Source: Lineus longissimus (taxonomy: Eukaryota; Nemertea; Pilidiophora; Heteronemertea; Lineidae). From it: a DNA stretch of 64,000 bases. The notes beneath the pieces were generated by a model, which worked only from the letters and a program-made list of their open reading frames with translations, ran no database searches and was not told the origin of the DNA. Every line of letters starts with the position of its first letter. Position 1 is the stretch's first letter. A program made the translations under genes and the position numbers. Positions 1 through 64,000 of the stretch are shown here, one piece after another. The DNA lies in contig NC_088309.1 of the NCBI RefSeq assembly GCF_910592395.1, forward strand, positions 1,304,501-1,368,500. The letters are read 5' to 3'.

Positions 1-101
1 TGATGGAAAGTGACAGCCAGAAGCAGTGCTCTTCCTGACAAATTTTATGATGATTCAGAGAGTGTTGTTATGAAACGATTTTGATGACAAAGATGACTTA
101 C

Positions 102-301
102 ATTTTTTCAATCTTGTCCATCCTTCTGGTATCTAATATTGGTATCGTGGTCAAGGGTTTCGCGGTCGTGTTCCGGCATTGAATTATGTTGTCCGTACAT
201 TCACATCTGCCATCTGTGCATGCATCCCCAAAAGCCACGTGGGGTAATAACAAAAGGTACACCTGAACATAGGCAACTTTCCAAAAGAGATTCCATTCCA
301 T
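102..301 (-). CDS. First coding exon of a leucine-rich-repeat protein (partial, runs off left edge)
   Basis: Reading the minus strand from an ATG at 301 gives a hydrophobic signal peptide (start MEWNLFWK, core YLLLLPHVAFG). A short cysteine cluster with C-x-C spacing follows, then a stretch ending LTTIP-ILDTRRMDKI. This is the layout of an LRR N-terminal cap followed by the start of the first repeat, as in LRR receptors and secreted LRR proteins. The exon ends at a GTAAGT donor (96-101) in phase 2, the phase typical between LRR exons of glycoprotein-hormone-type receptors. The rest of the gene lies left of the window, so the class of LRR protein is unknown. An upstream in-frame ATG at 334 is possible, but the second Met gives the better signal peptide. 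The short length is the main weakness of the call. Confidence 0.55.
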
Positions 302-2968
302 TCTGAAAAATCCACCGAAATAACGCAGCGGCACGTTTTATTGATATTTCCTTTTATCGCAATCTCAGATTTTGTCCCAGTACATATCACGCGCTTTTCT
401 TGCAGAAACCGTCAGCTAATATCCACGATTCACCGTCATTAGATTGATCAATTGTCTCAACTATCGGCTGGTTCTGATTGCTCTGATCCTTAACGGAATT
501 CCGGTTGAAATGTTTTTTGTTATATGTCCTTGTTCGAGATCGCATTTCATATACGAGACTAATGTTATGACGCTGTCACATTCAGAACCTGTGAGAATGA
601 CGATTTCCTGTGGCGTCATTGAGACAGTGTCACCTGGTGTTCTCAAGCAGAACCTGTTGTGCAACTCAGTCGGATAAATCTGGGGGAAGCAGCAGAAGAC
701 ACAGGTTATAATCAATAATCGGTAAAGAGTACAGGGTGTCCCTTTCAACACTCGCGCTCTCTCTTTTGATTCAGAAATAAGTGGAATGCATCATCAGTGC
801 CGTCAGAGCACAAACTTTTCCATTGTAAATGTAAATGGTTGATTCCATGCGGCTTTGGGAGGGCGACAGACATGACGCATGTTTCCTTGGAGAAACAACA
901 AAGATACTGTCCCTGGTAGAAGGGTCGCCTGGTTGTTAGCGAAAGATTGTTATGTGGTGGTCGTCTCAGAGCCACTTAGCCATTACATTTCAAACGGATG
1001 GTCAGCACTGAACCGGTGTAGAAGTTTAAAATGTCCTGGGATAGAATGTCCGGGAAACAATGAATTCTATTATGCGCTTTAATCTCTGAGCTATTGGCGG
1101 TCATGGCCTCTATAGAACCAGATAGTGCAATACAATAGGGCCGGACACTTTTTCCAGGGGGACATTTTCTTCTTTTACACCGGCTCTATGATAACACATT
1201 TTAATTCTTGGGCAGACGAGATGACCCACTCGAAAAAAAACCCTTGAAGGACTGAAGAAACTCGATGTGTCCTTTAATATCTATATTTATAACTTTTTAC
1301 AAAAGGAATTTGTTTCTATAGCAATACAAAGAACATTCAATTGTACATTACTCCATTATACATGTCGTTTAATGCTACGAAAGCAAATATTTTCAGCGAA
1401 GTAAAGATATCTATTTCGGAACTCAAAACTTATTTTGTAACGCTACTTTGTTACCATTCCATGTTCCATAGTCGTATGTTAGTGGTAATCTAGACTCGGG
1501 AAAACCCCATGCAAGCACTGCGACTGATCGAGCAGGGTCAGAAATATTTTTGCATCATATTTGGATAATTCAGGATAGCGTTGAGCACATTTCAAACAAA
1601 AGTTAATGTTCAGGTCTGGAAAGAAACGTGGACAATACAGCACAGCAAGCAGACGTACTAGCGTGTGCTTTATATCAGTAGGCCTACTGCTTAAATGTGT
1701 ACCCAATGCGTATTAACAAACAGTAGTGAAATCTCGAAGAAAAAAACTTTGAACAATAAACCCTGCCCTCTGGAAACAGACCGATCACTCGCATTGTTGG
1801 CATGTGTCAGAAAATGAGTTCTGTAACAAATTTTGGTTCCCATTATTCAGACAAGCCATAAGTGTTTGATTAGCTGCTTCTTTCATATTGTTTTTAACAC
1901 CCTGTATAATCCAGTCGTAAAAGACGCCGAAATGATTTTCTAACAGCTTCGTCAACTCCTAACGTGCCTATAGAATATTGATTCATAGCCTATTATATCG
2001 ACTAATGCGAAATTTTAACAAGATATGGATTTAGATAATGCCCTTAGAGTTTTGTAACCGACGTTTTCTTCTTCTTTTTGTCGTGGTAGTATATGAAGTT
2101 TATAGTATATGCGAGGGAGAATGAGCTCAGAAACGTCATATCAGGATTGTCTCAAAAAGCTACCTGTTTTAATGGATATTTACCTTTGCTGTAGGTCCAT
2201 TGATTGAATGTTTAAACTCCAATCTACATGTAACCTTATTGCGACCCATGCATTCTATGTAGAAATTAAAGCATCGAGATTACATCTCTCGACAGCACAT
2301 AGCTTTGAATATAACTCACGAACAACATTTATTAAGTCATCAAGATCGCTTGACTTGAATACAGTTCATTGTGGCATACACGTATGTTCAGGGAAATATA
2401 CTTGTCTCAATGTTATCATTTCGCACAAATTTCTGGAAATCATATTTTTGCCTTCAAGGAACAAGATGGTCGAGACATAATTATGTTGTTTATGCTATAA
2501 TAGTTCCAAACAGACCGCGACTTCTCCAATGCGGATCCTTGAGAAGTTGTACTGCAACATACAGTACGCTAGAACCGTTCATCACATCACATGAAATATA
2601 CTACACCTTTCTACGGGTACCTAAAGAAGAAACATCAAAAAGGTATGAGACGCCCTCCCACAGGAAGCGTTTTCCTCCTAACGAAAATGAGCATCCTCAA
2701 AGTTGAGGATGGGACTTTGATTGCTTTTGCTGCTAGTCCCAGTGCCCGTGCCATTGTCAGATTCCGTTCAAAAGAGTTCTTTTCTGTCCTGAACCACAAC
2801 AATAGGCCACGACGAATGGAGACAGAATCATGCTCAACTCCAAACACAGCTTCAGCTTATCATGTCAAAGTTTGTACAGCGTGCACTCCGTACTCAACAC
2901 AGAAATAATGCCGAAATAAATAAATAGTATTCTTAATGAATTCGAACTTACATGCACAATGAAATGAG
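302..2968. other. Spacer between LRR gene and ADAMTS-like 3' end
   Basis: No gene is supported here. It holds the 5' flank of the LRR gene, a small inverted-repeat element at 1028-1168, and otherwise unique AT-rich sequence. Open frames on both strands (for example 2371-2908) lack domain, splice or codon support. Confidence 0.5.
1028..1168. mobile_element. MITE-like element with 27-28 bp inverted ends
   Basis: The left end (1028-1054) reads AAAATGTCCTGGGAT and continues to a TGTCCGG. The right end (1141-1168) is its imperfect reverse complement, CCGGACAC to GACATTTT. The right-end sequence recurs with flanking sequence at 58004-58040 and, shorter, at 46724-46753, so this is a dispersed family. 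No coding capacity. Confidence 0.5.
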
Positions 2969-2974
2969 TTTATT
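2969..2974 (-). promoter_or_regulatory. Poly(A) signal AATAAA for the ADAMTS-like gene
   Basis: The minus strand carries AATAAA about 315 bases after the stop codon of the ADAMTS-like gene. It is the first perfect hexamer I see downstream on that strand. Confidence 0.45.
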
Positions 2975-3289
2975 GCTATAAATGCTTACTCAAAATAGCA
3001 TGAAATTTATCATGACGAACAACTGTGTGTTTCCGTCCTCAAATGAAACTAACAACCCTTTTCTCCTAGAACCTCGGTGGATTTGCTTTACGCCCAACAC
3101 CATTCTGCTTATGTGTGTCCCGCACATATCAAAATATTCCCAGAGTACCCGAGCTGATTTTCGTAAATCTATGATAGCTCTCACAACATGTGGTAAAGTC
3201 CGTTATTACCGTTGCACAGTCTACCAATATTTCATATATCTGACAAAAAGTCACAGTTGCTGCTCAACTGGTATCGTAGTGTCCTGTAG

Positions 3290-3432
3290 TTATCGTTGTT
3301 TGTGATGTGATTGGTGGTGTCGTTCATGTTTCGTACAAGCCCCGCAGCAAAGCTGTTTGTAGTAGGCATATTTGCAGAGCCTCGCCTGGACAACCATTCG
3401 GCAGTTCCGTATTTGATCTTTGCACCGGGGAT
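3290..3432 (-). CDS. ADAMTSL: ADAMTS-like last exon: PLAC domain and stop
   Basis: It encodes DPRCKDQIRNC, then VVQARLCKYAYYKQLCCGAC: six cysteines with the C-x3-D..C..VV..LC..Y..CC..C pattern of the PLAC (protease and lacunin) domain found at the C terminus of papilins and ADAMTSLs. A basic tail (RHHQSHHKQR) and TAA follow. The acceptor is phase 1 and completes the Asp codon with the G left by the previous exon. The 2.3 kb intron upstream (3433-5732) shows nothing else. Confidence 0.85.
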
Positions 3433-6400
3433 CTGAAATTATCAAAGAAATTGGGTTACTATAGAAAAGAATAGCTCCATTTGTCAGCAAAAATACGGCC
3501 ATCGTGCTCCGATCCTTACTGTATCAAACTCCTCTTACGGGCTCTCTGTTAGAAACGGATAATTGTGCAAACTGTACTCCCAGGTCTGATATCCCGATAG
3601 GAGTCTTGAATGGTTTAGTGTCGTACACATGTACAGATGTACATCATTTGACAATCTGAACGTGTTTCTCGTAATACCTGGTTAAGATCTGGTTTGGAGG
3701 CACTCAAGTTGTGTATCATAAGTGTAACGAAACATTTGTTATCAGTGACAATATTTGTAAAGGCTGTAGTAAGTAGAGCTGAAAACGTGTTAAGATGTCA
3801 ATATATTAAAACCCTCATCTGGCCGAAATTACAGTCTGTTATTTGTCTGATTTATTTTGATATAACATTGACAATACAATTTCATCACTTTTTAATAGTG
3901 CTGTCGGAAACTGCATTGTATATTCAAAACCAAATTACCTGATTAGCTTTAAACTATCATGTACTAAAAACGATCCTTAATCATTAAAGTGCACTTTAGA
4001 TACAAAGATGATTAATTGCAGAACTTATAAATAATGATGGTGGGAGTGGGATTAAAGTAACGAAGACACGGGCGAAGCAAAGTTTGGATAGGAGTCGGGC
4101 AATCTTGAAATAACATACGTTTAGTATAGAATAAATGTAAAGGGCATGTACTGCAACAGCAATAACTGAATGGTGCATGATAGACTGGATTATGGTTTAG
4201 AAATGCTTTTCCACGCGACTTCAGTTAGTCATAGCAAGCGTTGAGAGAGAGGATGCCATTGCGAACAACTCGGCTCTTGATCAATTAACATCCTTGCCAC
4301 GTTTTCATTAGAGGTTCCGTTTAAGAACGACGATATTCTATGTGGTTTCATGAGCGTATTCCTTTATAAAGAATCAGCTGTTGTATGATCCTGCTAAAAT
4401 TAAGTGAGGGAGTGGTGCGATCGTTCAAGACTATAAATGGGTCCAGATCATGAGATGCGGGTGGGGCTGCGTCTATTCATGGGGTAACAGTTTAACAAAC
4501 GTAATGAACATGTTTTTCTTTCCTCTTGTTTGCATCGTGCAAGCATGAACAATTTAACACGCATGCGGTGATGCGAGGCGAGAAACACATCAATTCAAGA
4601 AACCTGGTATAAATGTAGTTTGAACACGTGCATTAATTCCTAAAACAATGTGATCAGGTACCTACTTGCTACCAACTAGGTATAGCGATAGGCCCTCGGT
4701 GCCACTCTTTGTTCGGGTAATGATAAACTCGGACATGGAAGCGCTTGCCCGACTCAACACCAGAGTCGTCTTTCACTTTGATGAGAGTTTTAAAGAAGTA
4801 AGCTTAACGTTTCTCGAAATGTGAATAAAAATTAATCGTAGTTTTGATGAATGTTGAGTGTACTATTCCTTTGGAGAAGGTGATTAAGAAGAATTGAATG
4901 ATATACGGTTTATTTCTCCACAAACGCAAATTCGTCTGATGAATCGTTATGGCGGCGTTATTAAAACACACATGTATATCAAAGGACACCATCCATTAGA
5001 GGTGTGGACCAGTGGGGCAAAAATCAGAAAAGATTTTTCAGAAAAACAAAAAGGAAGCTTAGGTTGTATCTGTATTGTTCACTTTATACTTTTATTCATC
5101 TTGATCTGTCTGCAGGAAGCACTTAACGATTTTGCCTCTGCAATCAAAAGCTTCATATGGCGTACAACTTCGTATCGCTAAAGGTTTGTGTGAACATATT
5201 GTGCAGTGTCCTTTATGAATATATTTCAGCACAGCATTCTGACAGCGAAGCCAAACAGCACAGATGAGATTTTGAAAAGCTTACCATCCGACTATAATCA
5301 TTCTAAAGACTAAATAGATAATCACAATTTTCAGTCACAAACACTTTGCAAAGTATTCAGGTCCAGTATGATCATGCTTGTGAACATCAGGTCGGATACT
5401 TACATGCACCTGTTCGAGACCCAAGCGTGGTTTCAAAGAAAAAAATTCACTGAATTATGCTGAACATTTTGTGCATTCCTTGTCGCAACGCATGGCGATT
5501 CTCCCAGCCGTTCAGACTATTTGACTCTGAAGGCGTATCTCAACAGCCGTTCAACACCGAGCATCATCATGAAATCTCGTGGTTATTTCACTTCGGTTCC
5601 CCACAATATCGACGAGTGCAAGATACACGACTCTAGATGCTTATGTGGAAATTGGCCGTCTATTATCCTTGACAAAGAGGCTTCAACCTCACTCTCATGT
5701 TTTTAAACCAGATTATGGAGAAAAATACCTACCCAATGGTGCCTCTGTTGGACAAGCGCCGTGATTGCAATCCCGTTTAATCGAAGGTTTCTCGGAATTA
5801 TCGCAACTTGTGCTAGGTTTTCTGTCTATTGTCAGACATCTCACCTCACGGCTCACATAACCAACGCCACACGTTCGAGAACACTGCAAATAAAGGATTA
5901 GCCATTGGTAAGCACTTGTGGGCGGTTCGAGTATATATCCCAACAGCAAGATGTCACCATGTCAATGGCTTATGAAAAATGTTTGTGTTGATTAGTTTTC
6001 TTTAGAACATAAAAATCTATTGCCCAGTCGTGAAATATTTCTATGAACCATTCAAGGAACTGTGACTTCTATGCCATCCCGGTATAAGCTTTATAAGTTT
6101 TATTTGTTTGAGACCTCATAGTATCGACTCGAAAGTTTTTCCCCTACCTCAGACCATGCTGACATGTACCACTCTGAACTGCATTCTTTCCTCTCGCATG
6201 ATCTGTCGGTTTCAGGTTTGTCAGCAGCGGGGCATTCATCCTCGCGGGCGATTTGGACCGACTGGCCATATTTCCTCATGCACATCACGTCACGTTTCTG
6301 TGTGCTGTCCTCTCCACACGTGTTTGAACACTATAAGCAAGAAACATTGACGTTATCAAGGAGAATATGGTACATCGGTAGGGAGCCGCTGTCAGGACTG

Positions 6401-9400
6401 GTGTAGCGGTCAAGAGGTCCCGGGTTCGATCCCCACTGTCGGCGTGAGACTGTAGGCAGGTCTCTCTGTCTTACTTGCCTCTCTGCACCCAGGTGTATAA
6501 ATGGGTATCGGTCAGAAATGCACAGATTGTAGCGCTGGTTGAGCAGCTCATCTGTGGTCTACTGAAAAGTTTCAGGACAGACTGGGGTTAAAGTGTAAAG
6601 TCGGATGATAACCTATATCGTAGTTGATATCAGACTATAAACCCTAAACTTTAACTTTAACATCGATATCCACGTCAGCGCTAATTACGCCTAATTACGC
6701 CTAATTACGCCTATGAGGAGTTGCTTTATGCAAATACGTCCAATATTGGAGCCCAAGTCCAAACATAGAGAGGACGAAGAAGAAATGTCAACATATAACA
6801 CTTAGGAAAATATTGCAAAACGTTCATTGGGGAAAATTCGGCCAATACATTTTTTTCTTCTTAAAATGTGTTTTCCAGGTTTTGTTCTTGACAGTCTGTA
6901 AACGATGTTGGATATGTCCCACCGGTATCCTCAACCAAAGTGAAACATACAACTCCTTGAAACCTCCAATACTGCCTATGTTTTCAGAGGAGTACAGCAG
7001 ACAGATGATCGAAAGGGCGTGGGTTCGTGGCTGTGCGGCTCTGTACTCTCTCTGGCTTGACATAATGGCTAAGTTGAGCGCAATATGTGTGTTTCTTGGT
7101 GTCAAATATAAGGGTTCCTGCATAAACTGAGAAATAAAAGTAAAGTGCTTTGAGACGTACTGTATAAAAGCGCTATATAATTAGTTGCATTCCATTTCAG
7201 TTACTTTTCACAGGATTTGAAAAAAACAAAAACTAGAAACAAGAGAAAAAGCTGCAAAGTGCGACATAATGGTACCTACTTTACTCCATGGACCCGTGAA
7301 CCACTGGCCCCCACACTGGCTGTTTCCAAAGCAAGCTCTCGTGTCCTGGGGCTTGTGACTTGCATCACAGTTTCCTGTCCCAGCTGCGCAGTAGACCTTT
7401 CTGTTCAGGGTGCCTGAGCCACAATCTGCAGAGCACTGAAGTAAAAACGAGTTTTATCAACTCAGCCTGCGGTTCACATTAGGAGATGCATATTCTTTAC
7501 AATTCCTTCTCACAATACAAATATTACATATTCATGGGTCGTGACGAGAAAAAAACTTGAAGTCGTGCTATTGCTAGAGTTCTTATAACTACCTCCTATC
7601 TCTCATCTGAGTTTCGGTAATGTCCGCACTGAACTTAGCGTAATGTTGGGTCGAATTCATCTCCATGCTGCAGACCAAAGCCCACATATGGAATGGTTGC
7701 CAATACCACAGATTTTCCTCGGATGGATCGAGAGTTCGGCTTTGCCCGATGGTCCGCAACAGGGAAATCGTGACACCTAAGTGCATTTATCGACACTCGT
7801 TAGCGTTCGATTAGCATTCATGTATCACACTGAATGCCTTTCTAGGCAAAGCAGCGTGATGCGGGGTGTGTGAAATGGCAATGTGGCCCTTGTCGTGCAA
7901 GCTAGTAAGATCAGCTTTACCTGATTTGACCACATGGTGAAGAACCATCCTTCAGCGCATGAGCCCTTATCGCATTTCTCCTCTGTGGCAGCTTTCTGGC
8001 CTTCGCAGTTATGTTCGCTCATCTGAAGGTTCTGTCTGTTGACGCAGACCACGTCCCTGCGTCGCTTTCCTTTGCCGCATCTTACTGAACACTAAAAGTA
8101 GAAGGCGCATCATTATCTCTAGTGTAGGCAAACACAATGTATAGTTCAATATGACTCTTGCACTGACAAATCAAAGAATGGCTTCATTGTACTTCATTAA
8201 TTCATAGTTTACCACAAGTATTACCAGAACAGTGTTACCGCAAATAAATTTGTGGCCTCATCCTGTCTTCAACAACACGTTCAAAGGTTGTAAGAGTCCA
8301 AATAGCTCTTATATATGTCAGTCCCAGAGACTATACGTTTTAAAATGTTTTCCATCTCTAGAAGACGATTGTACGTTTCCGCGATGATTAAGACTTGCTC
8401 TCTAAGGTTACCAGTCACGTTGCAAGGCAGAGTACGCCATGCTCCCACCTAAACGTGTAATGAAGATGAAAGGGCACTCGGCCAAAACAGATCCGCACCA
8501 AAATTAGCTCCACGCTTACGACTCCTATTCGGACAGTCGATCATACGTGTTGACTTCAACTCCATACGCCAAGGGCACTAGTACTTACCTGTCCCCAGTC
8601 CCCAACCTTCCACTCAAAACAAGGGTCGTTCTCGCACGTCTTCTGAGATATCGGCCTCTTCTCAATAGGACATCTACTGCCAGAAACAGCAACGGATGAG
8701 ACGGCGGAGTACCTCTGGCGGCAGCTCACTTTCCTGACCTTCTCTCCTTTTCCACACGTCACACTGCAGCTGCTCCAGTCTTCCACCTCCCAGCTAGAAA
8801 ATCAAGCACAGTCTCATATAATCTTCTTTATTTATCCAGCAGGGGCCAGTCTTCATTTTAACATTGGTGCGTCAAATTATACCAGTTCTGGGTCACGTTG
8901 GACTCGCCAGAACTCGTTGTCTAGGGCATGGCTAAGTCGTGGGCATGGGTTCGGCTCCTGGTTGATTAACGTCTTAATTTGATTGAGAGACGTTGGGGTT
9001 TCAGATTTCCTTCTACATTACGTTTTTAATCAAACAGTATTGTTTATTGAGCTAATAATGTCGTAGTTTACGCTCAGCTCTCATAGTTTATATACCTTTG
9101 TACGTTCTTGGTTGTTCAAAAAGGTCTGATATCTGTCTAATACTAACCTTGGCGGACAGGGATTAGCATTGCAAGTAAGGGTTCGAACCGCTGGTTTCGT
9201 ACGCGAGTCGCAGTTATCATTCGTAACAACCGCGAGAGATTGACGAAGTACACATACAATCACCGTTTGCTGTGTCCCTGAAAAAAACAAAACCATCAGT
9301 CATCATCAAAGACAGTACTCATGCACTTACGCTGAACTTCATTCAGCTAAGAGTGACATACATTCAGCTCGTGGGCTTGATGTTGTGGTAATATCGGTAT

Positions 9401-12400
9401 CGGCGTATTAGAGTCATAATAAACTGAAACAGAATCTTGACTCACCTCCTCCACAAGGTGCAGAGCAGTTTGTAAATCTTGAGACTTTCCATTCGTAAGC
9501 AAAATTGGTCCTCGAACTTGAGCCACCGGGGTATTTGCCTGGTTGCACGTACTGATTGCCAGGGTAGTAACCGTTTCTGGAAGGTACCTGCTTTCTGGGG
9601 TCGATCTGGTCCTTTACAAGTCGTACCTGAATATAAGTGATAACACCGATTCCTTAATCAATCTAAGAATGCAGCGTTGTTAGATTAGAGCTTCATTGCT
9701 CTCCATAAATGTGTGACAGTGAGCATTTAAAACGGCCCAGAAACTTCTGAGCGGATATGAGGTCGCATATGAATGAACTGATAGATGGCGAATCGAGCGC
9801 CTGTATGTGTCTCATCCTCTGAAGAACAGTGAAAAATCTGTCGATCACTTTCTCTAAATCATGGCAACCTAAATCAATCTTACCCCGGTACTGCTGCTAC
9901 CACCTTGGGCCTTTGTGTTGGGTCTGTATCCACCTCTTCCTGAATCCGTATTCTGATAGCTTGGATCCACCACTTTTCCTTGGTCGACCCTGCCTTCAAA
10001 GCTGGATGTGCCTGTCCGGGCGCTGTCTGATGGCTCATATTTGACTGGGGTTTTGCTTGAACTGCAAGAAAGGTAAGGTATTACTGACCTTTTGCTAATA
10101 GACTCATGGCGACATAGGAATATTTAGTGCAGCACTTCATTAACAGTCGGTTACAATCAGGAAAACGATAGCCATATACTATAAAGAATTGGACCCTGTA
10201 AGGTCAAGGCGACATGTTTGCTTGTGTTCTTGTGTTTATTGATTCTTCTGTTAAATTTCCGATCACACATTAAGGAACGAATGCTTTCACACCATAATCA
10301 TTATCTCCAAAGGGCGCAGGGACCAACCGAGTCATCCTAATCGAGATCTCAATGAATATGTGTTTTATTGTCACTGGTACACTGAAACAATCATCCTTGT
10401 ACCTCCTCCTCATCATCAGACTCATGATCACGATAATATGATCTTCCCTACCTTATCCTCTCGCAGGGATTGCATTTTGCCAAGTTAAGCAAACGATAAA
10501 CATGTAATTTACTTTTGGTAAGTGTAATATCTCACAACTCACCCTGCTCCCTGTTTCTGGACAGGAATGGTATATTCATACTTTATCCCCGGGTTGCGCT
10601 GCTGGTAGAGTATCTGCAGTTTCACTGGCTCCGTCACCGGGCCCTTGGCCGCAACGTTTTCCTGATAGCCGCTCTTGGGGTTAGTCGGCCGCATGTATTT
10701 GAAGACTGTGCCCGCTGCTGGGTACTCCCCGCTCCAGTCTATTCCCCAGTTACCATTGAAGAGGTACTGCTTGTTACTCGGCGTCTGAAGGGCTGAAATA
10801 ATTTGGGAGTTTCGTTGAGAGCCAAAAAAGGACAAATCATGGGACGAAAAGAAATGTGGCGGGGATCCATAGGCCCTACAGCACATGTCTATTCCGTGGG
10901 TGGGTGACATGTCCAGAACAAGGATTGCTTATGTAGATTTGACATTGACGGGCAAAATTCCCCTATCAAGGCTGTTGTGTGTGAGACTAGTGCGATGACG
11001 TGGCATTGGCAGGGGCAGAGGAACAGACTTTTAGCAGTGCTTCTAGAAGTACGCAAAAGTTTTATAATATCAAGTTATTAAACCATACCATTCGAAACTA
11101 TGATTATTATATTGTTCCTCAAGTGTGCCCACATACCAGACTTACCTAAGTAATTCCTGCTGTAAGCCAACTCGCTGATGTTGATATTGCACGCACCAGC
11201 GGGTATGGTGGCAATGTCATTGTAGCCAAACTTCATGGTAGGCCGGGTGAAGATCCCTGAGATTATTTTACACGTCGTGCTGTCCCCTCCACAGATGCCA
11301 CACTTGTCCTCCACCTTGCTCGAGCCAAGGACACCATCGCAACCAACGCTCTGAAAGACATTAAAAGACAACGTTTGAGATGATATAGGAACAGTCGTTA
11401 TTTTTTTTTGGGGGGGGGGGCTGTTTTGTTTTGTTCCACGGACACTTTACAGAAGGGAGTGATCCCACGACACGGCCAATGTAACTTAGTAATCTGCGTC
11501 CTCCTGGAAAAGGTATCCTCCCTATAGCTTTCACCTGATGATGTTTTGAGGTTTAGAGACTAATGGCCTTAGATAAAATGAAACTGAGTGACATGTTTTG
11601 TTCCACGGACACTTTGCAGTGCAGTCATTATTCACGGAAATATGCGATGGGACCTGGCATAATATAATAGGCCGGGTCTATTTGGCAAGCCGCTCGCCGA
11701 ACAGGCATCTTTTTTTGTCCTGTTTGGAGAGCCGCTTGCCAAACAGCACTAAAAAGCCACCCTGTTCGGCCAGCCGGGCTTGCCAAACAGGTAAAAAATC
11801 TACCCTGTTTGGCGAGCTGGAGACTTTACTTTAATATTAATGAGTTCGGCTCTCCATTCAGGACAAGAAAAAGTCGCTGTTTGGTAAGCCGGGCTTGCCA
11901 AGTAGTCACTTTCAATATAATATCTGTTCATCAGTTTACATAACGACATTGTTGAGGTTTTAACATGTCGTCATATTGAGGATTCTCGAATTCAACTTGG
12001 AATTTCAAACGTTGAACGAATGAACAAGTGGCTTTAATGACAACGTGGTTATCATGTTGTAGGATAACCAACCAGATCACTGAACAAGCATGTCAAGTAT
12101 ATCACACTTGAGATAAATGGCTAATGAGTGATTAGTATTGGATAAGCCAATAATCTTCAATAATCATTTGGCAGGTCAATAACACTATAGAAGACTGATA
12201 TGCCATACATGTACAACATCAAATACAGTCTAAAAAGACTCGCTCATTCAATACTGACAACATCAAATGCATTTTTGGCGACATGTATATGGTGTATCGC
12301 TACAGTTATTCGAAATTTGAGAAAAGCTTGTATGCATTTCGTTCGTACGGGAACAGAATGCCGTAAAGCGCACGAATGCTTGTAGCAGACCTCAGAAAAT

Positions 12401-15400
12401 CGTCTTTTTAAATCGGACAAGAACACTTTAAGACAGAATTGTCAATCATGTGCCATCAACTAGTTGGCTTTACTCATTGTAGAAGTGTTTACAGTACTTT
12501 ATAAAAAGTGTTGACATATCTATAGAAAGTTGAATTCCGAAGAAATATCTCACAGACAATATCGTAGACAGCACATGGGACCAAGAGATCCATATTTGCA
12601 CATAAGAAACTAATCACAAAAACCACACTGATAATCTGGAGAGAGAGGATCTCGCCTGGTCATTTTCTTCTTCGTTTATAATGACGTATTAGGATATTCA
12701 GCCCCTGGTTTAGTCCCCGCCTTCTTTTTGGTCTCTTTTTTCGGACAATAATTGGCTGTATAATGTGAGCACGTCTATTTCTCCAAACTACAATTATCAT
12801 CGTTATACATGAATATGTGTGACGAAGAAAGGCACATGCATACCTCAATTCAGAAATTTACAAACGCATAATGTATATCATGGTGACATGGTGCACATAT
12901 CTGCGAAATATCATGAAGACCTGATTCACTGTGGATGAAGTTATCGGGTGGCTTCATAAACCATATTCATTGTTTCCTCCTGCCCACCTCGCTGAATTAC
13001 GTAACTCTTTTAAACACCCTTCAACAACGTAACTGTTGACAATAAGCATGTCAAGTTATAGCCGCATTTTGATTGATCTACGTTTAAATTCCACTGGAAA
13101 AATGTCGAACATTTTAAAAGATTTAACTGTCGGTTTACTCTCATTAAATCCTTCTCGAACCCACTAAAAGTGGTTCAGACAATATTTATAATGAACGAGT
13201 TAAACAGAGAAATAAAAGGCACGGTCAAATAAAGTTGAATAGTGGCTTTTCATTTTGCGTTTCATTGTTTATCAGCGGTGTGTCATAAAGTTGTTTTATG
13301 TGGGTTTTGTCTAGACGACGTTGGGTAGTTAGCAATCCTTGGCCGCCACAGGACAAGCTAGTTCAGAAAGGGTACCAGAGGTAAGAGTAACCTAGCTTAC
13401 TACCGTCACAGCCATCCTCAGGCTGATAAAACCCTGTCTGCATCTAAGAACATTATACCCACATTGTTGAGTACTCATGAAGAAGTACTGAGATCACAAA
13501 CATTTGGTTTGAAGGTGTTTTCAGCACAAGAATAAAACTGTTTTATCTGACTGAGACTTTACTGATTCCTCAGCAATGTACTTTTAGTCACCTTGCCTAG
13601 AAACCCTTGGTATCAATGCATGCAACATTTCATTCCATCGGTTTAAATCATGGGCACTCCAATCTAATGATCGCCGCACTCCCGCTAAATCACTTTAAAA
13701 GGTTATCAATTGTCACCAATGAGAATATAGTCTGCCAAATTTATGTCACGCAGCTCGCCACAGAATCCTTTAACTCTGCCTACTTCATCATTCGTTTCGA
13801 GTCTCAGCGATGCTCTCGGTTTTGGAAGCCACATGAGGACAAACGGCCCGTCAGTCTTGGGCGCTCGTTAGTCGAGATAATCCATCGACCATGGCTCTAC
13901 ATGATGAAGAGTCTGACATCGCCTCATCATTTGGCAAAGCCTGCACAAACAATTTATTACCATCACTGGACAATTAGATCCCAGGGTATGCGCTTGGTTT
14001 TGATTCGGTGCCATTCAGCGCTAATATCACTTACGCCCGGTCAGACTCTATTTAAGCCACTGCCAACCATCCCCCGGAGTGGCCAATGGGAAGAGATTCA
14101 AGGCTAACTGATATGTGAACCTCTCTAAAAGCCAACTGGCAGCCCAAAACCGCCTGGTCGAGGCTACAGCATTTCTAACTATTTCCAGGCGCGCTTACTT
14201 CGGGTTGTCCCTTATGCGGACAGCTGCACTTTCCTGTTTACTTGTTCCTTGCATTGCATGATAATTGGACATCGCTTTTTGATACTCCAGTGACTTTGAG
14301 GATTGTTGTCTAACGATAGCCACAATAACCACAATAACCACCAGTTGGTCTATGATATACGGACATGACATCATCATGTTTGAAAAACGCATTTAGCAAT
14401 TCTATTTGATACAATGTTTATGGAAATATGTATGAAATAGTTACCAATTCCCCATAGGTCAATCATCGAGTTACAGGTTAAATTATAGCAGTGATATGAT
14501 ATCATCATTTACCGATTAAACCGAGAAAAAACACGATAAATTGACCTTGATTTTACTAATGACGCCAGTTCGTGTCCATCGTCAACTCTACTCCAGGCAG
14601 ACTTGGGACAGCGATTTGCTGTGACTATCATTATGGGTAAACACACGAGGATTAAACCAATTATGAATTCCACGGTGCAATCATAAAACAATTTAGATTT
14701 TCGGTGTCACTACTGATGTGATTTTCATTCAAATTGTTGTGATTATGTGCGTTGCACACCGCTTGGCCTTGACAACATATTTTCTTAGACTGTCACACAA
14801 TTTGAAATTTTCAAATTGAGATTGTCCTTGATTATCTGAGACGTTACACTTAAACCGTAGCACGATGCTGAAAAAAATCACTTCTTGTCCACTTTTGAGC
14901 ACACACCTGACTTGTCATGTGCACCATACAGACGGATAAGTCGCATGGCCAACACTATACTCGGAAATAAATAATCAGTATTTGCAAACATGAAACCCTC
15001 CCAGTGGTTAGCCACGGCGATAAGTCATGTAACGCATTGTGTGATTACTCGCTGCTGCCTAATATTAAATAGATGTCCATTAAAGTTGGGCAAGCTCGTG
15101 TATTCCTTCTATTTCCGCAAGGAATATTTTGTTTCAGGGCAAATACTTGCAAAGTTCCACATTTTAAAAACAAATTAAGGTCAACAAGTGTCTCAGGTAA
15201 GGGGCGGAGATTTACGCCATTGTTGTGGACATAACATCAACGCGTGAGAACAACGTCTGATTAAGATCATATATTTATGTCTTTTGACTTCGCTGCTTAT
15301 ACTTTATTGGGGGAAATGTCTTTCAACCAGCGACGAAAGAAAGTCAATAGAATTGACTTAAGATATCCTTTCAGTCACTAGGAGATGATAATGTACACAA

Positions 15401-18400
15401 GACCGCACGTCGAGTGGGATTTCTGAGTTATCGGACTAAACCAGGGATCTTTGGCTTGGAAACCCCCGAGACCGCAGGTATAATGCTGGAGAGCCACTAA
15501 GTGCCTTCTGATTGTGAATGTTTCCCCATAAGACCCATTTCGAATGAATAAAAGTTTATCAAATACAACGGAATCTCTGTCCATTTGAGGCTGAGATATC
15601 ATCCTTTGTGGAACATACTTGCATGGCGGGAAAATAGGCCATTAAGTAAGAGAATCTGAACAGACATCTAGCATAGAACCAGCCTTGTATAATTCATTTC
15701 TGCAATAAGGCTCTTGCAGCATGGTTCAGAAGGATGGTTAAGCTTCGTCTTGCCAAATCCACTTCATTTTACAGTAGAAGTCACACCGAAAGGTGATGTA
15801 TGACCAGGTCTGAAAATCTATCTGATATAAATCGTACTCGTGTCAATAAACATGTATTTCAATATGTCATTGATTGTCACTCAAGCCATAAGGTGACATT
15901 AAGACTACAACAAGGCATCATGAGAAGGTATTGAATCGTTGATGTATTCTGACAGGCGGAATGTACCACCACTACAAACCTTTCAAAACGTCTAGGCATT
16001 TATTCCACTGTAATCATTTGTAAAATATATTAAATGTATGTATACACATATCTCTCATTTGTAAACATAGTTCAATATCCTTTGAATCAAAATGTCAAAT
16101 CGTATTGCTGTGGGTTAAAAAAGATCTCTCATATTCCTTCGATCATACTCACATTGGTAGGTCACACGAAGGCTTAACAGTTATCACTAATTTCAAAGTA
16201 CATTTGCTATTCATTTTGATGTACATGTACATGCATGTTCGCTTTTTAAGTGAGACTTTACGTTGAAAGCAACATGTAATTATTATAGCTAGGTCAGAGA
16301 ATGGGAAATTTACCAACAATTCAGAAATATGAAACAATATCATTCGTGCTGTATTTCAGCACCGCTGAACGTATGCCAGTAGGCGTACTGCACAAAAACA
16401 ACATTTGAAGGAAAGGATATCCAGGTAAAGGTTTTAAACTACCAAAACAAAGGGTATGCCTCTAATCAATCTTATGAAAGTAATTATTCCAATTATTGTC
16501 TCAATCATCATTAGTAGAGAAGGATAAGCCAAACTGTGGCAGAACAGATGTCATGGTGATGAAAAGCGAACATCACTTCAACGGAACTTCCTTCTTCCGA
16601 GACAACTATTGCAAAAACGTAGATGTTACAGCTCTCTCTTCAGCGATACAGGTTGTAGAGAAGAAAGTCTGAAGTGGACCAGTTTTTGTTTTGTTAAGAG
16701 CAATGTGTGATAAAATCATTATACATGATGCATACACAACTTGCCACTGACTTCGTTGGTATTCTTAATTGGTTTTGCCGAGAACGTGCAAGTGGACAGT
16801 ATTTCAAAACTATCTAAAACGCACCTTGGGGGGGGGGGTCATTTACATGATCGTCTTACCGCTGGCCATCGGACAAATATCCGTGATTGAGGTCATCCTT
16901 CGAGGGGGGAGGGGGTGGGGGTGTTCACGGACTCAATTCAATAGTGTAAGATGAATACATCTGGGTTTTGGACTCAAAGCAAAAAGTAACGTGAAACCCC
17001 CCAGATGTGAAAATCGTTCAACGCTTTTTCAATTTGTTTGCCAGATATTGTACCACCTGAACCCAGGTGTGTAAGCTAGATGAAAGCTTTGCTTGCCGGA
17101 TCACCGCCTTAGGTTAACAGTTTTCTAGGGGCAATTGGAGTACATTAAGGTAGTAAAGCAGCTGGATTTGCGTGATATCTTCTAAGAGTCAGGTGATAGG
17201 ACGTCTAATAGCTGGCGTAAAGCTTTATGGGGCAGTATTATATACCCGTTAACCTTGTGAACTATGGTCAAATGGTCAGTGGACGGGCCATTGATTCGAA
17301 CAAGGCAAGAAAAGAGCCGACGAAACTTGTCTTACACTTGTATGATATGATACACAGACATGATGCATGTCATCTGATACTTAGAGTGATCAATTGTTTT
17401 TCCTTACCAAATACCATTACGACATATTCCTGGGAATGTTTCTTATTACATTAGTAACGTGGAGAGAGCTTTTTTAAAGGACAGGCATCCGAGCTATTTG
17501 CTTTGCTCCGCTAATGACCACGAACATGAAGAATGAAGTCAAAGAAACCGAGAAAGAAACGCCATTATATATCGTTGCAGCACAATGGACATCGCTTAAT
17601 ATAAGCTGTGTCTGAGTTTGATACATTTCAACGGGTAATACATGACTCGTTATTTTGATACTGGTACTGGATCATTATGTACTACTGCTTCTGTCTGCGC
17701 GCTGCACTACAAGATTTTATTGCATGAGTAGGTAACAGTGAGACGTTCGCCATCATTAATTTTCCTATGCTTCCAATGCTTTGTCATTGTGTAAACAGAT
17801 GACAGACGTCATATAAACTGATAACAGACGACTAAATATATATCAAACAGGGTCGAGTGATCTGGTGGTTTTGGGACTCTGAACCACATATGCGACGATA
17901 TTCCAGAACAGGAAAGAAACGCGATTCTGGAATGATTGCATAAAAAGTGCATCCCTTCCTTTTTTCCAAAGTCGACAAAGAAATGCGTATGTTTACCAAA
18001 TTATCCGACGATGACTACTCATTTTATTTTCAACTCCACGGGGCGGTAATCCAAGACTGCCACTAACACTGCCTTTTCTGAATCAGGTGCCAAGAACTCG
18101 TTTTCTTTGGCTACTTTAACAATATTTTCTTACCGGGATCAGTCAATGTATCGATTGGTTTGCGGCGGAGTTGGGGCATCGGCTCCATTGGGTGGTCACC
18201 TTGCGCCCTGAATCACGAGCTCTTAAGAGATTGGTGGCTTTGTCCGATAAGATATTGCCGTGACTCAGAAGACAAGAGTAAACACGGATTGAAAGCAGGG
18301 ATGTTTGCGTGAAATAAGCGTTTTTGATGAAATTGAACTTCTCATGTTTGTGATTCATGGCTGGCGTCTCCCCAACATGGTATCGATCGATTCGATTCAA

Positions 18401-21400
18401 TCAGGGGAAGTACAAAGGATGACACTGGTATCAAATGAACGACCTCTGAAGTCAAACGACTCTAAAGTCAACTATAATGTGCCGAAGCTTGAATCAGAAA
18501 TGGCCGGAGTTTCGGGATAGAATACTTGCTCTCACGAGGGATATTTCAGCGGGACCAGATTATACAGCGCAAGTCGTGAGCGCAGGGTGGGTGGGAGACA
18601 TATGGGGTGGTATGAATAAAGACTAGGAAATGCTTTTACTTAAAACTTCACGTACATTTACACTAGGCATTTCTGTACAAAATAGAAGTAAAAGCATTTA
18701 CTAGTGTTTATTCATATCACCCATTGTATCATATCATCGACGGATGTTTGGAGAAAAAGCTGCGATTCTGTCTTTATTCAAAGGAATGCAAACGTGATCC
18801 TCAATACCGCAACAAAGCTTCGGTTGAGATTCTCAAAACAGGAGACTTCTTATAGTAGAATACAAGTTTCAGCGCAACGACAAAGTTCCCGTTGAACTCC
18901 TCAAACCGATAAGTGAGATGTTATAATCAGATACGAATCCTTCAGTCGCGCTTCTCAAAACAAGAGAAGGTTTACTCAAATATAAATATCACGACCGATA
19001 AAGACTGGCATAGACAGCTTTAGAAATTTACTCACTATAGAACCAAGAATGACGTCATTAGCGAGTTTTTTCAAATGTTTGTCAGACTTCCAACTCAAGC
19101 ATCTCGACTTAACTAAGTTTGTTTCTGATTCTATCACATTCCCACGGCTATGGATTGTTTACGAAAGTGTGTCTCTGACATATCAGCTCTCCTCTCAATA
19201 GACTCAAGTTAGGCCTATGGAAATAACATCTAGTGGTGTTGAGCCTATGAAATCACAGAGGCTAGTTTACACCAGAGTCATTCATGAGAGCTGTTTCCTG
19301 GGGGTCGAGCATTGTTTCAAGACAAAAGGCCGCGTATTGCACTTGGCCTAAATTCCTTTAATTATGATGTAAGGGTCAAAATAGCGTAATGGTGACAAAT
19401 TAATACAATGTTACCACTTTGTTGTAAGTGTTTATTTTTTTCACAACCGTAATCATGCCGTAGTCAAAAGATGTGAATAGGGAGGCCTACATTGGTAATG
19501 TCATAACAAAAGGAAATAAGATCATTATGTAGATCATCGAAATAACATATGAATAATCATTCAAATGAGGAGCTGGCAAATACAACAAAATGGGTTGGAA
19601 TCCGTCAACTTATAAATTGTTATTCAGAATCATGATTTCTGTAACACACCATCAGGGACCCGCTGTTTCCGTGGGACGAAGCTTAATCAAACTCTTAATC
19701 GAACGATGAAACGTTTTAATTACATGTATGAGGTATAAAGATATGTCTTGAGAACACTCTCCATATTGGTTTGTAGCCGGAGGAATAGATCTTTCCAACT
19801 ATTAAAATATTTTGGGACAAAACATCGTTCTAACAACGATGTCCGAGGTAAATAGGCGAAAAAAGGTACATGTACGTATATAAAGTTATGGTATGGGCGG
19901 TAATCAAAAATATCTCTCTTTCCACCTTCATATGATCAGTTGAGTTATAGGCATACTTGCATGCACAGAGTTGCAGTCTCTAGATCCCGATTGGTTCATT
20001 CGTCATCGATGAAGGCCCTGATCAGTACTCTTCGGCCTAATTTACTTTCAGAAAGGCTCTGGAGAGGTTCATAGTTTGATCTGAGAACCAAAACTAGAAC
20101 GAATTTTTTCTCCAGTTGACGTCATGATGTCAAGTTGATTTTGTTCAAGTATTATTTCTAGTCATACCAGTCATTAAAGACGCTATGTTTTATTTTATTT
20201 CCGACAACATGTAACACGATATCCATCGTCAAAATGCCCCCTTGTTCTCTGATTAAATTCTGAACATTTCTACCTGCAGCAGAGTCCTAGCAAGCTCATG
20301 AAAATCTTTCATTGTCCTTATAACCGTGAGAAGAGAGTATTTTTAACATGTACACATTACCGATGTAATTCATGTCTACGTTGACCTACATGCACCTTGG
20401 CGACATGCCTACGATTTTTATACTTTTTCTAAATATCAGGGGAAAAAATCTTTACCGAACTGATTAAAAGCAGTTATGAATAGCAATTCATTTAATAGAA
20501 AATAAAACGGAACTATTTGGGTTACGCCTTGCATTTGAACAGCGGTTGGTGTGTCTTTGTATAAGAGCTACTAATCTCAAATAAGTTGTCGAGGAAAAGT
20601 TGTACTGAACTATGTAAAGTAGATATATGCTTGATATCGGTGTGAAGACGTTACGGTCTATTACACATTGGTTGACAGACCTCCAAAAACATTAATTGAT
20701 ATACATTGTACAACGTTACCTTAATGCTAGAAACTACCTATGACAACATATTTAGACGTGTATGTGCGTTTATAGAATCCTGAGTTATGTAGCTAATCAT
20801 AAGGATCTATTTCGTTTCATCTGAATGATAAAGGCCAACAACGTTGCCATCATGTTAAAAGGTCATGACAATGATTTAGATGAGTCGTCGGTTTTTAGAA
20901 TCGTCAGTTTTTTATGCAGTCCGCACATGATTTAGTCGATGTTTGTTGATTGACGACATATTATCACATTTTAAGCCTCGATGACTTTCAATAGCTTTAA
21001 TTCGAAACTTAAAAATCAAAAAACAAAGAAAGGAACACTCACCAAAACGCACAAGACCACAGCAAATGATATTCCATTCATTTTGATCACTTGCTCCAGT
21101 TCACGATTATCAGTGAAAGTCTTGTAATCCACTAAACTTAAAGTTTATGCCATTTGTATTAATCCTTCCTCGATAATCTACTGTTGTTGCGGCCAGAGAG
21201 CAATTCACCATGCCGCGGCAAACGGTAGTTTTATACGAGATGTCCTGTGACGTACGGCCTACGCCGCCTGGCTGAAAACTGCGTTGAGTAGGGCTGGTTC
21301 AAAAGCGAACATTTTATTCCACAGGCATTGTCACCCACGCAATTTAAATTCAGATTAAATTGAGATTAAAAACCCCATTTAAAACTTGAAGAGTTTTTCC

Positions 21401-24400
21401 AAGCAAATCTCGCATTTCAAATTCAGGGTATTTAATTCACAGGCATTTATGGGATTTCGTGCATTCATGGCCAAAGCAACAGTAAACAAGAGCGGAGTTT
21501 AAGTTGGACGTCATGTTTGCAGTCATTTTAGAACTTAAAACTCACCCGAAGGGCGACTTGATTCCTATAGGGCGACAGAATACAAAAGAAAAACTACACA
21601 TAGGTCATGATTAAGTGAAAGTGACAATGCGCAGAAAGCCATGGGGACAGTTCGTATTCTTCATACACTCTGTGGTCTGGGGTAATATCTGGGGTGATGA
21701 TAACTTGATTACGACGATGAGGATGCTTATGGGCTCGTGATTAAAGACTCATTGGTTCAAATACGGCGATCATCCCAACATCCTTGGGCACCGAATCGTT
21801 CATTCCTCAATGGTGACTCAGTTACTTCAGTGTGATCTAATTTACCTCCGAAACAATGACATAATCAGTGCCAGGAATGCAAGTCCTGTATCTTGGCCAA
21901 TTGATTTGCAATTATTTCTGACCTAAAATTTCCAACCACTTAGCCTGCACATAAATGACGATGTGTGGGTGTGATGCAATCAGTATGTCAATCATATTCA
22001 TGTGAAATGTTATATAAATAACGAAGAGATAACTTTCTAAAGGCAATGCTGAGAAATTCCAGGCGGCGATAGTTGAAATTGAGGTAAAATGTCCATATAT
22101 CCCTGACACGGCAAGCATTCGCATAATCAATATGGTCATAAAACTGAAAAGACACTCTGGTGAACTTAACGGAAGAGTGTGGTTCAGTTGGTACAGCTTT
22201 AAGAGTAAGTTAAACGTTGGTCATAAATGTATCTAATTCAGGAAAATATTTTTTCCTTTTCTGAAGAGCTCCATGCGCACGTGCGGTAATCAACTAAACT
22301 TCCTCATTTTCCTCATTGAGTGATTAACAAGTCCAATAGCTGTCTGTTGAAGAAGTCCTTAATGCGAAGTATCGACCTGAAGGCGCCATGGAGGGATCAG
22401 GGCCAAGTGAAGGGTATTCAACTTTGAATCTATAAAGTGCCAAAAGAAAGCTTGCACGAAATGATGAGTAAAGTGCCCTTACCACAGCAAATTCAACAAC
22501 AAGAGAATTGAGATATCTAATACCGATTGTTGTGATATTTTAAGATAAAATTAGACCACTTAGTGTCAGAGTTTTGACATAATAGGGCTTTTCGTTGCGA
22601 GTTGTTTCATCATCTGATAGTTGCTTGAGTAATTTGCAAGAATTCCCTTCTAACCATTTAGTGAAAAAAGACATAACGCTGTCGAATCGGATTTATGAGC
22701 AGATCCCGGACGAATTATTACGATATTATACAATGCAACAAACTTATTGGAGCTTTGAGGTACACTCTCCTACATACGGCTGTGTAGTATAATTTGGCTT
22801 ATTTATGCAGATACAAGTCGTTGGACCAAATTGTTTTGCTCTTAGAGAATTAGCTGTTCGTGTAGCATTTCATCATGATCGTAGAGGAAACTTGGCTGGT
22901 ATCTATCTACAACTATTTACCATCATGGAATACGTTAACTGAAACAACTGCTTCTTCAAAGCTCCTTAATGTTCTTTCAAACTTCTTGAAGGGAACGGAA
23001 GTAACTGTTCATGTTAAAGTTTAGATACTTTAACGTTTCTAGACCCAGAGAAGTGAATAAAATATCGATTAGTTTACCAATTGAAATATTAAATATCCTG
23101 ATTCCGTATTCCATACACTAATTACATTTTATTGTTCAAGTAAACGCTGTGTTGGTGGTCTAAAAGCGGTCAACAGCAAGGTTAACGCCGGTCACTTCCC
23201 TGAACATGACATCCAAGACGGATCTTTCTACGCCAACGCATCAAATTCGAGATAAACAAATTTGATTTCAATTTGTGGCTTTTTGTTCAATGTGAACCCC
23301 TGCAAACTAGAGTGTATATATCAAAGAGTCCGGCTAGATCAGGCCAATTTGATAATCGCACTCGAGACACATTCTGTTGTATCGGCGGATTATGTTTTAT
23401 TGTAGGTGGCCATTCTCCTCTCATGTGGCTGTATTCAATCAGTACCCCCACCCCTGTATGGTCCCCTACTGCTTAAAATGAAAGTGAAACACAGAGCGTG
23501 TAGCATTCTCCAAGCAAATCGAAGGACATTCGTTCTGCCAGTATGTTATTTTTTGACCAATCGATCGCTTTGAGTCTGGTAGCTTCGTGCAACAGTGATT
23601 TACTCCACGAATCGTGGAGTAGCGGATCCGAAATGGCGGCCTGTGTTGGCAGTCACACAGCGACTCGTTACGCAACTGTGAAGGTCTCTTAGCCTGTAGT
23701 TTAGTTATGACACACATTTCTCTTAGCAAATTGAACAATTCAGATGAGATTTTGATACTGGAACAAAGGTTCCGTTAGGTATTTCCGCCTCAGATCTATG
23801 TGTCGGCGCACGAGAGAACCGGTATTTTTCCGCTTACGCATTGAGGCCAAAGTAGAACGATGAGTGACCTGTTGATGTTGGGACAATACAATGATACGGC
23901 TTGCAACTCAGGAATTTATGGAAAACCTATCTCGCTTTCATGGTTTAATTCAGTTTAATTGAAGAATGCATGACTGTCTGCCAAGTGACATCACTCTCTC
24001 TAAGTAGCTGTCTAGATGGGGACGTATTATTCGGACAAAGGCGCTTCCTTGAGAATCGCTTCAGAGAATAACTTCTTGAAAGAAAGATAGTGGGCAAGGA
24101 ATCATCACGGGACGGTACTATTACTATTTAGCAAGGGGATAACAAGAGAGAGCGAAACTGAGATTGTTAATGAGCTGTCTAGATCTCACCTCAAGTTTCT
24201 CAGAAAACCTATATCAAGTCAACTAAGAATGCATAACCTGATTATGAAGATTTGTCTCAAGGGTTAAGAAGCCGTACTATCCCCTAAATAAGACTGAATC
24301 ACTGATAATGACTAAAGCTTGTTAAGTGTTACGACAATCTGCCGATTGAATTAAACCACACAAATCGCTGTCTATCAGACCGAACGACTTTGAATTATCG

Positions 24401-27400
24401 ACTGTACAGCCTGTGACAATCCTTACACAAAATACAATTTAAAGGAGATAGACCTACACTGTTTACAAATTAACTTAAAATACAATGTTTAATCGTCTGG
24501 AATGTCAAAGGAAAAGCTGAATTGTGACGGTATCGTTACTTAAATTAACGAATGATAGGCGGGGATCACCGATTGCCAATACCAAAGGAAATATTATTGT
24601 CAGGCCAAATAAGGAACTGATAGACGTGAAGAAATTTCAAGACCCAAGGCTTTGCCGCCAACCATGTTTCTTTTTGTTGACGATGGAAATGTTGATTAGA
24701 GTTCGAGGATTGAGTGATGCTCTTGATAGCTGTTCCTTAACACCACCTTGAACTCTTCGGAATGCCTAAGCGGTGGGGTTGATGACTTGATAAAGCTCTC
24801 CTTGAAAACGGCCTCCGCGGGCTACTCGCAACCGACCATTTCAACAACCACTTTATTTTCAATCAAAAGTTTTTAAATCCTCAAAACAGCCTGACAAAGG
24901 CAGAATACTTGACAATCGGGAAAGTCCACAGGGACTTCTGTGTAATATTCCGTCAGGTTTCAGTTTAAAACTGTTAACAGATATTCCTAGCTTTGTCTGG
25001 CAAAGCAAATATCTGCTTTATTTGAAACTTTAAACAGCCTTGTGATTGACCGGGTAAAATCCATATTGAGCCCAAATAAAAAAGTTCAGTAAACACCTTT
25101 GGAGTGTTTTGCTATTAGTGATAAACTGAACGTTTCTTCGGTAAGCCTGAAAGATGCCCCCTGAAGGCCAACAGCTGAAGCAACAGTGTCATTCTATTTG
25201 CTATTAACCATTGGCATGCCTGTGGTGATACCATTGCTCGTAAAAGTGCTCTCTTATCTAGTGGTAAAACAATTTTTTCACATTTGGATCAATGTCCCCT
25301 TATTATCCTACATCTATTCTTCAGCCTACTATTAATATGATTACCCTTAAATCAAAGCGAAAACCCTAATTCAAATTCCGGATTCTTTTATCTACCTCTG
25401 TCTACTCACCCTCCCAATATGACTTGTGTTCGAACGCGTTTTACCATGTTCTCCCCTGTTTACAAACCGCTTCAAACCCTATGCTTTTTTCACCAGTGAG
25501 CCAGGATCCAGTTGTTCAAAACAAGTTGGCCAATATAACGTGGCGAACATTTTTGTGTTCAGTTGAGTCTTATTGGACTTAACTGAAAAGATAACGCCAA
25601 GTTGAAGTTTGCTCAAGTTGGTTGCAAAACACCTTTTTGAACAGCCGGGCCCTGGCTACTTCTTAAACGACATCGTCACAGAAATGCTGTGTCAGAGCCG
25701 AGATTTGGGCCTAATAGACATGGGTTGGGTCAGAAACACAAAGTAAAAGTAACGCTAAAGTGTGATTTAAGATATGTATTTTACAACAAACAAACAGTAC
25801 AGTACTAGACAAAACAATATATTCGAAATTAACCATACCCGCACGAAGCATGATCCGGTGACAACAATGCCAAGATAGACCAGCAGACAGCTAATCCAAA
25901 CCATACCCGCACGAAGCATGATCCAGTGACAACAATGCCAAGATAGACCAGCAGACAGCTAATCCAAACCATACCCGCACGAAGCATGATCCGGTGACAA
26001 CAATGCCAAGATAGACCAGCAGACAGCTAATCCAAACCATACCCGCACGAAGCATGATCCAGTGACAACAATGCCAAGATAGACCAGCAGACAGCTAATC
26101 CAAACCATACCCGCACGAAGCATGATCCGGTGACAACAATGCCAAGATAGACCAGCAGACAGCTAATCCAAACCATACCCGCACGAAGCATGATCCAATG
26201 ATAGCAATGCCAAGATAGACCAGCAGACAGCTAATCCAAACCATACCCGCACGAAGCATGATCCAGTGACAACAATGCCAAGATAGACCAGCAGGCAGCT
26301 AATCCAAACCATACCCGCACGAAGCATGATCCAGTGACAACAATGCCAAGATAGACCAGCAGACAGCTAATCCAAACCATACCCGCACGAAGCATGATCC
26401 AGTGACAACAATGCCAAGATAGACCAGCAGACAGCTAATCCAAACCATACCCGCACGAAGCATGATCCAGTGACAACAATGCCAAGATAGACCAGCAGAC
26501 AGCTAATCCAAACCATACCCGCACGGAGCATGATCCAGTGACAACAATGCCAAGATAGACCAGCAGACAGCTAATCCAAACCATCCCCGCACGAAGCGTG
26601 ATCCAGAGGCAGCAATGCCAAGATAGACCAACACAGAACAGGTTCCAAGCGGCCCTACACGCAGTATCAGTAGGTAACTTGTAACCACAACAAGGACTCC
26701 CCAGTCTCCCAGTCAAAGCTCCCTTCGTAGATGACTTGTCGGCCACACGCAGCACCATGCACCACACACTGCTCATAGCCTGAGACTGCCTGTTCCAGCA
26801 TGTACACATGTACACATCAACACAAACAGTCACAAGTCAGTTACATAAGCGCTCAATCGTTTCTAGTACATGTAATGCTCTATTCAACACGCTGAACAAT
26901 GTCACTGATGATTGTTCCTATAACAATACACAGGTGTAAAGCCTAAGCTGGCAAATGGAATGTTACAGTTACATATCACATCTCCAGCATACAGTAACAG
27001 GGATGGTGGCCTATATGATGAGTAAATAGAAACTGTAGAAGCTTCACTGAGAGGATTCTTCAGAGGACAGCTCTAATGAAGACATTAACTTTATATAAAT
27101 TCCTGTAGATGGCGTAGTGAGTAACGTACCTTTTCAGGTCGGTGCGAACTTTGTATTAAACGACATCTTCAGCGGGATCAATTGCTTTGTTTTACATCGT
27201 TTCATAAAGTCTCCATATCGACCGCGTTTGATGCAAATTTACAGCGAAAAATCTGCAAAGGATTTGCTGAAATTGGCCGTCTGGATTCGGGATGGGGCCT
27301 TCGTATAACTAGTCATAATGACAGGTACCCTCATCTCTAGTTACTTAGCTCGGGAGGGGAGATTTCCGGTGTAACGTTTTAAGGTTGTACGTCACACCCC

Positions 27401-30400
27401 TTGACAAAATATTGACGGAATAAGCTGTGAGATGACAAGAGGAACGCAAAAAAGAAACGAACATTCCTTTTCCTAGCGTCCTCTCGGCAATATAGAGAGT
27501 GTTGAAAAGCGTTGCACCGGCGCTAATTTCCACACTATCAAAGAACACGTACTGATTAACACATATAACGTTTCTAATAATTTGAGAAGCATTTTTCATC
27601 AATGCCTGTTTGTAAACTTGTTATTTCCAACGATCTTTTAGCAGGTCTAGCTCTGGACCTAACACACTTAAACCTGGGCCTACTCTAAAAAGGACCGCAC
27701 ACAGCTAAATCACCTGTCATTCACTTCAGCTCCGCCAGGTAGAGATTCTCCCAGTGCATCAGATAATGCATTATTCAACTAAGCATTAGAAGGCTGCCTG
27801 GATGAGTCAACCGATATAAAGGTACAAAACCAAGCAGAAAAGAGGTGTATATTACCTGGCAGCGCCCATCCACACAGACGTCAAGCCGACTCATTGAACA
27901 GCTGGTGCCATCATTTGCCTTTTCCGCAAGTCTTGCGTAGAAATCGTGTCCTGTTGCTTTACATGCTAGCTCGCATTTATTATTAGCTGGAAAGAAGATG
28001 AGTAGACACTTAGACAAGTCGTCAGTGAGGGAATCAGATCGAATGTAGCTTGTCAAGTCTGACATATGCCTTTGCATAATATGATTTCGCCATTGTCAAG
28101 GAGATCGGCGAAGTGGTAAGATGGCCCTGTGCGATTTACGCCAAGCGGTCAACCGCTACATTGAGAAATAACCTAAGTGATATGCGGTAGTAAAGGATTC
28201 AACTAATATTACGGGAATATCAGTCGGACTCTGTCGCGAGCTAGGTGGCTCTAACGGCAGCGCATGTCTTCTGAACTAAACTGAATGTCGCAGACGCCGT
28301 CACGTCTGGCTATATTGACCGGTTGCGAGTACATGTATTTCATTATCTTGCTTAACTTACTGAGATATGGTTCCCACGAATACGTTTTTCCATTGAATTC
28401 TCTTTTATTGAATTCCTCGCACTGAACTGCTCTGAAATCCTTGCTGCCTTCTGGACAATTCTGAAAGACGAACCGTGGCATAAAAAAAATGTAGGGGGTT
28501 TATTTGAACGATTGAGGAACGCTGAATGTCGAAACGTTGATGGTTATCTTGATCACTTACCACCGTGTTACACGTCATATGCTGATTAAACTCCCCACGA
28601 CAATTGGATCGTATTCGCCGTCTTGAATAATAGTAATGTATGTTGTTTGTTTTTCTGAAGAAAAAAAACACAGTAATTTTGTTTATCACTTATCACTGTT
28701 AATTTAATCATCATACGATAATTTACCGAATGAAATATAGATAGGTTTGTTGCCAGCTATTATCCTTCTAGACGCATCCTGGATGTGCGCTGGCGACAGA
28801 CGGAGAACATCACCGACAATGAGGTTGCCTAAAGCACCAATAACTGCCTCACTGTCGGTGAAGGCTCAGACTTTAATCAGTAGAAGTCTGTGGTGAAGTG
28901 AAACGGAAAAGATGGAACTGGCTGGGCCATTCTTTAGAATAATAAATCCCTATCAGAACCAGTCCTAATCGTACTTGGCTCACGATCTAATAATTTACGC
29001 ATCGTACATACTGTGATTAGGTTTTGCGGTATATGTTTTGAAGATAATGGATTCCAGAATTATTCTTATGTCATTTCCAATTTTGTATTGGGGAACGTGA
29101 CTTAAGTAATGTCTGTTATATATGACAATATTGGGCCTACTCCACTTATTATTTGGGTAATTCACTTTAAAATTTTGTATAATCAGTCGTTTATGAGGCG
29201 GAATTTCTCGAGATTAGAGGCAATGACGCAGCATTGCATGAATAAATGGTAGTCGTTATCGAATTCAGGAAACTCTTTACCTTTTGACCCTTCTTTCGAT
29301 ACAAGTCTTTATGTCAACCCATTACAAGTCTAAAAGCCTACAATTATCATTCACAATCCACATTAGTGTTAACAAAAAAGATGATTTTCATCTTCTAATC
29401 CTCCCATCAAATGATAATGGTACTCCAGAGCCACTTAATTTGAATTTTAGTTCAGGGCCCTCAACTGTCTTCTCAATAACCCTTGGGCAATTCGAGGAAG
29501 TCGTCAAATGCCCTTCAATTTGCTCGAAGAATTAACATTTCTGTTTCCGAATTAAATAAAGAAGAATCTGTTCACCTTTGATTAACTGTAAGGTTTCAGG
29601 GTTATTCACTTACCTCTGTATCGTCTCGCATTTACGTGATCTCGCAGATACCCCGATACCACATGTCCGGCTGCACTCCGTCCATGAGGTCCATCCACCC
29701 CATTCTGCCGCGAGGTAGGAATACGTCCGATAGCCCTAAAGTGAATAATTGAGAAATGCAACAGACATGTTACCAAAAACCTTCACAGATGGATATCGGT
29801 GACCCTCCGTTCACATATGAATTTGTATACTACACAATTCAAACACTTTTATTGAAGATGTTGATTCTTTGTACAAGTACCAATATCACGTATCATGTTT
29901 TTCTACCTTCACAGAGTTCGACCTTGCTGGATTTAGCATTTGGGCTAATCAGCTGGTTTGGTTTTTAGGCAGCATTGTTACCGATTGCTACTGTTAGATG
30001 AGTGGTATCAAAGAGATGTTAGACCACTTGAGATATTTCATGCGGGGGGGGGGGGGGATCGAGTCTAACCTCTTGGCCCAAGGCATTTAGTCTCCATGAG
30101 GAGGTCAAGATAATTATTCGGGGGTCAGGTTGGGAGGGGTGAGAGGGTACTATTGGTTTTACAGCAAAGTACCCGCGGAAGACAGCGGACTTTACTTTCG
30201 AAGTGTGGTATGCAGTCATCAGCTGTGGAGGCCGATAATTAGCAAAAAAAAAGTTGTCCCGATTGTACGAGTATTATCATTAACGATAAAAATGCCTGAC
30301 CCGCATGAACAAGATAGTTCCTTTGAAATTCTCGTAATCATGCCATTAAGAAATTGACTAATTAAGGCAGTCATGACATGTTCTAATTAGAGGTCGTGAA

Positions 30401-33400
30401 GCTTAACCACGTTTAGCAAACAATGACATTATCATTTTCAAGAAAAATAAAGGTTTATGCTTCTAAGAGCATTATTAGGCATAATGTGTCATATTGTCAC
30501 TCTCCTTTTGGTTGTATATCATATAAAATATGGTCAGCATAATATACATGTGTGATATGGGAATGTTATCAATGGCCAGAAGGAAAAAGTGGTTCTAGTG
30601 TGAATCAAATGGCGAGTGATAATTTCTGGTATCTGATTCTGACATTTTAAAAGTTTTCACACCATATAATATTGGTGTGGTGAGGTTCACAAGGCGGTCA
30701 AGTTACGAATCCCCGTGGGCCTTGTTTCTTTAAAGTCGCAACGTTTTGTTCTGGGTTTTTTTCATATGCCGTCAAATTGTTGTTCGATTTTGTCTTGAAA
30801 AAATAACTGTACACTTGGAAAAAACAAAAAGCATTATTGCCGATCAGAATATTGGCAAGAAATAATACTTCAGTTCGTTTAGATGTTAAATATGATAACT
30901 GGTCATTCTGCTTGAAGTGAACTTTTGTCTTTTGCTACATAATTTGAGGTCAGAATGTTTGACCGGTGGTAATGGTTGTTAGAAAAGCAAGAACGTGCGA
31001 GTTCTCCTGTTAGTCCAGGTGTAGATAGTTTTTTTATAGATTACATTTTCGAGAATTACTTTCAAAATTTCTTTTTAGAAATTGAATAAGGCACCTAATA
31101 TGTATATCAAACTTTAATATGACACCGAGAACGACAAAGTGTTGCTTATCCTGTCCTTTGGTGTTTACAGCAGTTACTGGCTGATTAAAAAACTCAGTGC
31201 GTACTTTTATAGAACCGAACAGTTGTACTCATTACTGTCGTGGAACGATGCCTACAGTAGGTGTCAATATCCTTCTGTGATCTTTTGTGACGACCCTCAA
31301 AAGCACAACTTGGAAGAACTTGTGAGCAGTCTCACGTCATGAGTACCAGCACCAAACATAAATAGACCTACAAGTATGCTTGAAAAACACTAGACCTATA
31401 CTTGTGTTATTAACCTTGTTCAATTATTTTCCTCTCCGTTCTAAAGGCGCTTTAGAAAACGAAATCAGGTCTTCCATTGTAAAAATTGAGTCGATCGACC
31501 TTTTATAGTATACTGGTCTTTATCGCCTATTATGAAGCCTTTTTTTCGATATCAAGGTTTCTATTTCTAACCAAGCAGGCTCTAGACATTCCCAGGCTGA
31601 ACATGTTAAACAAGTACACACTCTAGACGAGTTGATTTTTTACCGTCTTACGGTAGTGTTTGGCGATGTCATCGAAAGTTTGATAAACTTCAGAAGCTTT
31701 TCAAGCACATCGTACATTTTTTATTCATTACATTTCAAAAGCAAAGGTTAACATGTAGATTGTCGTTTGTCGCATGTATATCGTTTGTCGTACATAGTGG
31801 TTGCAAAACATTACTTAATAGAGGAGCTTGCTATTCCTGAAGGGTAATATACTCTAAAGAGACAGAAACATAAATTTCTGTTATTGAAGGAGGCGTGAAC
31901 ACTTTGAAACGGATATCCCATATTTGTTAAAAAAGACTATTTCATACCAACACTCGTGAGCATATCCCATTATGGTTCTTGACCAACATTTTCTAAATAG
32001 ACCACCCGTTTTTTTAATGTATTCTAGTTGAAGTCTAGGCTTTCAGAAACCCAGCAGTTACCTAATGCAGACAACACTTACATTATTTTCAAGTCATGTT
32101 TTCGTTCCTGGAAAACCTTTGCTAGATATGGAAGCAGGAAAGGACATTGTATGGTGACCTACTCCGGATTATATCAAATTACAGTTAATTGTTAGTTGCG
32201 ACAAAAAGGTTGTGTGTGTCCAAGCAAGAATATCCGCCTTTGCCCAATTGCATCTTCAGTTCTGAAGTTCGAAGGTCTTCAAGTCAGCCCAATATTCTGG
32301 TCTTTCATCGCGCCGTCGAAGTACTTATATAAGGCGGAAATACAGCAAACGTGATTTACTGGATGTTAAGGGTTATAAAGAAACTGGTTTATAGTGAAAA
32401 AACATGAGCTACCAATATCAGAGCGCCATCTGATCGTGCAGACGAATGCTTTGTGATGAATGCACATAGAAGACCACGAGCCATGCGGTCTGTCATCTAA
32501 ACCCCAATCAATTTGACAGAGAGGCTCGTTTCGAATAAGATATCCCGCCCTTGGGACGAAGAGGCTGCAATCCATACTTTTGGGAACAGAAACCCATAAT
32601 ATGATTGGAAAGGAACGTCATTTACTTCAGCGATTAGTCTACTCCGATGTTTTATTGTCTAACATTATAGGGAATGGCTACTTCTCAGCGACTGTTAGAA
32701 CAGATCAGCTGGTGTATAATATTGTGTACCCAGGATTGGATAGACACACAGCTTTAGTCGCTCAATGCGCCGGTGATTTAACCTGCATGTAAGTTCAATT
32801 GCAAAGGATGATGGTGACTGTCACGGCCGAAAGAGGATGATTATGCAATGCGTGGGCAAAAGTAGTTTTCTGCCAAAGCTGAGAGCACCACCCCCGCGAC
32901 CTAATGGCCCTGAAACACACTGACCGATGGATTAGAGGAAAACAGAACTACATTAATCTTGAGTGTTAATGCCTCAATCATATCTTAACCTTTGTCAATC
33001 ATTTATCTAACATTAGCTACATGATAGTAGGGGTAAGGGGTAAGGTAAATACGCTTTTCATGTGCTTTCAATCAAGCCCATAACATCTCCATCTTCCAGA
33101 CAAACCCGCCAGTTAGTAGAAGTAACGATACCCCAACTACCCCTAAGTGCCGAGGCAAATAGCTAGCTATTTCTCTGCGCTAACCCATCACGGAGCCAAT
33201 GATACTGCCGATGCTCTTTGAGGCCCCTGCTGATCACTGTTTATGTCACTTTCCCCCGCAATAATCACCCGCCTGCGAGGAAAGGTGCAAAGTGGAAAAG
33301 GTCAGATGGAACCATTACGAATGTGGCTTGAGATCGTCTTATATTCTGCTGTAAGGCTTTAGAGAGCGTTTATTGCCACAAGAGGAGCTTGTGGTCGACA

Positions 33401-34609
33401 ACCTATCCTATTCATTAATGGCGGGCATGACTGGTCTGCTCATAAGATGTAACCTTCTCTATTGTTCATTGTCTTTATAACCAACGTCAAACCTAACACA
33501 AAGAAACAAGAATGATGATCGCTGTATATGCCTAGTTCCTTTACGATATCCAGAGGGCAGCATGATTATTGATTGGTATACATGTGTGTTGCAGATTAGC
33601 AATGTCATCCAAAATGAGTACATTGTTCTCCCACAAAGCGCAATGACGTCTCCGATTTTGAATAATCTCGATTTATAGTATTTTCAAAGTTAGGAAGTCA
33701 ATTTGTTACTTGTCCAGCTCAGTCATCGGTCAATTTAGAGCTGGCTAGACAATAATTGTTGGTCCACAATTGATCATTCAGTGGGCTTTTTATTAACACC
33801 GTTCTGGTCGATGAAGATAACGTTTTCGAATGATAACTTCCACGCATGCAGCAATCACACTTAACGTTTAATTTTCTATCAGATTTTTGAATAATTGCCC
33901 GAGATCAAATTGCAGGCGATTTGAACCGCACGCCCTTTGGCTAAGGTTATTCGAAGGTCAATACCTCAGACTCCTCGTTTAATTCAGTTTTAGAAAAATC
34001 GTTCAGCGGCCCAAACACTTGAGCCATTCGGTATCGAATTTCGAATGGTCATGTATTAAGTGTGACGTGATACGTATGAGCCTATTTATATCTAATTTTA
34101 AGATGCACTGAGTTTGAACGATGAGAATATGTCACAAGTAAATTTGGTTAGTGTATCAGCCGAAGTGGTCAGCATCAATAACGTATGTTACTGCTGAGTG
34201 CTTCCGAAACTACACCATAATGAGTCCCATGATATCATTACATAAACTACATACAGTGGAACCTCTGTTAGTGGACACCTCTCTATTAAGGACAACCTCT
34301 CTATTAAGGACAACCTCTCTATTAAGGACAACCTCTCTATTAAGGACACTAGTTTTGGTCCCAAATTGGTTGTTTCCATTCAATTTGACCTCTCTAATCA
34401 GGATACCTCTATTAAGGACAGCACTTGTCAGTCCCGTGGGTGTCCTTAATAGAGAGGTTCTACTGTATATACAGGAGGCGCGTATGTTTTTGCTGTGTTC
34501 TCCTCCGCTTTACATGTAGGCATGCACTTACCTCGGCTATCTGGCAGAGTATCACCAAACATATTAGAATGTTCCACCAGGAAAACCTGAAAGTAGATCG
34601 ATGCACCAT
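3290..34609 (-). CDS. ADAMTSL: ADAMTS-like extracellular matrix protein, complete, 16 exons, 814 aa
   Basis: Exons in coding order: 34609-34532, 29735-29614, 28621-28561, 28460-28361, 27986-27856, 11350-11146, 10792-10543, 10061-9884, 9626-9446, 9277-9148, 8793-8589, 8091-7921, 7435-7280, 6330-6148, 5883-5733, 3432-3290. Every junction has GT-AG ends and the phases match, giving 2445 nt including the stop. Domain order: signal peptide (1-26), TSP1 (about 37-90), cysteine-rich module (88-232), spacer (233-315), Ser/Gly linker (316-375), six TSP1 repeats (about 415-765), PLAC (about 768-814). There is no metalloprotease or disintegrin domain, so it is an ADAMTSL and not an ADAMTS. The 1+6 TSP1 plus PLAC layout is that of the ADAMTSL2/4/6 group; the cysteine-rich module also resembles papilin. 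Family members are secreted, bind fibrillin microfibrils and modulate growth-factor signalling; that role is inferred. The intron of 16.5 kb after the cysteine-rich module is far longer than the rest. Confidence 0.9.
5733..9626 (-). CDS. ADAMTSL: ADAMTS-like exons 9-15: six consecutive TSP1 repeats
   Basis: Seven exons (9626-9446, 9277-9148, 8793-8589, 8091-7921, 7435-7280, 6330-6148, 5883-5733) encode six thrombospondin type 1 repeats. From exon 11 on, introns fall just before the CSxxC core, in phase 0: each exon starts with a core (CSVRCG, CSADCG, CSNTCG, CSRTCG) and ends with the W-containing start of the next repeat (for example WYMSAWSE). Repeat 2 has its core in exon 9 (NCSAPCGG). The regular exon-per-repeat pattern suggests growth by exon duplication. 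Introns are short except 6331-7279, which holds a SINE. Confidence 0.9.
6375..6662 (+). mobile_element. tRNA-derived SINE in intron 14 of the ADAMTS-like gene
   Basis: It has an A-box-like TGGTGTAGCGGTCAAG and B box GGTTCGATCCC, then a body with CACCCAGGTGTATAAATGGG, a conserved central block of the kind seen in marine-invertebrate SINEs. Plus orientation, opposite to the host gene. Three ATTACGCCTA units (6682-6712) lie just after its end. Confidence 0.6.
6682..6712. repeat. Three tandem 10-11 bp units (ATTACGCCTA)
   Basis: TAATTACGCC is repeated three times in direct order next to the SINE 3' end. It may be a target or tail-derived microsatellite. Confidence 0.6.
7141..7190 (+). repeat. 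SINE/LINE-type 3' tail
   Basis: It reads AAAGTGCTTTGAGACG and on to TATAAAAGCGCTATATAA, the same tail layout as the minus-strand copy at 38826-38880. It lies about 90 bp from an ADAMTS-like exon in the intron. Confidence 0.45.
9884..10061 (-). CDS. ADAMTSL: ADAMTS-like exon 8: Ser/Gly/Pro-rich linker after the spacer
   Basis: This exon adds 59 residues rich in Ser, Gly, Thr, Pro and charged residues (start SSKTPVKYEPSD, end AQGGSSSTG) with no cysteine. It lies between the spacer exon and the first of the six C-terminal TSP1 repeats. Phases 2 in and 0 out fit the neighbours. It looks disordered and has no domain I recognise; such linkers differ widely among ADAMTSL paralogues. Confidence 0.75.
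10543..11350 (-). CDS. ADAMTSL: ADAMTS-like exons 6-7: end of cysteine-rich module and spacer
   Basis: Exon 6 (11350-11146) opens with SVGCDGVLGSS and KCGICGGDSTTC, the hallmark GCD..LGS...DKCGxCGGD..TC signature of the ADAMTS/ADAMTSL cysteine-rich to spacer junction. It runs into GFTRP-like and IPAGACNINISE, the start of the spacer beta-sandwich. Exon 7 (10792-10543) continues with YLFNGNW, FKYMRP and ILYQQRNPGIKYEYTIP, typical spacer strands. One potential N-glycosylation site (NIS) is present. Confidence 0.88.
11402..11422. repeat. T9/G12 homopolymer tract
   Basis: A run of T is followed directly by a run of about ten to twelve G. It is a low-complexity tract just upstream of the hairpin cluster in the intron. 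Confidence 0.7.
11675..11905. repeat. Cluster of short related hairpins
   Basis: Four clear modules share arms of the form CTGTTTGGC / GCCAAACAG with GC-rich centres: 11680-11700, 11720-11746 (8-bp perfect arms CTGTTTGG/CCAAACAG), 11761-11791 (arms 9 of 10) and 11878-11903 (TTGGTAAGC/GCTTGCCAA). A further half module lies at 11802-11818. All lie within 230 bp. Confidence 0.65.
18605..18722. mobile_element. 118-bp long inverted repeat (MITE or hairpin locus)
   Basis: The left arm 18605-18641 and right arm 18686-18722 are reverse complements at 34 of 37 positions (start GGGTG, core TATGAATAAA, end AAATGCTTTTACTT). The spacer is 44 bp. The similarity may extend a few bases outward. No open frame and no clear target duplication. 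Confidence 0.6.
21043..21081 (-). CDS. ADAMTSL: Candidate alternative first exon, 13 codons, signal-peptide-like
   Basis: On the minus strand an ATG at 21081 opens MNGISFAVVLCVL, followed directly by a GTGAGT donor in phase 0. A TATAAAA lies about 150 bases upstream. The next ADAMTS-like exon downstream (11350) also starts in phase 0, so splicing would give MNGISFAVVLCVL-SVGCDGVL, a hydrophobic start fused to the spacer and six TSP1 repeats, lacking the N-terminal TSP1 and most of the cysteine-rich module. It could instead be the first exon of a nested gene whose other exons I did not find, or a chance match. Confidence 0.4.
21229..21235 (-). promoter_or_regulatory. TATA box upstream of the internal first exon
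   Basis: The minus strand reads TATAAAA here, placing a start site near 21205 and the candidate ATG about 125 bases into the transcript. An ATG near 21211 opens a short upstream frame that ends before 21081 and might be transcribed if initiation is slightly early. Confidence 0.4.
23601..23621. repeat. Perfect 21-bp palindrome
   Basis: TACTCCACGA, a single central A, then TCGTGGAGTA: arms of ten bases match exactly. It is isolated in intron sequence. Confidence 0.6.
25499..25657. mobile_element. MITE with about 23-bp terminal inverted repeats
   Basis: The left end reads AGCCAGGATCCAGTTG and on to TTCAAAA; the right end is its imperfect reverse complement (TTTTTGAACAGCCG to CCCTGGCT). It is 159 bp with no coding capacity. 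I could not define a target duplication, so the superfamily (hAT-like or other) stays open. Confidence 0.55.
25833..26632. repeat. 68-bp tandem satellite, about 11.8 copies
   Basis: Units start at 25833 and every 68 bp to 26581 (CCATACCCGCACGAAGC...). The first five copies alternate GATCCGG/GATCCAG, suggesting a 136-bp dimer step. Copy 6 carries AATGATAGC, copy 7 a GCAGGC variant, and the last copy is diverged and truncated. Because 68 is not a multiple of three, minus-strand open frames across the array switch frame from copy to copy and are not genes. Confidence 0.95.
27856..28621 (-). CDS. ADAMTSL: ADAMTS-like exons 3-5: cysteine-rich module
   Basis: Exons 28621-28561, 28460-28361 and 27986-27856 encode the end of TSP1-1 (CRGEFNQHMTCNTV, NCPEGS) and then KDFRAVQCEEFN, WEPYL, CELACKATGHDFYARL, DGTSC and VCVDGRCQ. 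These match the FR..QC..FN...W.P.....KC.L.C...G..FY..L...V.DGT.C......VC..G.C pattern of ADAMTS/ADAMTSL/papilin cysteine-rich modules. Phases 2, 0, 1 and 0 chain correctly across the four junctions. Confidence 0.88.
29614..29735 (-). CDS. ADAMTSL: ADAMTS-like exon 2: N-terminal TSP1 repeat
   Basis: It encodes EWGGWTSWTECSRTCGIGVSAR and on to KCETIQR. The W-x-x-W motif is a potential C-mannosylation site, and the CSRTCG core is a potential O-fucosylation site in this repeat family. Phase 0 in, phase 2 out. Confidence 0.88.
29736..34531. other. ADAMTSL: 4.8 kb first intron of the ADAMTS-like gene
   Basis: I see no exon. It holds a G11-12 tract near 30043-30054 and a MITE at 34254-34465, close to the first exon. 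Moderately GC-rich unique patches around 32.8-33.4 kb could be regulatory, but nothing specific supports that. Confidence 0.5.
34254..34465. mobile_element. Tc1/mariner-type (pogo/Tigger-like) MITE with internal 18-bp repeats
   Basis: The ends are inverted (CAGTGGAACCTCTG at left, GAGAGGTTCTACTG at right) and flanked by TA (34252-34253, 34466-34467), as expected for Tc1/mariner-superfamily insertions. An 18-bp unit ACCTCTCTATTAAGGACA is repeated four times at 34277-34348; the unit copies the terminal-repeat sequence itself. It ends 66 bp from the donor of the ADAMTS-like first exon. Confidence 0.7.
34532..34609 (-). CDS. ADAMTSL: ADAMTS-like exon 1: start codon and signal peptide
   Basis: ATG at 34609 opens MVHRSTFRF followed by the hydrophobic WWNILICLVILCQIAE, a classic signal peptide, ending at a GTAAGT donor in phase 0. 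The next exon (29735) starts in phase 0. It is too short and spliced to appear as a standalone open frame. Confidence 0.8.
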
Positions 34610-37600
34610 TGTCAGTCTTTATAGTCACAGAGCAAAAAATCAAATGAAGACAACGCTTTCGTAATAATCCTTCGTGTCAATTGTTCGCTAGAATTAATCA
34701 GTCCTTATTCTCAGCAATGGTCGTTTATGATTTTTAATCCCAGACACTCGTTAGTCCACGGTGTATCCTATATTCCATACGATGTTATTTCGAGTAAAGC
34801 GGTAGCCCAGAGTGTGCAAACAACGGATGTCGCGAATTTTTTCTCGTATCTAGATTGTGTCTCGTGTCGATCTAATATTAGCATACTCGGTATCTAATAT
34901 TGCCCCATCACGATACAATCAATGTGACGCAATGATATTTTAGACTCGATCTAGGTTATGTCAGTACGGAATTGGTGTCAGACACAAACAGCCTTTTCCC
35001 AGCTTGACTCGGACTTATATGAATGACAAATTGTGTCACACAAACAAACATAATTTGAGATTGGAAGCTATGAAGACAGGCGTTTCATGATGGAAAACTG
35101 TCCCATCCTAGAGTTTGTTCGATCTCAGACTTGCACTTTTATGTTGAATGGATCATTGCTTCTCATAGACACAGTTTCATCACCAGGGCTCGTGGAAAAG
35201 GAACTGCTTGTAACAATGATGTACTGGATGGAAGTCAGGCGTTATCGCGTTCGGCTCCGAATGCTCAGATATAAACTCATTCCATGCACCTGTCCTTAGC
35301 GAAAATTGACCCCACAGTCTATCACCTGCACTTGATACTGAACTTACTAACTCAGTTCTTCGTCTGATAAATTAGCTTACAACATATCCAGTCATACCTT
35401 AACCTACGCAGAAAACACTCCAGAGGTCTACGCTTACTTGATAAAAAGTTGAAATTCCTTTTAGTTCTATTTCGATCACAATCGAATTTAAACATTGTGT
35501 TCCACATAGTTTTTTTGGCCACCCGCCGAGGCGTCCCCTTTAACTTCTAATTTGACCGTCGAATAATTTTGATTTATATCGAGAGGTATGTGAAGAGAGA
35601 TACGTAACTAAATTATGCAGCTCACGGGCCATTACGTGATATTGCAGCGCAATTTCTGCCTAATTTATACCAAGTATTATCATTTCATTCACTTGGTCAT
35701 GAGAGCGATTACTTCGACAATTCAGCAGCAATTTTTTAAGACTTTGAAAATGATTTTGGTCGCATGTAGTGAAAACTGCACGCGGCAGAGTTGAGATCGT
35801 TAGGCCTATAATGTGGTAGGTGCTGATCTAACTGAAGATTTATAGTTACCATCAGATAATGATTCGACGGTGCGATTACAAGTTATTGCAACTCCCACTC
35901 GACTGGTAGTGACCAGAAACAGGATTGACCCCCCCCATCGCCACCGCAACCTCGTCATTTCTCAGTTCGCAGTTGTGAACCATTTCGCAATTGCGAATAC
36001 GCCACAGTATTTTATTCGGTGTTAACTTTTCTTTTGGGATATCATACCAGTGGATTTACATTAAATACCTATAGGCTGACCTGTTCTTTTGATCCTACAT
36101 GCCGCAGCAATTGGAATGGGCAATACATTTTTTCTGGAGTAATTTCGGCTCAGATATGTCGTCTTCTTTGGCTATAATCACATGGAAAAATGTTATTCAT
36201 AGAAGAGAGGCACTTTCATATGAGTGTTTGAAGGCGCTATCTGTTTTTTTTTCAAATCACTCATTAGCCTAATGCCTAAATTTGTCAAATTACACAGCGG
36301 TTAACGTTGCATAATTCGATGGAAAAACATGGCAATTTTCTTTAATTTATTGAAATTTCAAGATGTCAAGACGCCAAGTTAGATCGAATCAATCGTATAA
36401 GGCCTAGGCAGTCGTACATCTAGTAACTCCACTAATAAAGACTTGAATGTTTCACCCTTTACCCCACGACTGAACTGATGAATGCAGTTCTGATGACCGC
36501 ACGTCTGGCAAGCTGGATTAACCGCAAAACCGCAGCCGTAAGACTAGAAGCCACCAGATTATGCCAGCGAACCCATCTGTTCATTTTAGCGAGTGATTCA
36601 GAGATTGGCACTATATCAACGCTCGTGACGAGAGGTTTTTTTTAGCCAACTTGGGTTTGAATTTCAGCAGTGAATCGACACGAAACAAAACGAAAACTAA
36701 GCCGACATCTTAAATACCTCACACAAGATATCTTCCTGGAAGATACTGCCTTATCGATGCAGCCAGTGCAGCCTATCCAATATTAGTATATCGTACGAAA
36801 GAGTAAACTAAAACACATGGTGAGTTTTAATGCATCAATTATAGCTCGGCATCCTAAACCTCCTCTAAGTATCACACTGATTTTGATGGAAGAACGATTG
36901 TCAAAGATGTAGGGCAAATCTAAACGTTGGGCAAGGATTTTCTCTTCAACTTTGTGTGGAGTAATAGATAAAAAAGACCAATAGGCAACAACCACCAGCT
37001 GTCAATGTGAAAAACGTCATGTTACGAAAATATAATCACGTTTGAAACAGTGAAATCATAACCTTTCTTATCTGTCGACTGATTAGGTTTCTACCTAACT
37101 AACGACCACTTAACACAAATTTCCTGCAGCTAACTAAATTAGTATAAGGTTTACTAGTTATAGACGAGAACCTGGGGTTTTCGGTGATAACGCGAAGAAA
37201 AAATGAATGACAAGTCACCCAAACGTTACGGAATCTTCTGATTGATTTGTTACTGATGTAGTGTTCGTCGAATATGTAGCCAGAGCGTGTATGAGTTACC
37301 ACCGTAGTGGGTATTGTACTATACTTTACTGTACCCATGTGACATGTGAATGCAACGATAGTTTTTTGGCATTTTTCTCAAAAGTTGAAAATTTTCATTG
37401 GGCAATCATTTTATGATGGTGACGAAATGTAGTAGTATTCCGATGACTTAAGCCACCGATGCTGATTACGTATACTCAAGTAGTCTCAACGAGGTAGTGT
37501 CTGGTGATCTAGTGCTAACATACTTAGTATACATTCCGGTATCAAGCAACTCAGACAGCAACAACAGAATTCTGTTTACCTGGAACGTAAACCTGATATT

Positions 37601-38825
37601 CCACTTGTGATAGATCAGGTAAAAACAAATGAAAAATCGAGACAACTTACAAATCAGTTTACAACAGGTGCAGAGGCCTATAAGCAAAAGAATGATTTCT
37701 CAGTATATTCCGTTGTTTAATTGAGTCTTATCTTCTAACAAGAAGGTTAGATTAAAAAACATTGTCTTGCCTCTTTATCTGCAACTGAACGTGCTCTGTT
37801 ATTTCAAACAGTGTGTTATCATAATTGTAAACTGTTTGACACAACAACCTCACAAAAAAGTCCAATAATGCGACGACTTCTTTTATAAATTGACTGATAC
37901 GGAAAGAAACGCAAACCTCTATTGATTACGCCTATGCTCCTTGTCGGCTACATCCAACCAGGGGTTGTACGGTTTAGATAATCAAAGATACATGTACACC
38001 AACCAGTCGAGAGACTGGAAACCTGAACGATTAAAACAAAAATGAAGGCCTGTCGTTGGGATACATTAATACCATAAATTCTTGCGCTAATATTCCGATT
38101 ACGAAAAAAAAACAACTAAAATATGTTAATGGTTTCTGATACCGGCATGAGGAAATTCCTTTTTTGGGGCACAATGTTGGTTGTTACATCTAAAATTAAG
38201 CTTGCTCTGTGGATATTTGGGATCAATTTCAGATACCAGAGTGATCGATGCATTTAAGTATGATCACTTGTGAAATTCCTTTCATTTAGTGTCATGTCAG
38301 GATAATTAGAATTACGCTTGTTGTGCGGCCATCTTTGAATCAATTCGCGACATTTTTATGTACTTCAAAACAGACACGATTCAGTGGAATGTGAAAATTG
38401 CAATAAATCGACTTCAGGAATGACTTGCACACAAAATAGTGTTATCTTTCCATATTGTAGTTAAATTATTATGCAACGTTTTGCAATACCTAATTTGACC
38501 ATGTGCAATATTAGGTGGTTTTGTCCCAATAGAGGAATACATTACGTACGGAACAATTTAACATGTAGTGAGCTAGCATGGGAAGTTGTAAATTGACCGA
38601 GAAAAGGCCAAAAAAGTGTAAGCTGGTTTCACAAACCAATCCGTCCCTGAGTGATTCTCCATGATCGATCGCTCATATCACTTTTGATACTATTTACTTA
38701 ATAAACAATCTAACATTTTCATTAAAGTACCTTAAGACGAGGGAGGGTACGATCTGTGAGACGATGTGTGTTTGAGGACTGCAAATCCTGAAGCATTAAA
38801 GCATATTTGAAATTAAGATAGAAAT

Positions 38826-38880
38826 CTATATTAGCGCTTTCTACCGTACAGCTATACGGTCTTAAAGCGCTTCAAAACAT
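38826..38880 (-). repeat. SINE/LINE-type 3' tail
   Basis: The minus strand reads AAGCGCTTTAAGAC and ends AAAGCGCTAATATAGA. It shares its GCGCTTTRAGAC...AGCGCTATATA layout with 7141-7190 and folds as an imperfect hairpin. It appears to be a dispersed retroelement tail. Confidence 0.45.
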
Positions 38881-38935
38881 TTCTAATCCAGAAAACATTC
38901 TGTGGAGCACAAAATACTCACACTTGGTCGTTTCA

Positions 38936-39199
38936 GGTCGACTGAAAGTGCCCAGTGCCGCTGGCCGAGCATCTAACCCAAGGCCTACTGATCACGGCCG
39001 GTTGAAAGTACCCAGAGGCAATGGCCGCGCCTCCGACCCAAGCCCTTCCAATTACGGCCAGTTGAAAGTGCCCACTGGCACTGGCCGAGCCTCTGACCCA
39101 CAATCTTCCAATGACAAAGTACCCAGAGGCGCTAACCGAGCCTCTGACCCAAACCCTTTTGATCTGGACAACGAGATGCATCAAACATGTTTGAACTAA
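38936..39199 (+). CDS. Exon encoding four 20-residue repeats (unknown protein)
   Basis: The frame from a TTTCAG acceptor-like site (about 38930-38935) to a TAA at 39197-39199 encodes GRLKVPSAAGRASNPRPTDH, GRLKVPRGNGRASDPSPSNY, GQLKVPTGTGRASDPQSSND and a shorter fourth unit KVPRGANRASDPNP, then a non-repeated tail. Many differences between units are silent (CTG/TTG for Leu, GTG/GTA for Val, CGA/CGC for Arg, GCA/GCC for Ala, TCT/TCC for Ser), suggesting selection on the protein. An ATG at 38924 could start the frame, but the acceptor makes a downstream exon likelier. No family recognised. Recurrent GR could be processing or amidation sites, which is speculation. Confidence 0.45.
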   Translation, partial: GRLKVPSAAGRASNPRPTDHGRLKVPRGNGRASDPSPSNYGQLKVPTGTGRASDPQSSNDKVPRGANRASDPNPFDLDNEMHQTCLN

Positions 39200-42100
39200 G
39201 AGTTTCTCAGTAACCCGAGTAATTCTTAAATGCAATTAGGTCAATGTTGAAGTGTCACTAAGTATCTTGAGCATTTAATTTTGTTGCACATTTGAAGTTC
39301 AATTGGTAGCCGAAGTGCTTAATTGTCTTGTACAAATGGCTTGAAAATCATGGCTGATTGTACTACAATGTACATGTAATATCATGGAACTTGAATGGTC
39401 ATGTGCGCTGTGTATTCTTCAGAGGCGTTGTAGAGCCCACCACATTTTGTAAACAAGCAAGAAAAACCTATCAAATCCATTGTTGCTCATTTCAGGCTTG
39501 TGGCGAAAGACGCTTACTTGCACTTGAACTGACTGAACATAACATTTCTTGCATGCTCGTTAGCGTTTAAAATCTGCCGATGAAGACACTACATCAACTC
39601 CACTGGCGTACACAGACTTTTGCTGAGGGTATTGCTGCTCTAAATATCACATTAAAGCTGACATGCATGCATAAAAACCCTAGCGGCCAAGTTAGAAAAC
39701 ACAAAGCCCGACCACCAAAAGACCAACTGCACTTGAAACATGATAGACACTCAGCGACTGCTCCACGGGTCCATTTCTAGTCGGTACATATTTCCAATGG
39801 CAATGTATCTGTCGCTGAAGATCAGGAGAATGACCAACTCTCTTTGGGTAAAGTGCAGCCAGTCAGGCTTAGAAGATCCCTCAGAAATGCATCTGTATGC
39901 TCCGTGCCTTGGTGCAATATTCAAATTACCAGTTCGTTTTTGGTACAATGAGGCACTCCGCTACTGTAAGTGGCTTTGACGGTACCCACTGAAAGCCAAA
40001 GAACGTGTAAACATTTCTCTAATTGTTCACTAGCTTACTCAATGAGCAGGATACACGTCTCCATAAATGTTACCACTGTCATTATGATAATATTTTGGTG
40101 ACAAAGACCTCATTAGTCGCATCTTATCTGAAGGATCTTTTCATCCAAATTCGTTCCACGCGCCTCAGGGGACTATCATTGATGGCGACAGGACTCCCAA
40201 AGGAAAGCCTCTCCTGGTTTTGTGCAGAGGATTAAAATAAACTTTGGTGAGCAAATTTGGCGAGTGAATTTTGTTGGCTATGTATAGCGCGTGGATACAT
40301 CAAAAACTGGTTGGGACCATTTCGAGGATATTTAAGTTAAACTTTCCCGGCACCCTAAATAAGTTAACCGAACAAGAGTCGCCATCTCGAATACTGGTTT
40401 CAGCAATCCACACTGCCGCCATGCATAGCAAAACTTTTCTAACTATACCTTAAAAGAGAAAATCCGATTGGAACCAGAGCCATTCGAATTGAAAGGACCT
40501 ACGGGGGGTAGAACCTGGTAATTTCAGCACATGGGGAACGATTAAACTAATGAGGGGAGATGATCCACGTAAACAATTATTAAGCAATCATCTTGTTTGA
40601 CTGGCTTTGAGGGGGAGAGGCCCTTGAAATTTGGAAACAATATTGCTGATGGTGATTGCCTTATGGCTCGGACAGGGCCTTTGAAGGGGTATTTGAAGAC
40701 AACCGGTCTTGTCATTCATTAAAGAGGGAAAGGATCACCGCGGGGAGTGCCATCATAAAATGGCGTCCGCCTTCTTTTCTAATGGCAATAGTTAGTCTGG
40801 ATAGATAATTGGGCAAATACTGAAGCTTGCAACTAAATATGTCTCTACTGCCATCGAGCTCACTGAGGTACAGACAAAAGAACAAACCAATTCTAATAAC
40901 TCTGGCCCGGGACTAAGGCAAATTGACAAGTCGACAGCTCTTGCTGTCTTTGGCCAAGGCGGAATTTGATTCGCCAAGGTGTATTCCTCTTTCACATGTC
41001 TTGCTCGTTTTTTACTCTTCTCTTGCCCACTGCGACAACGAACTACATTACGCCAGGTGTGCGGCTCAATAGTAATGTGGCTGCAGACACCAACAATTCC
41101 CCTAGCTAGCGATTGTCTGACTGGGACGTTGTTACCAAGCGAGTTCGCTCCGTAGTTGCTCCTTTGCTTCCTTATGCAAGGAAGAACCTTTTTCGCGCTC
41201 CAACCTTCTTCTTTTTGTCATTGAACGATTTAGACATGAGCAAATGTAGACTATGACCAAGCTTGTGTTCGCCATGGCCGGGTAGGCGCAGATTCTGACT
41301 GGCATCAGGGGGACGAGAACCAAGTATAACGAACGTGCTTACGAATTTCTGTTTTCAAGCCACAAGGCACCTGGTGGGCTTACTGCAGTAAGAAATACCT
41401 CATAGGACTAAGTGTCAAATTGTTATGCCTATCACAGGCTACAGCTGTCGGAGTGACACTAAAATTGATTCTTGCTGCATGTCAGTTTTATTCGGTCACT
41501 ATATATACACAAAGCACTTTTATAATGGTATAGATTTCACTTCATGGACCTAATGAGTGTTCTTTCTTGTGCAATATTAATAAGCTGCTGTCTGGCACGG
41601 TTTCGTATATACAGCACGGCTGCATTTAGTTTGCTATCAACGGGATGTAATATGCATAACAATGTCGATGCCTACCACATGTATCTACCTGCTATTTTAA
41701 TTTTTTTCGATCTAGTCTTTTCGTAGCACTTGCTCTCATATGCCTGTTTTGTTACCCGAACAGTAAGTTAATACAACGATACTATCGCTGAAATCAGCAT
41801 TCAGTATCCATGATCGAATTTATGATTTGTTTCCTGAAGATGCATAGGTATACGTACGTACAATATATCGTGCAGACGGCAGGACAATGAAAACGCATGC
41901 AGGTTCTTAAAAAACTGGAATGCTTGGATGTCAGATCAGCAGTGAAGATGACTTAGTGGGTACTTGGCGCAAAACAAGCGAGTATCCTGTTTCCCGGTTT
42001 TGTAAAAAAAAATACATGTAACAACAATGCGATATTCCTCTACATCATTATGAACTGCGCGGCGCTTTAATGTTGAAGCACCGTGGGTGAGATTCATCCA

Positions 42101-45100
42101 GTCTATATTGGGTTTCGGGGGCTGCTACACCGACAGCCTGAAAGCAAGTGCATGTAATGTACAGCCATTGTACTATTTGTGCAGCCGATATCGGTGAACA
42201 ATGGTTCTAAATTGCTAATAGTACATGTAGTATTTTATCTGACTGATCACTCGCCGATTTCCGAAAGGTTAAGGTACAGGAATCAAAGTGTAATAGCTGA
42301 TGCAAAGATAAGATTGATGAAAACTTCCAGGAACAAGACAAATAGGCGAATGAAGTATGATTGATTTACGGCTATACAGAACGCTTGCTTTTCATTGTGA
42401 CCTTAGAGAATTATACCACCAATGTTCAAGAAACATTTTTTACCCTGAGAACCCTACTCTTGTACGTTGAGCAAACGCGATCAGTGCAATCAAAGCCAAA
42501 CTAGTTAAGGTAAATTAATCAACATGGCCCATTGCCAGTAGGCCTTCTTGCCGAGAATACTGTGCCTTCTTACAAGACGTGATTGGAAATCAGAAAATAA
42601 TGTGCAATTTTGGCAGAATTCCCCCTGAAAGTAACTTGGTGAATCTGATAAGCTTGTTGGTGGCTGAATCAGAAAAAGGATCAGGAAATATACTTCAACA
42701 TGCTTGGCCTGTTACTGGTAGGTAAGCCAACGCCAGAGATAAGGAAGGTATCAATGAAGTATGTGATACAATAGCGATTACTTGTGGCTTAATCATTAAG
42801 GTAACAGCTACACGCTTGGGGTGAAGCAAGATCACCAGAAGCTACTGTGTTGTTTGCAACATAAACACAGATAAAACCGAACAGAATACTAGGACACTTT
42901 GCGTCCCGACAAGGAGTAGGACCTCTGATGGGTCATACACCTCACTGCCGATGCTCTCACCACTGCACTCCCTAGCAGAATTCCCACAATTTCCTCCGAC
43001 CTTGTGAAGGTCGGTGCGGCGCAGATGAGAAGGTCATGGTGACCTCGGTTATCCCCTGCCCATGTCAAAGACAAGTCCTGTCACGGTGTAGAACTCATGA
43101 TTGACGAATCAAACCAATTAGGGGAAATTCTAGACCCTCTTTAATGGAATAATTGTGTACCCTTTTACAATAGGGCACACCGACACCGTTTCTGTGAGGT
43201 AACCCATTGTGAGGCTTGTATCAGTTAATGCTCGAGTTTGATAGCCAAGGGTAAAGCCGTGATGGGGAGGTGAGTGAAGGTCTGAGATACAGTATTCAAT
43301 GCTATCCGATGACAAATTCATTTGTTCCCTTAAAATCTGTGAGGAAATGCGAAACCGCCACATATTCAGGATAGAGTTAGAACACAATGAAATGCTTATA
43401 TCGTGTCTCCTGTCTCACCCGATCCGCGTACCCACTTGAGTAATGATGTGTCTGCAGTGCATAGAAAGAAAATCGCTCAAAGGAGATCATGATAAACGTC
43501 CCGAGAAAGTCCTTCCCATACTACAGCTAAACGTCAGATGGCGGAATCTCGATTACGAGCCCGTATTTCTCTGAAATTGGCGCAATAGTCGGACGTTGGT
43601 AACCCCTGCGATGCTCCAGGCTGTTAGATAAGAAGTCTTCGGTGACCTTCAATAAAATATCGTCAATTATCTAGTAAAACATGATGTTCTATTTGTAAAA
43701 CACAATCCAATCCTTCTTTAGAGATCGTTGTAAGGCTTTAGGCTACACGAAATACGTTTTGAGATATTTTCATAAGAAAATAAGGAAAATATTGATGTAT
43801 TGTATCATGAGTGCAAAACCTTTTTGCATTGGTACACATCGCAATTCCATTAAATATTTCATAGTTCGTAAATTGATCCTAATTCTTCTAGTTAAGGCCA
43901 TATAGGTCCACAACTCTCTCCGGGAATTGTATTCTGTGACAGGAAAGGTTTGTATAATATGTCCTCAGATGCCACAAGGTGATTGTTCAAAGGCTGATGC
44001 ATTCCAAATCTTCCTTTCGTCTCGTCCAGATCTTAGTGGAATTGGTCATCGATCTCAAGACAATAAGTCGTTGTTACAGCTATCAAATTACCATAGAGCC
44101 TATCTGATGCGTTTGCGTTACTGTAGCCAATGACATCTTAATCTGATTCGATGGCAGAGTTGTGAGCCTCATCTGTAAGGACACGTTTTCGATTACAAAA
44201 TGACCTCCCTTCAAGGCAATTGAACTCGAAGCTGGATCGGATCCTCCAAGCGGCTATTTTCACCACCAACTTCAGTAGAGTATTCGCGGTATAGGTTTGT
44301 ATTTGCCAATGTTTACCAAAACCACCGCCAATAATATATATAGTTGCAGTTATTTGAAGACAGTCGATTAGACGTGCTGTAAACTTTCCACCTGCCTGCC
44401 TATGTGAAGGCGCCTAGTGACTATAGCTAGCAGGGTCTCTCCTCTGAATAAACCCTTGCTAAGAAAAAATCGTTTCTATCACGCAAAAGCCGACCAGGAA
44501 TAGGTCACATTTGTATAGCTAAGATCAGCTTGTAGTCGACCTAATCTCATAACAGCATATAACTTGAAACAGTCCCGCCCCACCTCTTCACCATCGCCAA
44601 TGTTCAGATTGTGCAAACAGTTCCTTTGACGCTTGTCATGAAATATTTAGGTTTGGTGGCTTAATCAAATTTACTTTTTCGAAAGCCCACTCATTTGTAT
44701 TGGGGTGATGACAGATTCTAATTCCTTTGCGATATGTTTCAGTAACACCGCATTGCATGTACTAACCGTAGGCCTGCATGATTTTCGTAAGGCAGGATGA
44801 GACACTCATACCAATACTTATTGACCAAAGGAAAGATCATCAATGACTGTCTCAAAAATTGCCTTAGGATGCAAGTCAAGGATATTAGTATGTCGAAAGC
44901 CAAATGTGAATGTGGTCGCACTCTGTCTTATTCGAAATACATTATTAAGTTGGCTGAATATCTAAATAGAATAGAGCTTTTCCCCCAAAGTAATATCAGC
45001 ATGCTAAATGATTATTTTCTTACCTCAGATTTACTTTTGGGCTCTCCATTGGTGTTGATTATAGTTCAGTTAAAAATCGCCTAATCCTTCAGCATACTAA

Positions 45101-47806
45101 ACGCAGCTTTGAGTCTTTGTCATTCGAATGTCCAATATTTCCTAACATATGTTCGTCTAATCGTGTGAGTATTTTCCTAAGATTCCTTCAACAAACATAT
45201 ATCTTTCACCAATAGCCAAGCCGAAACATAAACTACATGGGCCTTCCACGCGAACCACAGCTTATAAATAAACCTGTCCAACAGACTAGAGTGTACATCT
45301 ACATATATGACTGTGGTGAATATATCACTTTCCAAATTAGGCGGGATATCCAAATATCAAAAGGCAAATCCTGAAATGTTTTTGAGTTAACTCAACTGGT
45401 TTGCAGAAGGTCGTCAGAATGCCTCATTAAGTCTTAACTGTTTGTATCCGTTGATCGCACAAAGACCAAATACAGCATACGGTGTTTGTACTTCCCGGTA
45501 TCAACTCCGTCCCTCTTACTTTCGCCTCCTAGTTTACCAACAATAATTTGAATATCAGATTTCGGCTCACTGCTTGTCTGCAGCCTGTCTGGATTTGCAG
45601 ATCAATAGGTGATGTAGCCCGAAACAGAGTTGAGTTTGATTGTGTGCCAGTGGGACCAAATAAATCAAGCCACTCCAGCAGGCGGTGCAGTCCGTGTCGT
45701 CACTCAGCGTGAGTTTATTGTTCACGTTGGGGTTATTTCCAGTACGTAATAGCAGGATTTGTACTGTCTTATGCATAACCTTACCCTAGCATTTCCTTCC
45801 ATGCTATCAGTTTACGATTTTTTACTCTTATGTCAGTATCTCACTAGCTCCTAGGATCGTTCGTGCCAATGCTTTATCGGCGGAATTCTGGCAGAGTAAT
45901 TTTATGTATATTGTGAAATTTGCGGACTTTCCTCGAGTTTCAGATGAAATTACATAACGTATCGTTCAACTGCTCCATATTTTTGTGTGAAATCACCACG
46001 ATTTCTCGTGAAAACACTTTGAATCCAAGCAAATATTTTGGTCATAAGACAAAAGGTCAATTGAGAAATGAACAATTTGCGTTTTGTGACACTGGAGTAC
46101 TCTAATATCTGCTAACTAATATCTGCTAAAACACGATATGAGTTGTTTAGGGTTGGAGTTCCGTTGACCAAAGATTAATCGCTAAACCAAAAGCCTTTCC
46201 TCAAATGAAACAGATTTGACCTGTCAAAACACACTAATAACCAAGTCGTAATCCCCTTCCAGACCATGATAAAAAAGCAAAGAAAGAATTCCCGATTAAC
46301 TGCCTTTCAATTTAATGCGCGTTTTACAAGGAATTTCAAGTTTTCGAGCATAACAGTTATATTCAAGTGCTTTGTCGGCAAATTCAATTCTCTCAGTCAA
46401 AAAGTAAAAGAAATACTTACTTCAACAAGCAAAACCCTTCTTCGTGAAATTTTAATCCGGTTTAACTTTAATATGTTTCAAATTCTTTCACGTACCTGTC
46501 ATTGTTTACCCGTCGAATGTTTCATGTCAGGTTTTATGAAGAAAGCCATTCGAATTACAGTTTCAATCACGACGGACGTTAGAAATGATTAAAAGAAATA
46601 CACAAAATGCTTCAGGGCAAAAGCTCTTATATCGACAATTATAAACTACTTGTATGTCCAAAAGAACTTTATCGAAATATTCAGCTTGACATATTTGTTT
46701 TTGCTCTCCTTTGTTTACAATTAGGACGGACACTTTTCCAGTCGGGACATTTTAGACTATCACACCTGACTAGTTTGATGAGGTGAACTTTCGCAGACGC
46801 CACCAAGACAACGCTATCAACAAAAGATCGCGAACAGGATATTTGTCTTCATGATCATTACACGCGGATTTCTTCTAATGTGTTTACTGATAGCAATCAA
46901 AACATGATTACCTGACTGACACGATATCAAACAAATTTTCGCACTGCTTTATATCTGAATTATTGACAAGAAAAATGAAAATCATTTCTTGGAAATTATC
47001 GTAATCCACCAAAATGAAAACATGCCAGATTTTCGTGTATGTCGCAAAAATAAGACGCGCGATACGATTATTTACAAGTCACGGTTAGGCCTAGAATAAG
47101 GTTAGAAAATCATTGGTGATATTTACATGTGGTACCATCATGATTTCGTCTCAATTTATATTTTGTCCCAGGCAATTGTTGATGTAATTGCATATGTCAA
47201 GCGTAAAATATGATTTGATAGAATGACACACTTTTATGATTGTGCTATTGATATTTTTATCATATTGTGAAATGACATAGTTTGTTTTCTCACAACTCTG
47301 TTAACCTCAGGTTTATATTAGATAGTGTCATCTCATTTGAAGGTCCTTCTGGAACCCACTTGAGAGCAAACGACAGAATATGCACAGACGTTTGTTTCAT
47401 AATTGCTGTTGCTGACCTCGTTGCACCGCCTCAGCAACTGAAACGAAATTCGGAATTTTCTCCGATCTGGCCATTTGCTTCAACATTTTCCGTGATTTTG
47501 TGGCGCCAACTACACCGTATGATCATTACTACGTTAGGGTTGGTGCCTTGCGCCACATGTAGCGAGAGTTCGCGTCAAGAAACCGCCGTAATAATCTCAT
47601 GCACATTGTTCACATTAAAAAGCAGTTACAAGAAGTCTGATGAATGAACAATTTCAAAATTATAGTCTTCTGACAACTCCGTAAAAAAAGACAAAAGAGT
47701 CAGTACTTCAATGCGAAGGAGAGACGAACACCTTTCGCAATGTGCAATACCGGAAACGTTTGAGTCATTCTTGCGCTTTCACTTCTAGAAGGGCCGAAAT
47801 GTCATC

Positions 47807-50800
47807 TCATTCTCGAAGCGGTTGCTTTTCCAATTTTCCCTCATCGTACTTTGAGAGCGTTGCCTCGATCACCTCCTTGGAGAGGCTTATTTCCTGCTGG
47901 ACATTCTTCCACTGCTCCGGGAGGTTGAGGCACAGGAGCATTGGGTACCGGGGCTCCTTTATTCCGATGAAATCAAAAAGAGAGTGCAAGACATCTTCGG
48001 CGTCCTAAAAGAAAAAAAACCGCTGACTTAACGGTCATCAACAGTCTAGAACACATCAGAGAGGTAGCCAGTTGTAGACTTCCTCTGCCACCTGTGGCTG
48101 AATTTACTACTACTCTGTGAGCTTATTTGCCTCGGCTAAGCTCGACGAGCTTGTTGTTGATTCACCCAGGTGATTCCCCAGCATAATTAGCTTACTTTAC
48201 GGTATCGGCGGGTTAGTCGTTAATTTTGCCCCTCATAGAGAAATCTCCGCACTCCGTGGTGGCATTTCTAACGACAAACCTTTCTCTCCATGGTGGCAAG
48301 ATCAAAACAGCCCCTTTACAACTTCACCTGAGATGTCACATACTAATTACTTACACAGTGTCCCTGAGGTGAGAAGTAATTGTACCTGGCTATGTGTGAT
48401 AACACAGTCGTTGCGAGTGATACATGTATTACACAGACCTGCAATGGGGCCCTGTCAGCAAGCTTGCGATTCTGATTTGCAGGTAGTGGTCAATCATCGC
48501 AGTTTACTGTATATCGAGATGTCACATGCCCTGTACGATTCATGTCGGCAAAGTCGAACCTGACGCATGCGTTGTCACAATGTTAATAGTCGAATCCTAC
48601 CCGTCATTGTTGCTGATTTATACTTACATCGGCAGATCCGTAGAAGAACGATGGTGCCCCCTCCTTATTGAAGTATCTCTCGGCCGTACCTTGCATTGCC
48701 TCTCTCAGCTCATCCTCCGTCTCAATATCTGAAATGGAAACAAATTACAAATACCTTATAATGTCTTGAGCGATAAGTGATTTGACTAGAATACAGGTGT
48801 TGAAGGATATCGAGTCTCCTGGAAACATTATCGAGGAATTTTAAAGTCCTCTGCACAGAATGTATATGTTATCGTCCAATGTTGGTCACCATCTTCGTCA
48901 CTTTCTGAGACCGAAGAATGATCGATTATTTTGTAGGGCGAGGCAAAAATGCATTCCTTGATGTCTAATAATTACTTGGCAGTGCAAAAATGACAATCCC
49001 AATCATTGGAAAATTTTTGCAGCAAGTCACTTATTGTTGATATCGACATCAAAGTCAAATATTTTCGTAAATATATAAAAAAACTTAATTCAAGCTCAAG
49101 AATAAACTCTAACCTTCTTCTTGTCCGATTAGTAACACGCAGAGGTCATCATTCAATGCCTCGAATGTGTCGCCTCCTAATTTGCTCAAAGGTTTAGGTA
49201 ACCAAGGAAATTCCTAGAAAAGTAAAAAAGGGGTAAAGACATCGGTAATCTGTAAACACGTCTCTCACCAATCACATTCACTCCCCGCCATATGATTATT
49301 TCCATCTGAACAGGAAACACTACCCATAACTGGAAGCATGTTTATCTCTCGAGTATGGGATGTACAGCATACGCTGGTATGTCTGACAGAGTCAAGAGCT
49401 AACGCACATGACCTTGACGATGACTCCGAGTTGAGACGATCACCTTGACCATATCCGTGACCATATAACCTTGACCTTGACCTTGAGCGTAATCGTAAAC
49501 ATGACCATGACCTACCTTTCCATCTGGGTCTTCTTCCACTGCCCTCCGCGCATTCTGCGTTAACAGTTGGTCATTTTCGTCTAAGAGAATCAGCATAGGG
49601 ATTCCTGGAACGGGGGGGAAAATCGTGTATGTTTGTAAAGGTCATGCTCGACCACACTTTGTGAAACCACAGTTGCAATAATCGAATGCTTGAATTTTAG
49701 GTCTACCCGAACAGTCTTAATTAGACAACCAAAAAGACCAACAGTGAGGTATCAATGTCTATTCTAAAAGGGCTCATAATGAACACTGGCCATTAAAGTT
49801 TAACCAAGCGGTTTTTGTTTGCGACACCGAGCCTTGATTAGACAACCAATCACTGCTAGCTCTGTATCAGTTATGTAACAGAGGAAAAACATCAAGGTCC
49901 AACCGGGGATTGAACCCGGGACCTATCGCTTATAAGGCCATCACTCTACCGACTGAGCTAAAGGGAATTTCCCTCTAGCCTGGGCCATGATGCCACCACT
50001 ACATACTCCCCCTGTTCGGGAAAGTTGTGTCCTCACAACCAGGTTCTTCCGTGATACAAAGGGTTAATTCATTATCCAAAGACACACCAGCATCTAAACA
50101 AATTATTAGTACCCTTTTACCACGTTGGGCGCCAAATGTAACAGAGGAAAAACATCAAGGTCCAACCGGGGATTGAACCCGGGACCTCTCGCTTATAAGG
50201 CCATCACTCTACCGACTGAGCTAAAGGGAATTTCCCCTCTAGCCTGGGCTAGTAGGAATGATGCCACCACTACAGTTACTTAAACATCGCAATCACTCAG
50301 ACTATTGTCGCTGTCTTCAATACCTACCATCAATTTCAAATAACAACTCTAGTTTCTTCTTTGTCTGGCTCTCCAAGGGCAAAGCGAGCCAAGGCATGGT
50401 TTCCAAATGATCTTGAAATGAGTCCACATCTTTGTCGGATGATATGAACACAATCTCAAACTTCTTACCATCATCTCGGAGTTTGTTGTACGTTTCCACG
50501 AGGTGTGGGGTGAACGTTCGACATGGCGGACACTGCGTGAGAGCGTGAAACTATTATCGTAAGCTCATTAATTAAAAGAAAGAAAACCTGAACTGCAACG
50601 TTACATGCATTTTGATATTGGTTCTGCACAAGCAGCCGTATGATAGTTCTCCCGTGAGCGTCTCAGAAGAGGTCGTTAGCGCCCGAGACACACCGAGATT
50701 AAATTGGCCATCTGCTGAAAATAAAGTTTTGCACTTTTTTCAGTTTTGGAGGGCTGCACGGGCAGTTGTCCATGTGCCTACTGTTAACTATGACTGGACC

Positions 50801-51726
50801 TACCCAATGGGCCGAAAAATACAGGCCTTTAACCTTTCCGTCTAGGGCCTCGGTAGCGTCGAACTCCTCCTTTTTGCTGTTGACAAGTTTCGTCCCACAC
50901 ATGACCTCCGTGAAGTTCAGCGTGGCCCACGGATAGTCATCACCCTCCGGATCGCTCTTGACGATCGATCTCCCCTGCTTAGTAATCACCTCCCCGGACT
51001 CGCCATCTAAAAACACCAGCGTTGGAATGCCTCTCACTTTGTACTTCTGCGATAGCTTTTCCTAAAATTCGAGCGGCAGATAAAGAGATGTTCATATTCG
51101 ATGCATTGCCACAACGCATCGCAGAACTGGAGATGCCCGGTGTAAAAAAAGTGAAATTTGTTTGCTACGGTATCACCCTAAAGGGCCAGCCAGATTGGCT
51201 GGAGACACTCTTTATTCCTAAACTCCAATCTTCGATGCCAAGTGCCTGGCAATGCCTTGCAAGAAGACAGTTTGTACCCTATTTTAAACTATCTGGCGGC
51301 TACACGTTACCAACGGAACTTACGGGCTCGAACCTTCGGCCTTCCGTTCTTTAAATCGCCACCCGGGAGTCGTCTTCGAAACAGAAGAATGGTATAAACA
51401 TTTTACAGACAGATAAGAGTAATCCTTACCTTTCTACTGTCCCCGTGAGGAATGGCCAACCATGGCATCTCACTCCAATAGTCGTCAAAAGCTGGCCCAT
51501 CTTTATCCGAACTCAGGAACACTATTTCAAGCCGCTTGTCCTCCTGTAGCTTCAAATTCTCGTAAAACTTGACCAAAGTCGGGGTAAATATTCGGCACGG
51601 TCCGCACCAGTGGGCAGAGAAGTAAAGCCCGACCACTTTCCCTTTCCCAGCGAAGGATTCCACCGGGACGGGCTCTTCTCCCTTGCCCATGACGGACTCG
51701 CCCAATAGTTGTTGAAGAGCAGACAT
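47807..51726 (-). CDS. NXN: Nucleoredoxin, complete, 7 exons, 415 aa
   Basis: Exons in coding order: 51726-51430, 51061-50804, 50532-50328, 49604-49516, 49213-49114, 48728-48628, 48004-47807. All are GT-AG, phases match and the total is 1248 nt with stop. Domain 1 has the redox motif WCGPC (residues 40-44) and the cis-Pro segment VRGIPTLVFLD. Domain 2 has WCPPC (185-189) and GIPMLILLD. A C-terminal thioredoxin-like part follows (FFYGSAD near 343-349). Nucleoredoxin is a cytosolic/nuclear thioredoxin-family oxidoreductase that in vertebrates binds Dishevelled and restrains Wnt signalling; here the role is inferred. Length is close to human NXN (435 aa). The intron after residue 185 splits Trp from CPPC. 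Repeated FSAHW and SSDKD segments in both domains show internal duplication. A miniature LTR element sits in the intron 49605-50327. Confidence 0.92.
49874..50003 (-). repeat. TRIM 3' LTR (minus orientation)
   Basis: This copy is 130 bp. It lacks 8 bp (TAGTAGGA region) present in the other LTR. It holds a tRNA-like segment on the minus strand at about 49895-49965. Confidence 0.75.
50137..50274 (-). repeat. TRIM 5' LTR (minus orientation)
   Basis: This copy is 138 bp and precedes the tRNA-Lys-type primer binding site. It lies 53 bp inside the intron from the donor of the nucleoredoxin exon at 50328-50532. Confidence 0.75.
50159..50229 (-). other. tRNA-like Pol III module inside the LTR (also at 49895-49965)
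   Basis: The minus strand reads TAGCTCAGTCGGTAGAG (A box and D arm), an anticodon-like arm with loop CTTATAA (anticodon UAU, Ile-like), and GGTTCAATCCC (B box) with a fully paired T arm CCGGG/CCCGG. The acceptor ends do not pair, so it is not a functional tRNA gene. A T5 run about ten bases downstream could end Pol III transcription. Both LTRs carry it; the other copy has one change in the anticodon stem. Confidence 0.7.
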
Positions 51727-52136
51727 ATTGATAGCAGTTTCCTCGCTTCCCTCTAGATCCTCCTGTCAAATCTGACCCGTACGCTTCACGATATGTCTGA
51801 TTTCGTAACCAATCGATACTTGACTTATGAAGCTGTTCTGTTGGGAATACTTATATAACCTCAGCTAACTATCTACAGTATTTATTTACAGACATGATGG
51901 CTCGTCATTGGGCAATCGTGGAGGCGTTAATCGAACATGATTTGATTCTCGCCAAACAGTGTTGATGACGTCATGGTACTGGTCATATATTGTCATGTAT
52001 AAACAACAGGGTCATAATAACGTTCTATTAGCACATTAGAAACTGGACATTAACAACAAGACATGCACATAGCTCATGGTACTATGGTTAAGATGACGTA
52101 TCTTCGTATAGACAATGCATTCAATCATGTCCATTT

Positions 52137-52142
52137 TTTATT
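52137..52142 (-). promoter_or_regulatory. Poly(A) signal AATAAA for the MFSD4-like gene
   Basis: The minus strand has AATAAA about 550 bases after the stop at 52690 and before the nucleoredoxin start region. The two genes are tandem on the minus strand. Confidence 0.4.
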
Positions 52143-52402
52143 GGGTTTCAAAGTAATTCCAGTCATGTCATGTACATTTATGTACTGCTACACCATATGA
52201 AAACTTATGATAATACATTGTATACATATTGCTAGGAAATCTACTGATAAAGATCCTCCATTGTCCGTTGATGCTCCTGCTCACAACACGACTCCATCTC
52301 TACGATGTTGTTTTAGACAATCTTTTGCCTCAGATTTTACAACTTTCTAAGCAATATTGCTGCCTTTGAAAACAGTGGGAGGGGAGGCAACCTCCCGGTG
52401 TG

Positions 52403-52554
52403 GCGGGGATAGTAGTCCTAGGGCTGATAGTCCGTGTAACAATAGCCCGCATTGCTAAATGTTTTGGTTAGGGTTAGCGGTACAATAGATCATGCTGCTT
52501 AATTGGTCAAATACAATGCTACCGGACTATGACTCCAGGGGGACTATATCCGCT
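52403..52554. mobile_element. MITE-like element with about 34-bp inverted ends
   Basis: The left end contains GGATAGTAGTCC and ATAGTCCG; the right end is the imperfect reverse complement (CGGACTATGAC to GGACTATATCC). It is about 150 bp, non-coding, and lies in the 3' flank of the MFSD4-like gene. Confidence 0.5.
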
Positions 52555-52689
52555 GTCACACCGGTATCTCTAACAGTGACTAAATACTAACATAGTATCC
52601 TCACCAGGTTTAGCCGTCCGCACACATGATATTGATGATCTAAGGTGTTTCAGTCAAACTGGGCGTCAAGGGGAAGTGAGTTATCTGTA

Positions 52690-54827
52690 TCATGGATACT
52701 TATCCTCTATCTCTTCAGATGTTTCTTCGTCCTCCACATCCCCAAGCAGATTATCTTTTCTGTCATTCCGTATCATCTCCCTCGTCTGCAAAGTCACCAG
52801 ACTGACAAATATCACCAACAGGACAATGTTCATGGCTATTGTAAAATAGATGTAAACATGCGTCGACTTTACCATGAGAAAAGTTACCAAAGCTGCGCAT
52901 GATGAATATCCAACGACAGCCGCTGTAAAGAGAGTGAAGATGCGAACATCTGTCAGGATGAAGCATTCTTTCGCCCACTCCAAGCATGCTGGAAGAATAG
53001 GAGCAAGTCCTAGCGCCATTAGAGAACAACCTATCCACATGTAAGTTATGTCTGTGTTCGAATAAGGCAACACGGCGGATGACGAGTTACAGAACAAAAC
53101 GCTCATAAAGAGGATTTTCTGAGACTTGAAATGACGTCTCGCAAGTGAATATAATGCTCTACTCGCTATAAAGATGATCCAGAATACTATCGAAACATCT
53201 GATGCTGAATTCTCGTCTGTTTCAATTGGATTAAGCGTAACATACACCGGGAGTAAGTTACCAAAGAAGTTATGGCTACTGCTCGAAATTAAAATGAACA
53301 AGAAAATCAAAGTGATGTATATGTATACCGGCCGCTTCCGTTCTCGAAATATCTCGCGTGAGTATACGGCAGCGTCATCTTTTTCTTCGGTAGATGCGTT
53401 GATGTCAGAGGTCACAAGGTTCATGATGAAAAACATAGCGGCGGTGATCAGCATCAAGGCAGAAGCTATGCAGAAACTAATGTATATTGCATTTGGGCTT
53501 TTGGCTGTCGGTGGGACTTGCGTGGTTGCGTTGGGAATAGCATGGGCCAAGGAGCCGAATAAAGAAGAGAATTTGGTCAAGGGGGTAGGCTTTAAAGACA
53601 TAGACGTGTTTGCCAATGCTGTAGCATTTGAAGTCGGCGTCGAGTTGACGAGTGATGTCGGGTTTATAGTAGTCGAAATGGTTGTCACGTTTGAGTCTAG
53701 AAGCCTCAATCTGGGCAGGAAATCTTTTTCGCGTTGAGTAAATGGCCGTGCGATTGATGGTGCCAAAGCATATCCTACTGCCGTGACTGCTAAGAGCCCT
53801 TCCATTGCATTTTGACCGGCAACTCCCCATAGGTCTATGACCATTATAACTGCTCCTGGAATAGATTTACAAAAAAACCATTGGTATAAACTTATACGTT
53901 GTAACATCTGTGAGTAGCGCATTATAAGAATTCTTGGAGGCGGAAGTGTTTTATGTTGAAAAAAATTCTTAATATTGACAGTTCCAGAATCCCGAATTGC
54001 GATCGGTTTTGCAGGTATATTCTGAGAGAAAATCTAATGTGGCAAACGGGGGGCCAGTAACAGTTTGAATTAATGTTCCTCCACCACATTGCGTCGACAC
54101 AGTGTGGCCTATATTGCGGTGATGAGTCATTTTATTACTCATCAAAAAAGCACGTATCTTTTTTGAAGGGTAAGCTAATACACTTATTTACCGCCGATTA
54201 GTCGAAGTCAAGAGAAAGAGAGTATATGTACATAAGTATGTCGTCTTTAGTACCCATGATGACTTTCAAGAATGAGCCCTTACCTGTATGACTGAATCCT
54301 AAACAGAAACCTTGGAGGAGAAATGCAGTGGTAGTCAAAGGCAGCATGTGACTTAGCCCGCATCCGAGTGTGCATAAGGCACAAACGAAATACGATAATC
54401 CACACAGAACTCTGTTGCTGAACTTGAGATATAACCGACGAGATATCAGTGATCCGAAGAGGTAGCCGAAATTCTGAGCTAGGACTATGACAGAAGTGAC
54501 GTGCAGACTGATGGAATTCTGGGAAGCGAGACCGAACAGACATGGTCCTATTATGAATTGAGCAAGACCCTGAAAAGAATGTAGAAGCATCTCAATCAAA
54601 ACTACTTTAACAACCAGAGAAGGGAATGGTAGTTTTATGTAGAAATATACAGGCATGAAATTAGATCAGAGGTAATGTATGTTGCTGGGCTTAGAAGGAA
54701 GAAATGAGAAAGCAACGAATGTGCAAGTTGAGTTTTACTGTTCAGTCCAACATCTTACCGTTGTTAAGCCACCGAGATAGACGATAGCTGTCTCAATGTA
54801 CTTAAATCTAGGATCTGAGCGCCCCAT
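52690..54827 (-). CDS. MFSD4: NaGLT1/MFSD4-like major facilitator transporter, 3 exons, 506 aa
   Basis: Exons: 54827-54759 (23 codons, MGRSDPRFKY then IETAIVYLGGLTT), 54569-54284, and 53855-52690. Phases 0 and 1 match, total 1521 nt with stop. The N-terminal half has TM segments around GLAQFIIGPCLFGLASQ, VIVLAQNFGYLFGSLISRRL, GLSYFVCALCTLGCGLSH and a DLWG motif in VIMVIDLWG, the arrangement of MFSD4/NaGLT1 proteins. A large Ser/Thr/Asn-rich loop (about residues 170-240, several NxT/NxS sites) precedes six C-terminal TM segments and an acidic cytoplasmic tail ending EEIEDKYP. Family members move sugars or other small solutes; the substrate here is unknown. The length is close to human MFSD4A (about 514 aa). 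The first exon is tiny and easily missed. Confidence 0.82.
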
Positions 54828-56167
54828 CTCCACCAGTCTTTGCAACAACTTCTCGTCAAACTTTCATAGCCATCAGACTAGGACGACATGATATTCCCTT
54901 ACAACCAAAGTGCTACAACGATACCTTTCTAGTAATCTAAAAATCAATGAGAATTGTGTGCATACAGTATTGACCAATGACTACGTAGAGTACTACCAGC
55001 TGCTCCCATGGATAGCCATCAGTTATTGATATACGATTGATTGGTAATGTTACCTCATCTACAAGGAAGGAAAACAGAGGTCGCTTAAAAAGCTCTAAAA
55101 TTAATTAGACCCCTTCCGCTCCAAAATAGATGAAAATAATGCAATCCTAAATATACTTAGTCGAAGTAAATCACAAAAATAACTTGTTCAGCAGATAAAA
55201 ATCAATCGCCAGCCAGGTTATTAAAATAGTTGATACAGAAGAGAGGACGTTTGAAGTATTGTATATAAAACTGCATCAAAAATAGAAATGATGATCTGCA
55301 GGGCATCGTATAATAACTCGACGCTGACAGACATGTGCCAGTCAACATCTCACACGCTCATGGATGGCCAACTTAAAGATAACCTAAAGCAGGTCATACA
55401 TAGCACTTTGAGCTGGCGTCTCCGAATTCAAGTGAAATTCTCAAATATCTACATCGTCTCGATCCACCTTATCGACTTACGACACGCGGAGGAGAAACTC
55501 GTCTCGCAAGCTGCCGCCGGACCAGGTATCGCATTCTTATCGGGGAGAACTTCGCCATTGAGAACCACATAAAATGCACGTGTGAGTGGTAGTTGTACAA
55601 ATGTAAACCACCAAGTTTAAGTGAGCGTTTCTTTCGCGCGGTCCACGCGACAATTGAAAGGCGTGGAAATGTTTCGGTTAACAGTAGATCTCTGAAATAG
55701 CTCTCCATCATCCTTTGAAACGCGGTCGTATGTTAATCCTTCCCATATTATGCCGTGCGACTGAGGTGAAGGAATTATTTCATTCTTGCCTTTATTATGT
55801 AGACAGATGTGTTCCCCTCTACCTTTATGTGTTAAACTCTTGATATTGCCCCACATACGCTGGTGTCTAGTTAATTGGGCTGTGGGTCATTTGATCGCCC
55901 CATCATTCAGATGCAGATGCATGCCTATTTCACTTTGACCAGACATACCCCGTCACAGCTTTGACAAACGCAAGAAGATACATGAACTTCGTAGTAGTGA
56001 AGGAAATGCGGTTTATAGTCGTGTGCTAACTGCAAGAAACACCTAAGTGATGGTATTAAATTGATGCAGAGTCAAGTAGGTATAGTATTTGTATGATAGT
56101 TAAGAAGAAGGGAACGAATTGGTATGCCAATTGTTTATCATAACAGGGGTCGATACAAATCGAGAAA
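54828..56167. other. Divergent intergenic region, MFSD4-like / GPCR
   Basis: 1.3 kb between the start codons of two genes on opposite strands. I see no coding signal and no clear TATA box. Short open frames at 55288-55856 have no support. Confidence 0.5.
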
Positions 56168-57148
56168 ATGAATGATTCAGTCATAAGTTGGCGGACCTTT
56201 GGCGATGATGATCAGATGACTGACTTGCTAAAGCGCATCACATCTGTCCTGAGTCAGCAAGTCCCTCTCGGTCTGATGGTGGTGGGCGTTACTGGCAACA
56301 TTCTCTCCTTTGTCTTACTCTCGCAAACTCAGTACAGATCGTCTTCTACCTGCCTCTACATGAGGGCACTGGCAGTATCTGATTCATGTTATCTAATTTT
56401 TAAAATCGGAAGAACAGTGGCCATTATTTTATTTGATAGTTTGGTCCAATCGTTTATCTTCTGCTCAGGGATGTTTGCCGTTGTTCATACCTTCGCCTCG
56501 GTGTCATCGATCCTCCTCGCCGCGATGTCTCTTGATCGACTCATCGCGGTTGCTGTTCCTTTAAAAGCGAAGATTTTGTGCAGCATTCGTAGAGCCAGAA
56601 TCACCATCTTTGCATCTCTCGTTGTAAACATTCTGATATACACGACTGTGAACTTCTTTAGACAACGTCGAAGTTACACAAAGATTACTCAGTCATGTTT
56701 GTACGCACTCCCTGGCAATCTTGGTTCCTACTATGCCCATTTAAGACTCATTGCTGTGTATTACATTCCACTTGGAATAATGTTTGTAGCCAATGTTGGT
56801 ATCATTTGCGTGATATTGAGACGTCAAGGTAAAACGTCAAAACTCCATCAACAAGACGACTCTGGTAAGAAAAGCAAAGATGGTTACATCACGGTCATGT
56901 TGCTGACGGTATCAATAAGTTCGTTTGTATTTCTGTTCCCCAATAAAGCTATGAATATTTACTACAGCAGCGTGAGGGGGAAACTGGACCCTCGATCAAT
57001 TGTTCTAAGAGATATGATATCTTCAGTTACGACTCTTCTTCTCTATTGCAATTATGGCATGAACTTTTACGCGTACACGCTACCGATAGCGAAATTCCGC
57101 ACAGAATTACTTGGTCTGTTCTGCCTTGTCTGTACAAGAAGGAAATGA
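56168..57148 (+). CDS. Class A (rhodopsin-like) GPCR, single exon, 326 aa
   Basis: Seven hydrophobic segments are visible: TM1 with the GN motif (VTGNILSFVLL), TM2 with LAVSD, TM3 ending SLDRLIAVAVP (DRL in place of DRY), TM4 near ITIFASLVVNILIYTT, TM5 with the YYIPLGIMF proline, TM6 near VMLLTVSISSFVFLFP, and TM7 NYGMNFYAYTLPIAKF (N-x3-NFYxY in place of NPxxY). A Cys at the start of TM3 and one in ECL2 (TQSCLY) can form the usual disulphide. N-terminal NDS is a potential glycosylation site. The form is that of intronless invertebrate peptide/FMRFamide-type or orphan receptors; the ligand is unknown. A basic C-terminus with Cys (CLVCTRRK) could be palmitoylated. Confidence 0.85.
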   Translation: MNDSVISWRTFGDDDQMTDLLKRITSVLSQQVPLGLMVVGVTGNILSFVLLSQTQYRSSSTCLYMRALAVSDSCYLIFKIGRTVAIILFDSLVQSFIFCSGMFAVVHTFASVSSILLAAMSLDRLIAVAVPLKAKILCSIRRARITIFASLVVNILIYTTVNFFRQRRSYTKITQSCLYALPGNLGSYYAHLRLIAVYYIPLGIMFVANVGIICVILRRQGKTSKLHQQDDSGKKSKDGYITVMLLTVSISSFVFLFPNKAMNIYYSSVRGKLDPRSIVLRDMISSVTTLLLYCNYGMNFYAYTLPIAKFRTELLGLFCLVCTRRK

Positions 57149-57354
57149 AGTAAGCAATCTTGAAGACGCGCCATTATGTATACATTCGAGGCTTAAGTGA
57201 AAACTCCATTCATACATGCACATGTAGTCGACGTTTTTATGTGACGTTTTGTGTTTGGGACGAATGGCAGCTTTGATAGGCCCTCCATCAAAGTGGCAAC
57301 CACACAAGAAATTCTCAACGAATTCAACATCGTGGTAATCTGAAGCTTGTGTGA

Positions 57355-57360
57355 AATAAA
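57355..57360 (+). promoter_or_regulatory. Poly(A) signal AATAAA for the GPCR gene
   Basis: A perfect AATAAA lies about 210 bases after the GPCR stop codon on the same strand. Confidence 0.5.
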
Positions 57361-57442
57361 AATGTCGCTCTATTTCACACAAGGCTCATATCGCCAGAGC
57401 CTGGCTATTACAGGCGAAGAAAATCTCCACTCTAGCATGAAA

Positions 57443-57570
57443 ACCTCTGTGGTTCAACGGTTAGAATGACTTCAGGACTTTCGGTCTGGTGGTCACGGGT
57501 TCGACTCCCCGTGTATCATTCATGTACTAATAGCAGTAATAATGATAATAATGATAATAATAATTCTATT
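57443..57570 (+). mobile_element. tRNA-derived SINE-like element (Glu-like head)
   Basis: It has an A-box-like TGGTTCAACGGTTAGAA, an anticodon loop CTTTCGG (UUC, Glu-like) and a B box GGTTCGACTCC. The acceptor arms do not pair. After about 20 bases an AAT/GAT microsatellite begins (57538-57563). This suggests a degenerate SINE or tRNA pseudogene and not a working tRNA. Confidence 0.5.
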
Positions 57571-58003
57571 ATCTATATGATTTTTATCTTGAAACCCCCT
57601 GAACCCGAACTACATAAGCGTAAGAGAAGTACTAAACCCTGGAACAATTCTCCTTTACTCAATCCACGTGACACGTTGCAATCTATGGGTAGGCAATTAT
57701 TAAGATCGCCCTCGAGTAAAATAATGTAATTTAGTCTGTAGTCAAAGGGCGGCGCTACTCGTGTACAGACAGTCTGCCAAGACGTGCACGTGCACTGTTG
57801 ATGTTGACATTTAACCCCCCCCCCGATTGTTATTAATGTTAGTTATTTATTCATCACTGCAAGGAGGACTATAAAAGCTTCCTCGAGATTAGGCCTACTG
57901 TTAGTATTAGAATACATGCATAGGCCCAGAATGCTTTATTGAAAACATCCAAGTCTGTACACTCGTCCGGGGCCTTTATCACAGTCACGGCCGAATACAA
58001 TAG

Positions 58004-58040
58004 GGCTGGACACGTTTTCCAGCCTCCAGGGGGACATTTT
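58004..58040 (+). repeat. Fragment of the dispersed element seen at 1028-1168
   Basis: It matches the right end of that element including the preceding ATACAATAGGGC, then GGACAC and GGGGACATTTTCTTC. The left inverted end is not visible here. Confidence 0.5.
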
Positions 58041-58275
58041 CTTCCTACACCAGCGCATTTTCATCACATCACTTCATCTCAACACGCCCTACCCGAAACA
58101 CGTGGCGAACTCCGACTTAAAACTCCATCTTGGCCAAGGTTTTCGGACATCATCAAGAATAAAAACCCGGGGACGTTTAAAGGGAGTACGCCCCCACCCC
58201 GCAACCGATAGTGGTGCCACTTTGCGACTACTGAATTGACTACATAAAGTGTATCCTAATTATATCCAACCCAAT

Positions 58276-60220
58276 ATGGTGGACCGAGGCTGGATTATTG
58301 GATGGCTGTCGTTGTTAACCAGCATTTTGCTGGTGAACTCGGACGAAAGTCAAGTCACAGACAAAGTCATCGTTGGTGCTCGAATTGAGGTAATATGGGA
58401 GGCCTAACGAATTTTCTGTCAGTTTTGCGTTCTTGTGAAGTATCCGAGTTTATTGCCAATTTTCAACGGTTCTGCATACATTATCGTGATCTTTCCTATC
58501 GGGTATACTGTATACAGTTATACAGCACAGTAGCAAGTACACATTCATTACGCATACACAAACGCATGTAACAAAACATGATTTTGTAGGCCTATGCGTT
58601 TAAATTCACTGTATAGGCCTACCTCTCTGAGCCAAATTGGCCCGGGCAGATTTAAAGCAAACCTATTAGTAAGGTTTAAGTGTGGCAGTTGGGCCTAACG
58701 GTTACCGAGGACCTCTAGGTTATGCCCATGCCCACTGTGTCTCTGATAGTAGACACCTTTTACCCTTACCCAAATGGTAGAGACCCTGTTCTCCTTGATA
58801 ACATAAGGGAGACAACTGACCCAACCTCCCTTTTTAATCTCCCTTCCAGTTCCATCTTATTTTATGTTCTAAAATCATGTCTCCACTCTTTGACCTTGTG
58901 TTTCCAGAGTTGCAGTGGATGACGTTTGAACTCTCTTCCAGAAGTGAAGAGGTTCATTACAGAAGAGTTCTCGTATTAGTATCCTTTTCCAATAACTAGT
59001 CATGTAGGGCGAAGGAGGGCATTTTTACAACACACATTCAGAACGTAGGTTTTGTAATGAAGTCATCTCCTAGTCACGTGTTCTTCATATGAGTCGGCAG
59101 CTGTTACAGGCAGCTTCTGTGTACTGTAGGTGCCTTGTATTAAAACCTTCAGTGCTGCAGAAAAAAATCAATAATGCAAATACATCTTCATGCCTTCCAT
59201 AAATGATAATAAATAAAGACTCCAGGACATTTACAGTGTGAGATTTGTCTCAGTTGTATGCGGGACAATACAATGCCAGCAAGTACAGAGAGCCTTTGTT
59301 AGACATACGGGGAAATTGCACACAGAGCATTTTCAGATACGTCTATGAATGTAGCACCTTTGATGAAACAGACAAGATCATTTTACTTACTGATGTGCAT
59401 TTGCCCAAGACCCAAGAAACCCCTCTAGAGCTTCGAAATTCGAAAAAGGGATTGAAAGTTAAACGTTTTGATTAAAAAATCTCAGTCAGACTTCGAACAT
59501 CGTTGCATTGTAAATGCCCTTTACCTGACCTTGATATGACTACTTCCTTAACCCATATTCAGTGAGAATGCTGTATTCATCAACAAAGCTGGGGAACCTC
59601 CATTTCTTATTCTTTTAAACAAGTCTGGTCAGCAAGTGGAGGTGAGTGCTATCTCAATAAATCATAAGTGGATACTCTGTGCCAATAAGAACCACTGGGC
59701 AACACGCTCTTATCTGTATGACTCAGGAATTTGGCACTGGGTTTACATCTTCTAATGAAGGGGATCGGCCTGTGTTACAAAAACTGAATATCTAACAGTG
59801 TCAATTCTAAAGGAGCCTTAATCATACTTGTAAATCAGGAAGTGAAGCCAGGAAGACGATTTTAACCCTTTAGAATTAGTTACATGATTAGTGGACTCGC
59901 CTAACTTTAGTAAACTCATCATATTCCAGCAAATATCAGGGTTTAGGTTACAGGTAGCTAAATGTAAAAAGCCCTCGTTTACTCATGTCTTCTCCATATT
60001 GTTGCAGCGTCAAGCCTTGGCTGAAATGCAGGGAGAAGAAATCCATGCTCTGCTCCAATCCCATGGGCTTGTGCGACGTGACCTCGACAAGCGCCCCAAG
60101 CTGCCCGGCTGGGACAATATGTTCATGGATGAAGACGATTTCGTCGACCCTTCTGGAGGCGAACCTGAAGACTATGATGGCGATGAAATTCCAGAAGTAC
60201 CAGACCATGAGGAGTTATAA
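58276..60220 (+). CDS. SELENOM: Selenoprotein M, complete, 4 exons, 156 aa with in-frame UGA (Sec)
   Basis: Exons: 58276-58389, 58908-58972, 59563-59641, 60008-60220; phases 0, 2 and 0 match, total 471 nt including stop. Residues 1-22 form a signal peptide (GWIIGWLSLLTSILLV). Exon 1 ends KVIVGARIE. Exon 2 gives SCSGURLNSLPEVKRF, the SelM CxxU redox motif with Sec at residue 43, encoded by UGA at 58920-58922. Exon 3 gives FINKAGEPPFLILLNKSG and exon 4 EIHALLQSHGL, matching SelM's thioredoxin-like fold. The acidic C terminus ends HEEL, a KDEL-type ER retrieval signal. SelM is an ER-lumen thiol-disulphide oxidoreductase. The donor of exon 2 (GTATTAG) is weak, but the join (TC+T=Ser) aligns without gaps to the family. 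A gene finder reading UGA as stop would lose exon 2. Confidence 0.88.
58908..58972 (+). CDS. SELENOM: SELENOM Sec-containing exon 2
   Basis: A 65-nt exon after acceptor TTTCCAG. Codons AGT TGC AGT GGA TGA CGT read Ser-Cys-Ser-Gly-Sec-Arg, then LNSLPEVK, as in selenoprotein M orthologues. TGA lies at 58920-58922. The other two frames do not give a conserved product. Confidence 0.85.
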
Positions 60221-60616
60221 GCTTTAGACTTTTGAAATTAAATTGATCTACCATTGTGCATTTAAGGACAAACTCTGAAACGTATATTTTAACCATATGA
60301 GATTGTAATATCCTAAGAAGTGCCGTACGATGGTTGATCTGTGCGATAGATATTACATGTACCTTGATTTACATTATCAAGGATGGCATAGTTTTATAGC
60401 AAGAATTCCACCTCAAAACGTGCATTTCTTACAGAGTTGCAGTGCTGCATGTAGCATGTTACGATCTCATATGGTGTCAATAAACCTTTGCGTTGGTTAC
60501 ACCTCGATGACCAAACAGCAGAAATCCTTTTCAATGATAGATCAGTCTTCACGAGTATTTCCTATTTTCTACAATCCAACAGTGGACTGTGCCTTGACAG
60601 TATTCTTTCTTTTTCT
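60221..60616 (+). other. SELENOM: SELENOM 3' UTR, proximal part
   Basis: About 400 bases between the stop and the candidate SECIS. It includes an AATAAA at about 60480-60485 that would cut off the SECIS if used, so a more distal site is expected, and an 8-bp inverted repeat GTAATATC/GATATTAC (about 60306 and 60347). Confidence 0.5.
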
Positions 60617-60686
60617 CTGGACATGGCCGTATGACGGTGACATCCGAAATTTTAAGGGTGCTGCTTGATGTTTTGCCTGGGACCAG
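60617..60686 (+). promoter_or_regulatory. SELENOM: Candidate SECIS element in the SELENOM 3' UTR
   Basis: It contains ATGA at 60631-60634, then an 11-nt strand (CGGTGACATCC), an apical loop GAAATTTTAA with unpaired A's, a 10-nt partly complementary strand (GGGTGCTGCT) and TGAT at 60666-60669: the AUGA/UGAU quartet with AA loop at the expected distance. Below the quartet CTGG/CCAG and GGC/GCC can pair. The central helix has one mismatch and several G-U pairs, so folding should be tested. Confidence 0.6.
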
Positions 60687-60699
60687 TTTGAAAGAATGA

Positions 60700-63600
60700 A
60701 TCGTGTAGGGTTTCAGCCTCTCCTTGGATTTTATTTGGAATACCTTTCTCACCAGGTGCCAGTTTGTTATAAGATTAGACTAGCAGAGCTGTCGACACTA
60801 GAACAAATGATTTCCACTGATGCCGAATGCTGTTAGACTGTAATGCTTTTAAGTTCTTCACAGGGTATTATTTGTGTTCCGATTTCGTCAACATTTTAAT
60901 GTTTGTAAACCATTGTATTCATACACGAAGAGAGAGAGTGTGTCTCCTAACAATCGGTGTAGACCCCTAGTGTACCATGATTTCCAGTGTTTGCAGCCAA
61001 CTCTGCTATAGTGTGATGTAATCGCAGTAGTATTATACAGTGTTACAGAATGACTATCTTGTTTTGCTTTGAAGAATAACGACAGCATTTCTTTTAAAGA
61101 AGTTGTGTTTTTGTCTGTGTAGGAGTGTGACCGGTTATCATAGATCTTGTGTCTTGGAAAGTTGACCAAAAGTCATTGTATTTCGGTAGTGGTCGCTTGG
61201 CTCAGCCTGATGATCCAGATGAGTCTTCGTAGCAGCACAATCGCGGATCTCACTTCTGGCAACCAGCGGTGTTCAGTAATCCAATAGATGTCTCGCCTGT
61301 GAAACGAACCTGTCATCTTGCCCTCTTGGCATGTGCTCCGATTTGGGTCAACCATTCACGGTGGCACAATCGGGAAGAAGTTGCCAAGTTCAAACCAACC
61401 ATACTATTGATCCATTGTAGACACCTTGCTTTGTGATTGTCACCGTCTTAAGAAATAGAGGTCATCCGTTTAATAGTCGGGGTCTCCTCTATCGGTTGAT
61501 CGCCCCGAGAATAAGCTCGAGGATAGGCCGTTCTGTGACGAGGCAACTTTTGTGAGGATATTTCGCTTCTCTTGGATCTGTTGCTTAAATTTGACAGGTG
61601 AGTAAAATTCAGTAATAAAATGTGGTAAGGAATCAATAAGTTGTGGCGATCGTATCTAGAATACACCATGGATTTACTCGCAAGACGGGGAGACTGAGAT
61701 ACGATGAACTCTGCTCCGTCTCGTAAGGAAGGACTGCACTCCTTTTTGACCGCAAAACCAGTAGAAAGGGACCTCCGTGGTGTTTCAGACTTCGTAAGGA
61801 TGGTGTTAGGCTATTATATGTATGGGATTTCTATCTTGGATGCAACAGGGCCAGAAAACACAAGCTTAATTTCCCTGTGTGGACCGATTTCTACACGTTT
61901 TCACGACAACTGCGTCTTGGCGGGGGTGGCAGTATATTTGAGGCAATTCTGTAAGATGTAGATCAACAACAACGGCAAATGTATGTGAGCCAAAGAAGGT
62001 AGATGCGCTGTGAGGTGAATATAAACTAAGGACATTGGTCATTTCCGACTGATACTGAAACGAAAGTCGACCGATTTGCTGTCAACAATCGGGGAATTGC
62101 TTTGTTTTGGTCCATAATCCATGTCGCTATCATTACGTTTGACCCAACATACAAATGACATAAGGGCCAATTATGAGTTTTTATCAATGACTCGTCTTCT
62201 TTTCACGCCAGATTTGTAGTTTTTCCACCCCTATACTAACGTGACCTAGACAGCATCATGCCACATCGACCGCCAAATACAGAGATAACATCAAGTTGTC
62301 TTGTTAATCGTCAGCCTAGTCGATAATAATAATATAATAATAAAACGATATTTGTATAAGATAAGATAAGATGAGATAAGATAATGTCATTTCTGTTATG
62401 CCGATATCAGTTTCTTATTAGTTTTCTTAACGACATTAGGACATGATAACAGAAAAACTGTAACACAACGATGAGACATGTTGCCTTATCTCTCCACATT
62501 CGGGTACATTTGACAGCTACAGACTAATTCATTGGTGTTGCCACCCCTCCGCATACAGACACCTTACCAGCTAAGCCTCTTGATGAACGGTTTTTAATCC
62601 CTTCAGCGCCATTTCATTAAACAATTTGAAAAGAAGGACAAAGCAGAGGCATGCTTTATGTAGTCCTTCTTTAGGACTAAGGCTCGACTGACGCCGTGCT
62701 GTGTAATAAAGATTTACGACATTTTGTGCTTAAAACTTTTAATTTTGTCATGCGAAAATCCAAGACAATGACAAAGACTATCGGGACTGTTTGTACTGTT
62801 GGAACATGTTGTACTTGGCTAAGATCTCCCTATATTGGCTGCCATAAACCATTCTCCCAATAGTCTTTAACCTGAAGATGACCTTCAGTTGACAATCTGT
62901 ACCGGCTCGACCTTGGATTAATTCTGTTTCTCGGCAAGGTTTATTGTTAATTCCTGACAACCGCAACGGTTAAAAATTGAAGAGATGAATAAAGTGACGT
63001 TCTGGGCGGGATACTTTCACTGTTGGTGTTTTGCACTAATGATTTCAACTCTACCAGTAAACATTGTAAATGTTTACAAAGGTTAACAGTAGCCAAATAG
63101 ATTCTCCCTCGCGTCTATTTGGTAGTTTTATTTGCCGGTGTCTCGCCCAGATCCATCCAGGCATATCAATCTGAGCACGAGAACAACCATACTCGACCGT
63201 CATGACCTTAGCATAAGTGATATTGCAGCTGATGTCTTGAGCAGTTATCATTAGCCACCGGGACATTTATAGCCGAAGTATGGTCTTGCCTACTTTTCAA
63301 TCAAAGCTAGTTGTAAAGAAGGCACTTCTCATTTCTGTTGCCATCTTTTATACGCTTCGTACTTGAGTAAGCCGTGAACACTGACGCGTATGAACTCAAA
63401 ATCGCCATGAAAATGACGCCTTTGTTATGTTTCTTTAAGGCTAATGGTCCCTTTTTATGTTTGCGACTCAAATGCGAAAAGTAAAGCAAATCCCATGTTA
63501 ACAATGGATCATGTCCTAACAGGACTTGAGTTACAATCCATGCGAAAGATTTCATAGGGGGTTGAATGATCTGAATGATTTTACTGGCAGGACAATGGTG

Positions 63601-64000
63601 AGACCGCTAGCCCGCCTCGAGGAGTTTACTTTGGTCATTGTGAGGGTACTTGAAGTCCGAGGACCAACATGTCAAAAAGGTGTATTTGAGACTGTTGATT
63701 ATCAAGTCTTGCACTACGCTTGAATATACCAGTACATGTATGTCAGGCATGTATTTTGCAGACAATTGCACATTATATATTCATGGGCATGATTGTGCTT
63801 TTGTGTAAGACTTGTAATGTTGTGGTTTTGGATTATTTACAATTATAGCTAATATTTGCGAATTTGAACGAGAAATCGGGCTTTGGCCCAAAAGTACACT
63901 AACAGCACACGTAAACCACACGTCTAACATGTCGGGAGTACTAAAATCGTTTGTGAAAATACAAACAGGTTTTATTGTTTGATAAGCATCTTAGCTCACT
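60700..64000. other. Right-end region without a supported gene
   Basis: Only short open frames (for example 61704-61961 plus and 61173-61355 minus) with no domain or splice support. It holds an ATAAG-rich microsatellite at about 62325-62385. It may contain the distal 3' UTR of SELENOM and intergenic DNA. Confidence 0.45.
62325..62385. repeat. AT-rich microsatellite (AATAAT / GATAA)
   Basis: An ATA/AAT stretch is followed by repeated GATAA units (AAGATAAGATAAGATGAGAT). Simple sequence only. Confidence 0.7.

Follow-up and report, generated by a model that had tools for sequence, protein, structure and literature searches.

Two nearly identical direct repeats enclose a short core within a 64-kb window of the genome of Lineus longissimus, a heteronemertean, the window being the whole 64,000-nucleotide stretch of DNA analysed here, and each repeat carries a segment that resembles a tRNA. 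The locus raises the question of whether such an arrangement represents a pair of SINEs, a pair of tRNA genes or a single mobile element with tRNA-like sequence in its terminal repeats and, if the last, whether an element of this kind is already known.

Anatomy and surroundings of the element

The locus harbors a complete miniature LTR retrotransposon of 401 bp (49874-50274, minus strand). A repeat search of the window returned direct repeats at 49873-49973 and 50136-50236 that are 99% identical, and trimming these repeats to TG...CA, combined with alignment of the LTRs, established a 5' LTR of 138 bp (50137-50274) and a 3' LTR of 130 bp (49874-50003), both with TG...CA ends and both on the minus strand. 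The layout of the sequence leaves an internal region, or core, of 133 bp between them (50004-50136, minus strand). The element is bracketed by GTTA, at 49870-49873 on the left and at 50275-50278 on the right, and as the base beyond GTTA differs on each side, the target site duplication is exactly 4 bp. The core begins with TT and continues into a primer binding site (PBS), TGGCGCCCAACGTGG (50120-50134, minus strand), placing the PBS 2 nt past the end of the 5' LTR. This 15-nt site is identical to the beginning of the tRNA-Lys1,2 PBS, TGGCGCCCAACGTGGGGC, as given in a table excerpt of PMC1084362; the PBS of human foamy virus is given as TGGCGCCCAACGTGGGG in an excerpt of PMC3386198. At the opposite end of the core, a polypurine tract (PPT) region, CAGGGGGAGTA (50004-50014, minus strand), is composed of the purine run AGGGGGAG followed by TA and lies directly against the 3' LTR.

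All of these landmarks are found on one strand and in the correct order. The 4-bp flank match alone would be expected by chance about once in 256 cases by simple arithmetic, and with GTTA, the PBS, the PPT and the matched TG...CA ends taken together, chance is no serious rival. Alignment of the 5' and 3' LTRs shows 2 substitutions across 130 columns (Jukes-Cantor 0.0155) together with one 7-nt gap and one 1-nt gap, differences which indicate that the copy is not fresh. Just outside the element, 20-nt direct repeats at 49713-49732 and 49830-49849 are 90% alike, both with TTAGACAACCAA.

When pieces of the element were used in BLAST searches of the rest of the 64-kb window, no further copy was identified, the best outside match being a B-box-like stretch of 22 nt (6413-6434, E 1.5e-4) and the others weaker. 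Exact scans of viral and prokaryote contig collections with one LTR stretch each yielded 0 matches, a result of little weight for an animal element, and such scans may leave out records of the window's own genome. A stretch at 6348-6482 (plus strand) is possibly a worn tRNA-derived SINE, as it contains a B-box-like GGTTCGATCC at 6423 in a AAGAGGTCCCGGGTTCGATCCCC context and, 55 nt farther upstream, a loose match to the A box; an Rfam search of 6200-6700 at E up to 1 returned one sub-threshold match and no tRNA. A further B-box-like stretch, GGTTCGAGCC, is located at 51334 (minus strand) near thioredoxin-domain exons, with no A box 30-65 nt upstream.

The surrounding DNA carries animal genes, including ADAMTS parts at 11078-11446 and 10539-10928, a Thioredoxin_8 domain at 51403-51765, for which the nearest solved chains are tryparedoxins and whose gene is presumably 'nucleoredoxin-like', and a rhodopsin-type GPCR at 56144-57148. 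A protein search with the GPCR returned 36 of 6278 candidates at E <= 0.001, Lineus longissimus proteins among them, with the window's own entry covering 98% of the query at 100% identity. For 52690-54033, none of the 7999 scored candidates reached E <= 0.001 in a protein search, and a search of solved structures gave 0 matches at E up to 0.1. Two tandem repeats are also present, one an array at 25831-26630 with a 68-bp unit (11.8 copies, 97% matches) and the other an 18-bp repeat at 34273-34348 (4.3 copies, 98% matches) that is open on both strands as repeated peptides.

tRNA-like segments and Pol III-type signals in the LTRs

Both LTRs contain a match to the Rfam tRNA model RF00005, for which the gathering score is 29. 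These matches, located on the minus strand at 50166-50223 in the 5' LTR (36.4 bits) and at 49903-49960 in the 3' LTR (41.0 bits), are the sole Rfam matches at the gathering threshold in the whole 64-kb window, while weak sub-threshold matches near the element, such as tfoR (27.7 bits vs 70), were treated as chance. In both LTRs the match covers model positions 8-63 of 71, leaving both strands of the acceptor stem (positions 1-7 and 64-71) unmatched, and the anticodon arm contains one non-standard pair in the 3' LTR and two in the 5' LTR. With the acceptor stem unmatched, the tRNA-like part looks like a promoter relic and not a tRNA gene, and we infer that what has been kept is a promoter rather than a tRNA.

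Box and T-run signals were located by motif in both LTRs, all on the minus strand. The 5' LTR carries an A box, TAGCTCAGTCG (50213-50223), a B box, GTTCAATCC (50170-50178), that is preceded by a G to give GGTTC, and a T5 run that is a candidate Pol III terminator (50148-50152). The A box, B box and candidate T5 terminator of the 3' LTR lie at 49950-49960, 49907-49915 and 49885-49889, respectively, with a spacing equal to that in the 5' LTR. TAGCTCAGTCGG and GGTTCAATCC are present in both LTRs, with TAGCT and CGG in box A and GGTTC in box B. The T5 run is positioned 11 nt before the LTR end and, in the 5' LTR, also precedes the PBS. A tRNA-like core of 32 nt occurs twice in the window, and two matches were obtained in none of 100 shuffles. 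When a 109-nt stretch of the LTR was folded, the z value was -1.97, and 7 of 200 shuffles equalled or exceeded its stability. Simple motif counts made without a shuffle control gave 98 A boxes and 6 B boxes across the window, and an equally uncontrolled count of A/B pairs at 35-60 nt gave three, two within the element and the third at 6423.

The preliminary description of this locus had proposed a complete non-autonomous TRIM, which the LTRs, 133-bp core, PBS, PPT and GTTA bear out, and had placed a same-strand tRNA-like segment, A and B boxes and a T5 run in each LTR, as the Rfam matches and motifs now confirm. Its further suggestion that TTATAA in the anticodon loop might double as a TATA box found no support and is rejected, since the consensus of the Rfam tRNA model has CUUAUAA in that part of the loop. 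In a ranking against 11 cellular tRNAs, Lys-TTT scored 27, Lys-CTT 25, and Phe and Ala 24 each; with Phe and Ala this close behind and the ranking made without a shuffle control, the sequence comparison gives only a leaning towards Lys as the source isotype.

Two alternatives to a single element were weighed against this anatomy. Tandem SINEs do occur in animal genomes, and the window holds further B-box-like stretches at 6423, 9180/9189 and 51334, so that two independent tRNA-derived SINE insertions could be imagined to flank 133 bp by chance. However, the repeats match over their length, including the non-tRNA ends, the TG start and the CA end, and one GTTA duplication surrounds both of them while the PBS and PPT sit at the inner junctions. 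The single outer duplication and the PBS and PPT contradict independent insertions, a reading that we reject as having practically no chance of being correct. Rfam scores above the gathering threshold might instead suggest that working tRNA genes were caught between repeats, but this is no less improbable and is likewise rejected, as the acceptor stem is unmatched in both segments, their anticodon arm is mispaired and ARAGORN (bacterial-code setting) reported 0 tRNA genes across the window. Moreover, when the two 78-nt tRNA-like segments were folded alone, their stability did not exceed that of shuffles (z -0.51 and -0.11).

Relationship to Helenus, Cassandra and Ajax

TRIMs with a tRNA-like sequence inside their LTRs have been described as Helenus ("TRIMp3") by Kojima 2024 (PMC10886601), with hosts that include the nemerteans Lineus longissimus and Notospermus geniculatus. 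Both the text and Table 1 of that paper name Lineus longissimus among the hosts of Helenus, and its genome is one of six from which copies were estimated; where the Results text gives a copy figure for L. longissimus, it is for Ajax-1_LiLo alone (PMC10886601). As reported there, Helenus elements range from 311 to 1263 bp, box A has TRGCY and YGG in most families, box B has GGTTC, and both boxes are conserved across families. Animal Helenus elements generate 4-bp target duplications, are primed by tRNA 3' ends in the groups treated in detail (among them Lys for wasps, vertebrates and bivalves) and are tied to Gypsy elements through PBS similarity (PMC10886601). Within the limited literature set searched, no description of TRIMs with tRNA-like LTRs was found besides PMC10886601.

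The element described here shares the TRIM layout of Helenus, with its 138- and 130-bp LTRs, 133-bp core, PBS and PPT, as well as the tRNA-like LTR sequence (RF00005, 36.4 and 41.0 bits), the box A TRGCY/YGG and box B GGTTC motifs in both LTRs, and a length, 401 bp, inside the published range. It further resembles animal Helenus in its 4-bp duplication, GTTA, and in a PBS matching a tRNA 3' end, which is of Lys type here, the nemertean primer type being unstated in the Results text of PMC10886601. No difference was found in the features compared, the comparison being made with the published description. The element is almost certainly a Helenus-type TRIM, whatever polymerase drives its transcription, and its fit to animal Helenus together with the listing of L. 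longissimus by Kojima indicates that it probably belongs to a published Helenus family or stands close to one. As the comparison was by description only, prior knowledge covers this type of element and its occurrence in L. longissimus; identity with a named family is not claimed.

The preliminary description had regarded a tRNA-bearing animal equivalent of Cassandra as new, a view that fails given the prior publication of Helenus (Kojima 2024, PMC10886601), but its choice of the plant TRIM Cassandra as a parallel was apt, since each is a TRIM whose LTRs contain a Pol III-type promoter derived from a small RNA gene. The Cassandra promoter comes from 5S rRNA (PMC10886601), whereas that of the element here is tRNA-like. 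No 5S rRNA match was present in the window at the Rfam gathering threshold or in 49800-50350 at E up to 1, and with no 5S-derived LTR sequence and both Rfam matches being tRNA, the label Cassandra was rejected. Ajax, a further nemertean TRIM known from Lineus longissimus, is close in length at 421 or 434 bp and likewise has LTRs with a small-RNA promoter; it contains part of 5S rRNA, makes a 5-bp duplication and uses a tRNA-Leu primer (Kojima 2024, PMC10886601). The element here is instead tRNA-like, with a 4-bp duplication and a Lys-type primer site, and the label Ajax was rejected on the missing 5S match and the duplication of 4 bp rather than 5 bp.

Proposed transcription and mobilization

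Taken as a whole, the reading that we consider likely is that this locus holds a Helenus-type TRIM (TRIMp3) copy, most likely from one of the L. longissimus families already reported, that would be transcribed by Pol III and mobilized by a helper. Transcription would begin in the 5' LTR, slightly upstream of its A box, the usual Pol III start being 10-18 nt upstream of an A box. Some transcripts would pass the first T5 run and stop at its counterpart in the 3' LTR, and the resulting RNA is predicted to measure ~345-357 nt and to have a repeated end (R) of ~86-94 nt. U5 would then be very short, since only 11 nt separate the T5 run from the LTR end. As the same T5 run precedes the PBS in the 5' LTR, a full-length RNA needs read-through. 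A Ty3/gypsy-type helper would then provide Gag, reverse transcriptase and integrase in trans, with tRNA-Lys priming at the PBS, the polypurine tract priming the second strand and integration producing the 4-bp duplication. Pol III promotion from within the LTR and mobilization in trans by a gypsy-type element correspond to Kojima's reading of the group and, by analogy, would be the likeliest course here.

Several points were counted against this proposal. The rest of the window yielded no second copy, the LTR gaps and substitutions mark the copy as not fresh, and the tRNA-like parts fold no more stably than shuffles. In addition, an efficient T5 terminator before the PBS would cut off most full-length RNA, and the predicted R of ~90 nt is unlike that of Cassandra, for which an excerpt of PMC10886601 gives an 18-bp terminal duplication of the RNA. 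The awkward position for Pol III of a T5 run upstream of the PBS also favors a different view of the same element, in which a Helenus-type TRIM is driven by Pol II and an old SINE insertion in the LTR left the tRNA-like segment behind as a passenger with no present role; in keeping with this view, the Pol III function of Helenus is still without experimental validation, according to Kojima (PMC10886601). We regard a Pol II-driven element as unlikely, however, as in both LTRs the A and B boxes agree with the consensus and they are conserved across Helenus families (PMC10886601), and TTATAA, being the tRNA loop consensus, does not point specifically to a Pol II promoter. There is also a slim chance that the element belongs to an L. 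longissimus Helenus family outside the published ones. For such a family, the T5 layout would imply that Pol III read-through splits the output, with tRNA-like RNAs of ~90 nt in the majority and full-length templates scarce.

The element confirms a published type. Elements of this kind add tRNA-like sequences to genomes and can inflate predicted tRNA gene counts, and inflated tRNA gene predictions from Helenus-type elements have been reported for rust fungi (PMC10886601). Helenus also offers a setting for testing whether RNAs made by Pol III can template LTR retrotransposons in animals.
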